In this document: piece after piece, positions 1 to 64,000 of the stretch
How positions within the stretch are numbered: position 1 is the first letter of the stretch
Layout of the letters: each line of letters starts with the position of its first letter
Assembly (NCBI RefSeq): GCF_011043775.1
Contig: NZ_JAAKXY010000002.1
Coordinates: 1 to 64,000 of the forward strand
Source: Natronolimnobius sp. AArcel1
GTDB lineage: Archaea; Halobacteriota; Halobacteria; Halobacteriales; Natrialbaceae
DNA length: 64,000 nucleotides
Reading direction: 5' to 3'
Position numbers and translations under genes: made by a program
Notes under the pieces: generated by a model
The model's database searches: none
Told to the model about the DNA's origin: nothing
What the model saw: only the letters and a program-made list of their open reading frames with translations

Positions 1-850
1 AGAAGGGGGAGGGTCTCTTTGGCGGTGAATGTCGTATCAATACACACTCACACATAAATGGGTCCACGTTCGGCGACCCCGTCATAAACCGATCAGGCGT
101 CACCGAACTACCATGGCTCACATCAGACCCCTTCTGTACGGAAGACCGCAGGGGAAGGGTCCTCATCTTCCTTCGGATATAGTTGTAATCGCCGGGTAGT
201 ACATAAGGCCTACGAACCAACGTCGCATCGCCAGTGAGTACCAGACACGGCGCCTGAATGTCCTGAATTCAACACAGTGTGAGAATTACTACGGACATCA
301 ATAAAAACAGGATGTGTAGTACGAACAGTAGGGGACGAGTTACGTGAAAAACTGTACCCAACGATTTGTAGTTGGGCAGATATCACTTTCATAGTTCCCC
401 TCGAGCGAGGTGATTCACCAGTGTGGGTCACTGCAATAGCAGTGTGTTTCTTGGGGTTGCGTCTGGACATGTGGAGAGAGGCATACGACAAGTGGGCAAT
501 AACAGCGGACAAGATTGGAGTTCACTCGATCGAAACTCGCTCATGTTGTCACCTCGAGAAGCGGAGACTCACGAACGAGGCTACAACAGCCAGGATCGGG
601 TCTAAACTCACCAAAAGAATCCCGCTTAGTACCGCTTCCGTCGGGGCTCGATTTGGATAGGAGACGCCAGTATGCGGCGGTGGTCAGTACTACAATCGTG
701 AAAACGACAGAAGAGGGATTTAAACCACGGTCGGACGTGCTCGCTCGCAAATTCGCTGTGGGCGACCTCCCTGATTCAACCGCTTCTGTGGGTTTTGCCG
801 AAACCGCGACTCGCTCAGCGACGCTTCGCTCGTCGGTTAGTTTCGACAAA
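1..850. other. No recognisable gene
   Basis: Several short overlapping frames exist on both strands but none shows a recognisable domain, and the sequence has lower G+C and almost no CTCGAG compared with the neighbouring coding DNA. The stretch nearest tRNA-Ser (715-783) is a tRNA-associated palindromic element listed separately. The rest looks like decayed accessory DNA next to a tRNA, which is an inference. Confidence 0.4.
715..783 (-). repeat. tRNA-associated palindromic T-arm-like element (copy 1, downstream of tRNA-Ser)
   Basis: On the minus strand this reads TTGAATCAGGGAGGTCGCC at one end and CCGTGGTTTAAATCCC at the other. Both ends resemble the T-arm/acceptor of a tRNA and face each other. 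The same order (TTGAATCAG, AGGT, GCGA, GCAG/GCGAG, GTGGTTCAAATCCC) occurs twice downstream of tRNA-Leu at 55074-55151 and 55186-55264. The element lies about 70 bp past the 3' end of tRNA-Ser. Function unknown. Confidence 0.55.
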
Positions 851-852
851 AA

Positions 853-933
853 CGCCAGGACTGGGATTTGAACCCAGAATCCCAAAGGGAACACGCTTTC
901 CAGGCGTGCGCCTTACCGTTCGGCCATCCTGGC
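853..933 (-). tRNA. tRNA-Ser (anticodon GGA)
   Basis: The minus strand begins GCCAGGATGGCCGAACGGTA and ends TCCTGGC plus discriminator G, giving a perfect 7-bp acceptor stem. The anticodon stem-loop CGCCT-GGAAAGC presents GGA, a long class II variable arm follows, and the T-arm is CTGGGTTCAAATCCCAG. No CCA is encoded and no intron is visible. Confidence 0.95.
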
Positions 934-973
934 CTATCACATCGTAACCGGGTCGGTCGTTTAACTCTTACTT

Positions 974-1234
974 TTAGTCGGCGTCGTTGTGTGAGTCGGT
1001 CTCACCGACTACTCGCTGTGCCGACCACGCGGCAACCCGATGCTCGAGAACATATGCCCCGGCGGCGGAGCCAGCAGCGACGAGGAGGGCAACGCCAGCG
1101 CCCTGCGTGATCGAGACCAGTGGCCCCCTTGCGAGTGCATAGCCCTGAACGAGGACCAGAAACGCCATGAAGCCAACAGCGCCCCAGAGCAGGGCGGATT
1201 TGACGCGCGGGCGAAGCGAGATCGGGCTTGGCAT
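974..1234 (-). CDS. Small two-helix membrane protein
   Basis: An 86-residue protein with two hydrophobic segments (about residues 14-32 and 42-64) separated by a short loop, and an acidic hydrophilic C-terminus. It begins 3 bp after the stop codon of the RidA gene, so the two are probably cotranscribed. No catalytic motif is visible and no function can be assigned. It looks like one of the small haloarchaeal membrane proteins of unknown function. Confidence 0.7.
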   Translation of the reverse strand: MPSPISLRPRVKSALLWGAVGFMAFLVLVQGYALARGPLVSITQGAGVALLVAAGSAAGAYVLEHRVAAWSAQRVVGETDSHNDAD

Positions 1235-1237
1235 GGC

Positions 1238-1618
1238 TTACTCGAGGGTGGCGATGGCTTCGATTTCGACGCCGACGCCTTTCGGGAGGGCGGCGACTTC
1301 GACGGCGCTGCGTGCGGGTGGTTCGTCGTCGAAGTAGTCGGCGTAGGTGTCGTTCATCGCCTCGAAGTCGTCGATATCGTCGAGGAAGACGGTGACTTTG
1401 AGCACGTCTTCGGGACCGGCCTCCTCATCTGCAAGGACAGCCATGAGGTTGTCGAGGGCGCGTTCGGTCTGTGCGGCAATCGGTTCGTCATCGAGGACGT
1501 CGCCGTTGGGTGTAAGTGGAATCTGGCCGGCAGTAAAAATCAGATCGCCGTTGGTCGTCGCCTGACTGTACGCACCGACTGCCGCAGGTGCGTCGTCGGT
1601 ATCGATGATTCGTTTCAT
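1238..1618 (-). CDS. ridA: RidA family reactive-imine deaminase
   Basis: This 126-residue protein covers the whole YjgF/YER057c/UK114 fold. Family marks are AYSQA near residue 16, the GQIPL strand near residue 31, and the C-terminal PARSAVEVAALPKG segment, whose Arg binds the carboxylate of the substrate. RidA proteins are trimeric enzymes that hydrolyse reactive enamine/imine intermediates released by PLP enzymes such as threonine dehydratase. A threonine dehydratase gene lies 0.5 kb away at 2101-3312, which fits that role although the two are separate transcription units. Confidence 0.92.
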   Translation of the reverse strand: MKRIIDTDDAPAAVGAYSQATTNGDLIFTAGQIPLTPNGDVLDDEPIAAQTERALDNLMAVLADEEAGPEDVLKVTVFLDDIDDFEAMNDTYADYFDDEPPARSAVEVAALPKGVGVEIEAIATLE

Positions 1619-1703
1619 ACACGTCTCTCGTCTTCTCGAGGCATAAAAGCAGGCGAAACGGTCTGACGGTGATGGTCACGACTGTGTATCTGTCCCCAGC
1701 AGT

Positions 1704-1713
1704 ACTTATTTAT
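1704..1713 (+). promoter_or_regulatory. TATA box of the 1741 gene
   Basis: ACTTATTTAT lies with its centre about 32 bp before the ATG at 1741, the spacing of an archaeal TATA box serving a nearly leaderless transcript. Confidence 0.55.
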
Positions 1714-1740
1714 CACCGACGGACCATTGAGTAGAACGCA

Positions 1741-1998
1741 ATGTCTGTCCTTTCGACCGAAGACGAAGGTAAGTTCCTGATGGATGTCAGGGGCGAACAG
1801 ATCGGAATCGTCACGGAAATCGATCCGATCGAGCAGGTCGCATACGTCGATCCGGAACCGACGCTCACGAACGCGTGGATTCAGAGTCTTGGTCGCGGCG
1901 GTGCCGGCGAGGACGACCTCGAGGTCCCTGCTGAAAACATCGAGACCATCACAGATTCTGAGGTTCGCGTCGACGCGGACCTGAGCAGCGAGGCGTAA
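1741..1998 (+). CDS. PRC-barrel-like small protein
   Basis: An 85-residue acidic soluble protein. The segment GKFLMDVRGEQIGIVTEID followed by VAYVDPEP resembles the short beta strands of PRC-barrel proteins (strand, turn with G-x-x-I-G, strand). No catalytic residues are visible. It is preceded by a good TATA box and has no close partner genes in the same direction. The family assignment is tentative. Confidence 0.7.
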   Translation: MSVLSTEDEGKFLMDVRGEQIGIVTEIDPIEQVAYVDPEPTLTNAWIQSLGRGGAGEDDLEVPAENIETITDSEVRVDADLSSEA

Positions 1999-2100
1999 TC
2001 GCGACCGGTGCGGTTCGATTTTCCGAAGTCAGCGCTCACAGGTCGGAGCAACAGCAACGGGCCGAGTCTCGAGTGACCGAGTGTGTGTGTGGCAATCCAA

Positions 2101-3312
2101 TTAGATGAGAACGTCGACCTCGTAGCCGGCTTCACGCATCGTCTCGAGGAACGCCTCGACGTGGTCGGGACCGCGCATCTCGAGTTCGATCTCGACTTCG
2201 GTGTCGCTCATTTCGACGTCTCTCGAGGTACGGTCGTGATAGATCGCGTAGATATTCGCCTGGTGGGCGGTGAAGATTTCAAGGAGTCGCTCGAGCGAGC
2301 CGGGCTGGTCTTTGAGGACGGTTCTGATCTTCAGGTAGCGCCCGGTTTCGACGAGGCCGCGGACAATAACGTTCGTGAGCGTGTTAAGGTCAATGTTGCC
2401 GCCCGAGAGCACTGGAACAATCGTCTCGTCTGGGTCGTAGTCGAACGCCTCGAAAAGGACGGCGGCCAATGGCACTGCGCCAGCGCCTTCGACGAGCGTT
2501 TTTGAGCGCTCGAGGAGATAGGTGATTGTGACAGCGATCTCGGGGTCGGAAACGGTCACGACCTCGTCGACGTACTCCTGAATATGTGCGAAGGTGTGCT
2601 CGCCGACGCTTCGAGTTGCGATGCCGTCGGCGATGGTGTCGACGCCATCAAGAGCGATTCGTTCGCCTTTTTCGAGAGAGGGTGCTGCACTCGAGGCACC
2701 GTCTGACTGAACACCGATAACGCGCACATCGGGATGTGCGGTTTTGATCGCGGCCGCAACGCCGCTGATGAGACCGCCGCCACCAATGGGGACAACGACG
2801 GTCTCGACCTCGGGGCAGTCCTCGAGAATCTCGAGGCCGAGGGTTCCCTGGCCGGCCATGATGGCCTCATCGTCGAAGGCGTGGACGTAGGTCCGTCCCT
2901 CCTCAGCTTCGAGGTCGTGGGCGTGTTCAGCAGCTTCGGCGTAGTCAGCGCCGTGGAGGACGACCTCCGCGCCGTAGTTTCGGGTTGCTTTGACTTTCGA
3001 GATGGGCGCGTGTTTAGGCATCACAATTTTTGAGTCCACGCCCGCGCGCGTGGCCGCGAGCGCGACACCCTGTGCGTGATTGCCCGCGCTTGCGGTGACG
3101 ACGCCGACGTCCTGTTGGTCGTCCGAGAGCGTCAGAATCCGGTTCGTCGCCCCGCGAATCTTGAACGCACCCGTCCGCTGGAAGGTCTCGAGTTTGAGAT
3201 AGATATCAGCACCAGTCATCGAAGAGTACGTGTAAGAGTACTCGAGGGGCGTGTGTCTGGACGTTTCACGGACCCGCTCGCGTGCCTCAAGAATCGCCGA
3301 CCGTTCGAGCAT
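2101..3312 (-). CDS. ilvA: Threonine ammonia-lyase (threonine dehydratase) with ACT domain
   Basis: A 403-residue PLP enzyme of fold type II. It converts threonine to 2-oxobutanoate and ammonia, the entry to isoleucine synthesis or threonine catabolism. The PLP lysine is Lys51 in the FQRTGAFKIRGA motif, SAGNHAQGVA contacts substrate, and the glycine loop GGGGLISG binds the cofactor phosphate. Residues from about 325 form an ACT regulatory domain (YLKIRTVLKDQPGSL), pointing to allosteric control. Length and domain order match the single-ACT archaeal/TdcB-like enzymes. Start chosen at the first ATG, which gives the expected N-terminus. Confidence 0.93.
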   Translation of the reverse strand: MLERSAILEARERVRETSRHTPLEYSYTYSSMTGADIYLKLETFQRTGAFKIRGATNRILTLSDDQQDVGVVTASAGNHAQGVALAATRAGVDSKIVMPKHAPISKVKATRNYGAEVVLHGADYAEAAEHAHDLEAEEGRTYVHAFDDEAIMAGQGTLGLEILEDCPEVETVVVPIGGGGLISGVAAAIKTAHPDVRVIGVQSDGASSAAPSLEKGERIALDGVDTIADGIATRSVGEHTFAHIQEYVDEVVTVSDPEIAVTITYLLERSKTLVEGAGAVPLAAVLFEAFDYDPDETIVPVLSGGNIDLNTLTNVIVRGLVETGRYLKIRTVLKDQPGSLERLLEIFTAHQANIYAIYHDRTSRDVEMSDTEVEIELEMRGPDHVEAFLETMREAGYEVDVLI

Positions 3313-3613
3313 ACCCTCGAGTACTCGGCCGTGACTGTAATACTGTCGTCTACCGGCGCTCGCAAGCGATATGACTCAGCAGCGATCGAATCTGTCGGGG
3401 AGAAGAAAATCGGTGTGCCCGATCAGGCTATCGCCTTCCCCCAACAGGGACAGGGGTGTTGCCGGAATGGCAACACGACAGGGAATACACGGCGTGTGAC
3501 GTGCAACTGTAGACGAGAACGGAGAGACCATAAAACCCATCCCTCCGGAGTGAAAGTGAAACCGCAAGACAGCGCCGAGTTTTTCGAGGCGTCAGACGGT
3601 CGGCAGACGGACG
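3313..3613. other. Intergenic region with a perfect hairpin
   Basis: About 300 bp between the convergent-looking end of the 3614 gene and the start of threonine dehydratase. It contains a perfect 8-bp inverted repeat (see 3456-3476) and presumably the dehydratase promoter. Short minus-strand frames here (for example a CIPC-containing 50-residue frame) show no recognisable domain. Confidence 0.5.
3456..3476. repeat. Perfect inverted repeat GTGTTGCC-N5-GGCAACAC
   Basis: GTGTTGCC (3456-3463) and GGCAACAC (3469-3476) are exact reverse complements separated by GGAAT. It sits 144 bp upstream of the threonine dehydratase start. It could be an operator or an RNA hairpin. Confidence 0.6.
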
Positions 3614-4042
3614 TCATTCAGGGTGTCTGACGTAGATTTCTTCGTGTTCGCAAGCGGTTTGAACCCGGTCTGCAAACGAGTCGCCAGCGGGCCACTCATA
3701 GTCGGCAGTGACGCCGAGTCGGTCTGGGTCACCGACGTATACATCGACTGGCCCCTCGAGTCCCGTAGCCGGAATCGAGACTCGCGTGTAGAGGCTGCTC
3801 TCGACGCCTTCGTACTGATCCAGTCGCTCGAGGTCTTGGTCGTGAACTGCGAGTAGTCGGCCCTCGACGTGCCCACCCGGAACAAGCGTCGGATACTTGC
3901 CGTCGATACGGTGAAGGCCCTCGAGAACGGCTGGTCCGTCGAATACGTCGTCGCTCGAGCGGTTGGTAGCATCGAGTGCAAGGACGTCGTGGACGCGAGC
4001 GGGGTCGGTGAGCGTCCCGTAGACGAACACGCGGATAGTCAT
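3614..4042 (-). CDS. Gamma-glutamylcyclotransferase (AIG2-like) family protein
   Basis: A 142-residue protein beginning with the family signature VFVYGTLTDP, which forms the substrate pocket, and carrying an acidic QYEGVE segment where the family places its catalytic glutamate. Proteins of this fold cyclise gamma-glutamyl amines to 5-oxoproline; the exact substrate in haloarchaea, which use gamma-glutamylcysteine rather than glutathione, cannot be told from sequence. It lies 66 bp downstream of citrate synthase on the same strand and may be cotranscribed with it. Confidence 0.88.
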   Translation of the reverse strand: MTIRVFVYGTLTDPARVHDVLALDATNRSSDDVFDGPAVLEGLHRIDGKYPTLVPGGHVEGRLLAVHDQDLERLDQYEGVESSLYTRVSIPATGLEGPVDVYVGDPDRLGVTADYEWPAGDSFADRVQTACEHEEIYVRHPE

Positions 4043-4108
4043 GACTCGGCGTATGTGGGCGAGTCAGGAGAAATCATCGGTCAGCCAGCAATACAGGTTG
4101 ACGGGGAG

Positions 4109-5257
4109 TTACCGCTCCTCGAGCGAGACGAACGTCTCGTCGTCAGACCCGGTGTAACGCGCGCGTGGACGGATGAGGCGGTTGTCGTCCTGGTACTCGA
4201 GGACGTGGGCGATCCAGCCGCCGGCACGACTCATCGCGAAGATAGGCGTGTACATATCGATCGGAATTCCGAGTTGGTAGTAGACCGAGCCGGAGTAGAA
4301 GTCGACGTTCGGGGCGATGCCCTTCTCGACTAAGCCTTTCTCCTCGGTGAGGTAGTCTTCGATCGTCGTCGTGATGTCGTACCACTTGTCGTCGCCCTCG
4401 GCGGCGAGTTCCTTGCTTCGCTCTTGGAGAATCTTCGCGCGCGGGTCCTTGACGTTGTAGACACGGTGACCAAAGCCGGGAATGCGCCGCCCTTCGTCAG
4501 TTGCCTCTTCGACCCACTCGAGGGGGTCTTTGTTGCTCTCGTCGATCTCGATCAGGACTTCCATGACGTCCTGATTCGCGCCGCCGTGGAGTGGCCCGGA
4601 AAGGGCGGCGACGCCGCCGGTGACAGCGCTGTAGATGTCGGCCATCGTCGAGCCGATGACCATCGAGGTAAACGTCGAGGCGTTCAGCCCGTGGTCGGCG
4701 TGGAGGATAAGCGCCTGATCGAAGGTTTCAGCGGCGACATCGTCGGGCTGCTCGCCGGTCAGCATGTAGAGGAAGTTTGCGGCAAGCCCCAGTTCGGGGT
4801 CGGGATCGACTGGCTCTTCGCCGAGTCGGTAGCGCTCGAACGCCGCGAGCGCGGTCGGGATCTTGGCGGTGATACGTCGGCCCTTTCGAGCCGTCGCCTC
4901 GAGATCTTCGGGATCGGCGTCGCCTTCGGGTTCGGTCGCCGAGAACATCGAAATGGCGGTCCGAAGCGCAGCCATCGGCCGCTCGCCGGCGTCAGCGAGT
5001 CGCTCCATCGTCGCGAGGATATCCTCGCTGACGGCTCGTTCCTCGGTGAGCGACTCGGTAAACGCCTCGAGGTCGTCCGCTTCGGGCAGGTGTCCGTTCC
5101 AGAGCAGATACAGTACCTCTTCGTAGCTTGCACCACGAGCGAGGTCTTCAATCGGGTAGCCGCGGTAAATCAACCGGCCGGCATCACCGTCGATCGAGCT
5201 GAGTTCCGACTCTGCAACCAACACGCCCTCCAGCCCTTTCTTGAGGTCGTCAACCAT
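4109..5257 (-). CDS. gltA: Citrate synthase
   Basis: A 382-residue protein with the archaeal/Gram-positive citrate synthase length. It condenses acetyl-CoA and oxaloacetate to citrate, the first step of the TCA cycle. Visible marks are ADHGLNASTFTSMV with the first catalytic His, GPLHGGANQDVM, the oxaloacetate-binding GFGHRVY, and the C-terminal MSRAGGWIAHVLEYQ region with the Arg and Asp neighbourhood. The isocitrate dehydrogenase of the same cycle lies elsewhere in the window (39247-40509). Confidence 0.96.
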   Translation of the reverse strand: MVDDLKKGLEGVLVAESELSSIDGDAGRLIYRGYPIEDLARGASYEEVLYLLWNGHLPEADDLEAFTESLTEERAVSEDILATMERLADAGERPMAALRTAISMFSATEPEGDADPEDLEATARKGRRITAKIPTALAAFERYRLGEEPVDPDPELGLAANFLYMLTGEQPDDVAAETFDQALILHADHGLNASTFTSMVIGSTMADIYSAVTGGVAALSGPLHGGANQDVMEVLIEIDESNKDPLEWVEEATDEGRRIPGFGHRVYNVKDPRAKILQERSKELAAEGDDKWYDITTTIEDYLTEEKGLVEKGIAPNVDFYSGSVYYQLGIPIDMYTPIFAMSRAGGWIAHVLEYQDDNRLIRPRARYTGSDDETFVSLEER

Positions 5258-5425
5258 ACACGGAGTTTCATTCCCCGATGGAAAAGTATTGTCGTTTGTT
5301 CGCCCTCACGGCCGAACACGTCCGATGTCTCCGGTTCCTGCCACACTCATGCGCAACTGGACTGGAGAGGGAACGAACAGATATACAATCGTACAGAAAT
5401 TAGAGTTGAGATCGACAGCGAGTGG

Positions 5426-6097
5426 CTATTTGTCAAGAAGTGCGCTCATGAGTTTGGTCTGGGCGGCAGCGAGATGTTCGGTAAACGTCGAGCGGGCAAC
5501 ACCGAGTTCCGCTGCGACATCGGTCGCGTTGGCACCTTTCGGATAGTCGAAGTAGCCCATCTCGTATGCTTTCTCGAGGATTTCACGCTGACGGTCGGTC
5601 AGTTCGTTTCGATCGACGACAACTGGATCTGCTGACTCCCCGTCGGGACCCTGTGAGAGTTCTTCGACCAGCACACCATCGAATCGGTCGCGAAGATTGT
5701 CGACGATCCCGGCGATTTCCTCGAGTTCGAGCGTATGAAAGGACAACAGGAGCGCGCCGTCCTGTGCACGAACCGACGACAGCGGCGTCCCGGTTTGTTC
5801 GACGATCTCACAGGCACAGTCAGTCCCGGCAGTGCGTTCGAAGCGATACACCGACTCGTGCTCGTTCGACTGGACGGTCGTGAGTTCGACACCCGACTCC
5901 GAGTCGGCAGGTTGGTCCTCGAGCGCAGCGGGTCCCGGAAGTGTGAACTCCTCGACGACGGTCTCATCGACCGTACTGGTAGCGTGGCCTTGAGTACGGG
6001 TGACGGACGTGGTCGAGTCGGCCGTTTCCGCGGAGATGCTGGCCACCGGGCAGTTCTGGGGGTTACGGACCATGATGGTTGCACGAAAGCCCGACAT
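5426..6097 (-). CDS. Bat-like helix-turn-helix (HTH_10) transcriptional regulator
   Basis: The C-terminal 55 residues (from LTDRQREILEKAYEMGYFDYP to the end) are the HTH_10 DNA-binding domain of the bacterioopsin-activator family, preceded by the typical Bat-type sensor-like region. The frame could extend to 6124, but the ATG at 6097 (MSGFRATIMV) gives the usual short N-terminus of this family. It lies between citrate synthase and the reductase operon and is transcribed in the same direction as both. Being just downstream of the reductase operon it may regulate it, which is an inference. Confidence 0.88.
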   Translation of the reverse strand: MSGFRATIMVRNPQNCPVASISAETADSTTSVTRTQGHATSTVDETVVEEFTLPGPAALEDQPADSESGVELTTVQSNEHESVYRFERTAGTDCACEIVEQTGTPLSSVRAQDGALLLSFHTLELEEIAGIVDNLRDRFDGVLVEELSQGPDGESADPVVVDRNELTDRQREILEKAYEMGYFDYPKGANATDVAAELGVARSTFTEHLAAAQTKLMSALLDK

Positions 6098-6179
6098 AGA
6101 TACACATACGACCACCCAGGTCATAACGGGGCCAGAGAATTCCCGGTCGGTGAAAATAACTGGTCCTCCCGTCCGTCGC

Positions 6180-7433
6180 TCAACACCACTCCTCGTACTG
6201 GTGCACGCGAGCGGGATTCAGCGGTTGCGGTTCGCGGTCCGTCTCGTCATACACCTCACGATGCTCGTCGTAGCTGATGCCGACCGATCCCGCTGGGTCG
6301 TACGCCCGCGGCATGATCGATTGTGCACGCCGGTCGTTCCAGTCGGTGATCCGCTCGTGTGCAGCTGGCCGGTCGATAGCGTGTGACTCGAGGCCGTCTT
6401 CGGCGATGTTCCAGGCGTCTTTGCCCGCCTCGGTGCGGACGACGAGCGTCGAGTACCCGTCCTCACTGCCGACGTTCCCGGCGCTGATGTCGGCCCCAGC
6501 GCCGACGAAGTCCGTACACTCGTCACAGCCACGTAGCCCCGCCGCATCGAACTCGGAGACGTCTGTCTCGAGCAGTGTCTCCCCGTCTGTGTCGAACGCA
6601 GAGAGGGCACCGTCGGCGATGTCGATCTTCTCAACAGCCGCGGGATCGACACCGAAGCTCTCGATCTGTGAGTGCAACCGTTCCTGCTCGAACGAGCGGG
6701 TGCACATCAACGCGATTGTGAGTGCAATCGGATCAGCGGGCTCGTGCCCGTAGCGATCGAGTGCCGTGGCTCCCTGAATCATACAGGGCGTGCCGACGAA
6801 CGCGAGATCGGCCTCGCTCGGCTCGAGGTCGGCCTCGGCGAGCAACTCGTCTATCTGACCGAGACCCATCGTCTGCGTATAGATGCTGCCACCGGCCGCA
6901 AGCAACTCCTCGCGAGAAGTCGCGAGGACGGCCTCGCCACCCAGTGGCTCCGTCTCGCTTTCTGTCGCGACAATTGCCCCGTCGATCTCGCCGGCCTCGA
7001 GAAGTGAAGCAAGCAAGGCGGTGACGACGCCTCCATCCTGACCTGCTGCTGCGGTCTCGCCGCTCGCCCGCGCGGCGTACAGTTCGGGTTCTTCGAGTCC
7101 ACGTTCATCCTCGAGCAGGGAGTTGACGCGTTCGTAGCGCAGGCCGCTGCGGGGGCAGAAATCCCAACAGCGCGAGCAGCCAGTACACATCCGAACGAGC
7201 GTTGGCCGCTTCTCCTCGGCGTCGATGCCGATGGAGTCGGATGGACAGGCAGCGACACAGGAGGCACACTGGACACAGCGATCAGCCTCGATAACGGCCT
7301 CATCAAGGTCTCGAAACCAGATCTTTCCTGGTGGATCTGCGGTGTCCTCGAGTTGCTCGCGCGGGTCGTTTCCCACGCCTTTCGTCTCGCCGATGCTCGG
7401 AATTCGTGGCTGATTGGATTCTGATTTCGACAT
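6180..7433 (-). CDS. FrhB-like coenzyme F420 hydrogenase/dehydrogenase beta-subunit family protein
   Basis: The 417-residue protein has two ferredoxin-type [4Fe-4S] motifs (C53-x2-C-x2-C-x3-CP and C83-x2-C-x2-C-x3-CP), then the FrhB N- and C-terminal domains (GQDGGVVTALLASLLEAG, VGTPCMIQGA, LRGCDECTDFVGAGADISAG, YSTLVVRT). In the family this module carries FAD and passes hydride between F420 and Fe-S clusters. The open frame extends far upstream, but the ATG at 7433 overlaps the upstream stop codon in TAATG, so translation is coupled to the siroheme reductase gene. Such a pairing resembles the fused F420-dependent sulfite reductase of methanogens. The electron donor role is inferred. Confidence 0.85.
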   Translation of the reverse strand: MSKSESNQPRIPSIGETKGVGNDPREQLEDTADPPGKIWFRDLDEAVIEADRCVQCASCVAACPSDSIGIDAEEKRPTLVRMCTGCSRCWDFCPRSGLRYERVNSLLEDERGLEEPELYAARASGETAAAGQDGGVVTALLASLLEAGEIDGAIVATESETEPLGGEAVLATSREELLAAGGSIYTQTMGLGQIDELLAEADLEPSEADLAFVGTPCMIQGATALDRYGHEPADPIALTIALMCTRSFEQERLHSQIESFGVDPAAVEKIDIADGALSAFDTDGETLLETDVSEFDAAGLRGCDECTDFVGAGADISAGNVGSEDGYSTLVVRTEAGKDAWNIAEDGLESHAIDRPAAHERITDWNDRRAQSIMPRAYDPAGSVGISYDEHREVYDETDREPQPLNPARVHQYEEWC

Positions 7434-10081
7434 TAGGAGACCCCTGTCCCGACGACCGCCGTGGTCGTTTCCGGCTCGTTCGAGACAATCTCGCGCAACT
7501 CCGCATCTGGCGTTTTCCGCGTCCACTCGGCGAACGACTCGCCATCCTCGCGGTGCTCGTCGTATGCACGGATCGTCCGCTGGATGACCGACGGAATCTC
7601 GTCGATTGGGACCGAGCCGACGAGCCAGTCGACAAACGTCTCGGTCTCGAGGTCGCCCCCGAGGCCAACATCGGCCGCGCGGGTGCTCTCGAAGTCGTCC
7701 CGATAGACCTCTCCGCGCAGGCCGATATCTGCGACCTGGGGTTGGGCACATGAGGCCGAGCAGCCCGACATGTGGACGCGGACGACCTCGAGTTTCTCGT
7801 CGAGGCCGGTTTCGGCAGCCCACTCGTCGAGTTCTGCTGCCCAGCGGTGGCCGCGGGATTTGGTTTCGATGAGGCCGTATTTGCAGAACTCCCGGCCGGT
7901 GCAGGTGACGATCCCCCGCGAGAACGGACCGGGATCGGGCGAGTACGTCGACAACAGGTTTTCGCCGAGGAAGTTCTCGAGATCGTCCTCGCCAACGCCG
8001 GAGAGAACGAGGTTCTGATTCGGCGTGGTCCGAAGTTCACCGCTTCCATACGTATCGGCGAGGTCGGCCAGTTCGGCGAGTTCACTGCCGCCGATGCGAC
8101 CAGTTGGGAGATTCAGCCCGATGTAGTGGGCGCCGTCGGCCTGCTCGTGGACGCCCACGTGGTCGCCGCGGTGGTCGGTCGTGAGAATCTCGTCGTAGGG
8201 TTCGAACTCGAAGGGTGCGTAGCGCTCGAGTTCCTCGCGAAACTGCTCAAGACCGTACTCAGCGACGAGGAATCGCAGTCGGTTGACGGCAGTGTCGAGG
8301 TAGCTGCCGTGGTCGCGAAACAGTGTGGCCGTCGCCTCGGCGAGGTCAGGAACCTGCTCGGGTTCGACGAAAATTCCCAAATCCGTCGCGGCGCGGGGGC
8401 CGTCCGAGAGCCCGCCACCGACTTTGACTGCGAAGCCGTCGCGACCGTCTTTGACTGCCGGAACGAAGCCCAGGTCCTGAATCTCCGCGCGGGCGCAGTT
8501 TTCGTGACAGCCCGAGAGGCTAACCTTGAACTTCCGTGGTAGGTTCGCGAGTTTGCGGTCGCCCTCGAATCGGTCTGCCACTCGCTCGGCAATCGGGCGA
8601 ACGTCGAGTGTCTCCTCGCCGAGTCCGGCGGCCGGACAGGCGACCACGTTTCGCAGGGTGTTGCCGCTGGCCTGCACCGTCGTCAGGCCAACGTCCGCGT
8701 ACCGGTCCCAGATTTCCGGCATATCCTCAAGGCGAATCCAGTGTAGTTGGATACCCTGTCGAGTCGTCACGTCGAGGTAGCCGTCACCATGGATCGGGTT
8801 CTGCTGCTCGCCACCGTGTTCCTCGGGTGCGGTCGCGAACTCGTCGGCAATTTCGCCAAGCGTGCGGGCCTGTTCGGCCGTCAAGACGCCACCCGGAACC
8901 TTCGTTCGCAGCATGAAGTAGCCGTCCTGACGAACCGTGTAGAGCCCGATCAGGTGCAAGCGGCTGAAGATGTCCTCGCCGAGTTTCTCTGGTAAGGCGT
9001 TGTATCCCTCCGGTGCGACCGCACGGACGCGCTCGAGAAGCTCGAGCGGGTTCCAGTCGGGCGAATCCGCCCGGACCCAGTCCGTCAGGCTGCCCTCGTA
9101 GAACGCGACGTTCTCGTAGCCAAGATCACGCAGGACGACGTAGGTGTGGCTCAGTCGCCGCGCGGTGTTACAGTAGAGGACGATCCGTTCGTCGCGGGTG
9201 AGTCCGCGCTCGGCGAGCAGGTCCTCGAGTTCGTCTTCGGGTTTCAAAATCCCTTCCTCGAGCAGATCCTCCCACCCTAACTGGACCGCACCGGGAATAT
9301 GCGATTGGTCGTACTCCGCGGGCGTCCGAGTGTCGACGACGACCGCGTCGCCCTCGACCGCCTGTTCGACGCCCTCGCGGTCGACGAGTGGGGCGTCATC
9401 CTGCAGGGCGGCGTCGTACTCGGTCAGCTCGAGATTCGGCCGCTTGTCGGTCAGGTTGCCGCCGAACTCCAGCCAGGCCTCGAGACCGCCCTCGAGCAGG
9501 TAGCAGTCTCCCTCGTGGCCGTAGACCAGCGCCGTGAGCAGGAAGCGAGCCGCGTTGACGCCATTTTCGTCGTCGATGGCGACGAGTGCGTCACTCGAGT
9601 CGATTCCGGCCTCGCCCATGAGCGCGCCGAAGTCGGCCTCGCTTGGCAGTTTCCCCGCGGCGACGCTGCTCGGGTCGCGAAACGCCTCGGCTGGAACGTT
9701 CACTGCGCCCGGCACGTGGCCCAGATCGTCGTAGTCGCGTCTCTCGCGGACGTCAACGACTATTACTGAGTCGCCGTCGCAGTGGGCCTCGAGCCAGGCC
9801 GGAGAGACGACCGTCGGCGCGTCGCTCACGGCAACCCACCCCCATCCGAGAGTCGATTCTTCTTCGTCGGCAGCCGGCGAGACTGCGGCAGTCGCCTCGA
9901 GCCGACCGCGTGCTCCGTCCGCCAGCCAGATTGTCGCGATAGCATCGTACACCCCGATAGCCACCCGACCCCCTTTCACCTGCGCGTACGGGTAAGTCGT
10001 ACCGTGGCTCCGGGACAACGGCAGCGAGCCGTCGGAAGTAATGACAGACGTATTACCCGTCATACGAACTGGCTTTATCAC
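7433..10081 (-). CDS. Fusion of tandem rhodanese domains with a siroheme nitrite/sulfite reductase
   Basis: An 882-residue protein. Residues about 90-210 are a first rhodanese domain whose active-site loop has Asp-rich DDENG instead of Cys (inactive), and about 225-340 a second with catalytic Cys304 in the loop CNTARR. Residues about 360-860 are a complete siroheme/[4Fe-4S] reductase with two ferredoxin-like repeats; the cluster ligands are Cys727, Cys733, Cys774 and Cys778 (CTGREFC and SGCSASC). Such reductases make six-electron reductions of nitrite or sulfite. The fused sulfurtransferase points to sulfur chemistry (thiosulfate or persulfide to sulfite to sulfide), but nitrite cannot be excluded. 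The start may be Met1 (10081) or Met7 (10063). It is followed in TAATG overlap by the FrhB-like gene. Confidence 0.88.
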   Translation of the reverse strand: MIKPVRMTGNTSVITSDGSLPLSRSHGTTYPYAQVKGGRVAIGVYDAIATIWLADGARGRLEATAAVSPAADEEESTLGWGWVAVSDAPTVVSPAWLEAHCDGDSVIVVDVRERRDYDDLGHVPGAVNVPAEAFRDPSSVAAGKLPSEADFGALMGEAGIDSSDALVAIDDENGVNAARFLLTALVYGHEGDCYLLEGGLEAWLEFGGNLTDKRPNLELTEYDAALQDDAPLVDREGVEQAVEGDAVVVDTRTPAEYDQSHIPGAVQLGWEDLLEEGILKPEDELEDLLAERGLTRDERIVLYCNTARRLSHTYVVLRDLGYENVAFYEGSLTDWVRADSPDWNPLELLERVRAVAPEGYNALPEKLGEDIFSRLHLIGLYTVRQDGYFMLRTKVPGGVLTAEQARTLGEIADEFATAPEEHGGEQQNPIHGDGYLDVTTRQGIQLHWIRLEDMPEIWDRYADVGLTTVQASGNTLRNVVACPAAGLGEETLDVRPIAERVADRFEGDRKLANLPRKFKVSLSGCHENCARAEIQDLGFVPAVKDGRDGFAVKVGGGLSDGPRAATDLGIFVEPEQVPDLAEATATLFRDHGSYLDTAVNRLRFLVAEYGLEQFREELERYAPFEFEPYDEILTTDHRGDHVGVHEQADGAHYIGLNLPTGRIGGSELAELADLADTYGSGELRTTPNQNLVLSGVGEDDLENFLGENLLSTYSPDPGPFSRGIVTCTGREFCKYGLIETKSRGHRWAAELDEWAAETGLDEKLEVVRVHMSGCSASCAQPQVADIGLRGEVYRDDFESTRAADVGLGGDLETETFVDWLVGSVPIDEIPSVIQRTIRAYDEHREDGESFAEWTRKTPDAELREIVSNEPETTTAVVGTGVS

Positions 10082-10274
10082 TGGCTCGAGTCGGAATCAC
10101 GCTTGAGAAGATCTGTACCAGGCGTTTGATGCTCACACGACGCTGTCGCATATTCCGGCAGCAGTTTCTGGATGATATACGATGTTTCGAGTGTCTGCTC
10201 GAGAGTTTCTGACAGCGAAAGTGATCGAAATGTACAGGGGTGTGGCCCAAGAGCATACAACTCGGTACACGGAC

Positions 10275-11186
10275 ATGTCCTCCGCACCCGATCCCGGCGC
10301 TGGCTTTCAGGCCGCGACCGGCATCTACCTCGGCGCACTCGTCTCCGGGACCCTCTCGCTCGGAATGGCAATTGGGGACGCCTCAAGTGGTGTCTTCTTC
10401 TCGGTGATTACGACGGTGTTCACGCTCGGACTTGTTGTCGGCGCGCTGGCTGCGTGGTGGCGGTCCGGCCTCGCGGACCGCCTCGGAGAGCAGCGCTGGC
10501 GACTCGTGTTGACGGGTAGCCCAACCGTCGCCATCGCTGGACTCGCATGGCTCCTATTCGCGACGGGAGCCGCCGCGAGCGAGTGGTACCTCGTGCCACT
10601 CGCTGTCACCGTGTCTGTCGCGCTCGCAGCCGGCTGGGTGCTCACGGCTATGGCTCGAGAGACACACCTCGAGTCGATCATCGACGAGCCAGCCGTTCGC
10701 TGGGAGTGGCAACGCGTCGGCGTGGACGTGGCCGCAGTCGGTATCGGTGTCGCGTTCCTCGCGGTCGGTCTCGGACTCTGGACGACGACTGGCAGGACAT
10801 CAATTATGTTTGTTGTCGTCGCCGTCGCATTCATCCTGCAAGGCCTCAGCCCACTGTTCGTCGCCGGCGACTCTCCATGGGCGTCGACCGCACTATTCTA
10901 CAATCCCGAGGCGTTCGACCGCTCACATCACGAAATTCAGGCGACTGAGGTGGGCCTCATCCTCGAGCCCATGATGAAACCGTCCTATAAGAAACGGATT
11001 CCATGGAGCCAGATCACTGACATTCAACTCACCGAGGATGAACTGCGCCTCAAGCGAGGATGGCGACCCGCAATTCGATGTGACCGAACGGTGATTGACG
11101 ACGCGGATGACGTGGTTACAACGGTACAGACATCTCTCGAGGAAGAGTGGACACAAGATCGTGAATCGACCGCAGTTCTCGAGTGA
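10275..11186 (+). CDS. Membrane protein with C-terminal PH-like domain
   Basis: About 303 residues from the ATG at 10275 (MSSAPDP); the open frame begins at 10182 but that extension is hydrophilic and unlike a leader. Six hydrophobic segments are followed by a soluble tail (LILEPMMKPSYKKRIPWSQITDIQLTEDELRLKRG) resembling a bacterial PH-like domain strand pattern. Its stop abuts the stop of sepF on the opposite strand with no spacer. Function unknown. Confidence 0.7.
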   Translation: MSSAPDPGAGFQAATGIYLGALVSGTLSLGMAIGDASSGVFFSVITTVFTLGLVVGALAAWWRSGLADRLGEQRWRLVLTGSPTVAIAGLAWLLFATGAAASEWYLVPLAVTVSVALAAGWVLTAMARETHLESIIDEPAVRWEWQRVGVDVAAVGIGVAFLAVGLGLWTTTGRTSIMFVVVAVAFILQGLSPLFVAGDSPWASTALFYNPEAFDRSHHEIQATEVGLILEPMMKPSYKKRIPWSQITDIQLTEDELRLKRGWRPAIRCDRTVIDDADDVVTTVQTSLEEEWTQDRESTAVLE

Positions 11187-11549
11187 TTACAGCGACTGGC
11201 CGATCTTTTCGCGGCTGACGCGAACGCCGGTTGGCGTGATGATCATCTGATCATCGCCCTTCCGAACGATATCGCCGTCGACCTCTCGAGCGACTTGCCG
11301 AAGTTCGTCGACGATGTGCTCGACGGTGCTGTCTTCGGTGCGCAGGCGGGTGATATCGGCGATGACGATATCGCCGTCGTAGACGGCGTCTTTGATGTCG
11401 ATCGCATCAGCCTGACCGCCGACTTCTGCGATGTGTACTTGCATGGCCGCGTTAGCCGACTCCGCAGCGACGTCGTCGAGGTTCAGTTCGACGTAATCCT
11501 CGGCAGTGCGTGACTGGTCGCCGCCGAGAATTTTGCTCATGAGTCCCAT
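11187..11549 (-). CDS. sepF: Cell division protein SepF
   Basis: 120 residues with the archaeal SepF layout: an N-terminal amphipathic membrane-targeting segment (MGLMSKILGG), a short linker, and the alpha/beta SepF core containing the dimer and FtsZ-binding strands (DIVIADITRL, GGQADAIDIKDAV, GDDQMIITPTGVRVSRE). Archaeal SepF anchors the FtsZ ring to the membrane in FtsZ-using archaea, including haloarchaea. It is a single gene, transcribed towards the PH-like membrane protein. The length is typical of the family. Confidence 0.92.
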   Translation of the reverse strand: MGLMSKILGGDQSRTAEDYVELNLDDVAAESANAAMQVHIAEVGGQADAIDIKDAVYDGDIVIADITRLRTEDSTVEHIVDELRQVAREVDGDIVRKGDDQMIITPTGVRVSREKIGQSL

Positions 11550-11687
11550 TGGCGATACCCACCGCCGCCGCGAGTATAGTTCTTACGTCAGACGCGACCG
11601 GTCAATTTCCATACCAGTGTGTGGACCACCCGACTGCCTCGCCGATAGCCGAGGAATTTTGACGCTGCCAGTCGCTCACTGCAACAA

Positions 11688-12452
11688 ATGACCTTCAGCA
11701 TCTGCGTCCACGAAACCTACGAGACGCCAGACGGAACCGCCCACGAGCGCTTTGGCGTCGCCGTCACCACGCGCTTGCCCGGTGTCGGCACGCTCTGTCC
11801 GTTCGTCAGCGAAAACGGCGCAGTCGCAACTCAGAGTCTGGTCAACGTGGACCTTGGCCGGCGCGGCCTCGAGTATATCGATGACGGCCTCGCCGTTGCA
11901 GACGCACTCGAGGCCCTGCTCAACGCCGACGACGGCGCACCTGAGCGTCAACTTCACGGTGTCGACGCTGATGGCACGTTCGCCTTTTCTGGTGAGGAGT
12001 GCATGGGCTGGTTTGGCCACCGCGAAGAGGACCACTTTACCGTTGCCGGAAATCTGCTCACCGGTGAGGCAGTCATAGACGCGACCGCAGACGCGTACGC
12101 GGACGCTGCAGTGCACGAAACAACCGACTCGGCAACTGGCCCAAACGCTGTAACTGACGACACCGAAACGGAGCCACTCGCAAAGCGTCTGATCGACGCG
12201 CTTGCGGCCGGCCACGATGAAGGCGGTGACAAACGCGAAGACCTCGCCGTCCAGAGTGCAGCAGTCGTCGTGGCCTCGACTGAAGATCACGACATGACCC
12301 CACCGTACAACGATCTGCGCGTCGATGCGACCGAGACGCCGATTGCCGATCTACAAGCAACCTACGACCTCGCGATGGATGGGTATCGAGACACACTCGC
12401 TCGGTACGAAGACGCCTACGAAGCAGATTCACTGGCTGAAACCGACGAATAA
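11688..12452 (+). CDS. DUF1028 family (Ntn-hydrolase-like) protein
   Basis: A 254-residue protein with the DUF1028 pattern: N-terminal TFSICVHETYETPDG, a GVAVTTRLPGVGTLCPFV segment, ATQSLVNVDLGRRGLEYID, and GHREEDHFTVAGNLLTGEAVIDA. These proteins have an Ntn-hydrolase fold of unproved substrate. The C-terminal third is acidic and low in complexity. Start is the first ATG, close behind a weak promoter region. Cytoplasmic, no signal peptide. Confidence 0.85.
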   Translation: MTFSICVHETYETPDGTAHERFGVAVTTRLPGVGTLCPFVSENGAVATQSLVNVDLGRRGLEYIDDGLAVADALEALLNADDGAPERQLHGVDADGTFAFSGEECMGWFGHREEDHFTVAGNLLTGEAVIDATADAYADAAVHETTDSATGPNAVTDDTETEPLAKRLIDALAAGHDEGGDKREDLAVQSAAVVVASTEDHDMTPPYNDLRVDATETPIADLQATYDLAMDGYRDTLARYEDAYEADSLAETDE

Positions 12453-12584
12453 GTACGCGTGCTGTGCTGGATTCAGGCGCTGAAACACCACTCGCTTTCT
12501 GACTCGAGCACTCGAGATTTGGGCCAGCACCCGTCTGTCACCCGATGACGATACACTTTACTTCCCAACAACCCAGGCAGCGAT

Positions 12585-12827
12585 ATGAATCGCAACCAGC
12601 CGGTCGTCGAGTCGCGTTCTCGACGACTGCTGTTGTATCTCCGCCATAACAGGGGCCGAATCGTCACCGATTGCGCGCTCTTGCTCGTCTGGGTGTTCAC
12701 GGCGACCGTCGCCTTCGGCTGGCTCGAGCAGCCGACCTGGCTGCTGTACGTCGTCCTCTTTACTGGTGTTGTCATCTACTCGCGAATTACGCCGACCTGG
12801 GAACGACCGTACCGCAGTCCGGACTGA
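12585..12827 (+). CDS. Small two-helix membrane protein
   Basis: 80 residues: a basic N-terminus (RSRRLLLYLRHNRGR) followed by two hydrophobic segments (about residues 28-46 and 51-66) and a short polar tail. Positive-inside topology puts both ends in the cytoplasm. It resembles small conserved haloarchaeal proteins of unknown function, and no neighbour suggests a role. Confidence 0.65.
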   Translation: MNRNQPVVESRSRRLLLYLRHNRGRIVTDCALLLVWVFTATVAFGWLEQPTWLLYVVLFTGVVIYSRITPTWERPYRSPD

Positions 12828-12901
12828 TCGACGACGGTTGCAGGGTGGCTCTGCTGTGATGTCGGCCGCCACAAACTAATTTACTCGAGAATCTAGTGGC
12901 G

Positions 12902-14155
12902 CTACCAGAGGTTCAAGTGGCGCATCACGGGCAGTCCAACGGCGACGATCCACAGCAACACGCCTGTCCTGACGTGACCGAGGACGAACACTGGCGAACG
13001 AGCCGTCTGTGATGCCCCCGCAGCAATAAACCCAAGCGCGACTGCGAGCGATCCACGGTGGATAAACGTCTGCAACGTGAGCGAGGAAACCCCAAGTTGG
13101 CTGAGATCCAGAAACATCGCGATCACGAATCCGAGCGCCGCAGCAGTAAACGCAGGCACGGGCTCGAGGTGGCGTGCTGTGAGATACGCCACAATCGGCA
13201 ACCCACAGATCAGGAGTGGATAGAACACGGCAACGATGAGTTTTGGGTCAGCCTCCGGAAACAGCAGTTCCGTTCGGACTGCGCCAACACGAACGGCCAT
13301 GACGAGTGCAACGATCGACGCGACGACGACCAGCGACTGGAGCGTCATCTGGACTCCGGCATCGTTCTGCAATCGGGTGAGCGTCCGTTCGCCGTGTTTG
13401 ACTCGCGTGCGCAACGATCCGATGATTGCGACAGCGAGCAGCGCTGTCAGCAACTCATCGCGCAGTTCGATAACCGACACCCAGCCATCACCGTCGGAAC
13501 TCAGGTCGTTGCCAATCCACTCTCGAGAGAGGTCGTCGACATACCACTGGTCGAAGAACTCCGATTCGACGTACGACTGGGAGTCCTCGATACTGTGTAC
13601 TGAATGGCGAAGTTCGAACCAATCCCAGTGCTCCCAGTGCGCCTGCATCGCCGTCCAGTCACCACCGATTGGGTCCGCATACGCCCGAATGTGATGGCGC
13701 TCGCCGAGATACGCCCCATCCTTGAGCTGGTAGGACTCATCAACCCAGCGCCCCGGCTCACCCGGTGGCTCCACGTAGGTGTACCGAACGGAGCCATCTG
13801 CTGCCCCCCAGGCAATCGAGGACTCGTTCTCGAGGCTCGCCTCATCGTGGGCAATATCGAACTCATCATCATCGAGTTCTTCCCACTCCCCAGCAGACTG
13901 CTCTCGTAAGACGTACGCAGTCGCATCTGCGTCGCCATAGACGATCATATTCAGCGCCAGCGTCCGCTCAGCAGTTGTCTGGCCCGCGCTCGTATATGGA
14001 TACAACTCGGTTCCGTCCTCGAGCGTTGTCGTCTCGAATTCGGCTGCCTGGCCATCAGCACTGAGTTCTGTACCGACCAGTGACCCCGAGACAGTCACTG
14101 CCAGTACGGCAAACAACAGCGCAACCGCCGTTCGGGGCCGAATCTCGAGGTGCAC
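12902..14155 (-). CDS. Multi-spanning membrane protein with large extracellular domain
   Basis: 417 residues: an N-terminal membrane segment or signal anchor (about residues 10-28), a long acidic extracellular domain (about 30-235) rich in Tyr and Trp, then five or six hydrophobic helices to the end. No known family motif was recognised. It is monocistronic, flanked by the small membrane protein at 12585 (convergent) and the cupredoxin gene. A role with the copper genes that follow is possible but unsupported. Confidence 0.65.
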   Translation of the reverse strand: MHLEIRPRTAVALLFAVLAVTVSGSLVGTELSADGQAAEFETTTLEDGTELYPYTSAGQTTAERTLALNMIVYGDADATAYVLREQSAGEWEELDDDEFDIAHDEASLENESSIAWGAADGSVRYTYVEPPGEPGRWVDESYQLKDGAYLGERHHIRAYADPIGGDWTAMQAHWEHWDWFELRHSVHSIEDSQSYVESEFFDQWYVDDLSREWIGNDLSSDGDGWVSVIELRDELLTALLAVAIIGSLRTRVKHGERTLTRLQNDAGVQMTLQSLVVVASIVALVMAVRVGAVRTELLFPEADPKLIVAVFYPLLICGLPIVAYLTARHLEPVPAFTAAALGFVIAMFLDLSQLGVSSLTLQTFIHRGSLAVALGFIAAGASQTARSPVFVLGHVRTGVLLWIVAVGLPVMRHLNLW

Positions 14156-14277
14156 GATAGCCGATACAAAAACCGCCAGCGAATAGCTTTTTCCAATCCG
14201 GCACAGTCACGTCGTGCGGGCAACAGAAGTCGACGTCTGCCGGGAGAAACCCACAGTCGGAACTGGGTGTGTTCTTG

Positions 14278-14799
14278 CTACTCGACGACGAGGTCACCGA
14301 CCTGCGTGCCGACATGATAACTGCAGACGTACGTGACCATCTCCGACTCTGCTGTGAACTCGAGCGAATCGCTGTCTCCTTCCTCGTTGATGCTGTCGGT
14401 TGCGAGATCGTCGACGACATCGTCGCTTTCGTCCCAGATCTGAAGGTCGTGTGTCACGCCATCTGCGTTGATCCACTCCATCGTGTACTCACCTCCCTCT
14501 TCGAGTATCAGCGTCGGGTTTTCGTCTCCAGCGATTGCGTCAGGCTCGAGGCCCGCCCAGTGGTGCGTATACCCATCGAAGACGATCTCAGTTCCAGCTT
14601 CGATTTCGATACCGTTGCTTCCCGCATCGGTGTCGGTACCGTCGTCACCAGTGTCCGCTGCAGTCTCATCATCGTCGTCACCGAGACAGCCCGCGACTAC
14701 TGCAGTCGCAAGCGATGCGCCCGTGACTACTGCAGTCGCAAGCGATGCGCCCGTGACTTTCAGCACCGTTCGACGAGTGGGAGGTGTATTCGATATCAT
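14278..14799 (-). CDS. Cupredoxin (halocyanin-like) Tat lipoprotein
   Basis: 173 residues from the ATG at 14799 (MISNTPPT); an upstream in-frame ATG at 14865 is less likely because the Tat motif RRTVLK then sits 30 residues in. The signal ends in the lipobox AGC, so the protein is anchored outside the cell. An acidic linker leads to a cupredoxin fold with a Cu-ligand His in GVTHDLQIW and the C-terminal loop VCSYHVGTQVG supplying Cys and His; a Gln stands where halocyanins have the axial Met. The hydrophobic core of the signal carries an exact 30-bp tandem duplication. Likely an electron carrier or copper-binding protein for the island that follows. Confidence 0.82.
   Translation of the reverse strand: MISNTPPTRRTVLKVTGASLATAVVTGASLATAVVAGCLGDDDDETAADTGDDGTDTDAGSNGIEIEAGTEIVFDGYTHHWAGLEPDAIAGDENPTLILEEGGEYTMEWINADGVTHDLQIWDESDDVVDDLATDSINEEGDSDSLEFTAESEMVTYVCSYHVGTQVGDLVVE
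14695..14754. repeat. Exact 2 x 30-bp tandem duplication inside a Tat signal peptide
   Basis: Positions 14695-14724 and 14725-14754 are identical, and a 4-bp start of a third unit follows. It is in frame and duplicates ten residues of the signal core (TGASLATAVV twice). Confidence 0.95.
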
Positions 14800-14948
14800 C
14801 ACTCGCAGCGACGGTCCATTGTGAGTTGCCAATGTGGACGCGAACTCACCGAGGAGAACGTCCAAGAGCGTTTCTAGAGCTCGCTAATCGGTTTGTTCTC
14901 GAGAGAGCGTTCACGCGTGCCAATCACAGCATCCTGGATGTGTACAGC

Positions 14949-15407
14949 CTACTGTTCGTTCTCGACGTCTTCTGCAGGATAGATTCGGTACGTCCGACCC
15001 TGGGGTTCTCGATACAGCAATCCTCGCTTTTCCAGATCGGTGACCGTTTGACTAACCTTGCTCTTTGAAAAATTCGATCGGTCCCTGAGTTCGATCTGGG
15101 TAAGACCTGGGGAGTCAAGAACTGGCTCGAGGATGCGTTTCTCATCGTCCGGAAGGAGGTCCAAAATCCGGCGTTTTGCTTCGTTCTTCGTATGTTGTGC
15201 TGGCTGGTCACTCGAGAGCTGTTCTGTGCCAGTTGTGTCGTCGACCGGCTCGCTCGCTGTTGGGCCAGCCGTCGCAGAGACAATCCGATCACGAACGCCG
15301 ACGTACACACCGGCGATTACACTTGCGATGAAGACAGTTCCGAGCAAATACCAGACTGGGTGGGTTCCGTGCATTGCTGTCATTGACGACCCCATATGAT
15401 CGTCCAT
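14949..15407 (-). CDS. Membrane-anchored winged-helix regulator with Met/His-rich N-terminus
   Basis: 152 residues. The first 16 residues are rich in Met and His (MDDHMGSSMTAMHGTH), followed by one membrane helix (about 18-38), an acidic linker, and a C-terminal winged-helix domain (about 80-145: KRRILDLLPDDEKRILEPVLDSPG... through KSKVSQTVTDLEKRGLL) of the MarR/IclR-like type used by many haloarchaeal membrane-bound regulators. By topology the Met/His segment should face outside and the DNA-binding domain the cytoplasm, so a one-protein copper sensor is plausible. It sits between two exported copper-type proteins. Confidence 0.8.
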   Translation of the reverse strand: MDDHMGSSMTAMHGTHPVWYLLGTVFIASVIAGVYVGVRDRIVSATAGPTASEPVDDTTGTEQLSSDQPAQHTKNEAKRRILDLLPDDEKRILEPVLDSPGLTQIELRDRSNFSKSKVSQTVTDLEKRGLLYREPQGRTYRIYPAEDVENEQ

Positions 15408-15437
15408 CCCCTCGAGGGCGGTCCACTGCTGGTACGC

Positions 15438-15518
15438 CTACCAAGTGACACCCCCTCCGATAAGGAGCGTCAGCACAATCACAAGTCCAGCAGCGGTATC
15501 TGCATGCTTCGGGTTCAC
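15438..15518 (-). CDS. Possible 26-residue membrane peptide
   Basis: A GTG-initiated frame encodes MNPKHADTAAG followed by a hydrophobic helix ending GGGVTW and a stop. It lies 30 bp upstream of and in the same direction as the membrane-anchored regulator. Its hydrophobic profile is protein-like, but its shortness and GTG start make it uncertain. The rest of 15408-15754 contains the promoters of the flanking divergent genes and nothing else recognisable. Confidence 0.3.
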   Translation of the reverse strand: MNPKHADTAAGLVIVLTLLIGGGVTW

Positions 15519-15754
15519 GGTCGTTGGGAGACACTTATCGGTGCTCTATGCTACGCGTTACGGTCATGCCCACCGCGTGGGAGTTTTCAAACGAGTCTCG
15601 ATTCCGGTAGCTGCCACCTCCTCGTGCAAGGAACGATCTCTCGTAGTAAAAACGATTAGAGCGGTTTAGAAACCGTCTCGGACGATCTCTTGGCTGAGTT
15701 CACACCCATACCGATAATCTGCGTCTGCTCCTACTCCCATTCGAGGAGAATCAG

Positions 15755-16102
15755 ATGACATCCAACACACTTCGCCTGGTAGTAGCGTTCGCAGTCGTCG
15801 TCGCGCTCGTCGGTGCAGTCGGACTCGTGAGTGGCGAGATGCATGCAGACAGCACTGACGACGACGCTGAGAACTCCCAGATGGCCCAAATGGCCGGTCA
15901 CATGAATGGTGACATGGCCGATCATATGGACGGCAACGCCATGGAGATGATGCAAGACCACATGGGTGACCACGACACGCCGACCATCACGAGGGTGAGG
16001 ACGGACACTGCTGACATCGCGGTTTGGCCCATTTCCCCCCTGTTTTCGCGTTATCCGTTAGCGGTGAGTTTGAGCGTCTGTCGCCGTCAGATATCGGTGT
16101 AG
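15755..16102 (+). CDS. Secreted Met/His-rich, probably copper-binding, protein (3' end irregular)
   Basis: 115 residues: a signal-type hydrophobic segment (about 6-27) and an exported region packed with Met and His (GHMNGDMADHMDG, MEMMQDHMGDH). Such Met-rich segments bind Cu(I)/Ag(I). After about residue 75 the sequence loses the acidic halophilic character (TRVRTDTADIAVWP...) and the frame runs 16 bp into the convergent DUF411 gene, suggesting that the original 3' end was lost by a frameshift or deletion near 15990. Function by composition only. Confidence 0.6.
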   Translation: MTSNTLRLVVAFAVVVALVGAVGLVSGEMHADSTDDDAENSQMAQMAGHMNGDMADHMDGNAMEMMQDHMGDHDTPTITRVRTDTADIAVWPISPLFSRYPLAVSLSVCRRQISV

Positions 16103-16575
16103 ACCGACGGATCACTACCGTCCTCGAGTCCGTAGACGGTCCACGTCTCTGTTTTTTCGCCACCCATTCCTGGTGAGCCGGCAGGCATCCCTGGAAGGGC
16201 GATTCCGTTGATAGCCGGTTCGTCGTCGAACAGTGTTTCGATACCCTCGACTGGCATGTGACCTTCGACGACGTACTCGTCGAGCACTACCGTGTGACAA
16301 CTTCGCAGGTCGCGTTCGATTCCGTGTTCCTGTTTGACCGCGTCGAGTTCGTCTGTAACAGTAACGTCTAACTCCGACTCAAGGTGATCCTGCAGGTAGT
16401 CTGCGTAGACATCACAGCAGTCACAACTCGGACCCTGATACTGCGTTGCACTCGCTACCGGAAGCGTCTGGTCCTGTTCCCAGTCGCCGGTTCCGTCACC
16501 GAGACACCCGGCAACCGAGATTCCGAGTGCAGTTGTCCCTGCTGCCAGAAGCGCCAGTCTCGAGGAGAGAGTCAT
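16087..16575 (-). CDS. DUF411 family copper-binding lipoprotein
   Basis: 162 residues: signal peptide with lipobox AGC near residue 24, then the DUF411 hallmark PSCDCCDVYADYL, the SCHTVVLDEYVVEGHMPVE segment and GIALPGMPAGSPGM. DUF411 proteins are periplasmic or exported metal-binding proteins found in copper-resistance clusters. It is transcribed in the same direction as the YHS permease and CopA, 89 bp downstream of the permease start-to-stop unit, so it is probably part of the same copper regulon. Confidence 0.88.
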   Translation of the reverse strand: MTLSSRLALLAAGTTALGISVAGCLGDGTGDWEQDQTLPVASATQYQGPSCDCCDVYADYLQDHLESELDVTVTDELDAVKQEHGIERDLRSCHTVVLDEYVVEGHMPVEGIETLFDDEPAINGIALPGMPAGSPGMGGEKTETWTVYGLEDGSDPSVYTDI

Positions 16576-16664
16576 GTATAGTCCGAAATCGTATCGGGTG
16601 TCGATATTGTTGTACTGGTAATTCTGAGTCGTCGGGAATCTGTAACTCGTTTTGTCGGGCAGTA

Positions 16665-18032
16665 TTAGAGATGTGATTCTGGCGCCTGTCTGAACAACTG
16701 CCTCGAGTCGTCACTTTCGAAGTAGTAGATTGACTCGTCGTATACGGTACAGTAGTCTGCATCCTTCACAGTTAGTTCAGCCCCCGTAACTGGGTCTTCT
16801 ACCGTGCGGTCTTCAGGTGCCCCTTTGCGTCCTTGAACGACCAGCCAGACAAACCCGAGCCCGACGAAGATGAAGATGACGTTCATGATCGTGATCGGAT
16901 CGACTCCGAACACCGTGATTCCGGCCCCAGGATCCGCGAGGGCGACATCCGGAATCAGATCAAGCACGGCAAACAGATAGTAGACAATGAATCCGGCCGT
17001 TGCCATCGAGATGTACAGGATGAGGGTCAAGCGATTCCCGATTCTCGAGCCGAATATTTGGCGGTAAATGTGGATGAGCTGCGGAACGATGAGATCCGCG
17101 TAAATATACGCAATAACGCCCGCAAACAGGAATCCTGACCCCCACAACACTGCCGCGAGAGGAATGTTCCCCATCGACCCGACGAACGCGACGAGCGATA
17201 CGAGCGGTCCAACTGCACTGCTGTACAGCACTCCCGTGACGCCCTCGCCACCGGCCCCGAAGAGGGCATTCCACGCCCAATTGGGAATCACTGTTGCAGC
17301 AAATCCAGCAATGAAGAATCCGGCAAGGAGCGGGTTGCCGAGCATCTTCACGTCTCTACGCGTCTGATTGGCCGCTTCGACCCAGCCGTTCCAGGACGTG
17401 ATTTTCTTCCGCCACGACGTCGTATGGGCGTCTGGATTCTGTTCGAACAGCGATTGACACTGGTCCGAACAGAAGTGGACACCCTCGTTCTTGTATTCGA
17501 CAGAAATCGCGTTCTCTCGGTTCATCCGCATCTTACAGACGGGATCAGTGACGACGGGTTGTTCCTCTCTCACGAGCCGGTCTCGGACAGCTGCTGCTTC
17601 GTCGTACGGAATCAGGTAGTGAGTGAGGATCACCGCGGCGACGATCATAATCGGGGCACCGACCGCCTGCGCGAGTGCGAACTGCCAGCCGAGAAGCGCC
17701 CAGATGAGAAATGTGAGGGCGATAACGAAGTTCGTTGATGCAATCAGGAACGCGACGGACGGGATGATGTGCGCGCCTTTCTTGAAGAGCGTCTTCGTCG
17801 CGGCGATATCGCCGAACGAACAGGACGTCGAGGCGAACCCGAAGGCCGAGGCGTAGAAGACCGACCGCGGACTCGCGTCGCCCATGTACTGGACCATTCC
17901 CTCCTTGGAGACGAACGCCTGAATTGCCCCCGAGAGCATGAACCCAAACAGCAGCGCCCACAGCGACTGCCAGAGAAAGTACCCCGTCGTCCAGAGCGCA
18001 TCACCGACGAACGAGAGGATGGACCAAATCAT
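16665..18032 (-). CDS. Permease (DUF318/SO_0444-like) with YHS metal-binding domains
   Basis: 455 residues with eight to ten membrane helices in two halves. The first half has FGFASTSCSFGD, typical of the DUF318 heavy-metal permeases. Between the halves (about 160-200) is a YHS domain (DPVCKMRM ... VHFCSDQC). The C-terminus carries a second, degenerate YHS-like segment (DPVTGAELTVKDADYCTVYD). Proteins of this layout accompany copper ATPases and are thought to move metal ions or metal-thiol complexes. It precedes DUF411 and follows CopA on the same strand with about 200 bp between it and CopA. Confidence 0.85.
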   Translation of the reverse strand: MIWSILSFVGDALWTTGYFLWQSLWALLFGFMLSGAIQAFVSKEGMVQYMGDASPRSVFYASAFGFASTSCSFGDIAATKTLFKKGAHIIPSVAFLIASTNFVIALTFLIWALLGWQFALAQAVGAPIMIVAAVILTHYLIPYDEAAAVRDRLVREEQPVVTDPVCKMRMNRENAISVEYKNEGVHFCSDQCQSLFEQNPDAHTTSWRKKITSWNGWVEAANQTRRDVKMLGNPLLAGFFIAGFAATVIPNWAWNALFGAGGEGVTGVLYSSAVGPLVSLVAFVGSMGNIPLAAVLWGSGFLFAGVIAYIYADLIVPQLIHIYRQIFGSRIGNRLTLILYISMATAGFIVYYLFAVLDLIPDVALADPGAGITVFGVDPITIMNVIFIFVGLGFVWLVVQGRKGAPEDRTVEDPVTGAELTVKDADYCTVYDESIYYFESDDSRQLFRQAPESHL

Positions 18033-18239
18033 ACGGACGAGTCACTCCAGCGGGAGTCAGTTTCTCTCCGCGTATTTCTGTGAGCGGACCATCTGTCGAC
18101 TTCGACCGCTCTGCTCGGTACTGGGTTCATTACACGAATTTCGTCCCCGTTGGCGAGGCACTTTCCTCCGTCAGTGTTGATGGATTCCGTTTCGGTTGTC
18201 ATAGGTCTCTGAGTGGCTGAAATGGCGGGATGGGAGAAC

Positions 18240-20570
18240 TTAGAGTTCGAGCTTCCCAAGCCGCGCCGAGTTCGTGATGACGGAGACGCTCGAGGTGATC
18301 ATCGCGGCGACCGCAATGACCGGGTGGAGCAGTCCGAAGAACGCGATCGGGATGGCGACCGCGTTGTAGATGAACGCCCAGAAGAGGTTCTGCTTGATCT
18401 TCGCGAAGATCCGTTCGGAGAGGGTAAAGGCGTCTACGAGCGCGTCGAGCTGTCCGCGGACGAGGCTGACGTCGCTGGATTGGATCGCGATGTCGGTTCC
18501 CGTCCCGATGGCGATGCCGACGTTGGCCTGCTTGAGCGCCGGCGCGTCGTTGATGCCGTCACCGACCATCCCAACGTTGTACCCCTCGTCTTGCAACTGC
18601 GCGACCTGTTCGATTTTGTCTTGGGGCAGCACGCTGGCCATCACCCGGTCGGGATCGATGTCGACCTGTCCCGCGATTGCACGGGCCGTTCGCTCGTTGT
18701 CACCCGTGATCATCCACGTCTCGACACCACGTTCGTGCAGTTCCGAGATTGCCTTCACAGAGCCTTCTTTGATCGTATCTGCGGTGCTAACCAGTCCAAC
18801 CGGTTCGCCCTCGAGGCCGACGATCACCGTCGTCTTTCCGTCCTGCTCGAGGTCGCGCAGTTGGTCGGTGATTCGCGTCGGGAGCGTGACCTCGAGTTCG
18901 TCTTCGAAGAACCGGGGGTTGCCGACGGCGACCTCGCGACCGTCGACGGTTGCCTGAATTCCCTTGCCGGGAACGCTCTCGAACGCGTCTGGGTCCGAGA
19001 GTTCGATTCCCGACTCCTCGGCGTATTCGATGACCGCCTCGCCGATTGGGTGTTCGCTCCCACGTTCGGCGGACGCGGCGAGTCTGACGAGTTCGTCCTC
19101 GTCGAGTTCACTACTCGAGGCAACCGCAGCGTCGTCACCGGGGTCGTCGGTTGCAGTCCCACCGTCAGTAGCGCGCTGCCGACCGGCATCGACGACCACG
19201 TCAGTAACCGAGTGGTCGCCTTCGGTGATGGTCCCCGTCTTGTCGAGGACGACGACGTCGAGGTCTTTCATCGTCTGAATGGCCTCGCCGTCACGGAACA
19301 GGATGCCATTTTCGGCGGCCTTGCCCGTCCCGGCCATGAGCGCCGTCGGCGTTGCCAACCCGAGTGCACAGGGACACGAGATCACGAGGACGGCGACGGC
19401 TGCGAAGATGCCCAGCGTGAGCGGATCGAGTGCGAGGTCTACCCACGGGAGGTACGGTGCACCGACGCTGGCGACGGCCTCCATCGGGCCCGGCGTGAGC
19501 CACCACAGCAGGAAGGATAGTCCCGCGAGGGCGAGTACCGTCGGGACGAAGTAGTTCGTGATGCGGTCGGTGAGCGCCTGAATCGGCACCGTCGTCCCCT
19601 GGGCCTCCTCGACGAGTTCGACGACCTCCGAGAGGAAGGTGTCGTCGCCCACCTTGGTCGCCTCGACTCTGAGCAACCCGGCGTTATTGACCGTCGACCC
19701 AATCACGTCGTCTCCTTCTTCTTTAGTTACGGGATCAGACTCGCCCGTGACCATCGACTCGTCGACGTTGCTTCGTCCGTCGACCACCACGCCGTCGACG
19801 GGAATCTTCTCGCCCGGTCGGACGACCATCACGTCGCCAACGTCGACTTCCTCGACGGGAACCTCGACCTCTTTGCCGTTCCGGAGGACCCGCGCCGTCT
19901 CCGCTTGCATCGACATTAGCCCCTCGATGGCCGAACTCGCACGACCCTTTGCGCGGTGCTCGAGGTAGGTGCCGACGTTGTGTGAGGCCATAATCATCGC
20001 GCCGACGCCGGCGTAGTTCTCCATCGGCGTCACGAAGACCATCACGCCGGTCGCCCACGCGACGAGCGTCCCGACCGAGATCAGGGCGTGCATGTTGAAC
20101 ACGCCGTTTTTGAGTCCTCGGTACGCCGCCGAGTGCGTTCGGAGCCCGTAGTAGAAGACGACGGGTGTTGCGAAGATGAGCATGAGGACGTCGATCTGAA
20201 ACCCGCTCAACGTGTCCAGCGGCGTCCACATGAAGACCATCAACAGGACAATGGGTGACGTGACGATCCACGCACGAATCCCCAGCCGACGAAGGTTCTG
20301 TAGCTCGTCTTCGTCTTCCATCTCGTGGCCATCGTCGAGGAGTTCTTCCCGGACGCCGTAGCCAGCGTCCTCGACGGCTGCGACGAGTTCGTCCGTGCGT
20401 ACGTCCGGGTCGTGCTGGACGTCCGCACGCTCCGTCGCAAAGTTAACCGACGCTTCCTCGACGCCGTCGACATCCTCGAGACTGGTTGCAATTGTCGAGG
20501 CACACGTCGTACACGACATGCCCGAGAGGGACAGGTCAGTTCGTTCTAGGTTTTGGTGATCGTGTGGCAT
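18240..20570 (-). CDS. copA: Cu+-exporting P1B-type ATPase CopA
   Basis: 776 residues from the ATG at 20570, which is preceded by a purine-rich ribosome site (GAGGTGGAG); the frame is open further upstream but that part is noncoding in character. Domains: one N-terminal HMA domain (GMSCTTC), eight membrane helices, TGES phosphatase motif, the ion-channel motif CPC in [19 protein letters not shown] phosphorylation site, SEHPIGEAV with the P1B HP motif, and [10 protein letters not shown]. It pumps Cu+ (or Ag+) out of the cell. The TRASH regulator lies 112 bp upstream in the same direction. Confidence 0.95.
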
Positions 20571-20682
20571 GGTGACTCCACCTCGTGGTATCCTACGGGC
20601 TACAGTTTGAAGCGAATTGTCGTTACAAATACTCGAATCGAGAGGGGCACAAATTTTCAAATCGAAAGTCGGAGAACGGCAG

Positions 20683-21276
20683 TCACTCGGCCCCTTCCTG
20701 AATCGATTCGTAGCGCCGTTCGTACATTTGCTTACAGGAACTGCAACAGAACACTGTAATCTCGCCGTCGAAACGAGCAGTCTCGCCGTCACTCGTCACG
20801 GTATTGTCACAGACTGCACAGGAGAGGCTGAAATCAGCCGGATTTATTCCAGTGTTCCACTCGTAGTGAGCGAGCGGCTTGATATCGTACGACACCAGGT
20901 CAGCAACGTCGATTGCCTCCCGGAACCACGAATGAACGTCCTGATTCGGCGCATTCACGTGCGCAACGATACTCCCATCCAGTTGCTGGAAACTGTGCTC
21001 AGTTTCCTCGAGAGTAGAGATGTGTTCGAACACCCGTTCGACGGCTTTCGGATCGACTTCCAGATGCAACAGCACCGGCACGTGATTCTGGAGTTTTCGC
21101 CGATCGACATCGAGCGTGAAGTGCTGTATAATCTCGAGTTCCTGTAGCCGAGCAACCCGATCAGAGACTGCTGGCGGTGTCAAACCGACATGTTCAGCAA
21201 TCTCGCTATACGGTCGCCGCGCATCCTCGAGTAACAACCGGAGTATCTCGAGATCGGTTTCATCTGGACTCCGCAT
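20683..21276 (-). CDS. Lrp/AsnC-type regulator with C-terminal TRASH domain (copper-responsive)
   Basis: 197 residues. The N-terminal winged helix ([39 protein letters not shown]) and AsnC-like domain are followed by a C-terminal TRASH domain (CAVC ... [11 protein letters not shown]) that can bind copper. Archaeal regulators of this build control copA-type genes. The start at 21276 is preferred to 21297 because a TATA-like GGTTAAATCA (21298-21307) sits 26 bp upstream, giving a leaderless mRNA. It is located just upstream of copA, so control of copA is the natural inference. Confidence 0.88.
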
Positions 21277-21297
21277 AGACACATCTACCACAGCCAT

Positions 21298-21307
21298 TGA
21301 TTTAACC
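21298..21307 (-). promoter_or_regulatory. TATA box of the TRASH regulator
   Basis: GGTTAAATCA on the minus strand centred 26 bp before the ATG at 21276; it supports the internal start. Confidence 0.45.
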
Positions 21308-21404
21308 GTACCCGTGGATTCGCTTCATATTCGAAAGTATAGAGGGCCAGTCGCTGAATGTTTGAAACAGAAGTTGGAGTCCCAGACGGGGGTACTAGCA
21401 CAAC

Positions 21405-21607
21405 ATGGCACGAAGATCAGTGTCACCGGGGAGAGTTGTGCAGGGTGCAAACAGACCGTCGAAGAGGCACTTCATGCACTCGAGGGTGTGACTCGAGTCA
21501 GTGCTGACCACGAGGCAGCGGCCGTCGAAAGGAGCATCGACGGGGACGTTCCAGATGAAAAGCAACAGAGTACCCTCGAGGATTCAGAGGGCGAAATTGA
21601 GGGCTAA
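21405..21607 (+). pseudogene. Copper chaperone (HMA domain) with frameshift after the start codon
   Basis: One frame encodes TKISVTGESCAGCKQTVEEA and then a full HMA fold ending GEIEG and TAA at 21605-21607, very like CopZ-type chaperones (the usual GMxCxxC loop reads GESCAGC). That frame has no ATG. The ATG at 21405 lies exactly where the gene should begin but is one base out of phase, as if one nucleotide had been lost in the second codon. A TTG at 21374 in frame is the only alternative start. The gene diverges from the TRASH regulator and copA. Either a broken gene, an odd start, or a sequencing error. Confidence 0.6.
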
Positions 21608-21772
21608 CGAGTCGTCTACAATGTCGTCAGGGTTCGTTCATTGGCCGACAGCATCACTTTACAGAAGATGTTGAACGTCACTGCGTTACTCACGCAATCA
21701 GACAGATGCGCTCGGTCCGGTAGACGTCAAGCGTGTCACCGAACATCGGCTCAGAACCGTGCAGTTTCTGGA

Positions 21773-21878
21773 TGGGCCCTGACGGATTCGAACCATCGAC
21801 CACTCGGTATCCCACACAACCGAACTCTGCCGGTCGCGTTATGAGCCGAGCGCTCTAACCAGACTGAGCTAAGGGCCC
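21773..21878 (-). tRNA. tRNA-Met (elongator, CAT) with a 31-nt intron
   Basis: The minus strand begins GGGCCCTTAGCTCAGTCTGG and ends AGGGCCC plus discriminator A (7-bp acceptor). The anticodon stem CTCGG/CCGAG brackets loop CTCATAA only after removal of 31 nt (21809-21839), inserted one nucleotide 3' of the anticodon, the canonical archaeal intron site. The T-arm is GATGGTTCGAATCCGTC. Haloarchaeal elongator tRNA-Met is known to carry an intron here; this one is short. Confidence 0.93.
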
Positions 21879-21963
21879 GCTATCCCGAGAAAAACGTGGC
21901 CGGAAGTTAACCCTTACTCTTAGTCGCCGCCTCGAGCAGTCACCTTCTACACCAAGTACGTGC

Positions 21964-22323
21964 ATGCGATTCGGCGACGGGCCTATGTATCAGGCGACCG
22001 AACAGCCGCTAATGGCGGATCGGCGTCGGCTCGAGCGATTCCTGCGGTCGACACTGCAGGAAGCAGGAGAGCAGTACGAGCAACTGCGCGGTTCGACGGA
22101 TAGCCAACTCGAGGAGGCACGTGCGGCCTACGAAGTGGCGAAAAACGCGCGGGGGTTGCCGTCAGACGAGGAGGGACGGGCAAAGATTGTTTGTCGGCGC
22201 TATGCAGAACAGCGAGCGGCGATGCTCGACGATCAGTATCGTCCCGCGTGTTATGAGGCAGGCCATCCGGACTGTGAGGGGTGTGCAGAGGACGTACAGT
22301 CCGGCCGCATTGAAACGTGGTGA
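21964..22323 (+). CDS. Conserved haloarchaeal protein with C-terminal Cys cluster
   Basis: 119 residues, mostly helical and charged (coiled-coil-like QYEQLRGSTDSQLEEARAAYEVAKNARG), then CRRYAEQRAAMLDDQYRPACYEAGHPDCEGCAEDVQ, where four Cys and a His could bind zinc. It resembles an uncharacterised haloarchaeal family (DUF7091-like). Met8 or Met17 could also be the start. Convergent with the cba operon. Confidence 0.75.
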   Translation: MRFGDGPMYQATEQPLMADRRRLERFLRSTLQEAGEQYEQLRGSTDSQLEEARAAYEVAKNARGLPSDEEGRAKIVCRRYAEQRAAMLDDQYRPACYEAGHPDCEGCAEDVQSGRIETW

Positions 22324-22340
22324 CCGCGCGGGTGCGGTAG

Positions 22341-22592
22341 TTAACTGCCGTTTGACGTCTCGTCTAGTTCTGTGTCTGGATCTGTTCCTGAGCGACCGGT
22401 ATCATTCACAGTCTCCTCAGCAGCGGGCCAGACGGCCCAGCCGATGATGGCGGCAACGATGAGAAGGCCGAGGATGACAGACTCGAGTGGCGTCAACTCA
22501 ATATTAAACCACGCAAGGACCGTCCGGAGTTCGACGAGGAACGGGACGGTAAACGCGAGGACGACGAGCAGCCCGCCCTTCGAGATGCGCAT
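22341..22592 (-). CDS. cbaC: Small membrane protein of the cba oxidase operon (CbaC-like)
   Basis: 83 residues with two hydrophobic helices (about 7-24 and 36-56) and an acidic tail. Its ATG at 22592 overlaps the stop of cbaA in TAATG, so it is translationally coupled to the oxidase subunit I gene. Haloarchaeal cba operons contain such small accessory subunits; the symbol rests on position rather than on sequence identity. Confidence 0.65.
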   Translation of the reverse strand: MRISKGGLLVVLAFTVPFLVELRTVLAWFNIELTPLESVILGLLIVAAIIGWAVWPAAEETVNDTGRSGTDPDTELDETSNGS

Positions 22593-24409
22593 TACGCGAC
22601 CACCTCTGCAAGGGTCGAGGTAACCGCGAGTGCGGTCGACTGCACGGCATCGCTCGCGCTTGCAGCGAGAGTAGACGCCTGGTGCTCGAGCGCTCCAGCG
22701 ATGAGTGGGATGGAGTCGAGACTCATCGGGAAGGGTGTGATGTCGGGGCCGAAGAGACCGCCGCGGTCGATGATGCTCAGGAGAGGGAACGTGTACGCGA
22801 AGATCACGAGCACGATGGCAATCGCGGTCCAGAGTTTGAGGTTGTCGAGGACGAGCGGTGCGTCTTCGGGGCCCGAAAGTGTCTCGGCGTAGCTGTTCGC
22901 TGGGAGTGTGTCGCTGCGGTCGTTCAGCGCCGTGCCAATGACGATGGCGAAGAAGAGGACGAGCGAGAGCGTCAAGAGTGCGCCGCCGAGTGCGATCTGG
23001 GCGTCGAGTTCGGCGACACTACCGACGCCGGCCTCGAACTCGAAGCCGTCGTACTGCGGTTCAGCGGTTCGGCGGGGAATACCGAGCAGTCCGCCGCGGT
23101 GCATCGCGTTAGACATGAACGTCATGCCGATGAACCAGAGGACGACCTGACCGAGTGCGACAGAGCGACTCCAGAGCGCCTTGCCGGTCACCTGCGGGAG
23201 GAACCAGTAGGTAACGGCCATGAACGTCAACGCGACGGCGGTGCCGACGGTGAGATGGAAGTGACCGACGACCCAGAAGGTGTTGTGCACGAGATAGTTG
23301 ATGTTCATCCCGGCGTTGATCATGCCGGAGAAACCGGCGGCGGCGAACATCAGGCCAGCAAGCGCCATGCCGGTGAAGACAGGGTCACGCCACGGAAGGG
23401 CTTTGAGCCAGCCGAAGTATCCCTCACCGCCGCGCTGGCGAGCGCCGTGTTCCATGCTCGCGACAACGGTGAACGCAGTGAGGAAGCTGGGCAACAGGAG
23501 GAACATCGTGTTCGTCATCGCGATGAACTTGAATCCTTCTGCGATGCCAGGGTCGAGATACTGATGGTGAATCCCCGTCGGCACAGAGAGGATCAAGAAC
23601 AGGACGAACACGACCCGTGCCAGTGGGTCACTGAACAGCTTCCCGCCCGATACTTTTGGCAGCAGAACGTACCACATCATGTACGCCGGCATCAGCCAGA
23701 AGTAGACGACGGGATGGCCGAAGAACCAGAATAGCGTTCTGGTGAGCAATGGATTAACTGAGTCAACCAGGCCAAGCGACCACGGCAGTAAGAACAGCAA
23801 GATTGCCGCAGCGACACCGAGCGTCGCAATGTACCACATCAACATCGTGGTCAACACCATAAACGTCGGCAGCGGGATCCGCTCGTCTGGGTTCTCCTGC
23901 TTCCAGGCCCACCACGAGCGGAACCAATCAGCGCCGGCGAGCCACGTTCCGACGACGAACAGCACCAATCCGAGGTAAAACAGCGGATGGGCCTGCAGTG
24001 GCGCATAGAACGTAAAGAGCACGTCGGCGCTCATGTCGATCGAGTCGGTAAAGCCGGACAGGATTGCAATACCGGTTAGCGTGATCCCGATCGCCATCAA
24101 CAAATACCAAGCCCAAGTGAATCGGATATCTTCGACCTCCCGATCGAGACTGGTCGTCACCGCCCAGGTGAAAATCCCGACAAGGAAGAAGATGGTAAAG
24201 GAAATGACGAGGAAGACACCGTGGGCGGTCAGAACGGTATAGTATGTGTCCGACTCGATGAACCGAAGAACGTCCGTCCGGTGTAGTGTCTGGATGATGC
24301 CGAACACGCCACCGAGCGCGAGCGCGAAGAACGAGCTATAAAACGCTGCCCGGATCACCTTCGCTTCGGCAGGGAACGAGTCAATGTAGGCGTTTCGCGA
24401 CTCACTCAT
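22592..24409 (-). CDS. cbaA: ba3-type cytochrome c oxidase subunit I
   Basis: 605 residues from the ATG at 24409 (MSESRNAY), which overlaps the cbaB stop by 8 nt; the ATG at 24415 is an alternative. It has 13-14 membrane helices. Heme and Cu_B ligands are visible: TAHGVFL (low-spin heme His), WFFGHPVVYFWLMPAY (Cu_B His and Tyr), HHQYLDPG (two Cu_B His), and WVVGHFHLTVG (heme ligands). The lack of the D-channel and the close fit to type B oxidases identify a ba3-like enzyme that reduces O2 to water and pumps protons. Confidence 0.95.
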   Translation of the reverse strand: MSESRNAYIDSFPAEAKVIRAAFYSSFFALALGGVFGIIQTLHRTDVLRFIESDTYYTVLTAHGVFLVISFTIFFLVGIFTWAVTTSLDREVEDIRFTWAWYLLMAIGITLTGIAILSGFTDSIDMSADVLFTFYAPLQAHPLFYLGLVLFVVGTWLAGADWFRSWWAWKQENPDERIPLPTFMVLTTMLMWYIATLGVAAAILLFLLPWSLGLVDSVNPLLTRTLFWFFGHPVVYFWLMPAYMMWYVLLPKVSGGKLFSDPLARVVFVLFLILSVPTGIHHQYLDPGIAEGFKFIAMTNTMFLLLPSFLTAFTVVASMEHGARQRGGEGYFGWLKALPWRDPVFTGMALAGLMFAAAGFSGMINAGMNINYLVHNTFWVVGHFHLTVGTAVALTFMAVTYWFLPQVTGKALWSRSVALGQVVLWFIGMTFMSNAMHRGGLLGIPRRTAEPQYDGFEFEAGVGSVAELDAQIALGGALLTLSLVLFFAIVIGTALNDRSDTLPANSYAETLSGPEDAPLVLDNLKLWTAIAIVLVIFAYTFPLLSIIDRGGLFGPDITPFPMSLDSIPLIAGALEHQASTLAASASDAVQSTALAVTSTLAEVVA

Positions 24410-25262
24410 CGTCATCACCTCCGTCTGCGTCCTCGTCGTCCGCGTCAGCGGAATCAGCTGCGTCCTCGTCGTCCGCAGCGTCGTCATCGTCCGCTGAGTC
24501 GTCGACCACGGTCACCGTTCCACTCTCTTCGTAGTCGTCAACGGTCACCGTCCAGTCGGTATCGTCCGCCTCGAGCAGCGATTCCTCGAGCGTGAACGTC
24601 GTCTCTGTGGTGTCTTCGCCGTCGACGGTCACGTCTTCTGTGAACGTCTCGTCGCCAGCCTCGAGTGTGACGGTTGTCTCGAGGGTGTCGTGCATCCGGT
24701 TCTCGAGGGCGACATCGATAGTCGCGTCCTCGCCGGCGTCGACTTCATTGGGAGCGTCGACGGACAGCTCAGTAAGGTCGAAGTCGTCTTCGGGGACGAC
24801 GTGCAGTTGCCCTTCCATGTTGTGGTGGTCTGGACCACAGTACTCGTTACAGACGACGCCATACTCCTGTGGATCGTCGAATTCGACGGTCATTTCGGCG
24901 ACCTCGCCGGGGATGGCCATCGTATTGATGTTGGTGCCGGCGACGCTGAAGCTGTGAATAACGTCGCGTGAGGTCACGTAAAAGGTTACTTCACTGTCTT
25001 CGGGGACTTCAATCGTCTCAGGCTGGAAAGTAAACATCTGTGCGATGACATAGGCTTCGTACTCGTTCTCACCGACCTGTTCGACTCGCGGTTCACCAAA
25101 TCGTTCGTCTTCATTGAGTGCGTCGGGTTCGACAGTCGGTTCCTGATCGCCGACCATCGTGATTCCAAGACCAACCGAGCCGTACGTGATCGTCGCGATG
25201 AAGCCGACGATCAACAACATGGCTGCAGCCAACCACAGTTTCTCGTAGGAATGGATATTCAT
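24402..25262 (-). CDS. cbaB: ba3-type cytochrome c oxidase subunit II with unusual C-terminal extension
   Basis: 286 residues: one N-terminal membrane helix (about 10-34), then the cupredoxin domain with the Cu_A site VVCNEYCGPDHHNM (two Cys, His, Met) and DVIHSF providing the other His. In most type B oxidases the protein would end near residue 160. Here a beta-rich CARDB/NEW3-like domain follows (about 165-255: VDAGEDATIDVALENRMHDT ... DWTVTVDDYEESGTVTV), then a tail of almost only Asp, Glu and Ala. The gene overlaps cbaD by ATGA and cbaA by 8 nt. Confidence 0.92.
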   Translation of the reverse strand: MNIHSYEKLWLAAAMLLIVGFIATITYGSVGLGITMVGDQEPTVEPDALNEDERFGEPRVEQVGENEYEAYVIAQMFTFQPETIEVPEDSEVTFYVTSRDVIHSFSVAGTNINTMAIPGEVAEMTVEFDDPQEYGVVCNEYCGPDHHNMEGQLHVVPEDDFDLTELSVDAPNEVDAGEDATIDVALENRMHDTLETTVTLEAGDETFTEDVTVDGEDTTETTFTLEESLLEADDTDWTVTVDDYEESGTVTVVDDSADDDDAADDEDAADSADADDEDADGGDDDE

Positions 25263-25456
25263 GCGATCCCCACCACCGCCACGATAGCACCGACGACCGT
25301 CGGATCATTGCCGAGGAACTCCACGAAGTACATGAAGAACCACAGAATCACCAGAATCAAGAAGTACAACCCGATCAACGCGAGCGTACCGATCGGATCG
25401 TACTCGTCGTGACCGATTTCTCGTCTTTGCTCCGACTCTGCTGTCCGCTGGGTCAT
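25259..25456 (-). CDS. cbaD: Small membrane subunit of the ba3 oxidase (CbaD-like)
   Basis: 65 residues: a charged N-terminus (RTAESEQRREIGHDEYDPIG) and one long hydrophobic helix (about 23-45) with a second short one at the C-terminus. It is the first gene of the cba operon and overlaps cbaB by ATGA. Its single-helix form and position fit the small subunit of type B oxidases. The symbol rests on operon position. Confidence 0.7.
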   Translation of the reverse strand: MTQRTAESEQRREIGHDEYDPIGTLALIGLYFLILVILWFFMYFVEFLGNDPTVVGAIVAVVGIA

Positions 25457-25522
25457 ACGGCCGATTTAGAGAACAGGTATGATAATCACTACATCGATTC
25501 CAGACCCGTAGGAACGGGGGTA

Positions 25523-25530
25523 CTTATTTA
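25523..25530 (+). promoter_or_regulatory. TATA box of the 25557 gene
   Basis: CTTATTTA centred about 30 bp before the ATG at 25557, within the roughly 100-bp divergent promoter region shared with the cba operon; it predicts a leaderless transcript covering the small membrane protein and the Cu-ATPase. Confidence 0.6.
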
Positions 25531-25556
25531 TGTACTGTCCTTCCTAAACGGCCCGT

Positions 25557-25787
25557 ATGCAACTCGAGGCGCTTTCCGATCTCTCGCCGCGGCGGACGCT
25601 ACCCATCGGGCTGCTTGCGCTCATACCGCTTACGTGGTACGCACTTGCTAGTTCAGTCCCTGCCGGGGTTGTCTCCGCGATCAACGTCGGGATTATTCTC
25701 ACGTGTCTCTACATCGCGTTCGGGCCAGTTTCAGGCACCCATCACGATCACGACAGCGAATCCGACTCGAGCGGTTCGTCGTCGTAA
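25557..25787 (+). CDS. Small membrane protein with His/Asp tail (CbaE-like)
   Basis: 76 residues: two hydrophobic helices (about 16-34 and 38-56) and a tail GTHHDHDSESDSSG that could bind metal. It diverges from the cba operon across a short shared promoter region and is followed after 7 bp by the Cu-ATPase gene. Similar short proteins beside haloarchaeal ba3 oxidases are named as oxidase subunits (CbaE); the assignment here is by context. Confidence 0.7.
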   Translation: MQLEALSDLSPRRTLPIGLLALIPLTWYALASSVPAGVVSAINVGIILTCLYIAFGPVSGTHHDHDSESDSSGSSS

Positions 25788-25794
25788 CTGCGAG

Positions 25795-28266
25795 ATGGAG
25801 GTTCCAGACCGCAATCTGTCATCCGAATCCGAACACAACCCGGGGAGCGACGCTGAGAATCAGTCGGCAAGCACGTCCGATTCGGCAGCCGACGATGACT
25901 GTACGCTCTGTTCGCTCCCAACGCCCGCCGATCCGATCACCGGTGATGGCACGGGCTCGTTTTGCTGTCAGGGCTGTCTCGAGGTCTACCGAACACTCGA
26001 GCGTGCCGACAGCGAGGTCAGCGCTGAGGCCGTCCGTGACCGACTCGAGGGCGAACCCGTGGCCGAGTCCGGTTCCAGTCTGGACGAACTCGAAGGCGAG
26101 GACGCCTTTCTCACAGTCGATGGCATGCACTGTTCGACCTGCGAGGCCTTCCTCGAGACGCGCGCCGCCGGCACCGACGGCGTCGAAGGTGCAGCGGCGA
26201 GTTACGCGACAGACACCCTGCGGGTGGTGTACGATCCAGACGAACTCACGGAAGACAACCTCCCTGGAATCGTCTCAGGGTATGGCTACAAGGCGCGCTC
26301 TCGAGGCGAGGGGCGCGAAGAAGAACCGCGCGATGCCGCGCTGATAAAGTTCCTGATCGGCGGCGGGCTGTTCGGGATGATGGTGATGGTGTGGTACGGC
26401 GTCTTTCTGTACCCGACGTATTTCGGCTACGAGCCACTGGCTGAATTCGGCAGCTACGACGGCTATTACCTGGTCGTCAACATCTGGCTCATGACCTCGT
26501 TCGTCCTGTTTTACACGGGCTGGCCCATTCTCCGGGGCGCGTACGTCAGCCTCCGGGCTGGAATGCCGAACATGGACCTGCTCGTTGCACTCGCTGCACT
26601 CGGCGCGTACGCCTACAGCACGCTCGCGATGGGGCTTGGCCGAACCGATCTCTACTTCGATGTCTCGGTCGCGGTCGTCCTCGTGGTAACCGCAGGAAAC
26701 TACTACGAGGGGCGGATCAAACGCCGTGCGGCCGGTCTGTTATCCGATCTCACCGACGCACAGGTCGATGAGGCCCGCCTCGAGTCGGGTGAAACCGTCT
26801 CACTTTCGACTGTGGACCCCGGTGATCGACTCCTTGTCCGGCCGGGCGAGCGCGTCCCCCTTGACGGCGAGGTTTGTGAGGGGCACGCTGCCGTCGACGA
26901 GTCACTGGTCACCGGCGAATCCTTGCCCGTCGAAAAGGCACCCGGCGACGCGGTCCGGGGCGGTACCGTCGTCACCGACGCGCCGCTCGTCGTCGAGGTT
27001 GGGCCGGATGCCGAAAGCACCCACGACCGACTCGTCTCACTGCTCTGGGCGATCCAGAGCGCCCGGCCGGGCGTCCAGCGCCTCGCTGACAAACTCGCGA
27101 CAATCTTCGTCCCGCTCGTCGTCGTGCTTGCAACCCTCACGACGGCCGTATTGCTCGCAACCGGCTCGAGTGTGTCGGCGGCGTTTCTCGTTGGCCTCAC
27201 GGTTATAATCGTCTCCTGTCCCTGTGCACTCGGGCTTGCAACGCCGCTTGCAATCGCCTCAGGCATCCAATCAGCAGCATCACGCGGCATCGTCGTCGCC
27301 GCGGAGACGCTGTTCGAGGACGCCCCAGACGTCGACATCGTCGTGCTCGATAAGACCGGGACGCTCACTGAAGGCGCGATGTCCGTTGACGGCGTGTACA
27401 TCATCGGCTCGGACACCATCGACGACCGCGACCTCCTCCACCGCGGCGCAGCCGTCGAATCCCTCTCCGGACACCCGATCGGCAACGCCATCGTCGCAGC
27501 CGCACGTGACGCCGGGATCGATGACCTCGAGGGCAGTGTCAGCGTCGATGGGTTCAAGCGCCACGCCCGCGGCGTCAGCGGGCACGTCGACGGCGAGCGA
27601 GTCGTCGTTGGCCACCCGTCACTCTGTCGCGAGTACAACCAGTCGATTTCGCCTGCACTCGAGTCACAAATTGCGGCTGTGCGGGACGATGGCGACGTGC
27701 CAGTCGTCGTCGGCTGGGATGGACGCGCCCGCGGTGTGATCGTCGTCGGCGACACGCCCCGCGAGCGTTGGCATGAAGCGCTCGAGACGCTCGCCGAGGG
27801 CCGGGAACTCATCGTGCTCACGGGCGATGAAGGCGCGGCAGCGGATCAGTTCCGCGACGTGGCGGGCGTCGACGAGGTCTTTGCAGGCGTGCCCCCGGAA
27901 GCGAAGGCCGAAACGGTTCGACGGCTGCGCACTCGCGGCACCGTCGCGATGGTCGGTGACGGCAGCAACGACGCACCGGCGCTTGCGGCCGCTGACGTGG
28001 GCATTGCACTCGCCAGCGGGACCGAACTCGCGACTGACGCCGCAGACGCCGTTATCGTCGGCGACGACCTCGAGTCGGTCGCAGCGACGTTCGACCTGGC
28101 AGCGGGTACCAACCGACGGATTCGCCAGAACCTCGGCTGGGCGTTCGTCTACAACGCGATTGCGATTCCGCTGGCGATCACGGGGCTACTGAACCCGCTG
28201 TTTGCCGCGGCCGCGATGGCACTCAGCAGTGTGCTCGTCGTGCTCAACTCCGCGCGCTCGATCTGA
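25795..28266 (+). CDS. FixI/CtpA-type copper P1B-ATPase (oxidase assembly type)
   Basis: 823 residues from the ATG at 25795, 7 bp after the small membrane gene. The N-terminus has a TRASH-like metal site (DCTLCSLP ... SFCCQGCLEVY) then an HMA domain (VDGMHCSTCEAF), eight helices, [36 protein letters not shown] and GDGSNDAPAL. The N-terminal Cys-rich region plus HMA is the layout of FixI/CcoI/CtpA ATPases, which export Cu+ slowly for insertion into cytochrome oxidase. Its position divergent to the cba operon fits that role better than bulk detoxification, the likely job of CopA at 18240. Confidence 0.92.
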   Translation: MEVPDRNLSSESEHNPGSDAENQSASTSDSAADDDCTLCSLPTPADPITGDGTGSFCCQGCLEVYRTLERADSEVSAEAVRDRLEGEPVAESGSSLDELEGEDAFLTVDGMHCSTCEAFLETRAAGTDGVEGAAASYATDTLRVVYDPDELTEDNLPGIVSGYGYKARSRGEGREEEPRDAALIKFLIGGGLFGMMVMVWYGVFLYPTYFGYEPLAEFGSYDGYYLVVNIWLMTSFVLFYTGWPILRGAYVSLRAGMPNMDLLVALAALGAYAYSTLAMGLGRTDLYFDVSVAVVLVVTAGNYYEGRIKRRAAGLLSDLTDAQVDEARLESGETVSLSTVDPGDRLLVRPGERVPLDGEVCEGHAAVDESLVTGESLPVEKAPGDAVRGGTVVTDAPLVVEVGPDAESTHDRLVSLLWAIQSARPGVQRLADKLATIFVPLVVVLATLTTAVLLATGSSVSAAFLVGLTVIIVSCPCALGLATPLAIASGIQSAASRGIVVAAETLFEDAPDVDIVVLDKTGTLTEGAMSVDGVYIIGSDTIDDRDLLHRGAAVESLSGHPIGNAIVAAARDAGIDDLEGSVSVDGFKRHARGVSGHVDGERVVVGHPSLCREYNQSISPALESQIAAVRDDGDVPVVVGWDGRARGVIVVGDTPRERWHEALETLAEGRELIVLTGDEGAAADQFRDVAGVDEVFAGVPPEAKAETVRRLRTRGTVAMVGDGSNDAPALAAADVGIALASGTELATDAADAVIVGDDLESVAATFDLAAGTNRRIRQNLGWAFVYNAIAIPLAITGLLNPLFAAAAMALSSVLVVLNSARSI

Positions 28267-28313
28267 GAGAGAGAGTGCTGTCGGCCTCCCGTCACAGAAA
28301 TGCAAGGAGGAAG

Positions 28314-28333
28314 CCCACGACTTCAGTCGTGGG
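28314..28333. repeat. Left-end hairpin of the TnpB element
   Basis: 7-bp perfect stem CCCACGA/TCGTGGG with loop CTTCAG; identical to the right-end hairpin. Confidence 0.85.
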
Positions 28334-28435
28334 AGGAATCCGACAAGGCTCGAACAATCCACGAACGATAGCAGTCGGACTCCCCAACGTGGGTCATAGA
28401 ATTTATAAAGAATTAATTCAATATGTGAAATACGG

Positions 28436-29737
28436 ATGGAGGACGTGATTCGCACCGTCAAAGTCAAACTCGATGTCCCTACAGAGCGGTGTGACGACCT
28501 CCATCAGACCAAAGACCAGTTCCTCCACTGTGCCAATACGACGGCAGACTGGGCGTGGAGATACCCACACGACTACTGTATAACCTCGAAACAGAGTGCT
28601 GAGAACGCCCTCTACGACAGACTTCGTAGTGAGACGGAGTTGACCGCGAATCTCGTGCAGAAAGGGATTCGACGCGCTATAGAGGCTACAAAAAGCGGTG
28701 TCGCTCGACTCAAGGACGGCGACAAGACGAGTCAACCGCACTTCGACACGTGGAGCGTTGTCTATGACAAACGAAGCGCAACGTTCCACCGCGATCACGT
28801 CTCTCTGTCCACGGTGAACGGCCGTGTCGAGTGCGACTACGTGATTCCAACCAAACCAGAGGGAACACCAATTGGTGAGTATCTGCTGAACGAGGACTAC
28901 GAGTTCCGTATGTCCACATTGCAGTACGACCGTTCCACAGAGTCGTTCTATCTCCATGCACGGATGCGCCGACTCGAACGTGATGACCGAGAGCAGTCCA
29001 CAGCGTCTTCTGATACCAAGCACAGAACAGTCCTTGGCGTTGACCTAAACGTGGACGGTTCGCTCGCCGTGACTTCGACAGGCGTGTTCATCGGAAACGC
29101 TGACGAGATGAATCATCGACGCCGAGCGTTCGAGAAGACTCGCGGGTCACTGCAACAGACTGGGATGCGGTCGGCACACCTGTCGATTCAATCGATGAAA
29201 GACCGCGAACACCGCTGGATGCAAGACGAACTCCATCGCGCTTCGAACCAGATTCTCGAAGAAGCCCGTGACCACGACTGCACGCACGTTGCGTTCGAGA
29301 ACCTGACCGGAATTCGTGACCGGATGGCGGGTGCAAAACGCTTCCATGCATGGGCGTTCCGGCGCTTGTATCACTACGTCGAATACAAAGCTGAGATGTT
29401 CGGCATCGAGACGGAACAGGTGAGTCCGGCGTACACGAGTCAGCGGTGTTCGTCGTGCGGGTTTACCCACGAGTCTAATCGGCAGTCAAAACACCAGTTC
29501 GTGTGTCAGAAGTGCGAGTACGAACTGAACGCAGATTATAATGCGAGCAAAAACATTGCTCGCAAACTTCTCAAAAAACTCCACTCGAGGCAGAAGTCTT
29601 CGAGTGGAGGCGCACCCTGTCAGTGTGCGCTAACGTCAGGGACGCTGAACCTGAATGGCGATTACACAGCCTCCGTCAATTCGACGGCAGAAGGGGAGTC
29701 CACTGACAAGCCCACGACTTCAGTCGTGGGTTACTGA
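28436..29737 (+). CDS. tnpB: RNA-guided nuclease TnpB (IS605 OrfB family)
   Basis: 433 residues with an N-terminal OrfB helix-turn-helix-like region, a RuvC-like nuclease (Asp in VLGVDLNVDG, Glu in VAFENLTGI, Asp in LNADYNASKNIA) and the inserted zinc ribbon (CSSCGFTH ... CQKCEYE). All catalytic residues are present, so it may be active. TnpB proteins use an RNA from the element's right end to cut DNA. The last codons (TTSVVGY) are encoded by the right-end hairpin itself, so the reading frame and the guide RNA overlap. Confidence 0.93.
   Translation: MEDVIRTVKVKLDVPTERCDDLHQTKDQFLHCANTTADWAWRYPHDYCITSKQSAENALYDRLRSETELTANLVQKGIRRAIEATKSGVARLKDGDKTSQPHFDTWSVVYDKRSATFHRDHVSLSTVNGRVECDYVIPTKPEGTPIGEYLLNEDYEFRMSTLQYDRSTESFYLHARMRRLERDDREQSTASSDTKHRTVLGVDLNVDGSLAVTSTGVFIGNADEMNHRRRAFEKTRGSLQQTGMRSAHLSIQSMKDREHRWMQDELHRASNQILEEARDHDCTHVAFENLTGIRDRMAGAKRFHAWAFRRLYHYVEYKAEMFGIETEQVSPAYTSQRCSSCGFTHESNRQSKHQFVCQKCEYELNADYNASKNIARKLLKKLHSRQKSSSGGAPCQCALTSGTLNLNGDYTASVNSTAEGESTDKPTTSVVGY
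29590..29737 (+). ncRNA. Predicted right-end (omega) RNA of TnpB
   Basis: By analogy with studied TnpB systems, the 3' end of tnpB plus the right-end hairpin (29711-29730) should form the scaffold of the guide RNA, with the guide taken from DNA just beyond the hairpin. The 5' limit is a guess. Confidence 0.4.
29711..29730. repeat. Right-end hairpin of the TnpB element
   Basis: Identical to 28314-28333; lies inside the tnpB 3' end. Confidence 0.85.
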
Positions 29738-29774
29738 CATGCGCGAACGGGAAGGTTCTTGGTTGTCGTCGCTC

Positions 29775-30089
29775 ATGTCGCGCCTGACAGCTATGTCGAG
29801 TCTTGCCGTCACCGAGTCGACGATTATGATCGCGCTGACCGTCGTGAAAACGCTCGTACTGATCGTTGGCAGCGTAATCACGTACTTCGCGTACCGGGCC
29901 TACCAGCGCACGCGCCAGCGCCCGCTTGGCTATCTCGCGATCGGATTTGGACTCGTCACACTCGGTCTCGTACTCGCAGGAATCTCGACAGAATCACTCA
30001 ACGTTACGCTCGAGATGGGAATTCTCCTCGAAAGTCTCCTCGTGTTGGCTGGCTTTGTCGTGATCGCATACTCGTTGTATGCGAAGTAA
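29775..30089 (+). CDS. Three-helix membrane protein (DUF7521-like)
   Basis: About 104 residues with three hydrophobic helices and the pattern IALTVVKTLVLIVGSVITYFAYRAYQRT, found in short haloarchaeal membrane proteins often linked to regulators. The frame is open back into the TnpB element; starts at 29739, 29775 and 29793 are possible, and the N-terminus may have been altered by the insertion. Function unknown. Confidence 0.65.
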   Translation: MSRLTAMSSLAVTESTIMIALTVVKTLVLIVGSVITYFAYRAYQRTRQRPLGYLAIGFGLVTLGLVLAGISTESLNVTLEMGILLESLLVLAGFVVIAYSLYAK

Positions 30090-30145
30090 GCTCGAGATCT
30101 TCTGCGTTCCACACGCCTATGGGGATGGCACGCGGAAGCGTAGGC

Positions 30146-30490
30146 ATGGGCTACGAAACTGCTGCAAAGACCGATCCAGATTCAGTCGTTCCCGCCGAAG
30201 CAGGTGGAATGTGGTTTCTGAAAGACGAACTCAAGGCCGAGTCAGTCGGCTTCACCCTCCTCGAACTCGAACCTGGCACGGAGGGAATGGAACACGACGA
30301 AACGGAAACCGGCCAGGAAGAGATTTACTACGTCCTCGAGGGCGAAATCGATGTGGCACTGACAGACGCAGACGAGACGGTGACACTCGAGGCCGAAGAG
30401 GCGATTCGACTCGACCCGGCAGAGACGCGCCAACTCGTCAATTCGGGGACTGACACGGCGAAACTTGTCCTCGTCGGTGGCCCGCTGTAG
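30146..30490 (+). CDS. Cupin-domain protein
   Basis: 114 residues from MGYETAAKTD. The single cupin barrel is marked by PGTEGMEHDETETGQEEIYYVLEGEIDVAL (first metal motif with His and Glu) and LDPAETRQLVNSG (second motif, where the His is missing). The degenerate second motif makes enzymatic metal binding doubtful; binding of a small ligand is possible. Monocistronic. Confidence 0.82.
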   Translation: MGYETAAKTDPDSVVPAEAGGMWFLKDELKAESVGFTLLELEPGTEGMEHDETETGQEEIYYVLEGEIDVALTDADETVTLEAEEAIRLDPAETRQLVNSGTDTAKLVLVGGPL

Positions 30491-30620
30491 GAACACAGGT
30501 CCACTGGACTGGGAAGCGATCATATTCGGGACTGCGGCTTTTGGTGTGTGTCCGGAAGAGTCGTATGGGACGAGTGACGGCTGTGTATGACTGACAGTCC
30601 GCTGGTTCCAGGTGATTACA

Positions 30621-31343
30621 ATGGCACATACGACACTCGATATTGATCCGGCGGATTCACTTGGTGACCTCGTCGCTTCGAACCCGGCCTCGAGCCGCGT
30701 GTTCGACGACCTCGGCATCGACTACTGCTGTGGTGGCGACCGGTCGCTCGCGACAGCCTGCGAGGCCGGCGGCTACGACCTCGAGACGGTCCGTGGTCGG
30801 ATTGTGGCCGTACAGTCAGACGGCGAAATCGAACACGAATGGGAGACGCTGACGCAACTGGCGAATCTGATCGTCTGGGAGCATCATCGCTATTTGCGAA
30901 CCGAACTCGAGCCGCTCAGAGATCTTGTCGAGAAAGTCGCGGGCGTCCACGGTGATCGTGAACCAGCGCTTCGAACCGTCGAAACCGAGTTTGCCGCGTT
31001 AGCTGACGAGTTGGACAGCCATATCGCCGACGAGGAACACCGCGCGTTTCCACTCATCAAGAAACTGGATGATGGCGTTGCACTAACGAACGAGGAACGA
31101 AAGACACTCCGAGACGAACTCGAGCAGTTCGAGGCCGACCACGACGAGACGGGCGACCGACTCGAGCGACTACACACCCTCACTGACGGCTACGAGATTC
31201 CGGACGATGCCTGTACGAGCTATCGGGCGATGCTCGAGCGCCTCGCTGCCCTCGAGCGTAATACCCACATGCACGTCCATCGGGAGAATAACGTGTTGTT
31301 CCCGCGTGCAGAGGCGCTGCTTGACGCCGATGGGAGTGAGTAA
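30621..31343 (+). CDS. ric: Iron-sulfur cluster repair di-iron protein (RIC/ScdA/YtfE family)
   Basis: 240 residues from MAHTTLD. The N-terminal ScdA domain has the GIDYCCGGDRSL motif; the C-terminal hemerythrin-like four-helix bundle supplies HHRYLRTELEPL, DSHIADEEHRAFPL, DHDETGDRLERL and HMHVHRENNVLFPRAE, the His and Glu ligands of a di-iron site. Such proteins repair Fe-S clusters after nitrosative or oxidative damage. The gene may be linked functionally to the oxidase region upstream, but it has its own promoter. Confidence 0.93.
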   Translation: MAHTTLDIDPADSLGDLVASNPASSRVFDDLGIDYCCGGDRSLATACEAGGYDLETVRGRIVAVQSDGEIEHEWETLTQLANLIVWEHHRYLRTELEPLRDLVEKVAGVHGDREPALRTVETEFAALADELDSHIADEEHRAFPLIKKLDDGVALTNEERKTLRDELEQFEADHDETGDRLERLHTLTDGYEIPDDACTSYRAMLERLAALERNTHMHVHRENNVLFPRAEALLDADGSE

Positions 31344-31416
31344 CCCACAGACATAGTCTCGTTTCAGTGACTGTTACTGGGTGCTTTTTCTTGCTACTCG
31401 GTGTAGCCGAGGTGCT

Positions 31417-32004
31417 ATGAGTAACCAGTCAGACACGGAAACGAACAGGCAAATCGGGACGACAAACTGGATACTCGGTGGTGCAATCGGCGGCATCGTC
31501 GGATCACTCACGTTTGGGTTCGTATTATGGGCAGTCAACCCGACTATCATCACCGAGACGATACCAGCACTCTACGGAATCGATCCGATAGGAACCGCTG
31601 GCTGGATCTTTCACATCGCCCACGGGCTCGTTCTCGGCCTTCTCTTTGGCTTTCTTGTCTCTCGAGAGTTCATACGGGGGACGCTGATGACCCATGCGGA
31701 TGCCGACTTCCTTGACTCGATGGGTGTCAGCACGCGACTCACACTCGCCGGTTTTGTCTACGGACTTGCCATCTGGGCGTTACTGCCGTTGGTCCCTACC
31801 TGGCTCGCCATTGGCGGACTCGACACAGCTGGCTTCCCGTTCTTTGCGTTCGAAAGTCTCGTTGGCCACGCACTGTACGGCCTGTTTCTGGGCTGGTTGT
31901 TCTCACTGGTTGTCGAGACGAGCGCCGCCGATACGGCCACGTCACCATTCGACGACACCGAGACAGCACCCTCGAGACGCGAGAGTGAACAAAACGAATC
32001 CTGA
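31417..32004 (+). CDS. Four-helix membrane protein (DUF6789-like)
   Basis: 195 residues from MSNQSD. Four hydrophobic helices include repeated Gly-rich HIAHGLVLGLLFGFLV and VGHALYGLFLGWLFSLV segments with conserved His, suggesting two related halves. The C-terminus is acidic. Similar proteins are common in haloarchaea without a known role. Confidence 0.65.
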   Translation: MSNQSDTETNRQIGTTNWILGGAIGGIVGSLTFGFVLWAVNPTIITETIPALYGIDPIGTAGWIFHIAHGLVLGLLFGFLVSREFIRGTLMTHADADFLDSMGVSTRLTLAGFVYGLAIWALLPLVPTWLAIGGLDTAGFPFFAFESLVGHALYGLFLGWLFSLVVETSAADTATSPFDDTETAPSRRESEQNES

Positions 32005-32027
32005 ACAGACGCTGATCGAGCGCCCTA

Positions 32028-32597
32028 TCAGCGTGGATCTTCCGGTTCGACACCAAAGAAGTCCTGTACCCGATCAACGATGACACCGTGGAACCAGACG
32101 AGCAACGCAACGGCAACAACGATGATTACCGCCTCGAGCAGTGTCGACATCAATCCGAGCGCGACGATCAAAGTCGTTGCACAGGCGGCCGGGTGGTTCG
32201 TGTTCGACCAGAGCATGCCGACCGTCGTCAACACCATCGCCACGATGCCACTCAAGACGAGTCGGGCGACGTCAGTCGAGAAGCGCTCGCCCTGATCGAA
32301 GGCGTCGACGACCACGAGTCCATCAGCGAGGACCAGATACGCGATCAATCCACAGAGAGCCGCAACAGCGTGGCCACCGATGACGTGATACGCGCCCTCT
32401 GCACGCGGATTGTCGCCGGTCGCGAGCAGATACGCCGACGGTCCCAGACTCGGAAAGAGAAACGGCTGTCCGGATGCCCAGGCGAGTCCGCCGAGCAAGA
32501 CGAAGTGCAGGGTCACGTTCGTTCCAGCACTCAAGTCATCACGAAGATTGATCTGCTCGCTGGACGTCGGCTGCAGCGCCTCTCGAAGGCCCATCAA
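32028..32597 (-). CDS. HPP family membrane protein
   Basis: 189 residues with four or five helices. The HPP family signature is present as FPSLGPSAYLLAT and WSNTNHPAACATTLIVAL. HPP proteins of plants and cyanobacteria are linked to nitrite transport in chloroplasts; in archaea the substrate is unknown. Convergent with the 31417 gene. Confidence 0.85.
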   Translation of the reverse strand: MMGLREALQPTSSEQINLRDDLSAGTNVTLHFVLLGGLAWASGQPFLFPSLGPSAYLLATGDNPRAEGAYHVIGGHAVAALCGLIAYLVLADGLVVVDAFDQGERFSTDVARLVLSGIVAMVLTTVGMLWSNTNHPAACATTLIVALGLMSTLLEAVIIVVAVALLVWFHGVIVDRVQDFFGVEPEDPR

Positions 32598-32746
32598 CTG
32601 AGCGGTATCATGAGGACCGAAATAAGTAATTGGCCGTCACCTGCTTTGAGTGCGACAGTCACGTGCGTATCTCCGCTCGAGTGAACTCGTTGGTGGCGCT
32701 CGTGCGGGCGAGGCCGCCCCACCCTCACCGTAGCTAGTGAGTCAGC

Positions 32747-33796
32747 TTACTCCTGGTTTTCACCGGCACTCACGTCGAACGGCCCGCTATCAGGATCTTT
32801 CTGTGGAACCATTGGACCGATCGACGTCGTTCGCCGCGTCACGGTTGCTGTCCGCAGGATGTACGACACCAACAGCGCAAGCGGTGAGGCAACGACGGCG
32901 ATGAGCGCGCTGATAATATAGGGCAGATACACCGCATGGACTGTCGGCCCGGCGAAATCGGCATAGATGAACCCAATCGTCATCGCCGAGAGAATCGCCG
33001 GCACACCACAGTAGATCGTCAACTGAGAGAATCGCGTTAGCTCGCGCTGAAGATACGTCGTCTTGAAGTGCTCGCGAGCAGTGATGAACAACTCGATCAA
33101 CGAGATCAACTCCTCGAGTGCCTCACTGGCTTCTTCAGATAACGACTCGTCGTAGCGCCCCTGAATATGGCGTGCAGCATACAGCTGCCAGGCACCATTG
33201 TACGCAACCGCCGCCGAAACGGCCTCGAACGTCCCGAATTTCGTCTGCTCGAGCGTGTTGTTGATCTGCTCGGAGCTTTGTTCGACCCGGTCAGTAAACT
33301 GATGGATAATCTCGCCACCATCGCTTTCGGCGTCGACAGCATCAGCGAGTGTCGTGGCGCGGTCGTTAATGGCCTCGACGATGAGTTCAAAAAAGCGAGT
33401 TGGCGAAGCTGGACTCGCGGGCACCTGTGCAAGCGCCGAGAGGTCACTCCGGAACTCCATGACGCCCGTCAGTTGCTCGCGAGCCGTATCTGCTGTGACG
33501 AACTCCTGTGACAGAATCAGTTGATTGATCGAGACGACGAGCGTCACCAGCGAAAACGTCCCGGCAATCATCCCGCCAGCCAAGCGCGTGACCGAATCGT
33601 CGTTGACGAACGCGATGATGCCGAGTTCGTTCAACAGCAAAAAGAGCACGAAAATGGCAAGTGAAATGATAGTCGCGACGTAGAGTCGACTGCCTTTGAC
33701 AAGAAACCACTCTCGCACCCGTACAAACACGTTCGTCTGATGCCCAATTTCGGAGCCATGAGACTCGAGCGACTCGTCACTATCCGACGATGCCAT
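32747..33796 (-). CDS. Four-helix haloarchaeal membrane protein with central coiled region
   Basis: 349 residues from MASSDSDESL (the longer frame to 33877 has an unlikely basic Cys/Trp-rich start). Two helices near the N-terminus (about 45-65 and 80-105), a long soluble helical region, then two more helices (about 265-330). No family motif with known function was recognised; such proteins resemble DUF-type channel-like proteins of haloarchaea. Confidence 0.65.
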   Translation of the reverse strand: MASSDSDESLESHGSEIGHQTNVFVRVREWFLVKGSRLYVATIISLAIFVLFLLLNELGIIAFVNDDSVTRLAGGMIAGTFSLVTLVVSINQLILSQEFVTADTAREQLTGVMEFRSDLSALAQVPASPASPTRFFELIVEAINDRATTLADAVDAESDGGEIIHQFTDRVEQSSEQINNTLEQTKFGTFEAVSAAVAYNGAWQLYAARHIQGRYDESLSEEASEALEELISLIELFITAREHFKTTYLQRELTRFSQLTIYCGVPAILSAMTIGFIYADFAGPTVHAVYLPYIISALIAVVASPLALLVSYILRTATVTRRTTSIGPMVPQKDPDSGPFDVSAGENQE

Positions 33797-33975
33797 AGTG
33801 TCAATCCAACGCACTCGACAATAAGGCCACGCGTTGCACACTGAAGCGAAACGCAAGCGAGCGCCCGACACAGCCACACTCGTTCAGGTTCAGGGTGTAC
33901 ACTAACAGGCCTTCACGGCGACGCTCTTTCTATGAGCAGTAGTGAACAGCCGACTCGAGTACGGAGGGTCACTGT

Positions 33976-34515
33976 ATGACTGACCAGCGGACGCCCACGG
34001 AACAAACACACGCTGAACAGCGACCGTACAAACGGCGATCAGTACTGGTCGGGTTAGGAACGGCGACAACCGCCGCACTTGCAGGGTGTCTCGAGGGAGA
34101 CGGCGTCTCACTCGATGGCGATCCTCACTACGAAGACGGTGACGTCGGTGAGATTGATGGCGAACCCCGCACGGCAGAACAGATGAGCGCCGCAGAAGCC
34201 GTCGCCGAACAGGAGACACACGAAGGCGTCACGCGCGTCGACGCACTCGGACTCACCGACCACGAGTTCGTCTTCGAAGACGACTATCTCGGATCAACTA
34301 TCCAAGGAACAGTTGAAAACGATGGCACAAGCCGCATCGAACTCGTCGAAGTCCGCGTTCGGGTCTACAACGACAACAGCGATCAGATTGGCCGATACCT
34401 CGCGAGTACCGGCGACCTCTCCGGAGAGGCAACCTGGGAGTTTCAGGTCGTCTTGCTCGAGTCACCCGACGATATCGCTGACTACGATATCACGGTCGTT
34501 GGAACGCCGACGTGA
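33976..34515 (+). CDS. Tat lipoprotein with FxLYD-like domain
   Basis: 179 residues with a Tat signal (KRRSVLVGLGTATTAALAGC, lipobox at about residue 38) and a C-terminal beta domain (LGSTIQGTVENDGTSRIELVEVRVRVYND ... GEATWEFQV) of the FxLYD/DUF3426 type often found in haloarchaeal lipoproteins. Anchored on the outer face. Convergent with pspA; function unknown. Confidence 0.8.
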   Translation: MTDQRTPTEQTHAEQRPYKRRSVLVGLGTATTAALAGCLEGDGVSLDGDPHYEDGDVGEIDGEPRTAEQMSAAEAVAEQETHEGVTRVDALGLTDHEFVFEDDYLGSTIQGTVENDGTSRIELVEVRVRVYNDNSDQIGRYLASTGDLSGEATWEFQVVLLESPDDIADYDITVVGTPT

Positions 34516-34536
34516 TGGGGCGTCCAACAGCCCGCC

Positions 34537-35424
34537 TCAGTTGCTCTCTTCGTCTTTGAGTTCCGCGAGTTCGGCTTCGACTTCCGAGTCGTCAACCTCC
34601 TCTTCGAGGTCTTCGAGTTCGCTCTCGTCGATGTCGCCAGCGGGCTCTGGCTCAGGTGCAACATCCTCATCGACTGACTCGACATCAGCCTCCGCAGCGG
34701 CGTCTGTGCTCGGTTCGGGCTCTGTCTCCGCACCGACATCCGATTTGAGCGTCTCGAGTTCGGCTTCGACGCCGCTGCCGGTTGAGAGCTCCTCGAGTTC
34801 GCGGTCGATGTTATCCTTATCGGACATGACGTCGTCGAACGCGCCAGTTTCTTGGAGTTCGTCGAGTGCTGCGGCGCGAGCCTCCATATCCTCGGTCTGC
34901 TCTTCAGCGCGTTCGATGGCTCTGCCAACGTCCTCGAACTCCTCGCCCGTCGCGGTCATGGCCTCCGAAACCGTCGAACTCGCATCGGCAGCCTCATAAC
35001 GGGCTTTCATCGTTTCTTTCTTCGTGCGGAACTCCTCGATACGAGCCTGCAGTTCGTCTTTTTGCTCGATCAAGCTGTCCTGTTGGTTCTGAAGCTCCGC
35101 AATCTGGCGATCGAGGTCCTCGATCTGGTTCATCTTCGTCTTCTTTTTCTCGAGTGCTCGCCGTGCCAGATCTTCGCGGTCCTGTTGAACCGCCGTGCGA
35201 GCCTGCTCGTTGTGTTTCTCGACGTTATCCTCGAGACGGCGTTTTTGCATCTCGAGGCGCTTTTTCTGCGTCGTCAGATCGGCGATACCGCGTTTGACCT
35301 CCTGGAGTTGGTCGCGCATCTGCTCGTAGGAATAATCGAGCGTTTCGGTCGGGTCCTCAGCCCGGTTAAGGATGGAGTTGATCTTCGACCGGATGACGTA
35401 GGAGGTCCGAGAGAGGATGCCCAT
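34537..35424 (-). CDS. pspA: PspA/IM30 family membrane-stress protein
   Basis: 295 residues. It begins MGILSRTSYVIRSKINSILNRAEDPTETLD, the amphipathic helix and first helix of PspA, followed by about 170 residues of coiled coil and an Asp/Glu-rich tail that is longer than in bacteria. PspA proteins form rods or rings that bind and stabilise stressed membranes. Monocistronic, with no psp partner genes in view. Confidence 0.93.
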   Translation of the reverse strand: MGILSRTSYVIRSKINSILNRAEDPTETLDYSYEQMRDQLQEVKRGIADLTTQKKRLEMQKRRLEDNVEKHNEQARTAVQQDREDLARRALEKKKTKMNQIEDLDRQIAELQNQQDSLIEQKDELQARIEEFRTKKETMKARYEAADASSTVSEAMTATGEEFEDVGRAIERAEEQTEDMEARAAALDELQETGAFDDVMSDKDNIDRELEELSTGSGVEAELETLKSDVGAETEPEPSTDAAAEADVESVDEDVAPEPEPAGDIDESELEDLEEEVDDSEVEAELAELKDEESN

Positions 35425-35608
35425 ACTCCTACCTATCGCTCGTCACCCTTAAAAACATCACATCAGCGACAGACAGAGAAGTACCCAGCGGCCGATAATA
35501 TCTGTATTCTTGTACCAGAAACGGGAATCTGACTGCGCAAATCGTTCTTCGCGCTTTGTGACGGCTGCCTGCGAGGCTTTTGAGTACCATGGGCGCGTAC
35601 GCCCGCAC

Positions 35609-36238
35609 ATGAGCAACGTGCTCGTTCCCGGTGGACGCGACGTTCGAGGGACGCTCACTGATCCCGACGACGCAACGGCACTCGTCGTTGCCTGTCCGCC
35701 CCATCCCCAGCAGCGAGGGTCGCGCAGCGACTCGCGGTTGGTCGCCGTCAGCGATGCGCTCGCCGAGGCCGGTATTGCCAGTCTCAGGTTCGATTACGGC
35801 CCGTGGGACGACGGCTACGGCGAATGTACTGACGTACAGAACGCGCTCCACTGGGCGAGCGAGCGATACGACCGCGTCGGACTCTTTGGCTACAGTTTCG
35901 GCGCAACACTCGCTATTCTTGCCGCCGCGAGTACCGACTACACCCTCGAGGCTGTCTCCGCACTGGCACCGACCGACAAACTCGCTGCCGACCTCGACGC
36001 CCGCGAGGCGCTGACGACACTCGAGTGTCCGATTCAAGTGGTCTACGGCGAACGCGATACGACGGTGAACTGGGAACCGATCGTCTCCCACCTCCGCGAG
36101 CGAACACCCACAACGGACGCTGAAACAGCCACAGTAGACCTCGTTCCGATCGCAGGCGACCACTTTTTCGTCTCCCAGGAGTCCACAGTTGCGACCGCGG
36201 TGAGTGAGTTTTTCGCCTCGAGAGTCGGTGCTCGCTGA
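35609..36238 (+). CDS. Alpha/beta hydrolase (dienelactone-hydrolase-like)
   Basis: 209 residues from MSNVLVPGG. The nucleophile elbow is GYSFG, the acid is the Asp of GERDTTVN and the base is the His of AGDHFF, a complete triad. The segment CPPHPQQRGSRSD matches the HPHP oxyanion region of small esterase-like hydrolases. Cytoplasmic. The substrate is unknown. The stop is 65 bp before the SDR gene on the same strand, so cotranscription is possible. Confidence 0.85.
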   Translation: MSNVLVPGGRDVRGTLTDPDDATALVVACPPHPQQRGSRSDSRLVAVSDALAEAGIASLRFDYGPWDDGYGECTDVQNALHWASERYDRVGLFGYSFGATLAILAAASTDYTLEAVSALAPTDKLAADLDAREALTTLECPIQVVYGERDTTVNWEPIVSHLRERTPTTDAETATVDLVPIAGDHFFVSQESTVATAVSEFFASRVGAR

Positions 36239-36302
36239 CTCCGTTGTCAGTCGAGTGCATGCTGGCACCACGGCTAACTGGTTCGACAGTGAACCACTGG
36301 TC

Positions 36303-37061
36303 ATGAATCTACTCAAGGACAAGGTTGCAGTGATCACCGGTGCAGGATCTGGAATTGGACGAGCAACGGCGACGACGTTCGCTGACCACGGGGCGGCCGT
36401 CGTCGTAGCCGATATCGACGTCGATGGCGGCGAAGCGACCGTCGAAACGATCACCGAAGCGGGCGGCGAGGCCACGTTCGTCGAAACGGACGTCTCAGAC
36501 CCCGACAACGCGAAGGCGATGATCGAAACCGCCCTCGAGGAGTACGGCGGACTGGACGTCCTCTACAACAACGCGGCTATCGAGGGGCCAGTCGCCCGAC
36601 TCGAGGAGTACGACAACGCATCCTTCGAGCAGGTGATCGACGTGAATCTAAAAGGCGTCTGGTACGGGATGAAGTACGGCATCGAGGCGATGCTGGCCGA
36701 TGGCGGCGGTTCGATTATCAGTGCCTCCTCGATTGGTGGCGAAGTCGCCGTCCCGCAGTACAGCGGCTACGGCGCGGCGAAAGCAGCAGTTAGCCATCTC
36801 ACGAAGTACGCAGCACTCGAGTACGCCGAGGATGGTATCCGCGCGAACGCCGTCGCGCCGGGAATCGTTCGCACGGAAATGATCGAGCGGACCATCGAGG
36901 AACACCCCGAAATGGAAGACCAGTTCCACGAAACTGAGCCGATGCCGGGTCTCGCTGACCCCGAAGAAATCGCCAACGCCGTGGTCTTTCTCGCCTCGGA
37001 TCTCTCCTCACGCGTGACCGGTACGACGCTTCCCGTCGAAGGCGGCTATCTCGCCCAGTAA
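36303..37061 (+). CDS. Short-chain dehydrogenase/reductase (classical SDR)
   Basis: 252 residues from MNLLKDKVAVITG. It has TGAGSGIG nucleotide motif, an Asp at the end of strand 2 (VVADIDVDG) favouring NAD, NNAAI, the catalytic Ser in ISASSIG, YGAAK (written as GYGAAK here for the YxxxK motif) and a PGIVRTEM segment. Close to the glucose/3-oxoacyl reductase branch; the substrate cannot be named. Confidence 0.9.
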   Translation: MNLLKDKVAVITGAGSGIGRATATTFADHGAAVVVADIDVDGGEATVETITEAGGEATFVETDVSDPDNAKAMIETALEEYGGLDVLYNNAAIEGPVARLEEYDNASFEQVIDVNLKGVWYGMKYGIEAMLADGGGSIISASSIGGEVAVPQYSGYGAAKAAVSHLTKYAALEYAEDGIRANAVAPGIVRTEMIERTIEEHPEMEDQFHETEPMPGLADPEEIANAVVFLASDLSSRVTGTTLPVEGGYLAQ

Positions 37062-37093
37062 CTGCCCATCAGCGTCAGTCGCGGCCAATCAAA

Positions 37094-37555
37094 TTAGACC
37101 GATTTTCGCATCTCGACGTGCGGGATGCCAGCCTCTTCGAACTCCTCGCCGTGACGGTCGTATCCAAGCAGGTCATAAAACGGCGCTGCTCGAGTCTGGG
37201 AGTGGAGTTTCAGCGAGTCGAGGCCGCGTTCTCGAGCCCGGGTTTCGACTTTCTCCATGAGCGCTCGACCCACACCGTCTTCGCGGTGGGACTCGAGGAC
37301 GGCAACGCGTTCGACTTTGCCGATTCCGGGGTCAGACTCTCGCAATCGCGCGGCACCGATTGGCTCGCCAGTCGCATCCTCGCTGTCGCCGTCATAGGCA
37401 ACGAAATGATCCGCACTCGCATCGGGCTCGTCGTGTACGTCGTACTCGAGGTTCTCGTCAACGCCCTGCTCCTCGACGAACACCGTCTGTCGAACGTCGA
37501 ACGCATCCGCTCGCGTGACTGCCTCGTCGACACCCATGATGCGTACGTCAGTCAT
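37094..37555 (-). CDS. GNAT family N-acetyltransferase (ElaA-like)
   Basis: 153 residues with N-terminal AFDVRQTVFVEEQGV typical of ElaA-like members, motif A RVAVLESHREDGVGRALMEKVE for acetyl-CoA binding, and LHSQTRAAPFYDLLGYDRHGEEFEEAGIPHVEM. The family acetylates small amines; the substrate is unknown. Convergent with the SDR. Confidence 0.9.
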   Translation of the reverse strand: MTDVRIMGVDEAVTRADAFDVRQTVFVEEQGVDENLEYDVHDEPDASADHFVAYDGDSEDATGEPIGAARLRESDPGIGKVERVAVLESHREDGVGRALMEKVETRARERGLDSLKLHSQTRAAPFYDLLGYDRHGEEFEEAGIPHVEMRKSV

Positions 37556-37662
37556 TGTACGCCCGTAGCCGTCCGCTCGTGGTGAGTGTTATCGTTTCGT
37601 CGTAAGGAGGCGCAACGCTAGCTATCACTCGACCCCACACCAGCCAAATAATTAATAATATC

Positions 37663-37704
37663 TTAGTTAGTTTTATTAGTATTTAGTAATCTCTACTCTA
37701 GAGA
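37663..37704 (+). promoter_or_regulatory. AT-rich promoter with TTAGT repeats and an inverted repeat at the start codon
   Basis: Four TTAGT copies (37663, 37667, 37676, 37683) lie in an AT-rich stretch, followed by the perfect inverted repeat TCTCTA-CTC-TAGAGA (37690-37704) whose last base is the A of the start codon of the DoxX-like gene. Confidence 0.5.
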
Positions 37705-39101
37705 TGTTAGAGAGAACAAGCGGCAATGATGAATCGTCGCTCGGAGACTCCGCAGGATCATGGATCGCTGGCACACGGGTGTTTATTGGCCTGCTATTGC
37801 TGTATGAAGTGTTCGCGGGCGGCTGGTGGAAACTCGGCACGCTCGCATCGGGTCCGAACGAGGACTGGATCGGCGCGAACGCCGGCGGCGACATCACGCG
37901 CGTCTCCGAACGAGTCATCGAGGATGGCGTCTACAGTTGGTACGCGACGCTCCTCGAGACGGTCGTTATTCCCTATGCAGCCGAATGGAGCTACATTGCA
38001 ACCGTTGCGCAGTTGCTCACTGCACTTGCGCTGATCGTCGGCCTCTGGACGCGCCCAGCAGCCCTCTGTGGACTGCTGTACTTCCTGCCCGTGTTTCACT
38101 TCGGGACGATCCGAACATCACCGCTGTTTACCGTCCCGATTGTCTTTGTCTTCGTCGCAAACGCGGGCCGCTACTACGGACTCGACGCAATCCTCGAGTC
38201 TCGAACGGATGCGATCGGCCGACTCACTCGCGTTCTCAATCACCCACTCCCGATTGCAAAACGCTGGTACCCAGGACTCGCAGCAGGGTTGAGTCTGGTA
38301 TCCGTCTACTACCTGCTCTCGATGCCGGCTGTCGAGGCCTCCCGCGTCGAGTTCATCGGCCTCGAGATGATGATTTTCACCGCGCTCACTGCGGGCGGAC
38401 TGATTGCGGTCTGGCGTGGCGGAACGCCGACGTTGGTCGCAGCCGACGCGCTCCGAATCTTCGTTGGCTACCGATTCCTGCAAGAAATCTTCGTCCGAAC
38501 GGACCCTGGGCTGCCCGGCTGGGCGTCAGTCGAGACACAGACAGTCGAGTTCCAAGCAAATGCAGCGACGCACCTCTCTCCAGTCGGGCTACTCATTGAG
38601 AGTCTCGTCCTTCCCGCCATGAGCGCCTGGGTGGTGGTGTTTGCCGTGATACAGACCGCGACAGGCCTCGCGCTGATTGTCGGCTGGCGAACGCGCACAA
38701 TGGGGCTGCTTGCAATCGGCTACCTCCTCCTCTTGACCGCACTCGGATTCGTCCGGCTCGGTCCCCTGCTGCTTGCGAGTCTCGTCGTTGCGACCGCACT
38801 CGGCGGTCGGTACGCAAGTCTCGATGCCATCGCCGGACGGGAATCGACGCTTTCGCTGCCGACCTCGTCGATCCCACAAGCAACCCTCGCACCCGCAACG
38901 CTCGTGTTGGGTGTCTGTCTCATCGGGGCGAGCCTCGTCGTGATCGACCCCAGCGCCGATCCCGACCCAACCGGACTCGAGACCCTCATCATGCTCGGAT
39001 TCATCGCGATTGCGGGCCTGGTTGGCGTCCTCGAGCGGACACGAAACGACCCGCCACACACCACCCCGCGGACTGGCGACACTGATTCGATCAGCGACTG
39101 A
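37704..39101 (+). CDS. Membrane protein of two fused DoxX-like halves
   Basis: 465 residues with about ten to twelve helices. Two regions repeat the DoxX/quinone-oxidoreductase-small-subunit pattern: GTRVFIGLLLLYEVFAGGWW with ALIVGLWTRPAALCGLLYF and NAGRYYGLDAI in the first half, and ALRIFVGYRFLQEIF with ALIVGWRTRTMGLLAIGYL and GGRYASLDAI in the second. DoxX/DoxD proteins are small quinone-linked membrane subunits; this is a duplicated and fused form. No catalytic partner is encoded nearby. Confidence 0.75.
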   Translation: MLERTSGNDESSLGDSAGSWIAGTRVFIGLLLLYEVFAGGWWKLGTLASGPNEDWIGANAGGDITRVSERVIEDGVYSWYATLLETVVIPYAAEWSYIATVAQLLTALALIVGLWTRPAALCGLLYFLPVFHFGTIRTSPLFTVPIVFVFVANAGRYYGLDAILESRTDAIGRLTRVLNHPLPIAKRWYPGLAAGLSLVSVYYLLSMPAVEASRVEFIGLEMMIFTALTAGGLIAVWRGGTPTLVAADALRIFVGYRFLQEIFVRTDPGLPGWASVETQTVEFQANAATHLSPVGLLIESLVLPAMSAWVVVFAVIQTATGLALIVGWRTRTMGLLAIGYLLLLTALGFVRLGPLLLASLVVATALGGRYASLDAIAGRESTLSLPTSSIPQATLAPATLVLGVCLIGASLVVIDPSADPDPTGLETLIMLGFIAIAGLVGVLERTRNDPPHTTPRTGDTDSISD

Positions 39102-39174
39102 TCGAATCGAGCCAGCACACTCGAGCGTGTGGTAGCCGGTAACTCACCAGTACCAAGCAGTAGAGAAAATGAGA

Positions 39175-39231
39175 CGCTGGCGATACCTGCCAGCGGAGAC
39201 GAGAAAGCGTCAGACCGCTTTGCGGCCTGAC
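39175..39231. terminator. Two hairpins between convergent genes
   Basis: CGCTGGC-N7-GCCAGCG (39175-39195) and GTCAG-A-CCGC-TTT-GCGG-C-CTGAC (39209-39231) lie between the stops of the DoxX-like gene and icd. Placement suggests termination, but haloarchaeal terminators do not need hairpins. Confidence 0.4.
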
Positions 39232-39246
39232 TGTCCGAGAGACTCT

Positions 39247-40509
39247 CTACGAGAGTTTCTCGATGTTTTCGACGACTTCGTCAGCGAACTCGCTCGTGGC
39301 GAGTTTCTCGGCGTCCTCGAGTTGGCGCTCTAAGTCGTACGTGACCTTGCCCGAGGAGATCGTCTCCTCGACGGCGTCGCGCACGAGGTCTGCGGCGTCG
39401 TTCCAGCCCATGTACTCGAGCATCATGCGGCCCGAGAGGATCATCGCGGTCGGGTTGACCTTGTCCTGGCCCTCGTACTTTGGTGCGGAGCCGTGGACGG
39501 GTTCGGCGAGCATGCGGCCTTCGCCGAAGTTGCCACCGGGGGCGATGCCGAGGCCACCGATCTGTGCGCCGGCGGCGTCGGACATGTAGTCGCCGTTCAG
39601 GTTCATGGTGGCGATGACGTCGTAGTTGTCCGTTCGGGTCAGGAGCTGCTGGAGCATGTTGTCCGCGATGCGGTCGTTGACAACGAGCGTGTCGTCGTCG
39701 ACTTCGCCGTCTTGTTCCTCCCAGAGGGTGTCCTCGGTGATGACCTCGTCACCGTACTCCTCTTCGGCGACCTCGTAGCCCCAGTCACGGAACTGGCCTT
39801 CGGTGAACTTCATGATGTTACCCTTGTGGACGAGGGTAACGGAGTCACGGTCGTTCTCGAGGGCGTAGTCGATGGCTTCGCGGACGAGGCGTTTCGTTCC
39901 GAACTCCGTGATCGGCTTGACGCCGATGCCGACGGGGCCGTCGTGGATGACGTCGTCTGCGCCCATTTCCTCCTCGACGAACTCCTTGACCTGCTGGACC
40001 TCGTCGGTGCCGGCTTCCCACTCGATGCCGGCGTAGACGTCTTCCGTGTTCTCACGGAAGGTGACCATGTCCATCTGCTCCGGCTCTTTCACGGGGGATG
40101 GAACGCCCTCGAGGTGGTACGTTGGGCGGACGTTCGCGTAGAGATCGAGCAGTTTGCGCAGACCGACGTTCAGCGATCGGAAGCCAGCGCCGACGGGCGT
40201 CGTCAGCGGACCCTTGATCGCGACGCGGTGTTCCTTGATTGCCTCGACAGTCTCCTCTGGAAGGTTCTCGTCGTACTTCTCGCGAGCGGACTCGCCCGCG
40301 TAGACACGCATCCAGTTGATCTCGCGACCGGTCGCCTCAGCAGCAGCCTCGAGCACCTGCTGTGCGGCTGGGCCGACGTCGCTCCCGACACCGTCACCGT
40401 AGATAATCGGGATGATCGGGTTGTCCGGGACCTCGAGTTCAGTCTCGGACCCCTCTTTCAGCGTGATCTTTGCTCCCGCGTCAGGGACCTCGATCTTGTC
40501 GTAGCTCAT
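39247..40509 (-). CDS. icd: Isocitrate dehydrogenase (NADP-type)
   Basis: 420 residues from MSYDKIEVPDAG; the frame upstream of 40509 is not protein-like. It shows IIYGDGVGSDVG, the substrate-binding SLNVGLRKLLDLYANVRP, FRENTEDVYAGIEW, KGNIMKFTEG, ATMNLNGDYMSD and GGLGIAPGGNFG. It oxidises isocitrate to 2-oxoglutarate in the TCA cycle. The ENTEDVY segment and overall length fit the NADP-dependent halophilic enzymes. Confidence 0.95.
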   Translation of the reverse strand: MSYDKIEVPDAGAKITLKEGSETELEVPDNPIIPIIYGDGVGSDVGPAAQQVLEAAAEATGREINWMRVYAGESAREKYDENLPEETVEAIKEHRVAIKGPLTTPVGAGFRSLNVGLRKLLDLYANVRPTYHLEGVPSPVKEPEQMDMVTFRENTEDVYAGIEWEAGTDEVQQVKEFVEEEMGADDVIHDGPVGIGVKPITEFGTKRLVREAIDYALENDRDSVTLVHKGNIMKFTEGQFRDWGYEVAEEEYGDEVITEDTLWEEQDGEVDDDTLVVNDRIADNMLQQLLTRTDNYDVIATMNLNGDYMSDAAGAQIGGLGIAPGGNFGEGRMLAEPVHGSAPKYEGQDKVNPTAMILSGRMMLEYMGWNDAADLVRDAVEETISSGKVTYDLERQLEDAEKLATSEFADEVVENIEKLS

Positions 40510-40790
40510 TTCGTCTATACGGTGCCTCGAGAGGGGTAAAAGAGCTACTGTTTCCATCGCAGCCCGGAAAAAGTTGCACGAGAATGAGTTTAGGGAACAG
40601 ACCAATTGAGAGAGTATACAGTCCTGAGAACCCGACTGTCCCCTTTTTTGGGGTGAAAGGGTCTGTCGACATTCGTCGAATTGGAGCGCTCGATGGATGA
40701 AAACCGAAACTCCGTTTTTGTAATTGAGTGAATCCCGGACTGGCTGCTGTTCATCGATGAAAAAGCCCACCGGAACATCGGCAGATATGC

Positions 40791-41102
40791 TCACAATCCG
40801 TTGTCGTCAGGACGGTGTCTCGAGTCGTATCGGGGCTCGTTCCAGTACCGGACGATCTGTCCCAATCCGATTGCGATCAGCCCAACACCGATGCTGGCGA
40901 GGGCGAACCAGCCCGCTACCCCGCTCCAGGAACGCACAATAGCGAGCCAAAGTACCGACATGAAAGTGATACCGATGACGACGAGGAGCGTACCGACATC
41001 GACGTGATCACGCCGCTGTGTAAGCACCAGCCGACCAGCGGCGAGAAGGGACATGATGGCACAAAATAGCGCGAGGAGACTGGCCGGTGTCATCGTCGCC
41101 AT
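40791..41102 (-). CDS. Three-helix small membrane protein
   Basis: About 103 residues with three hydrophobic helices (SLLALFCAIMSLLAAGRLVL, GTLLVVIGITFMSVLWLAIV, GWFALASIGVGLIAIGLGQIV) and a charged tail. Starts at 41120, 41102 and 41093 are all possible. It is 73 bp downstream of the FAD/Fe-S oxidase coding end on the same strand but in a different gene; no function visible. Confidence 0.6.
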   Translation of the reverse strand: MATMTPASLLALFCAIMSLLAAGRLVLTQRRDHVDVGTLLVVIGITFMSVLWLAIVRSWSGVAGWFALASIGVGLIAIGLGQIVRYWNEPRYDSRHRPDDNGL

Positions 41103-41175
41103 GGGTTGATGACCCGGCATCGTAAGTGTAGGGGTTTTGGCCCCACTGAGGAGACAAGAGCTGACGGCGAATCGC

Positions 41176-44100
41176 TTACTCGAGGGCGTCAGCAACGAGT
41201 TCGATCGGTGTCGGTGGCTTCTTTCCTCCTGGCTGGTGCTCGAGTTGGGTGCGACAGGACGCGCCGGGTGCGACGACGCGGTCGCCGTCGCTGTCGTCGA
41301 TCTGTTCGTACAGTATCGCCGCGATTGCATCGCTCATCGAGGCGTGTTCGGCCTCGTAGCCGAAACTGCCGGCCATGCCACAGCAGCCCGAATCGAGCGG
41401 GTCGACGCCGTAGCCCGCACGACGGAGGACGCCAACAGCGTGGTGATCTTTCGCGGTTGCCTTCTGATGGCAGTGGCCGTGGTAGGTGAGTCGCTCTGCA
41501 GACTCGTCGAACGAAATCTCATTGTCCAGTCGGAACGTATCGATGTACTCGCAGATTCCATACGTGCCGCCCGCGAGCGTCTCCGTCGCCTCGTCTCCGA
41601 GCAAATCGAGGTAGTCTGACTGGAACATGACGGCATCCGACGGCTCGATAACGACCACATCCCAGCCCTCGGCGACCCGCGGTGCGAGTGCTTCGACGTT
41701 GTCAATCGCCGTCGATCTGGCCTGCTCGAGAAAGCCCTTCGAGAACGCCGGCCGGCCCGTATCGCCGAGTTCGTCCGGGACAGCGACGTGGATGCCTGCG
41801 GCCTCGAGTACGCGAACGGCGGCTTTGCCGGCGGCGGGATTGCTGTAGTTCGTGTAGGTGTCAGGGTAGACGATGGCCTTTCGAGTCGCCTCGTCCTCAG
41901 CGACGGCAGCGCCGCCGCGCGCTCGCGGTGTCACCGCTCGCGTTTCCGAGACGGCTTCGCCGTCTCGCTGTTCGAACCAGTCACAGAATGTCGTCTCGCT
42001 AAACGTCGGTAACGGCCGGTCAGAAGCGATGCCGATGGTCTTCTCGAGTAGCGTGCGCGCGCCGGGAAGTTTCGGCCCGACGTTCGACAGCGGAGCGAGC
42101 CGTGAGCCAATCTTCGAGAGTGTTTCGACGTTTGCAAAAAGCCGATCACGGAGTGTCGCGCCGTTTCGCTCATGGTACTCGTGGGTGACTTCGGCTTTGA
42201 GCTTCGCCATGTCGACCTCGCTTGGACAGTCGATTGCACAGCCCTTGCAGCCGATACACAGGCCCATGACCTCCTCGACGAACTCGTCGGAGAACGCCTC
42301 GCCGGGTGGTAAGTCACCGCTCATCGCCTGCCGGAGGGCGTTCGCCCGGCCGCGGGTCGCCGTGATCTCTTCACGGCTGGCCCGGTAGGTCGGACACATC
42401 ACGCCGCCTGTAGTCGATTGCTCGCCGCGACAGCCCCCACAGCCGTGACAGAGTTCGACCATGCCCTGCATGCCGTTGTCGTTTTGCCACTCGAGTTTGG
42501 GCTCAAATCCGGCCTCGAACTCGTAGTCGGGGTCGAATCGCAGATGTTCGCGCAGATCGGTCGGGTTCTCCTCGCGGAAGACGACCTGGCCGGGATTGAG
42601 GAGCCAGTCGGGATCGAACGCCGTCTTGAGATCCTGAAACGTCTTCCACAATCGCTCGCCGTAGAGTTTGCGATTCCACTGGGTTCGCGCTCGGCCATCG
42701 CCGTGCTCGCCCGACACCGACCCGCCCAGATCGACGACGAGATCCGTCACGTCGTCTGCGATTCCATGCAGTTGCTCGAGGCCAATCTCGGTCTTCGTGC
42801 TGATTAGCGGGCGGATGTGGAGGACACCGGGTCCTGCGTGTGCGTAGAAGGCGGCGTACGTATCGTGAACCTCGAGGATTGACTCAAAACGCTCGACGAA
42901 CTCCGGTAGCTGTGCGGGCGGAATCGCAGTGTCCTCGATGAACGAAATGTGTTTTTCGTCGGTCGTCCGCGAGAGCAAGATTGGGAGACCGGACTTACGA
43001 AGCTTCCAGAGCTTGGCGCGTTCGGCTTCGTCGTAGGCCTCGAGCGCATCGATTGCGAGCGTCTCGGAATCCGGCTGGGGAGCGTCGGCGGCAGGCTCGC
43101 CTGCGCCCGTCACGTCGGGACAGCGATCCGCGAGCAAGCCAGCGACCTGCTCGCGGCCGTGGTCGGCGTCGTCAGCGTAGAACTCGACGAGCAAGACGGC
43201 GTTCGTGCCGTCGGGCAACATCCCAGTGACGGGGCCGAACTCGGCGGTTCCGCGCGCGAGGTCGATCAATACGTCATCGAGCACTTCGACCGCCGCAGGG
43301 TCGTGTTCGAGAATTGGCTCGACGTCCGCCATCGCTTCGTGGAGGTCGCTGTAGCAAAGCAGCGAGACGGCCTTCGTTTCGGGCACCGACTCGAGCGAGA
43401 CGGTCGCTTCGGTGACGATTGCGAGCGTCCCCTCGCTGCCGGCTAACAGCCGCGCGAGATTGACTGTGCCCGCTTCGCTAGTGTCCTCGTCGCCGGGGAG
43501 GTCGTTGCCCCGTGCTTCCGCGACGAGTCTGTCGAGGTTGTACCCCGAAACGTTTCGCTTGAGATCGGGATAGGCCTCCTCGATGACCTCGCTCTCCTCG
43601 TCGAGAATGCGGTCGACTTCGGCGTAGATCCGGCCCTCGAGATCGCCCTCGGCGTCGGCTCTCTCAGCGATTTCCTCGAGTGTGACTTCGCCAAACTCCG
43701 TGACGGTGCCGTCGGCGAGAACGACTTCGGCTGACTCTATGTAGGCGTCCGTTTTGCCGTACTTCAGCGAGTGTGAGCCGGTCGAGTTGTTCCCGATTGC
43801 GCCGCCAATTGCGCTTTTGTCGCCCCAGGCAGGATCGGGTGCGAACTTCAGGTCGTGGGGCGCAAGCGCCTCGTTGAGCGTCCCGAGGATCGTTCCCGGC
43901 TGGACCGTTGCCGTCCGGCCATCGGGATCGATCTCGAGGAGGTCGTTCATATGACGCGTGAAATCGAGGACGACGGCGTGGTTGACCGTCTGGCCCGCGA
44001 GACTCGTCCCGCCACCTCGCGGGAGCACGGGAATGCCACGGTTCGAACAGTACTCGAGGACGGCGGCGACATCGGCCGTCGATTCGGGGAACGCAACGGC

Positions 44101-44289
44101 GATTGGCGTCAGCTCGTAGGCGCTTGCATCTGTTGCATACAGTTGACGAGAGTACGAATCAGCCCGGACTGCACAGTCTGTTACGCGTTCGAGATCTGCG
44201 ACAAGTGCCGGGCGGTCGACGTCCTCGCTTTGATAGTCGTAGTTCGCACGTCGATCAGCGGCCGGGTCGACGCGTGGCTCGAGCGACAT
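41176..44289 (-). CDS. FAD-linked oxidase/Fe-S fusion (GlcD-GlpC type, D-lactate dehydrogenase-like)
   Basis: 1037 residues from MSLEPRVDP. The N-terminal half is a VAO/GlcD-type FAD domain (PRGGGTSLAGQ near residue 90, GGAIGNNSTGSHSLKYG, RLLAGSEGTLAIVTEAT, GSVSGEHGDGRART). The C-terminal half has two [4Fe-4S] motifs (CHGCGGCRGE ... CPTY and CIGCKGCAIDCPSEVD) and CCG-type segments (HGHCHQKA, DSGCCGMAGSFGYE). Such fusions oxidise D-lactate or glycolate and feed electrons to quinones. The exact 2-hydroxy acid is not determined. Divergent from the flippase. Confidence 0.9.
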   Translation of the reverse strand: MSLEPRVDPAADRRANYDYQSEDVDRPALVADLERVTDCAVRADSYSRQLYATDASAYELTPIAVAFPESTADVAAVLEYCSNRGIPVLPRGGGTSLAGQTVNHAVVLDFTRHMNDLLEIDPDGRTATVQPGTILGTLNEALAPHDLKFAPDPAWGDKSAIGGAIGNNSTGSHSLKYGKTDAYIESAEVVLADGTVTEFGEVTLEEIAERADAEGDLEGRIYAEVDRILDEESEVIEEAYPDLKRNVSGYNLDRLVAEARGNDLPGDEDTSEAGTVNLARLLAGSEGTLAIVTEATVSLESVPETKAVSLLCYSDLHEAMADVEPILEHDPAAVEVLDDVLIDLARGTAEFGPVTGMLPDGTNAVLLVEFYADDADHGREQVAGLLADRCPDVTGAGEPAADAPQPDSETLAIDALEAYDEAERAKLWKLRKSGLPILLSRTTDEKHISFIEDTAIPPAQLPEFVERFESILEVHDTYAAFYAHAGPGVLHIRPLISTKTEIGLEQLHGIADDVTDLVVDLGGSVSGEHGDGRARTQWNRKLYGERLWKTFQDLKTAFDPDWLLNPGQVVFREENPTDLREHLRFDPDYEFEAGFEPKLEWQNDNGMQGMVELCHGCGGCRGEQSTTGGVMCPTYRASREEITATRGRANALRQAMSGDLPPGEAFSDEFVEEVMGLCIGCKGCAIDCPSEVDMAKLKAEVTHEYHERNGATLRDRLFANVETLSKIGSRLAPLSNVGPKLPGARTLLEKTIGIASDRPLPTFSETTFCDWFEQRDGEAVSETRAVTPRARGGAAVAEDEATRKAIVYPDTYTNYSNPAAGKAAVRVLEAAGIHVAVPDELGDTGRPAFSKGFLEQARSTAIDNVEALAPRVAEGWDVVVIEPSDAVMFQSDYLDLLGDEATETLAGGTYGICEYIDTFRLDNEISFDESAERLTYHGHCHQKATAKDHHAVGVLRRAGYGVDPLDSGCCGMAGSFGYEAEHASMSDAIAAILYEQIDDSDGDRVVAPGASCRTQLEHQPGGKKPPTPIELVADALE

Positions 44290-44573
44290 ACACCTCACTT
44301 CTAGCCGAATGGTGTTAAAGCGTCGGCGTTCGCGGGAAAAACCGGCGACCGTCTGGGGGGCAGTCGCCGTGATTCCAGTGGCGACCGAGTCCGTTCGGTC
44401 TGATAGTGTGCCTCTGGGACCGCCGTCCGCTGGAACGGACGGTACACATAGTATCGGTGAGACGGTCACAAACCGCACGCCTAACTAGTTGGGTAATCAG
44501 TAGCAGCGACAGCGACTGGCTCTGAGTCGTCAGCGGATGCAAACGGTCCACATCTGCCGTATCGAATTCCTTA

Positions 44574-46223
44574 ATGCCGGACCGTTCAACGCACACAGAA
44601 CAGGCAGTGAGTCAGGAGTTGCAAAGCGACAACACGGGCGACGATGGCGACGACGAGTCGCCGCTCAAGGAGACGACAGAGAGCGACGCTGGCGCGGCAG
44701 GTGTGGAATCAGTTCCGGCAGACGAACGAGAGGCGTTGCTCACAATCGCGCATGGCGCGGTCGTCACGTCCGGTGGAATCTCAGTCCAACGGGGGCTGAC
44801 CACCGCGACGGAGTTCGTCCTCACGCGTGCGCTCGGTCCGGTCGCGTACGGCGTCTACGCACTTGCATGGCGGATCGCACAGATTCTGGTTCGACTCGTC
44901 ACGTTTGGCAGCGTCCCGGCGCTCCAGCGATACGTTCCTGACGCGGGCGACGACCGCGCCCGCCAGTCACGAGTCGTGGGAATCGCCTATGCGACCACGG
45001 CCGGCGTCGGGTTGGCGATGGCAGTCGGTATCTGGATACTTGCACCGTGGATCAACAACGCCACCGTCGACCAGCCAGCGTTTCCGACGACGATGCGGCT
45101 GTTCGGCGTTCTTATCGTTCCAATTGGATTTGTGATGATCGCCGCAGGCGTCTTTCGCGCAGTTGGCTCCGCTCGAGGCGAAGTCCTGTTCAACAAACTC
45201 CTCCGGCCGGCCGTTCGGCTGGTCGGTGCACTCGCAGCGCTTGCGGTCGGGTACTCTGTCGTCGGCGTCGCCGGTGCAATACTTGGATTCATGTTCGCAC
45301 TTGCTGTGGTCGGCATTCCGGTGACGATTCGAGCGACCGAGATCCGGCCGGTGCTTCGACGGACGCCAGGAGAACTGCGCCAGTTCTATAACTACGCGGG
45401 CCCCGTCGCGATGAGCAGTTTCGGGAAGATTTTTCAAAACCGCATCGACGTGTTGCTCGTCGGAGCGCTGTTGACGGCCGTAGCAACTGGTATCTACAAC
45501 GTCGTCCTCGTACTGGTCGCGATTGCGTGGATCCCGCTGCAGGCGTTCAACCAGCTCTTGCCCCCGGTCGCCTCGAGCCTCTACTCGAACGGACAGATCG
45601 ACACGCTGAATGCGATCTACACATCAGTGACACGATTGATCCTCACGACAGTACTCCCGATTCTCGCCGTTCTCGCGGTGTTTGGCGCGGACCTCCTCGC
45701 ACTGTTTGGCCCAACGTACGCCGCAGGCTACGTGCCACTCGTCGTCTACCTTGGCGGCGTCTTCGTCGGCAGCGCCGTTGGCGCAACTGGCTGGTTGCTG
45801 ATGATGACTGACCACCAATACGCGCGGATGATACTCGACTGGCTGCTCGCCGTCTCGAATGTCGTCTTAACCTACGTGTTCATCCTTGAGTTCGGACTCG
45901 TCGGCGCAGCGCTTGGCACATCACTCGCCATTGCCGCCCAGAACGCAATACAGGTCGTCTTACTCGAGCGCTTCGAGGGGCTGTGGCCGTTTGATGCGAC
46001 GTTTTTCCGACCGCTCGCAGCCGGGCTTGTCATGATCGGAGTGCTCGTCCTCATCCGAACGGCTCTCAGTGGCCCACTCGCAATCGCGGTCGGCGCTATC
46101 GTCGGGCTCTGTGCCTATATCGGGACATTGCGCGTTCTCGGCGTCGACCCACGGGACCGCCTCGTCGTTCGCGAACTCTACAGTCAATACCGTGCTGACA
46201 TCGTTGCGAGTCGCTCCTCGTGA
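44574..46223 (+). CDS. Polysaccharide flippase (Wzx/MOP superfamily)
   Basis: 549 residues: an acidic N-terminal tail of about 60 residues, then 12-14 hydrophobic helices. The first helix region ISVQRGLTTATEFVLTRALGPVAYGVYALAWRI is the usual start of Wzx/RfbX-like flippases, which move lipid-linked sugars across the membrane for glycoprotein or surface polysaccharide synthesis. No glycosyltransferases lie next to it, so its pathway is not shown here. Confidence 0.88.
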   Translation: MPDRSTHTEQAVSQELQSDNTGDDGDDESPLKETTESDAGAAGVESVPADEREALLTIAHGAVVTSGGISVQRGLTTATEFVLTRALGPVAYGVYALAWRIAQILVRLVTFGSVPALQRYVPDAGDDRARQSRVVGIAYATTAGVGLAMAVGIWILAPWINNATVDQPAFPTTMRLFGVLIVPIGFVMIAAGVFRAVGSARGEVLFNKLLRPAVRLVGALAALAVGYSVVGVAGAILGFMFALAVVGIPVTIRATEIRPVLRRTPGELRQFYNYAGPVAMSSFGKIFQNRIDVLLVGALLTAVATGIYNVVLVLVAIAWIPLQAFNQLLPPVASSLYSNGQIDTLNAIYTSVTRLILTTVLPILAVLAVFGADLLALFGPTYAAGYVPLVVYLGGVFVGSAVGATGWLLMMTDHQYARMILDWLLAVSNVVLTYVFILEFGLVGAALGTSLAIAAQNAIQVVLLERFEGLWPFDATFFRPLAAGLVMIGVLVLIRTALSGPLAIAVGAIVGLCAYIGTLRVLGVDPRDRLVVRELYSQYRADIVASRSS

Positions 46224-46269
46224 CCGCACCGACCACAATCCCTATACTCGTCGTTGTGGACCACGACAT

Positions 46270-47433
46270 ATGCTCGATTTCGTCACGCTCGAGGCCGACC
46301 TCGACGAGGAAGAGCGCCTCATTCGGGACACAGCCCGCGAGTTCGTCGCTGACCGCGTGAAACCCGACATCGGCGAGCACTTCGAGAACGGAACGTTCCC
46401 AACTGACCTTATCCCATTGATGGGCAAACTCGGCTTTTACGCGCCCAATCTCGAGGGCTATGGCTCGCCGAACGTCTCCGAAACGGCCTACGGGCTTCTG
46501 ATGCAAGAACTCGAGGCGGGCGACTCGGGGCTGCGCTCGATGGCCTCGGTTCAGGGCGCACTCGTGATGTACCCCATCCACGCCTACGGCAGCGAGGCAC
46601 AGAAAGAAGAATGGCTCCCGAAACTGGGGGAGGGCGAGGCCGTTGGCTGTTTCGGACTGACCGAGCCCGAACACGGCTCCGATCCAGCAAGCATGGAGAC
46701 AACCGCTGAAGCGGATGGTGACGGCTACGTCCTCAACGGCTCGAAAACCTGGATCACGAATTCGCCAATCGCCGACGTTGCACTCGTCTGGGCACGCGAC
46801 ACCTCGAGCAAAGACGCCCCCGTCCGCGGCTTTCTCGTCGAAACCGATCGCGATGGCGTGACGACGAACAAACTCGAGGAGAAGCTCTCGATGCGGGCGT
46901 CGATCACCGGCGAAATCGGATTGAACAACGTCTCTGTTCCGGAATCAAACGTCCTTCCTGATGTCTCCGGGATGAAAGGGCCACTGTCGTGTCTCACGCA
47001 GGCGCGCTACGGCATCGCCTGGGGAGCCGTTGGCGCGGCTCGGGACTGTTTCGAGACGGCTCGAGCGTATGCACTCGAGCGCGAGCAGTTCGGCGGCCCG
47101 ATCGCTCGCTTTCAGCTGCAACAAGAAAAGCTCGCAGAGATGGCGACACAGATCACGCTCGCCCAACTGCTCGCCTACCGCCTCGCAACCCTCAAAGAAC
47201 GCGGTGACCTGCGGCCACAGCATGTCTCGATGGCCAAACGCAACAACGTTCGAATGGCCCGCGAGCAATCGCGCGTCGCCCGCGAGATGCTCGGCGGCAA
47301 CGGCATTACGACGGACTACTCGCCAATGCGCCACCTTGCAAATATGGAGACCGTCTACACCTACGAGGGCACCCACGATATCCACACGCTCGTTCTCGGC
47401 GACGAATTGACCGGCATTCAGGCCTACGAGTGA
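46270..47433 (+). CDS. Acyl-CoA dehydrogenase (glutaryl-CoA dehydrogenase-like)
   Basis: 387 residues from MLDFVTLEADLD. FAD and substrate motifs CFGLTEPEHGSDPASM, KTWITNSPIADVALVWARD and the C-terminal catalytic Glu in VYTYEGTHDIHTLVLG are complete. The segment GLRSMASVQGALVMYPIHAYGS is very like glutaryl-CoA dehydrogenases, which also decarboxylate to crotonyl-CoA. A general acyl-CoA role cannot be excluded. Starts 47 bp after the flippase. Confidence 0.9.
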   Translation: MLDFVTLEADLDEEERLIRDTAREFVADRVKPDIGEHFENGTFPTDLIPLMGKLGFYAPNLEGYGSPNVSETAYGLLMQELEAGDSGLRSMASVQGALVMYPIHAYGSEAQKEEWLPKLGEGEAVGCFGLTEPEHGSDPASMETTAEADGDGYVLNGSKTWITNSPIADVALVWARDTSSKDAPVRGFLVETDRDGVTTNKLEEKLSMRASITGEIGLNNVSVPESNVLPDVSGMKGPLSCLTQARYGIAWGAVGAARDCFETARAYALEREQFGGPIARFQLQQEKLAEMATQITLAQLLAYRLATLKERGDLRPQHVSMAKRNNVRMAREQSRVAREMLGGNGITTDYSPMRHLANMETVYTYEGTHDIHTLVLGDELTGIQAYE

Positions 47434-47490
47434 GGCAGCTGCGGTGCCGGTAGGTGCCTGCAAGAAGTCCGCAGTCGGGCCAGAACTGCG

Positions 47491-49485
47491 TTAGATACTC
47501 GAGATACGTTCGTGACCGTCGTCAATCGCGCTTGCGTCTTCGGGGAGCAAGGCGACGACGAGGAAGTCAGTGTACTCTCGGAAGTACTCGACCAGATCTG
47601 CGATCCGGTCCGAATCGACTGCCTCGAGCGAGTCAAGCAGCATAAACGGCACTTCCTCGTACACTTCGTGGACGAGATAGCCCGCCAGCGCGAAGATCAG
47701 GCCAGTCACTTCGCGTTCACTCTCACTCAGATGGTTGATCGTATCCTCGTAGGTGCTTCCATCAGCCGTGCTGCGGACGATATGCAGATCGAACGTCGTT
47801 CGCTCGACCTTCCGACGCCCTTCACGGACCGTTTGCCCGATCCGTTCGATCCAAATTCGCTCGATGTTTTCGTACTCGAGAACCTCGAGAACGGCGTCCA
47901 TGTGCTCGTTGAACGACTCGACGGCCTCGCGCTCGATCCGATCGATCCGAGTGCGCAGTTCCTCGAGTTCGTCGCGGATCTCTTCGCGACGGGCTTCGAG
48001 GTCGTCCTGTTCCTCGAGTGCGGCCTCGATATCTTCGATCTCCTCCGTCGTCGTCTCAAGGTCGCGCTCTAAGCGCCCAAGCGAGAACTCGAGTTCGTTG
48101 GCGCGGCGATTGAGATCGAGCAGACTCTCTTCATCATCGTCGTCGTCCGCGTCCGGTTCGGCCTCGGCTTCGAGTTCTGCGGCTTCATCCTCGAGCGTAT
48201 CGATCTCTGCTTCGAGGTCCTCGCGGTCGCCCGTCAACTCCTCGAGACGGGACTCCCGGCGTTCGATTTCGTTCGTGATGTCGGCCAGTCGGTCCTCGAG
48301 GCGTTCGTACTGGCGTTTGGTCTGATCGATCTCGCGGCGCTCATCTCGCAGTGATTCGATGCGCTCGTCGAGATCATCGCGTTCGCTCAGTTTCTCCTCT
48401 TGGAGCGAGCGCAGTCGGTCGATCGTCTCCTCGATTTCGGTTCGCTGGACCTCGCTGCCACAGGTCCAACACTGGACGGTTTCCTCGTCGGCGAGCAACT
48501 GATCCGTGACCCCACCGTCGGCGCTCGAGTCGGCTTCTTCACCGGCGAGCAGGGCTCTGATCTCGGGATGGGAGCCCTCGAGCATCTCCTCGTTGAACTG
48601 GACGATGCTCTGGAGTTGGCTCACGACGCTGTCGATTGACTGCGAGCGCTGCTGGAGGCGGTCGATTTCGTCGTCGACGGCCTCTCGGTTCAGTGAGTCC
48701 GTCTCCGGGAGCTCTTCGCGCTCTTCTTCGAGGTCCTCGCGTTCGTTTCGAAGTGCAGCAAGGCTCTCGCGTTCGGTCTCGAGGTCGAAGCGAACGTCCT
48801 CGAGTTCGGAGCGCTGTTCGCGTAGTTCGGTGAGCTTTTCCTCGAGTTCAGCGGAGGCGTCGTCGCCATCTTGCTCGCTGGCTTCTGCTTCGGCTTCCTC
48901 GATTGCCGTTTTGACCTCCTCGAGTTCGTCGCGTTTGTCCTCGATCTGGTCCTTGATGTCGTTTCGCTGGCGCTCGAGTTCGGGAAGGTCGCCTTTGAGT
49001 GACTCGAGGCGGTCGAGTTCGTTCGCCAGTTGGTCCTTCTCTGCCGTGAGCCGAGAGATTTCGGCCTCGATTTCGTCGGTATCGACCGGCCGAAGGATGA
49101 TTTCACGGAGGTCAGCGCCGGTCGTTACCGCTCGCCGGGCGGGATTCGACTCGAGCAAAAACGCGAACAGTTCAGCGAGTTCTGGATCCTCGAGATAGGG
49201 GTCGCCCTCGGTGACGATGGAATTTCCGGCACGCCGAAGCGTGCGCGTGTAGGTCTCATCGTCGAGTTCGAGTTCGACCTCGCCCTCGTCGGCATCTGCC
49301 TTGAGCGAGGCTGATTCACCGCCAAGCCCGGCCATAAACGCCTGTAGAAGGGACGTTCGGTTCGTCGCATTCCGACCAGCGAGAACGGTGATCCCGTCGT
49401 CGAGTTCGACTGTCGTTTCATCGATCCCGCCAATATTCCGGGCCCATAATTGCGCCTCTCGGGTAACGGTCTCCTGCGTAGCCAT
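47491..49485 (-). CDS. Archaea-specific SMC-related protein (Rad50/SMC-like ATPase)
   Basis: 664 residues. The N-terminal ATP site is LAGRNATNRTSLLQAF, with Arg in place of the Walker A Lys. Two long coiled coils flank a CWTC hook-like motif (about residue 350). The C-terminal lobe carries a signature-like NHLSESEREVTGL and Walker B/D-loop VPFMLLDSLEAVDSDR. This layout matches the haloarchaeal SMC-related family (Sph-like), presumed to act on DNA structure or segregation. An RNA or DNA partner is not visible nearby. Divergent from the DUF3006 gene. Confidence 0.88.
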   Translation of the reverse strand: MATQETVTREAQLWARNIGGIDETTVELDDGITVLAGRNATNRTSLLQAFMAGLGGESASLKADADEGEVELELDDETYTRTLRRAGNSIVTEGDPYLEDPELAELFAFLLESNPARRAVTTGADLREIILRPVDTDEIEAEISRLTAEKDQLANELDRLESLKGDLPELERQRNDIKDQIEDKRDELEEVKTAIEEAEAEASEQDGDDASAELEEKLTELREQRSELEDVRFDLETERESLAALRNEREDLEEEREELPETDSLNREAVDDEIDRLQQRSQSIDSVVSQLQSIVQFNEEMLEGSHPEIRALLAGEEADSSADGGVTDQLLADEETVQCWTCGSEVQRTEIEETIDRLRSLQEEKLSERDDLDERIESLRDERREIDQTKRQYERLEDRLADITNEIERRESRLEELTGDREDLEAEIDTLEDEAAELEAEAEPDADDDDDEESLLDLNRRANELEFSLGRLERDLETTTEEIEDIEAALEEQDDLEARREEIRDELEELRTRIDRIEREAVESFNEHMDAVLEVLEYENIERIWIERIGQTVREGRRKVERTTFDLHIVRSTADGSTYEDTINHLSESEREVTGLIFALAGYLVHEVYEEVPFMLLDSLEAVDSDRIADLVEYFREYTDFLVVALLPEDASAIDDGHERISSI

Positions 49486-49650
49486 TGTTAAGTAATTTCT
49501 TATGCGAGTGATAAACCTTTGGTGGTTCAGACGCTTGTTTTCTCACAGCTTCGCTCTCGAGGGTGGATTCGGTGCTTTCAGCCTCGATCAGCACAGAGCA
49601 GAATGCAGCCACAGTGACACTCACCAGTTGTGTTCGGTTTGCTGCGTCCT

Positions 49651-49658
49651 TTTAAATA
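49651..49658 (+). promoter_or_regulatory. TATA box of the 49681 gene
   Basis: TTTAAATA centred 26 bp before ATG 49681, implying a leaderless mRNA and supporting the internal start with the Tat motif. Confidence 0.6.
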
Positions 49659-49680
49659 CGAAGACGCGGCCAACGGTGGC

Positions 49681-50025
49681 ATGGACGACCACAGCCAGTC
49701 CACACGACGAAGCGTTCTGTATACGATCAGTGTTGCTGGAGTTGCCGGATTGTCAGTCGCCGGAACTGCAAGCGCCAGCGATGCTCCAGCAGCCGCCGAA
49801 TCGACTGCAACCGAGTACGTCGCCGTCGTCGACCGAATCGTCGATGGTGAACACGTCGTCCTCTTGCTCGAGTACGAGGGCGAACTGGTCGACCAACTCG
49901 TCGTCTCCGTTGACGAGTTCGAGAGCGTTGCAGAGAGCGACATCCTGCTCGTCTCCATCGCAGACGACGAACTGCTCGAGTACGAGCATGTTCCCGAGCG
50001 GCCGGATCAAGCGAACGGTTGCTGA
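49681..50025 (+). CDS. Tat-exported DUF3006-like protein
   Basis: 114 residues from MDDHSQS: Tat motif TRRSVLYTISVAGVAGLSVAG with a likely cleavage near ASA, then a short acidic beta domain VVDRIVDGEHVVLLLEYEGELVDQLVVS that matches the DUF3006 pattern. The longer frame from 49630 is excluded by the TATA box inside it. Function unknown. Confidence 0.78.
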   Translation: MDDHSQSTRRSVLYTISVAGVAGLSVAGTASASDAPAAAESTATEYVAVVDRIVDGEHVVLLLEYEGELVDQLVVSVDEFESVAESDILLVSIADDELLEYEHVPERPDQANGC

Positions 50026-50057
50026 GACTCGGTTTCAACTGTCCCGCACCGGTTTCG

Positions 50058-51050
50058 CTACTCGTCCCGGAGTAACGCCACACTCGCCAGTTTGTCGCCA
50101 GCGAGAACCGTTGCCTCCTGGGTTAGCGTATAGAGGACGCCATCCCGATCCGTCACCGCCTCGTGAAGCGGTTCGTACGTCGCCGGATCGTACACCGTCC
50201 CAATCGGCGTCCCGCTGGGAAGTTCCTGTCCCAACTCGAGGCCGGGATTGGCACGAAACAGTCCGGATGCCGTCGCAGACACCTGTCCCAGGTGGTTCCG
50301 GGCGAGAATCTGATCTCGCTCGGGCACCTCACCGGGTAACATTCCGAGATGGCGAAGCACGTCGAACAAGCCGTCAACACCGCCTTCGACGACGTCCTCG
50401 AGAATCTGCTTATTGTACGCGAGTTCGGGCGTAATTGATGGAATTCCCTCTTCGGAGGCCGCAACGCGGAGTTTGCCGGCGAAATTGCGCTGGTGCCACT
50501 CCTCGTCGGCGTCGTCATTGGCCTCCTCAGAGAGCAGGAGTTCGGTTCCGAACGCTTCCGCAAGGCCTCGAGACCGCGTATCACCCTCTCGGAAGACGAC
50601 GTGTGGCCACATGTCGGGACTGCCCGTATGCAGATCCACGAGCGCGTCTGCCTGCGAAATTTCCTCCCAGAGGCGTGCTGCCATCCGTTCGTGAAGCGTC
50701 CCTTCGTCGTTGCCGGGCCAGACGCGGTTCATGTTCGGATTGACGCTATCGAAGCGCTCGGGTGCCGTGTAGGTCACCCGGTCGAACGTCAGCGGATTCG
50801 CCACCGGCACTGCGATGATCGTTCCGGTCAACTCCTCGAGCGACAAGCGCTCGTGAAACCGGCGCAAGACGGCGGTGCCGTTGATTTCACGGCCGTGTTG
50901 GGCAGCCTGCACGTAGAGTGTGGGTGTTTCGTCTGTGTCTGTACTCGAGTCAGCGTTGCCCTGGTAGGTGTGAATCGTCGTCGTCAATTCGACGCCGGAG
51001 GAGAGTCGTGCGAGGACGACTTCCTCGGTCGAATGTGTCCCAGTTCCCAT
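50058..51050 (-). CDS. Succinylglutamate desuccinylase/aspartoacylase family zinc hydrolase
   Basis: 330 residues from [10 protein letters not shown]. Zinc ligands are in [12 protein letters not shown] (His and Glu) and ALVDLHTGS (His), the pattern of the M14-like AstE/AspA family, followed by a C-terminal beta domain ([33 protein letters not shown]). Such enzymes release acyl groups from amino acids; the substrate here is unknown. Divergent from the cyclophilin pair. Confidence 0.88.
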
Positions 51051-51165
51051 AGTCGGTGTTCTCGACTTGGCGGTATGTACCTGCGGGGGGCCATCGACGG
51101 ACGTTCTTAAGGCGAGGCTGGACAAGACCACTATCGTTTTCCGTCGGCCCATCGTCGCAAGCGGT

Positions 51166-51684
51166 ATGGGAGACGTTACTGCAACCCTCCACACCAACAA
51201 GGGCGATATCGAGGTCGAACTGTACGACGAACGCGCACCCAGCACCGTCGACAACTTCGTCGGCCTGGCGACCGGCGGCAAGACGTGGACTGACCCCGAG
51301 TCAGGCGAGGAGGTCGACGGCGAGCCGCTGTACGACGATGTTGCCTTCCACCGCATCATCGAGGGCTTCATGATCCAGGGCGGCGACCCGACCGAAACCG
51401 GTCGCGGCGGCCCCGGCTACCAGTTCGACGATGAGTTCCACGACGACCTGCGCCACGACGACGCCGGCATCCTGAGCATGGCTAACTCCGGACCCAACAC
51501 GAACGGCTCGCAGTTCTTCATCACCCTCGACGCCCAGCCTCACCTCGACGGTCGCCACTCCGTCTTCGGTGCCGTCACCGACGGAATGGATGTCGTTGAA
51601 GAAATCGGCAGCGTCGACACCGATCCAAACGACAAGCCACGCGAGGAAGTCGTCCTCGAGTCCGTCTCGGTCAACTACGAGTAA
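51166..51684 (+). CDS. Cyclophilin-type peptidylprolyl isomerase (cytoplasmic)
   Basis: 172 residues from [13 protein letters not shown]. The active-site residues Arg, Phe and Gln are in [15 protein letters not shown], with GSQFFITL and LDGRHSVFG following. No signal peptide, so it is cytoplasmic. The usual Trp of the cyclosporin site is Leu. The next gene is a paralogue with an export signal, so the pair arose by tandem duplication. Confidence 0.93.
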
Positions 51685-51745
51685 CGCTGCAGCTATCGGT
51701 TAGCACATCGACATCGTTATTTGCTGTTTCTGCCTCACGGCGAGT

Positions 51746-52345
51746 ATTAGACTCCCACGACGACAGCTACTCGCAGCCACTGTCGGTGGCGTCGGTGCGT
51801 CCCTGGCCGGCTGTCTGAGCAGTGCTGATGACGGTTCGAACGCGACCCTCCATACCACAACAGGAGAGATCGAGGTCGACCTGTACGACGAACGCGCGCC
51901 GAACACCGTCGAGAACTTCGTCGGTCTCGCGACGGGCGACAGCGCCTGGACCGACCCCGAAACGGGTGCAGAAGTCGACGGCGAGGCGCTGTACGACGAC
52001 GTGATCTTTCACCGCGTGATCGACGAGTTCATGATTCAAACCGGCGATCCAACCGGCACCGGTCGCGGCGGCCCCGGCTACCAGTTCGACGACGAATTCC
52101 ACGACGACCTACGCCACGACGACGCCGGCATCTTGAGCATGGCCAACTCCGGACCCGACACCAACGGCTCGCAGTTTTTCATCACGCTCGAGGCTCAGCC
52201 CCACCTCGACGGTCGTCACTCCGTCTTCGGCACGGTTACAGACGGCATGGACATCATCCGAGAAATCGGTCGCGTCGACACCGACTCGAACAATAGGCCG
52301 CTCGAGGAAGTCGTCCTCGAGTCCGTCTCGATCACCGACGGGTAA
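51746..52345 (+). CDS. Cyclophilin-type peptidylprolyl isomerase, Tat lipoprotein form with no canonical start codon
   Basis: The frame encodes RLPRRQLLAATVGGVGASLAGC, a typical Tat lipoprotein signal, followed by a full cyclophilin domain (NATLHTTTGEIEVDLYDERAP ... FHRVIDEFMIQTGDP ... [22 protein letters not shown]). Between the in-frame stop at 51701 and the signal there is no ATG, GTG or TTG; the codon just before RLPRRQ is ATT (51746). Either ATT is used, or an ATG has mutated and the gene is silent. The GTG at 52001 would give a truncated protein without signal and half the fold. Predicted location: outer membrane face. Confidence 0.75.
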   Translation: MRLPRRQLLAATVGGVGASLAGCLSSADDGSNATLHTTTGEIEVDLYDERAPNTVENFVGLATGDSAWTDPETGAEVDGEALYDDVIFHRVIDEFMIQTGDPTGTGRGGPGYQFDDEFHDDLRHDDAGILSMANSGPDTNGSQFFITLEAQPHLDGRHSVFGTVTDGMDIIREIGRVDTDSNNRPLEEVVLESVSITDG

Positions 52346-52381
52346 CGTTGTTGCACTCACTATTTGTCCGACCGCTGACCG

Positions 52382-52597
52382 TCACTCACACTCGAGTTCA
52401 ATCTCGAGATTCGGGTCAAAGAGATCCTCAATGTGGCACTCGAAGAATGCGGCCAGTTTGAACGCAAGCTCGAGTGAGGGGTCATAGCGTTCACGTTCGA
52501 TTGCGTTGATTGTCTGGCGCGTCACGTCCACGGCGGCGGCGAGGTCGCCCTGACTCAGATCCGCTTCCTCTCGTCGTTCAGTAAGGTGGTTCTTCAT
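52382..52597 (-). CDS. XRE-family helix-turn-helix regulator
   Basis: 71 residues: the HTH LSQGDLAAAVDVTRQTINAIERERYDPSLELAFKLAAFF is complete. Such short YozG/XRE proteins commonly sit directly behind a DUF2178 gene, as here (8 bp after its stop), and probably repress their own operon through the inverted repeats at 53039-53061. Confidence 0.92.
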   Translation of the reverse strand: MKNHLTERREEADLSQGDLAAAVDVTRQTINAIERERYDPSLELAFKLAAFFECHIEDLFDPNLEIELECE

Positions 52598-52605
52598 AGC
52601 AGAAA

Positions 52606-53037
52606 TCAGGCACGGCGGCTGACAACCGTATAGCAGGCACCGTAGAGCAAGCCGAGTGCCGAAAACAGGAAGATGGCACCCCAGGCCGTCGCCGAGATAG
52701 TTATGTAATTCCCGGCATCGAGGACGTAGACTGCTGGAATGATGCTAATTCCGACCATGAAAGCGATGCCGATTGTCAGCCCGCTCGCATGGTTGTGAAG
52801 CTGTTCGTCGCGTTCATCGGAGAGTTTCGCGTCGCTGATGTACGGGAGTGACACTGCGGCGAGTACCGCAGCCCAGACCGCCACGAGGTACGTGGCCGTG
52901 CCGATGAGTTGTTGTCCGAAGACAATGCCTGCAAGGAGACCTAAACAGCCGATTCCAACGAGCCCCCAGATTCCTCGTTCGTACGTTCGCTTTCCGATAC
53001 CGAGCGGCGAATTTGTCTGTCGTGTGATGTCGGACAT
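52606..53037 (-). CDS. DUF2178 membrane protein
   Basis: 143 residues with four hydrophobic helices and the DUF2178 mark ISDAKLSDERDEQLHNHASGLT between helices 2 and 3. Cotranscribed with the XRE regulator that follows. Function unknown; the pairing suggests a membrane protein with its dedicated repressor. Confidence 0.88.
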   Translation of the reverse strand: MSDITRQTNSPLGIGKRTYERGIWGLVGIGCLGLLAGIVFGQQLIGTATYLVAVWAAVLAAVSLPYISDAKLSDERDEQLHNHASGLTIGIAFMVGISIIPAVYVLDAGNYITISATAWGAIFLFSALGLLYGACYTVVSRRA

Positions 53038-53038
53038 G

Positions 53039-53061
53039 CTTTACAGTAAAGTCTACTTTAC
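53039..53061 (-). promoter_or_regulatory. Operator: three CTTTAC/GTAAAG half-sites
   Basis: CTTTAC (53039-53044), GTAAAGT (53046-53052) and ACTTTAC (53055-53061) form two overlapping perfect inverted repeats. They fill the gap between the minus-strand TATA box (AAATAAAT, 53068-53075) and the ATG at 53037, where a bound repressor would block transcription. Confidence 0.75.
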
Positions 53062-53175
53062 ACCTTCAAATAAATCTATCGTCGGCCGATGACAGTGGCA
53101 ACTGCATCAGACACAGAGTGTCACGAGCGAACGAAAACCGGCGAGACGGGCAGTGACTCCGTTACTCAGCGACAA

Positions 53176-53182
53176 ACATATA
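53176..53182 (+). promoter_or_regulatory. TATA box of the 53208 gene
   Basis: ACATATA centred 29 bp before ATG 53208. Confidence 0.5.
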
Positions 53183-53207
53183 GAAGCCTGGACCACGTTC
53201 GACACCT

Positions 53208-54155
53208 ATGGGTTGGACTGCTGCAGATATCCCCGATCAGACGGGTCGAACCGTCGTTATCACTGGCGCGAACAGCGGGATCGGCCTCGAGGCCACCCGG
53301 GAACTCGCTCGAAACGGCGCGACGGTAATCATGGCCTGTCGCAGCCTCGAGCGCGGCGAAGAGGCCGCCCAAGACGTTCGCGAGGAGATTCTGGCAGCCG
53401 ATATCCGTGTCGAAGCGTGTGATCTGGCAAGTCTCGAGTCGATTCGCTCGTTCGCCGACCGACTCGAGAGCGACATTGACGTCCTGCTCAACAACGCGGG
53501 TGTGATGGCGATTCCACGCTCGGAGACCGACGACGGGTTCGAGACGCAGTTTGGCGTCAACCATCTCGGACACTTCGCGCTCACGGGGCTGTTGCTCGAG
53601 AATCTGGGGCTCGAAAATGGGCGCGACTCGCGAGTCGTCACCGTCTCGAGTGGCGTTCACGAACAGGGCGAGATTGCGTTTGACGATCTCCAGTCAGAGC
53701 AGTCTTACAACCAGTGGAACGCCTACGCCCAGTCGAAACTCGCGAACGTCCTCTTTGCGTACGAACTCGAGCGACGGCTGCTCACGGCGGATGCGCAGGT
53801 CTCGAGCATCGCGGTGCATCCCGGCTACGCGAACACGCAGTTGCAGTTCCGTGGGCCGACCAAGCGTGAGAGTCGCCTCGAGTTGGCGGCGATGAAACTG
53901 CTGAACGGCGTCGTCGCACAGTCATCTGCGATGGGCGCGCTGCCGTTGCTGTACGGCGCGACCGTGCCCGATATCGAGGGTGGTGCGTACTACGGGCCGG
54001 GCGGATTGCTGAACATGCGCGGCACGCCGGAACGACAGGGGTCGTCAGATCGGTCCTACGACCGCGAGACGGCACAACGGTTGTGGGATGTCTCGAGCGA
54101 GTTGACGGACGTGCACTACGACTTGCCGGAACCGAAGCCGCTGGTGCAGGAGTGA
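53208..54155 (+). CDS. Short-chain dehydrogenase (retinol-dehydrogenase-like)
   Basis: 315 residues from MGWTAADIPDQ. Motifs: TGANSGIG, Arg-rich MACRSLERG (NADP preference), NNAGVM, the Ser of VTVSSGVH and the catalytic YAQSK. The QFGVNHLGHFALT segment and the length are those of the RDH/WWOX-like SDR group. The substrate is unknown. A ferredoxin gene follows 59 bp later on the same strand. Confidence 0.9.
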   Translation: MGWTAADIPDQTGRTVVITGANSGIGLEATRELARNGATVIMACRSLERGEEAAQDVREEILAADIRVEACDLASLESIRSFADRLESDIDVLLNNAGVMAIPRSETDDGFETQFGVNHLGHFALTGLLLENLGLENGRDSRVVTVSSGVHEQGEIAFDDLQSEQSYNQWNAYAQSKLANVLFAYELERRLLTADAQVSSIAVHPGYANTQLQFRGPTKRESRLELAAMKLLNGVVAQSSAMGALPLLYGATVPDIEGGAYYGPGGLLNMRGTPERQGSSDRSYDRETAQRLWDVSSELTDVHYDLPEPKPLVQE

Positions 54156-54214
54156 CTGTCCAATCGTTGCACTAACCGCAACGTGAAAGTGTGGCACCCG
54201 CCGAGATGATAGCA

Positions 54215-54559
54215 ATGAGTGACGACGAGCAGGGGATTCAGCGAGCGAGCGACGTTGGTTCAGCCGACGCGCCGCCGGTCGATGCAAAGCCCTACAAAAT
54301 CATCTTCGAGGCCAACAAGTGCTTTGGCGCGGGCAAGTGCGCCGAAGTCAGTGATAACTGGGAGATGTCACTTGCCTCGGGCATGGCCCAGCCGAACGAG
54401 TACTACATCGGCGAGGATGACCTCGAGCACAACATTCGGGCAGCAGAGATCTGTCCGGCGAAAAAGGACGATGGCTGCATTCACGTCATTGATCGACGCA
54501 CCGACGAGGAAATTGCGCCAGATCCACACGGTGATGGGACGCTGAGTGTCGATTGGTAA
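54215..54559 (+). CDS. Ferredoxin ([3Fe-4S] type)
   Basis: 114 residues from MSDDEQG. Cluster ligands: CFGAGKC (C-x5-C) and CPAKKDDGC later; the missing middle Cys in the first motif predicts a [3Fe-4S] cluster, as in monooxygenase-associated ferredoxins. The N-terminus is an acidic halophilic extension. Its redox partner is not identified; no cytochrome P450 is encoded next to it. Confidence 0.82.
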   Translation: MSDDEQGIQRASDVGSADAPPVDAKPYKIIFEANKCFGAGKCAEVSDNWEMSLASGMAQPNEYYIGEDDLEHNIRAAEICPAKKDDGCIHVIDRRTDEEIAPDPHGDGTLSVDW

Positions 54560-54582
54560 GTCGCGGTCACGTAGTCGCACAT

Positions 54583-54739
54583 CGAAACGCACATCCCACC
54601 GTGTGGCCAACTGGCGAGTGCATTCTGTGCGAGGGTAGCCACTCCTATCTACCCGAACGACGTCACGAATTCGGCACGAGATGGCCGAATTCGCTCAATG
54701 GTTCTGGTCGATAGGAAAGCAGGCCAACGGCGGTGGGCT
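54583..54739 (+). pseudogene. Broken 5' half-copy of tRNA-Leu with its upstream region
   Basis: 54583-54641 matches 54907-54965 (56 of 59 positions), covering the upstream flank and the first 13 nt of tRNA-Leu. It is then interrupted by a 76-bp insertion (54642-54717) and resumes with AGCAGGCCAACGGCGGTGGG to 54739, exactly the tRNA-Leu D-arm to anticodon stem, after which the similarity stops. The 3' half is missing, so no tRNA can form. Confidence 0.85.
54642..54717. repeat. 76-bp palindromic insertion in the tRNA-Leu half-copy
   Basis: The insert is one long imperfect hairpin: arms 54644-54675 and 54684-54715 match at 24 of 32 positions, with perfect outer (CCTATC/GATAGG) and inner (CGAATTCGGC/GCCGAATTCG) parts and an 8-nt loop. 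Miniature, noncoding, and with no flanking duplication of more than one or two bases. Confidence 0.8.
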
Positions 54740-54906
54740 GACAACGCCGGGACCTTTTGCTGCGTTCACTCGCTTGCAGCGGCGCATACGCCTTGCGACG
54801 CTCGTTCACTGGCAAAATCTCCACCAAAAGTCATCGTCACCCCCGTTGGGGGTTCCTCGACCCGTTCGCTCACCGGAGTTCGCTCACGGTTTTACTCGAC
54901 CGACAC
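54740..54906. other. Spacer between the half-copy and tRNA-Leu
   Basis: No gene seen; contains short C/G-rich direct and inverted motifs such as ACCCCCGTTGGGGGT. Confidence 0.4.
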
Positions 54907-54952
54907 CGAAACGCACATCCCACCGTACGGTCAACTGGCGAGTGCCTTCTGT

Positions 54953-55036
54953 GCGAGGGTAGCCAAGCAGGCCAACGGCGGTGGGCTTAAGACCCGCTCG
55001 TGTAGACGTCCTTGGGTTCAAATCCCAACCCTCGCA
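54953..55036 (+). tRNA. tRNA-Leu (anticodon TAA)
   Basis: GCGAGGGTAGCCAAGCAGGC at the start pairs with CCCTCGC plus discriminator A at the end. The anticodon loop CTTAAGA gives TAA, with a class II variable arm and T-arm TTGGGTTCAAATCCCAA. No intron, no encoded CCA. Confidence 0.95.
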
Positions 55037-55073
55037 CTCATCACGAACAATCGGTGAGTGACGAGTGCGCGAA

Positions 55074-55151
55074 GCGGGATTTGAATCAGACTGAGGTTCT
55101 GCGAACGCAGTGAGCAGGTTCTCGGGCGTGGTTCAAATCCCAACCCTCGCA
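55074..55151 (+). repeat. tRNA-associated palindromic element (copy 2)
   Basis: GCGGGATTTGAATCAG at one end faces GTGGTTCAAATCCCAACCCT at the other; the second is an exact copy of the tRNA-Leu T-arm and acceptor 3' strand (ending CCCTCGCA). The middle, GAGGTTCTGCGAACGCAG, adds an internal hairpin. Same family as 715-783. Confidence 0.75.
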
Positions 55152-55185
55152 TGTTGCCACGAACATCCGTGAGCAGCGACTGCGT

Positions 55186-55264
55186 TCTTGGATTTGAATT
55201 AGGGAAGTCGCAACGCGAACGGAGTGAGCGGCCGTCTTCCCGTGGTCCAAATCCCAACCCTCGA
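55186..55264 (+). repeat. tRNA-associated palindromic element (copy 3)
   Basis: Starts TTCTTGGATTTGAATTAGGG and ends CCCGTGGTCCAAATCCCAAC with CCCTCGA. Same build as copy 2, with an internal GGAAG/CTTCC pairing and GCGAACGGAGTGAGC core. Confidence 0.7.
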
Positions 55265-55462
55265 GTCCACGCGTACACCTCGAGTCCGCACCTCTACACT
55301 CCTCTCGAGCAGTGATGCAACCCACACCCACGAGTGAGATATGAATCTAACCGACTCCGATAAACAGACTCTCGAGCAGCGGCCCCATCGAACGCTCGAG
55401 ACGGGCACAGCCCTGTGCCTGCAGGTTCAACCGGTTTACTCGCTCGCCGCGAATCGTCTGTG

Positions 55463-55705
55463 ATGGACGAGCCCGACCGCGAGCGCTCCCGAATCGCGGA
55501 CAACAGGTTAGCAGTTGCTGTTGTCATCGGATCGCTCGTCGTTGTTGGGGTGGGAGTGGTCCTATACTGGAGCGACTCGCTGAACATTCTCGTGCCAGCG
55601 GATGGCCCAATCGCGGATGCATTGCCGCTGTACCTGCTGACTGTGCTCATCGGTGTTGGGCTGGCCATCTGGGGATGGCAGCGATTTCTCTCGCTGTTCA
55701 GATGA
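55463..55705 (+). CDS. Two-helix small membrane protein
   Basis: 80 residues from MDEPDRERSR; the frame upstream of 55463 is unlikely. Two helices (about 12-30 and 47-66) separated by an extracellular loop. A common haloarchaeal type without known function. Confidence 0.68.
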   Translation: MDEPDRERSRIADNRLAVAVVIGSLVVVGVGVVLYWSDSLNILVPADGPIADALPLYLLTVLIGVGLAIWGWQRFLSLFR

Positions 55706-55729
55706 GCGAGACAGCAAACAGGGGTCAGC

Positions 55730-56158
55730 TCACAGTTTCGCGTTCGGCAACACGAACGAGAGCGGAATGTAGAGCACGACAGCGGCGATAATACCGGCGG
55801 TCGCAGCGATAAACGGGTCCAATTCCATAAACATCACTGCAATCGGGATGATACCGCCGCCCGACAACGCCAACCCGGCCGCCACTCGGTGAAGCGACTG
55901 GAACGGACTCCCCTGCTCGTCGGCCATCGCCTCGAGTCCGCCTCGAGACTCCGAAAGCATAAAAATCGGGAGGAAGCAGTAGACGCCAGTCCCAACGAGA
56001 AGGCCGGAAAAGGCACCGATAAGCGGGGATTCAAGTGCGATATAGCCGATGGCGGTGAACGCGATGACATCAAAGAGAGCAGCGATCGCGGCGATCCGCG
56101 ATGGCGTGATCGGCCCGTCCTCGAACGCCTCAGTACTCGTCTCGTGGGAACTATCCAT
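55730..56158 (-). CDS. Four-helix membrane protein
   Basis: 142 residues from MDSSHETST with an acidic N-terminus, then four hydrophobic helices. Convergent with the 55463 gene. No family function recognised. Confidence 0.65.
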   Translation of the reverse strand: MDSSHETSTEAFEDGPITPSRIAAIAALFDVIAFTAIGYIALESPLIGAFSGLLVGTGVYCFLPIFMLSESRGGLEAMADEQGSPFQSLHRVAAGLALSGGGIIPIAVMFMELDPFIAATAGIIAAVVLYIPLSFVLPNAKL

Positions 56159-56275
56159 ACCAGACCTGTTGGCAGACAACATGTTATAAATTACTATTCA
56201 TTCGGATTCGAGAAGAGCAAGAAAGTGTTCGTCACACGCTCGAGTGAGACGCCAACTGACGCGCCCGGCGCGCCG

Positions 56276-56965
56276 CTATCGGTCTGGGACGGTGAGATAT
56301 GCCGGTGGCACCACATCGGTTGTGTAGGTCTCGCGCCCGCGTTTCGTGATTCGATGGCCGTCCGCACGCATCGTCGCCGCGTCGACGGCGAGGACCACTG
56401 GCTCGGCGGTGTGGCGCTCGCCTACGGTTCGGGCAGTGTGGCGAGTGCCGGAGAGATGCACCTGCTGGCGTGACATCGGCTGAAGCCCATCCTCGAGAAT
56501 CGACTCGAGATTTCGCGGCACAGTCCCGTGATAGAGCGTGTCCGGAATCGGACTCTCGGTTGGCTCGAGTGAGACGTCGATTGAGTGGCCGTAGGCGGCT
56601 CTAACGCGATCATCTCTCGCTTTGCAGTCTCCGCTCGCCCGCTCGAATCGACCCTTTGGATCGGTGTCGATGACTGCCTCGAGATGGCGTTTGTCTGCCC
56701 ACTCGTACTTCCGTTCGACGGCATTTGCGAGGGCCACACCTCTCGTCCAGCCCTGGTCGTCCACCTCGAGGCCGGCATCAGCTGGAAAGTGTCGAAGCGC
56801 GCCGCTGACGTATTTCGAGAGTTGTCGTCGACGCGCACCGGAGAGCAGTTTTTCGCCGCGGTCGCCACAGACCGGACAGCCCTCGCCGGTTACATCGTCC
56901 GCGCCCTCGTTACCGTCGGCTGCGAACGGCCCGTGGGCTGGACAGGTACGAATTGGTGCCGTCAT
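56276..56965 (-). CDS. kptA: RNA 2'-phosphotransferase KptA (Tpt1 family)
   Basis: 229 residues: an N-terminal zinc-binding region (CPAHG ... CPVCG) typical of haloarchaeal members, then SKYVSGALRHFPADAGLEVDDQGW, RVRAAYGHSIDV, LYHGTVPRN and QVHLSGT, the NAD+ and phosphate-binding motifs of the family. The enzyme transfers the 2'-phosphate of a spliced RNA to NAD+. Archaeal tRNA splicing does not leave such a phosphate, so its natural substrate in archaea is unclear. It lies 39 bp after nadC on the same strand. Confidence 0.92.
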   Translation of the reverse strand: MTAPIRTCPAHGPFAADGNEGADDVTGEGCPVCGDRGEKLLSGARRRQLSKYVSGALRHFPADAGLEVDDQGWTRGVALANAVERKYEWADKRHLEAVIDTDPKGRFERASGDCKARDDRVRAAYGHSIDVSLEPTESPIPDTLYHGTVPRNLESILEDGLQPMSRQQVHLSGTRHTARTVGERHTAEPVVLAVDAATMRADGHRITKRGRETYTTDVVPPAYLTVPDR

Positions 56966-57004
56966 GAGAGTGAGTCGGCGCTCGAGACGAAAAGATTCCG
57001 CGCT

Positions 57005-57820
57005 CTATTCGCCGGTTCGGAACGACAGATCCAGCGACGGCGCGGAGTGCGTGAGCGAGCCCATCGAGATTACGTCGACGCCCGTCGCGGCGTAGTCGGC
57101 GACCGTCTCGAGTGTAATGCCGCCGCTCGATTCCGTCAACACACCCTCGTACTCGGTGAGTGCATCGACCGCCTCACGAGTCTCCGCGGGCGTCATATTA
57201 TCCAGCAGGATGACGTCTGCACCTGCCTCCGCCGCTCGCGGTGCATCCGCAACCGACTCAACCTCGACATCGATTTTCGTCGCAAACGAGGCGCGCTCGC
57301 GGAAGTGGGCGATTGCGTTCTCGAGACCCATCTCGGCGATGTGGTTGTCTTTGACCATCACCATCTGGGAGAGGTCGAGCCGGTGGGTGTCGCCGCCGCC
57401 CGCGACGACTGCGCGCTTCTCGAGGCCTCGCAGACCGGGCGTCGTCTTGCGCGTCGCGGCGATCCGAACGTCGTCGGATTCGACTCGAGCGGCGTCGACA
57501 ACTCGACGGGTTCTGGTCGCGATTCCCGATGCGTGGCCCGCGAGATTGACGGCGACGCGTTCGCCCCGCAACACCTCGCGTGCGGGCCCCTCGACGCGCA
57601 GCAGTTCGTCACCGGGTTCGATGGCGGTGCCATCCTCGAGTGACTCGGTGACGTCGACGCCGAGATAGTCGAAGACAGCCGTCGCGGCCTCGAGACCGGC
57701 GACGACGCCTGAGGCTTTGGCGACGAGTCGGCCCGTCGTTTCACCCGGTACGTCGTTCGTCACGTCGTGGTGACCAATATCCTCGCGGAGCCACCGCTCG
57801 ATCTGGGCGTTCGTGATCAT
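57005..57820 (-). CDS. nadC: Quinolinate phosphoribosyltransferase
   Basis: 271 residues beginning MITNAQIERWLREDIGHHDVTND. The substrate-binding marks RKTTPGLRGLEKRAVVAGGG and HRLDLSQMVMVKDNHI are present, with DVILLDNMTP and GVLTESSGGI in the C-terminal barrel. It makes nicotinate mononucleotide from quinolinate. Its ATG overlaps the nadB stop (ATGA), so translation is coupled. Confidence 0.95.
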   Translation of the reverse strand: MITNAQIERWLREDIGHHDVTNDVPGETTGRLVAKASGVVAGLEAATAVFDYLGVDVTESLEDGTAIEPGDELLRVEGPAREVLRGERVAVNLAGHASGIATRTRRVVDAARVESDDVRIAATRKTTPGLRGLEKRAVVAGGGDTHRLDLSQMVMVKDNHIAEMGLENAIAHFRERASFATKIDVEVESVADAPRAAEAGADVILLDNMTPAETREAVDALTEYEGVLTESSGGITLETVADYAATGVDVISMGSLTHSAPSLDLSFRTGE

Positions 57821-59373
57821 CAGTCGCTTGCTGGCTGCTGTGGCGTTTGTTCCCCGTCGTCGGTCACGACGTAGTGACAGCCCTTCGACTCGCCGTTCTC
57901 ACTCGCCGCACGCGCGATTAGCAAGGCGACGACACTCGCGTTCCGGAGTTCGTAGAGGTCTCGAGCGGTTCGCGTTCGGATGTACGCGTCCACTTCGCCT
58001 TTGAGTCGGCGAAGCACACCGCTCGCACGGGCGATCTCCTCGGGGTCGCGCTCGAGGCCGAGGTACTCGTCCATCGTCCGCTTCAGTCGGATCGACTTTT
58101 CGGCGGCGAAGCGCTCGGGCAGGTCAGGGTCGCGGTTCAGGAGGTCGGCTGCTTCGACGATCTGCGGTTCAGCGTCTGCTGTGGCCGCATCGTCACCCGC
58201 GCGCAACCCCCAGACGAGTCCCTCAAGCAGGCTCGTACTCGCCAGTCGATTCGCGCCGTGGACGCCGGTCCGGGCGCACTCGCCGACGGCATACAGTCTA
58301 TCGAGCGTGGTCCGTCCGCGGTCGTCGACGTCGATGCCGCCACAGAGGAAGTGCTCGCAGGGTGCGACTGGAATCTCCTCGCCCTCGATTCCGCGCTCGC
58401 GACACTTCTCGGCAAGGTCGGGGAAGTCGGCCTCGAACGCGAGGGGGCTGACGTCCAAGACGACCTCACCAGTGTCCTCGCGTTCGGTTGCGACCGCGCG
58501 GGCGACGACATCGCGCGGTGCGAGTTCGGCGTCGGGATGATAGTCGGGCATGAACCGCTCGCCCTCGTCGTTGCGAAGGATGGCTCCCTCGCCGCGCAAG
58601 GCTTCCGAGAGCAAGAATGGGTTCTCACCGGCGTAGGCGGTCGGATGGAACTGCACGTACTCGAGGTCGGCTACATCCGCTCCAGCGAGCGCGGCCATGG
58701 CAATTCCATCGCCGGTCGCGTCGTCGGGATTGGTCGAACGGCTGTAGAGCGCGCCGATGCCGCCGGTCGCGAGGATGGTGGTTCCGGCGTAGATCGGGTT
58801 CCCATCGGCTTCCTCGTCGGTGATTACGCCGTGAACGCGTCCCTCGTGCGTGATCAACTCGAGGGCGGCCGTATCTTGGCGAACCTCGATGTTCGCGTGG
58901 TCGTCGATATAGTTCAAAAACGGCCGCAGGATATGCGTGCCCGTCGCGGCGTCGACGTGGAGAATGCGTTCCTCGGAATGAGCAGCCTCGCGCGCGTAGT
59001 CGAATCCGTCTGTGTCCTCGTCACCGTCGAACTCGATTCCCAGCGTCTCGAGCAGCACGTCCTCAACTGCCTCGTCGGCGTTCTCGACGAGCACGTCAAC
59101 CGCGTCGTGATCGGCGGTTCCGTCGCTGGCCGCGATAATGTCTTCTTTGAGCGCGTCGGGATCGCCGCGGGTGGTCGAGATACCGCCCTGTGCCCAGTCG
59201 GTACTTGCGCCGTCGGGGCGTTCGGCTTTCGTGAGGAGAACGACCTCGCTTCCCTCGCGGGCCGCAGCGAGCGCGGCCGCACAGCCGGCGATACCGCTGC
59301 CGACGACGAGAACGTCTGTGGTGTCGTCGGATTCGCTTGAGTCGGAGTCGGTCGTAGTGTCTGTGCCAGTCAT
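57820..59373 (-). CDS. nadB: L-aspartate oxidase
   Basis: 517 residues from MTGTDTTT. FAD site VLVVGSGIAGCAAAL, STDWAQGGISTTRG, EYVQFHPTAY, HFLCGGIDVDDRGRT and GVHGANRLASTSLLEGLVWG are diagnostic of the fumarate reductase/NadB family. It makes iminoaspartate for NAD synthesis. The start lies 2 bp after the nadA stop, and the stop overlaps nadC. Confidence 0.95.
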   Translation of the reverse strand: MTGTDTTTDSDSSESDDTTDVLVVGSGIAGCAAALAAAREGSEVVLLTKAERPDGASTDWAQGGISTTRGDPDALKEDIIAASDGTADHDAVDVLVENADEAVEDVLLETLGIEFDGDEDTDGFDYAREAAHSEERILHVDAATGTHILRPFLNYIDDHANIEVRQDTAALELITHEGRVHGVITDEEADGNPIYAGTTILATGGIGALYSRSTNPDDATGDGIAMAALAGADVADLEYVQFHPTAYAGENPFLLSEALRGEGAILRNDEGERFMPDYHPDAELAPRDVVARAVATEREDTGEVVLDVSPLAFEADFPDLAEKCRERGIEGEEIPVAPCEHFLCGGIDVDDRGRTTLDRLYAVGECARTGVHGANRLASTSLLEGLVWGLRAGDDAATADAEPQIVEAADLLNRDPDLPERFAAEKSIRLKRTMDEYLGLERDPEEIARASGVLRRLKGEVDAYIRTRTARDLYELRNASVVALLIARAASENGESKGCHYVVTDDGEQTPQQPASD

Positions 59374-59375
59374 GA

Positions 59376-60509
59376 TTAGATCTCGAGCATGCGCTCTAAG
59401 GCGAGGCCGGCGAGTTCTTTCTCCTCGGGGGCGACCTCGATCACGTTGCGCTCGCGGCCTTCGACGAGTTCCTCGAGGACCCACGTCAGATAGTTCGGGT
59501 CGATCTGGCGCATGGCGTTGCAGTCCATGCAGGCGTCACCACACAGCGGGATGACGTTCACGTCGGGATGCCAGCGCTGGAGGTGGTTCGTGAGGTGAAT
59601 CTCGGTGCCGATTGCCCACGTATCGCCGGGGGCAGCGTTTTCGACGGTCTCGCAGATCGTCGCCGTCGAGCCCGCTTTGTCGGCCGCTTCGACGACCTCG
59701 CGGCGACATTCGGGGTGGACGATCACGTTCGCGTCTGGATGCTCCTCGCGGACCTGCTCGATGTGGTCAACACGGAATCGCTCGTGGACCTGGCAGTAGC
59801 CGTCCCAGAGGATGATATCGCTGTCTGCGACTTCGTCGGCGTCTTTGCCCTCGGGGTCCCAGGGGTCCCATTTCGCGATTTCGTCCTCGAGACCCATCCG
59901 GTAGGCGGTGTTCTCGCCGAGGTGTTTGTCGGGCAAAAACAGCACTTTGTCGCCTTTCTCGAAGGCGTACTCGAAGGCCTTGTGCGCGTTCGAGGAGGTA
60001 CAGACGAGTCCGCCCTGGCTCGCACAGAACGCCTTCAGGTCCGCATAGGAGTTCATGTACGTGATCGGGATGATGGTCTCGTCGGGCGCAGCGGCGGTGA
60101 TCTCGGCCCATGCGGCGTCGACCTGCAGGGCTTCTGCCATTCCGGCCATCGGACACGAGGCCTCCATACTCGGCAGAATCACCGTCTGCTCGTCGTCGGT
60201 GATGATGTCCGCACTTTCTGCCATGAACGTCACGCCGCCGAAGATCACGTACTCCGCGTCCGCCTCAGCGGCCTCTTTCGAGAGCTGATAGGAGTCGCCG
60301 ATGAAATCAGCGTGCTCGACGATCTCCCGGCGCTGGTAGTTGTGTCCCAGGATAACGACGTCATCGCCTAATTCGGCGAGTGCCGCCTCGATGCGCTCCG
60401 TTCGCTCAGCCTCCTCGAGATCCCGGTACGCAGGCGGGAGTTGCTCGAGATTGTCGTATTTGAACAGACTGAGATCAGTGTCGAGTTCCGCGGTTTCCAT
60501 TGTCACCAT
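59376..60509 (-). CDS. nadA: Quinolinate synthase
   Basis: 377 residues. Cluster and substrate features are SMEASCPMAGMA, LVCTSSNAHKAFEYA, FLPDKHLGENTAYRMG, VHPECRREVVEAADKAGST, and LCGDACMDCNAM with the [4Fe-4S] ligands. It condenses iminoaspartate and dihydroxyacetone phosphate to quinolinate. The start may be Met1 or Met4 (60500). First gene of nadABC; a palindrome brackets its promoter. Confidence 0.95.
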   Translation of the reverse strand: MVTMETAELDTDLSLFKYDNLEQLPPAYRDLEEAERTERIEAALAELGDDVVILGHNYQRREIVEHADFIGDSYQLSKEAAEADAEYVIFGGVTFMAESADIITDDEQTVILPSMEASCPMAGMAEALQVDAAWAEITAAAPDETIIPITYMNSYADLKAFCASQGGLVCTSSNAHKAFEYAFEKGDKVLFLPDKHLGENTAYRMGLEDEIAKWDPWDPEGKDADEVADSDIILWDGYCQVHERFRVDHIEQVREEHPDANVIVHPECRREVVEAADKAGSTATICETVENAAPGDTWAIGTEIHLTNHLQRWHPDVNVIPLCGDACMDCNAMRQIDPNYLTWVLEELVEGRERNVIEVAPEEKELAGLALERMLEI

Positions 60510-60543
60510 TGTGCGATACCTGTGAGTACTCTCACCTCATAGG

Positions 60544-60576
60544 GCGCTATTGAATAACTTTTTCCTTCGATAGCGC
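60544..60576 (-). promoter_or_regulatory. Palindrome bracketing the nadABC promoter
   Basis: GCGCTATTGAA (60544-60554) and TTCGATAGCGC (60566-60576) are inverted repeats with one mismatch in 11, separated by 11 AT-rich bases (TAACTTTTTCC) that include the likely BRE/TATA of nadA. A protein bound here would block the promoter. Confidence 0.6.
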
Positions 60577-60713
60577 ATTTCGAGAGCGTACCATCGACTG
60601 GTAGCCGTATCGAATCGGTAGAATCAGTTGATGCAGCGTTCGAATACGTTCGTATTCGGGACTGTTCGGCCGCTGTGGATTGGGCTCATTTTTCTCGAGT
60701 CCGTTGACAGCAT

Positions 60714-61808
60714 ATGGCACTCGAGGACGCGTTCACGGCGTTTACCAACCGTGATTGGGAGACAGAGTCGGTCGATGAAACAGTTCGAATTGCGATCGTC
60801 GGAACGGGTGGATTCGCTCGCAACCGGGCGCTCCCGGCGATTGCAGACAGCGACTACTGCCGAGCAACGGCGCTCGTCACCGGCTCGCCCGACAGCGCCC
60901 GCTCACTCGCCGAGGAGTTCGACGTCAATCACGTCATCAGCTACGATGCGTTCCGTGACGGCACCCACGCGGAGTCCTACGACGCGGCCTACATCGCAAC
61001 GCCGAACGGTACCCACGGCGACTACGCCGTCGCTGCCGCCGAACACGGGATTCACGTCCTCTGTGAGAAGCCACTCGAGACGACGGTCAAGCGCACGCGA
61101 GAGATTCTCGAGGCCTGTTCGGACGCCGGTGTGACGCTCATGACGGCGTATCGGCTCCAGACGGAACCGGCAGTCAGGCGGACGCGCGAACTCATTCGTG
61201 AGGGTGTCATCGGCGAATGCGTCCAGGTACAGGGTGGGTTCTCACACCCGCTACTCGAGTACACGAGCCCCGACACCTGGCGATTGGATCCCGACCTCGC
61301 GGGCGGCGGCGCGCTGGTCGACCTCGGCGTTTACCCGCTCAATACCATCCGCTTTCTGCTCGAGTGCGATCCGACTGGCATCTATGCGACGACGCACTCA
61401 AGTGGCGGCCCCTTCGCAGACGTCGATGAACACGTTGCATTCCAACTCGAGTTCCCCACGGGGGCAACGGCGTCGTGTACGGCGAGTTTCGACGCCCACG
61501 CCCACAGCCGCCTCGAGATTATCGGCACCGACGGCATCATCTTGATCGCCTCGCCCTTTGGTGGCGTCGTCCCGCAGGACATGGTCGTCGAGAGCGGTGA
61601 CATGCGCATGGAGTACACCGGCCCACCTGTCGACGAAGTTCGCGAGGAGTTCGATTACTTCGGCTACTGCGTGCTGACAGGCACAGACCCCGAGCCGGAC
61701 GGCCGCGACGGCCTTACCGATCTGTACGCCATCGAAGCCGCTTACGAGTCCGCCGAAACGGGTCGACGTGTCGACCTCGAGACCGCTCCACTCGAGGCCG
61801 TCGACTGA
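60714..61808 (+). CDS. Gfo/Idh/MocA family oxidoreductase (D-xylose 1-dehydrogenase Gfo6-like)
   Basis: 364 residues. N-terminal Rossmann GTGGFARNRALPAI, then TPNGTHGDYAVAAAEHGIHVLCEKPLETTV with the catalytic Lys of the EKP motif, and a C-terminal barrel (TWRLDPDLAGGGALVDLGVYPLNTIRF). The length and the N-terminal extension resemble the haloarchaeal NADP-dependent xylose dehydrogenase Gfo6, but the sugar specificity cannot be read from motifs. Convergent with the DUF2267 gene. Confidence 0.85.
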   Translation: MALEDAFTAFTNRDWETESVDETVRIAIVGTGGFARNRALPAIADSDYCRATALVTGSPDSARSLAEEFDVNHVISYDAFRDGTHAESYDAAYIATPNGTHGDYAVAAAEHGIHVLCEKPLETTVKRTREILEACSDAGVTLMTAYRLQTEPAVRRTRELIREGVIGECVQVQGGFSHPLLEYTSPDTWRLDPDLAGGGALVDLGVYPLNTIRFLLECDPTGIYATTHSSGGPFADVDEHVAFQLEFPTGATASCTASFDAHAHSRLEIIGTDGIILIASPFGGVVPQDMVVESGDMRMEYTGPPVDEVREEFDYFGYCVLTGTDPEPDGRDGLTDLYAIEAAYESAETGRRVDLETAPLEAVD

Positions 61809-61872
61809 TGGTGGTTCGAATTGCGATGGAACGCGAAAGGAGACAAGAGAACGCAGGTGGCCCAGAGTCGTG

Positions 61873-62340
61873 TTAGCCTTGCTCCCAGGGCGTCGCTTCG
61901 GCGTCGGCCAGTTCGAACAGATCGTCGAACTCGTCTGGCAGTTGGCTTGCGACGTTTGCAAGGTCTTCGCCCGGAACACGTTCCTCGAGCAGCGCGATCA
62001 CCGCCTTGGCGCGGTAGGTTGCCTCCGACTCGTCGATTGCACCCGGTCGTCCGTAGCCTGACTCGAGGTCGAGATCATCGTAGTTCAGCCGCTCGTGGAC
62101 GCGCGTGACGAACTCAGTGAAATCGAACTGCTGGCCGTGGTCGGCCGCGAGCAGGTAGCGGTCGACCTCCATCGGGAGCGGGCTCGCGATATCGGTTGCG
62201 CCACCCTCGTTGACCCGTTCGCCGAGGGTTACGAGGACCGCGCGTGTCGTTCGAACGGCTTCGGCCTGCGTGCCGGCTTCGATGCGATGCTGTACCTCGC
62301 CCATGAAATCAGTGTAGCTCGTGCTCGTGTCTGTGCCCAT
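61873..62340 (-). CDS. DUF2267 family protein
   Basis: 155 residues from MGTDTSTSY (the longer frame to 62430 is not needed). Two repeats of the helical DUF2267 pattern: FMGEVQHRIEAGTQAEAVRTTRAVLVTLGERV and FTEFVTRVHERLNYDD ... EATYRAKAVIALLEERVPGEDLANVASQLPDEFDDLF. A soluble helical protein of unknown function; on the same strand as the GIDE gene, about 100 bp after its stop. Confidence 0.82.
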   Translation of the reverse strand: MGTDTSTSYTDFMGEVQHRIEAGTQAEAVRTTRAVLVTLGERVNEGGATDIASPLPMEVDRYLLAADHGQQFDFTEFVTRVHERLNYDDLDLESGYGRPGAIDESEATYRAKAVIALLEERVPGEDLANVASQLPDEFDDLFELADAEATPWEQG

Positions 62341-62442
62341 CTGACTCACCAAGACGTACCCGACTGTGATGGGTCCAGGCGACAAAGGCCCAGCACCCGA
62401 ATTCGCAAGCGTCCCGTCGACGGTCGCCACAGCGACCTGCGG

Positions 62443-63189
62443 CTACAGCAACAGTGCAACGCCGAGTACGACCGCAAGCAGCCCACCGGCCAGCCAGAGT
62501 GCAGCCGGTTTCGCCAGCAGTCGAGCCGCGCCATCCTGACACGAATCGCCGATGACGAAGACGGGCGTCTCCGGCCCGTCTTCGATAACCGCGCTCACGT
62601 CACGCATTGTCTCGCGTGCGTCCACATCGTAGCGCGATTGGCCGAGTACGTACACGTCTCCGCCCGGCTCGAGGCGGCGCTCGTAGTATCGGCGGTCGTT
62701 GCCAGTCGCAATCTCGACGACGTGTAGGTCGACACTCGTGTTTTCGGACTCGAGATCGGAGTGGTGCTCGAGAAACTCCCGAACCCGGTCGGGTTCGGCC
62801 TCGCCACCATCGACGTCGATCCGGTCGACCGTCGAGAGTGCGAACTCGCCTGCGGAGGGGTTGACCCGAATACTTGCAGTGTCGTCCTCGAGTCGAAACG
62901 GAACCCCGCCGGCTCCCTCGTCGACGGTGTTCCACGAGGAGTTCTTCCCGCTCGACTGGAGTTCTTCAACTTCGTACTCGTAGACCAGACACGGCTTTCC
63001 GGTCAGTGGACCCTCACTCGGGCTGGTAATCGGTGTTGCCGTCCCCTCGAGTTCGACTGGCCCCTCAGCGCGTTCGACCGAGAGAACATCGTCGGTGTCG
63101 CCGCGATAGACGTGGTAGGCGGGACGGAGACGAAATCCGCCGTAGATCATTGCACAAAGACCGAGGAGGACGAACAGGGAACCAGCCAT
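62443..63189 (-). CDS. GIDE-domain membrane protein (MULAN-like without RING)
   Basis: 248 residues with one helix at each end (about 3-20 and 228-247) and between them a beta-rich GIDE domain (VELEGTATPITSPSEGPLTGKPCLVYEYEVEE ... FRLEDDTASIRVNPSAGEFAL). In eukaryotes the domain belongs to mitochondrial E3 ligase MULAN; the archaeal forms lack RING and their role is unknown. Confidence 0.8.
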   Translation of the reverse strand: MAGSLFVLLGLCAMIYGGFRLRPAYHVYRGDTDDVLSVERAEGPVELEGTATPITSPSEGPLTGKPCLVYEYEVEELQSSGKNSSWNTVDEGAGGVPFRLEDDTASIRVNPSAGEFALSTVDRIDVDGGEAEPDRVREFLEHHSDLESENTSVDLHVVEIATGNDRRYYERRLEPGGDVYVLGQSRYDVDARETMRDVSAVIEDGPETPVFVIGDSCQDGAARLLAKPAALWLAGGLLAVVLGVALLL

Positions 63190-63239
63190 CGCCCACTAGT
63201 TGAAATATTGATGCGATAAGCGTGACGGTTCGAAATTCG

Positions 63240-64000
63240 CTACTCGCGCTCGAAAACGACCTCGCCGTCGACAGCTGTCAGTGCCACATCGATGTCCTCG
63301 ATTCGCTCCGGCTGATCCCACGGTGACGTCTCGAGGACGACGAAATCGGCTCGTTTGCCGACTTCGAGCGTCCCCAGTCGGTCCTCATCGAATCCGGCGT
63401 AGGCTGCACCACGAGTGTACGCACGCAGCGCCTCAGTCACCGACAGTCGCTGGTCTTCAGACGGCGCGTTGACGGCGTGGTGGACGCCAAACAGCGGGCC
63501 GAGTGGCATCCCATCCGAGCCAAACGCCAGCGGCACGCCGGCCTCGAGCACGCGCCCGAGTGGATTTGATTGCTCGCGGCGCTCGCGGCCGAGTCGCTGA
63601 TCGTACAGCCCGCCCTCGTCCGCCCAGCGGTGGAAGTTCGGCTGCATCGAGGCGACGATTCCTGCGTCGGCCATGCGCTCGAGTTGGTCGTCCGTCACGA
63701 GTTCGGCGTGTTCGATCCGGTGGCGACTCTCTGCAGGGTTGGCGGTGTCCTCGAGCGCCGAGAGCGTCTCCTCGATTGCCTCGTCGCCGATGGCGTGGAC
63801 GGAGAGCTGATAGCCCGCGTTGTCAGCTTGGTCGACGATAGTGGAGAGTTCCGTGGGGTCGACGACCCACTGGCCGGTCGTCGGTTCACCGTCGTCCGAA
63901 TTGGAGTTTCCATCCGCATCCGTATTCGCGTCTATGTACGGTTCGCGGAGTTTCGCCGTCCGGCTCCCGATGCTGCCATCCGAGAAGGACTTGATCGCAC
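63240..64000 (-). CDS. YtcJ-like metal-dependent amidohydrolase (partial, 5' end outside window)
   Basis: The frame is open from the right edge to the stop at 63240, about 253 residues of the C-terminal half. Motifs: IKSFSDGSIGSRTAKLREPY, the metal-ligand HAIGDEA, RIEHAELV, GVPLAFGSDGMPLGPL and the C-terminal FDEDRLGTLEVGKRADFVVLE. These are the YtcJ/amidohydrolase-3 marks. The enzyme would hydrolyse C-N bonds of an unknown substrate. The start lies beyond position 64000. Confidence 0.88.
   Translation of the reverse strand, partial: AIKSFSDGSIGSRTAKLREPYIDANTDADGNSNSDDGEPTTGQWVVDPTELSTIVDQADNAGYQLSVHAIGDEAIEETLSALEDTANPAESRHRIEHAELVTDDQLERMADAGIVASMQPNFHRWADEGGLYDQRLGRERREQSNPLGRVLEAGVPLAFGSDGMPLGPLFGVHHAVNAPSEDQRLSVTEALRAYTRGAAYAGFDEDRLGTLEVGKRADFVVLETSPWDQPERIEDIDVALTAVDGEVVFERE

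Follow-up and report, generated by a model that had tools for sequence, protein, structure and literature searches.

A rhodanese–siroheme reductase fusion paired with an FrhB-family subunit: a predicted F420H2-dependent sulfite reductase operon of Halobacteria

Two genes on the minus strand form the operon described here, which lies in a window of 64,000 nucleotides (the whole stretch of DNA analysed) from Natronolimnobius sp. AArcel1 (Table 1). The first, the R gene, encodes a tandem rhodanese fused to a siroheme reductase, and the second an FrhB-family protein, whose ATG sits inside the TAATG overlap at the R stop codon. Pfam domains in the open reading frame 7433–10081 comprise PF00581 in two rhodanese stretches, PF03460 for the ferredoxin-like halves of NIR_SIR, and two copies of the NIR_SIR 4Fe-4S domain (PF01077); the fusion and its overlapping FrhB neighbour, as described in a first-pass annotation, are confirmed. 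The DmsR_N/HTH_10 regulator directly downstream probably belongs to the locus as well. Below, R-type denotes the rhodanese–reductase fusion, A-type the unfused haloarchaeal reductase with FrhB, and B-type the reductase without FrhB.

Table 1. Features of the R locus (window coordinates; residues of the R protein in the 882-aa numbering)
Feature	Position	Strand	Remarks
DmsR_N/HTH_10 regulator	5426..6124	-	directly downstream; start likely about 6097
FrhB-family F420H2 dehydrogenase subunit (predicted)	6180..7433	-	417 aa; PF04422, PF04432; start overlaps R stop
Conserved FrhB C-terminal tail	6183..6218	-	NPARVHQYEEWC; terminal Cys417
FAD pyrophosphate-binding motif of FrhB	7029..7040	-	Q132-D-G-G135; motif from PMC3930138
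Two ferredoxin-type [4Fe-4S] motifs of FrhB	7155..7277	-	Cys 53, 56, 59, 63 and 83, 86, 89, 93
R gene, tandem rhodanese + siroheme sulfite reductase fusion (predicted)	7433..9829	-	798 aa; open frame extends to 10081
Assimilatory-type two-repeat siroheme/[4Fe-4S] reductase	7478..9049	-	Cys 727, 733, 774, 778; Pfam, structure match, alignment
Lys519	codon 8525-8527		sulfite/nitrite discriminating position
Second rhodanese domain	9071..9364	-	active loop C304-N-T-A-R-R309; Cys codon 9170-9172
First rhodanese domain, inactive	9464..9814 (approximate limits)	-	active-site loop without Cys
Conserved 93-nt leader element	9970..10062	-	between TATA-like GATAAAG (10073-10079) and R start

The length of 882 residues first given for the fused protein is not retained. 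Translation probably starts at GTG 9829 (residue 85 of the open frame), as judged from relatives, which start at the matching position; this, the in-frame TGA that several of them have just upstream of it, and the length of the RefSeq relative NATOC_RS19955 (2400 bp) speak against the longer form. TGA codons that seemed to interrupt relatives are located shortly before the true start. The 84 extra codons run through the conserved leader, and a conserved small protein encoded there was rejected because one relative (L009) has no ATG and another (L059) has an in-frame stop. The leader itself is highly conserved in nucleotide sequence and occurs in a single copy per genome, solely at the R operon or its remnant. 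It gave no Rfam match at E<=1, which argues against a known riboswitch. GGGUAA/UUACCC and a GCCGU hairpin can pair in most rows of the alignment; a structured RNA was nevertheless not accepted, and its fold is unproven, because covariation does not exceed that of shuffles (between 39 and 445 of 500, depending on the measure).

The two rhodanese domains are, as first proposed, an inactive and an active copy. The loop of the first has no cysteine, and the second places its catalytic Cys304, residue 220 of the 798-aa protein, in a six-residue loop that ends in arginine, in accordance with tandem rhodaneses, where this loop ends in Arg or Thr. Both Cys304 and the whole CNTARR loop with its terminal Arg are invariant across the R loci. 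The same order, first domain inactive and second active, is found in the tandem rhodaneses of T. thermophilus (1uar) and of haloarchaea (L022 and L023), and a haloarchaeal one shares ~51% identity with the rhodanese part of R; these proteins stand alone, whereas in R the pair is fused to a reductase. In RDL2 and DUF442, thiosulfate cleavage requires the loop-end Arg (PMC8533005), and the CNTARR sequence would fit a predicted cleavage of thiosulfate.

In the reductase half, the four siroheme/[4Fe-4S] cysteines, already named in the first-pass annotation, align with C434, C440, C479 and C483 of E. coli CysI, and the four sulfite-binding residues of CysI (R83, R153, K215 and K217) are all present. 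At the K217/N226 position, all examined sequences of R and A have Lys, and 6 of 6 nas- or transporter-linked haloarchaeal NirA have Asn, that of AArcel1 included; the NirA combination of Asn with nas linkage is not found in R, all loci of which have Lys. The Y69 position is Tyr, not Phe. M. tuberculosis SirA has a Cys that crosslinks to Tyr; some members of the R clade, the one in this window among them, carry Ser or Gly there, a point against the sulfite reductase reading. The closest solved structures are NirA/NiR proteins (E 2e-78 for the NirA-type match of the R chain, versus 8e-11 for Fsr over part of the chain); the AlphaFold model of the reductase, at pLDDT 70.7, was used solely for the fold match. 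M. tuberculosis NirA/SirA (1zj8) and tobacco NiR (3b0g) have the same two-repeat siroheme fold, at ~32–33% identity in the structural match, but neither a rhodanese nor FrhB, and in tobacco NiR the Lys is replaced by Asn.

The R-type is present in 24 of 242 Halobacteria genomes, and the proposed neighbourhood holds across them: FrhB follows R at all 23 other R loci examined, an invariant pairing. In a phylum sample searched at E<=1e-120, none was seen outside Halobacteria; at so strict a cut-off, distant fusions could be missed. The R reductase half is sister to the widespread A-type, also paired with FrhB (joint clade support 100; R monophyletic, support 99), and the B-type and nas NirA fall outside this clade. 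In one genome (G128) the R protein is the sole match at E<=1e-60. Most genomes with R also hold the A-type, and R may therefore do something else.

A grouping with nas-cluster nitrite reductases was looked for in the tree and not found, and AArcel1 has a separate NirA in its nas cluster; together with the Lys position, these observations rule out that R is the nas-cluster NirA. For the "sulfite (or nitrite)" substrate first proposed, the Lys position and the tree disfavour nitrite; as far as residues can tell, we favour sulfite. Sulfite reductases also reduce nitrite. An F420H2-dependent nitrite reductase, serving nitrogen assimilation or nitrite detoxification with a rhodanese that is incidental or protects the siroheme, would be in keeping with the nearest solved structures, with the R operon that adjoins nosZ denitrification genes on the Natronococcus occultus plasmid (one genome), and with ANME FsrII, which proved to be a nitrite reductase using F420H2 (PMC9295563), so that substrate calls from sequence can fail. 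We regard it as very improbable in view of the Lys that replaces the Asn of every linked haloarchaeal NirA examined, the Tyr at the Y69 position, the dedicated nas NirA in the same genome, and the sulfurtransferase fusion, which indicates sulfur.

The FrhB protein has best PDB matches to an F420-reducing subunit (E 6e-43) and to F420-dependent sulfite reductase (E 5e-38). Both [4Fe-4S] motifs ascribed to it were found, and a loss of F420/FAD-binding residues, which would have spoken against its proposed role, was looked for: the FAD motif QDGG is kept and, like the cluster cysteines, is conserved across the R loci. In addition, the genome carries the F420 gene cofD. These features and the invariant pairing support, from sequence, a haloarchaeal reductase that is split, its partner being an F420H2 dehydrogenase of the FrhB type; within that earlier proposal, F420H2 as the donor, the assembly of both proteins into one complex and the feeding of the siroheme by the rhodanese are putative. 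Ferredoxin supplies electrons to known NirA/SirA-type reductases, F420 use need not be universal in the FrhB family, and FrhB-like subunits can have other partners or work in the opposite direction. That ferredoxin or another donor is used, with FrhB as an Fe–S/flavin adaptor independent of F420, appears quite unlikely, since FrhB shares its FAD motif and cluster ligands with F420-reducing enzymes and an F420 synthesis gene is present.

NPAR..QYE.WC forms the C-terminus of every R-type FrhB, with Cys as the very last residue, and the A-type FrhB partners compared do not have this tail. It resembles DsrC/TusE in a purely functional sense, through a Cys at the extreme C-terminus that might shuttle sulfur from a sulfurtransferase to siroheme (PMC3397948); no sequence relation was found, the Pfam hits of FrhB include no DsrC family or fold, and the Cys is last in FrhB but penultimate in DsrC/TusE. 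By this analogy the tail may serve as a sulfur carrier. The terminal Cys is invariant; the mean pLDDT of the FrhB model, 38, is one at which the flexibility of such an arm is not readable.

The core idea is an already published prediction. Susanti and Mukhopadhyay described in 2012 aFsr, a putative F420H2-dependent assimilatory-type sulfite reductase of haloarchaea, in which the gene of an aSir-type siroheme subunit neighbours one for a free-standing homolog of Fsr-N, made up of FrhB and two [4Fe-4S] at the N-terminus (PMC3448663). The R operon likewise has a two-repeat aSir-type subunit (PF01077 x2, PF03460), an adjacent free-standing FrhB and the sulfite-type active site (R, R, K, K), but it also has a tandem rhodanese, a tail tipped with Cys, and the leader. 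Neither rhodanese nor sulfurtransferase is mentioned in the aFsr paper, whose description the A-type loci match more closely than R. Rhodanese–NirA composites of Halobacteria were noted in 2024 (19 of 529 NirA, cluster 195.2; PMC11237513) and are, so far as the available text allows, the same fusion as R; that text gives no FrhB partner, substrate argument or mechanism. What is added here is that the rhodanese fusion and the FrhB pairing are one conserved operon. Our survey of prior literature turned up no previous account of the combined machine, the Cys-tipped tail or the conserved leader, the last two being apparently previously unreported. In methanogen Fsr (MjFsr/MtFsr; PDB 7np8, 7npa), too, an FrhB-type F420H2 oxidase and a ferredoxin domain feed a siroheme sulfite reductase, and the four sulfite-binding residues are common to both; Fsr is, however, a single chain, its Dsr-like half having one repeat and its ferredoxin domain being an insertion; in R, FrhB is a separate protein, the NirA/SirA-like half has two repeats, and a rhodanese is present.

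We read the operon, with a probability of roughly one half, as a predicted two-subunit F420H2-dependent assimilatory-type sulfite reductase of the aFsr type, whose catalytic subunit has acquired a thiosulfate sulfurtransferase. In the putative complex, Cys304 would accept the outer sulfur from thiosulfate (or from a persulfide) and release sulfite, which would be reduced to sulfide by six electrons at the siroheme-[4Fe-4S] center of the same protein; the rhodanese-bound persulfide would leave as sulfide or be passed on, perhaps through FrhB's terminal Cys. Thiosulfate is not a substrate of characterised Fsr enzymes (PMC10229431, PMC9295563), and would more plausibly be first split to sulfite and persulfide than be reduced directly. 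More tentatively, the operon could encode a thiosulfate reductase that is F420-dependent and self-contained: sulfur from the rhodanese would pass to the FrhB tail, acting as a swinging arm analogous but unrelated to DsrC, and on to flavin, Fe–S or siroheme, the released sulfite would be reduced at the siroheme, and the operon-specific leader would set expression. The rhodanese might instead dispose of the product of an F420H2-dependent sulfite reductase, storing or delivering enzyme-bound sulfur as persulfide for Fe–S cluster or cofactor synthesis. The confinement of both rhodanese and Cys tail to R, next to an otherwise alike A-type enzyme without rhodanese, is consistent with such a role; it is unlikely all the same, as rhodanese chemistry requires sulfane sulfur, not sulfide, the R loop is of the thiosulfate type (PMC8533005), and no conserved sulfur-acceptor genes neighbour the R loci.

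For haloarchaea, a 2021 review could cite only a single F420-dependent reaction, and it called the role of the coenzyme there "enigmatic" (PMC8305020). The R operon and its unfused A-type sister provide a concrete candidate for an F420 role in haloarchaeal sulfur metabolism, and would correct the public names of the sister genes, labelled ferredoxin--nitrite reductase despite a sulfite-type site and an adjoining F420-type subunit. Should the Cys tail prove to carry sulfur, it would represent an independent origin of a DsrC-like arm on an F420 enzyme.

The first-pass annotation had described an 882-residue fusion protein overlapping an FrhB-family gene. The rhodanese pair, the complete reductase and the TAATG overlap stand, whereas the length does not: GTG 9829 is the probable start of the R protein (the tandem rhodanese–siroheme reductase fusion), giving 798 residues, because relatives share a start at this position, several of them carry an in-frame TGA just 5' of it, and one RefSeq relative is annotated at 2400 bp. 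About half of the R loci have a relative of the downstream DmsR_N/HTH_10 regulator at the corresponding site, almost always encoded on the same strand. Elsewhere in the window (16087–18032, minus strand), a small CDCC-motif protein adjoins a membrane protein with a TDPVCKMRMN (YHS-like) motif, which looks like a metal-handling pair.

Features of the R operon and its surroundings in the window
Feature	Position	Strand	Description
Fused R ORF	7433–10081	minus	two rhodanese domains and complete two-repeat siroheme/[4Fe-4S] reductase
FrhB-family gene	6180–7433	minus	ATG overlaps the R stop in TAATG
DmsR_N/HTH_10 regulator	5426–6124	minus	follows FrhB, same strand as the R operon
93-nt leader	9970–10062	minus	between TATA-like GATAAAG and the R start; sequence and length conserved

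The leader is fixed in length and aligns without gaps over 15 loci. A covariance-model search of 242 Halobacteria genomes located it in 15, one copy each (14 upstream of R and one at a decayed operon in genome G191), and nowhere else among them; the ten R genomes without a match to the model are all from other families. No Rfam family matched the leader. Complementary segments are present within it, and in a covariation test the signal did not rise above shuffles, leaving an RNA fold unsupported; the element may act as RNA or as DNA. At the decayed operon (L129, G191 C1:1158000–1172000), the leader, FrhB fragments and regulator are kept, and the rhodanese–reductase gene is gone.

The fusion is present in 24 of the 242 genomes, spread over four families, with the FrhB gene next to it in all 23 other R loci. 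Some copies are located on plasmids; on Natronococcus occultus plasmid 2 (L130), nosZ/nosD denitrification genes lie directly downstream of the operon. The unfused sister reductase (A-type), followed by an FrhB with an N-terminal extension, occurs in roughly 60 genomes, including the host. A second FrhB match is absent from seven R genomes, and G128 yields no match other than the R protein at E ≤ 1e-60. The host has three NIR_SIR proteins, namely R, an A-type on contig C4 with its FrhB, and a NirA adjoining a molybdopterin nitrate reductase and an MFS transporter. The reductase tree unites R and A in a single clade (support 100), with R monophyletic (support 99). NirA of nitrate-assimilation (nas) clusters, a tight grouping with which would, by the first-pass annotation, have spoken against its reading, falls outside this clade, as do the FrhB-less B-type reductases, actinobacterial SirA, tobacco NiR and CysI. 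The simplest history would be FrhB pairing first and a single rhodanese fusion afterwards.

R retains all four residues with which E. coli CysI binds sulfite, as well as the four cysteines of the cluster. In MjFsr, a methanogen F420-dependent sulfite reductase (Fsr), sulfite is bound by two Arg and two Lys, a set described as fully conserved among sulfite reductases (PMC10229431). Where CysI has K217 and tobacco NiR has N226, one residue separates the gene contexts cleanly, being Lys in all R, A and B sequences examined and Asn in 6/6 nas- or transporter-linked haloarchaeal NirA, and Lys here points to sulfite as the R substrate. Enzymes of the sulfite-reductase type, however, often reduce nitrite as well. 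ANME FsrII proved to be a nitrite reductase (PMC9295563). At the position of Mtb SirA Cys161, of the Tyr–Cys pair, A and B types have Cys, and R has Cys, Ser or Gly (Ser in the window protein). A-type reductases adjoining FrhB (L132, L152, L153 and A-type loci generally) are annotated as ferredoxin--nitrite reductase and have a sulfite-type active site; the label is probably a systematic misannotation.

The electron donor of the R/FrhB pair is likely F420H2, because the best solved-structure matches of FrhB are the F420 hydrogenase/dehydrogenase beta subunit and F420-dependent sulfite reductase, QDGG and all cluster cysteines are kept in R-type FrhB, and CofD is present in the host genome. QDGG wraps the FAD pyrophosphate in FrhB (PMC3930138). 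The N-terminal extension of A-type FrhB (L007 5197–6951, minus strand; L084; L089) includes a patch rich in Cys and resembling CxCG (DACGCG, DTCTCG), together with a conserved stretch of the NVDxxGxLxDLxFTEP kind; R-type FrhB has neither. A third FrhB (L125 5801–7084, minus strand, on host contig C7; L126 6059–7342, plus strand) has as its neighbours in the host not a siroheme reductase but an FAD_binding_2 oxidoreductase and an SDR, possibly a further F420-linked redox system. The reading of the R operon as an F420-dependent sulfite reductase is the best supported, and it was partly anticipated: a 2012 paper put forward a putative F420-dependent assimilatory sulfite reductase (aFsr) of haloarchaea (PMC3448663). 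In a 2024 study, 19 of 529 NirA proteins from Halobacteria were rhodanese–NirA fusions (PMC11237513). Our literature search, which covered few subscription papers, found no report uniting the two, and no description of the leader or of the FrhB tail.

In every R protein, the second rhodanese domain carries the loop C-N-T-A-R-R, and the first has no Cys at the equivalent position, in agreement with the pairing of an inactive and an active domain originally annotated. Thiosulfate use in RDL2, DUF442 and TST needs a loop-end Arg or Thr (PMC8533005). None of the Fsr enzymes tested reduces thiosulfate (PMC10229431, PMC9295563); it is therefore plausible that the rhodanese would split thiosulfate, and that the sulfite so released would then be reduced at the siroheme.

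The most interesting point of the locus is the C-terminal tail of FrhB. The motif NPAR-x-x-QYE-x-WC, its Cys being the final residue, closes all 25 distinct R-type FrhB aligned as well as the Halomontanus rarus protein, even where overall identity is about 45–50%. The tail is lacking from 11 A-type partners, whose C-termini read NP-H-x-x-x-H or similar, and from the host's third FrhB; in the FrhB search of the 242 genomes, R-type matches extend to query residue 417, and the others among the matches listed end at or before 411. As alternatives to a role in carrying sulfur, the terminal Cys could be an additional ligand for a metal or a latch at an interface. That this Cys comes and goes with the fused sulfurtransferase suggests a sulfur carrier, by analogy, not homology, with DsrC, in which a sulfurtransferase passes persulfide to the penultimate Cys and the arm reaches the siroheme (PMC3397948); the FrhB tail may play such a part in the R operon.
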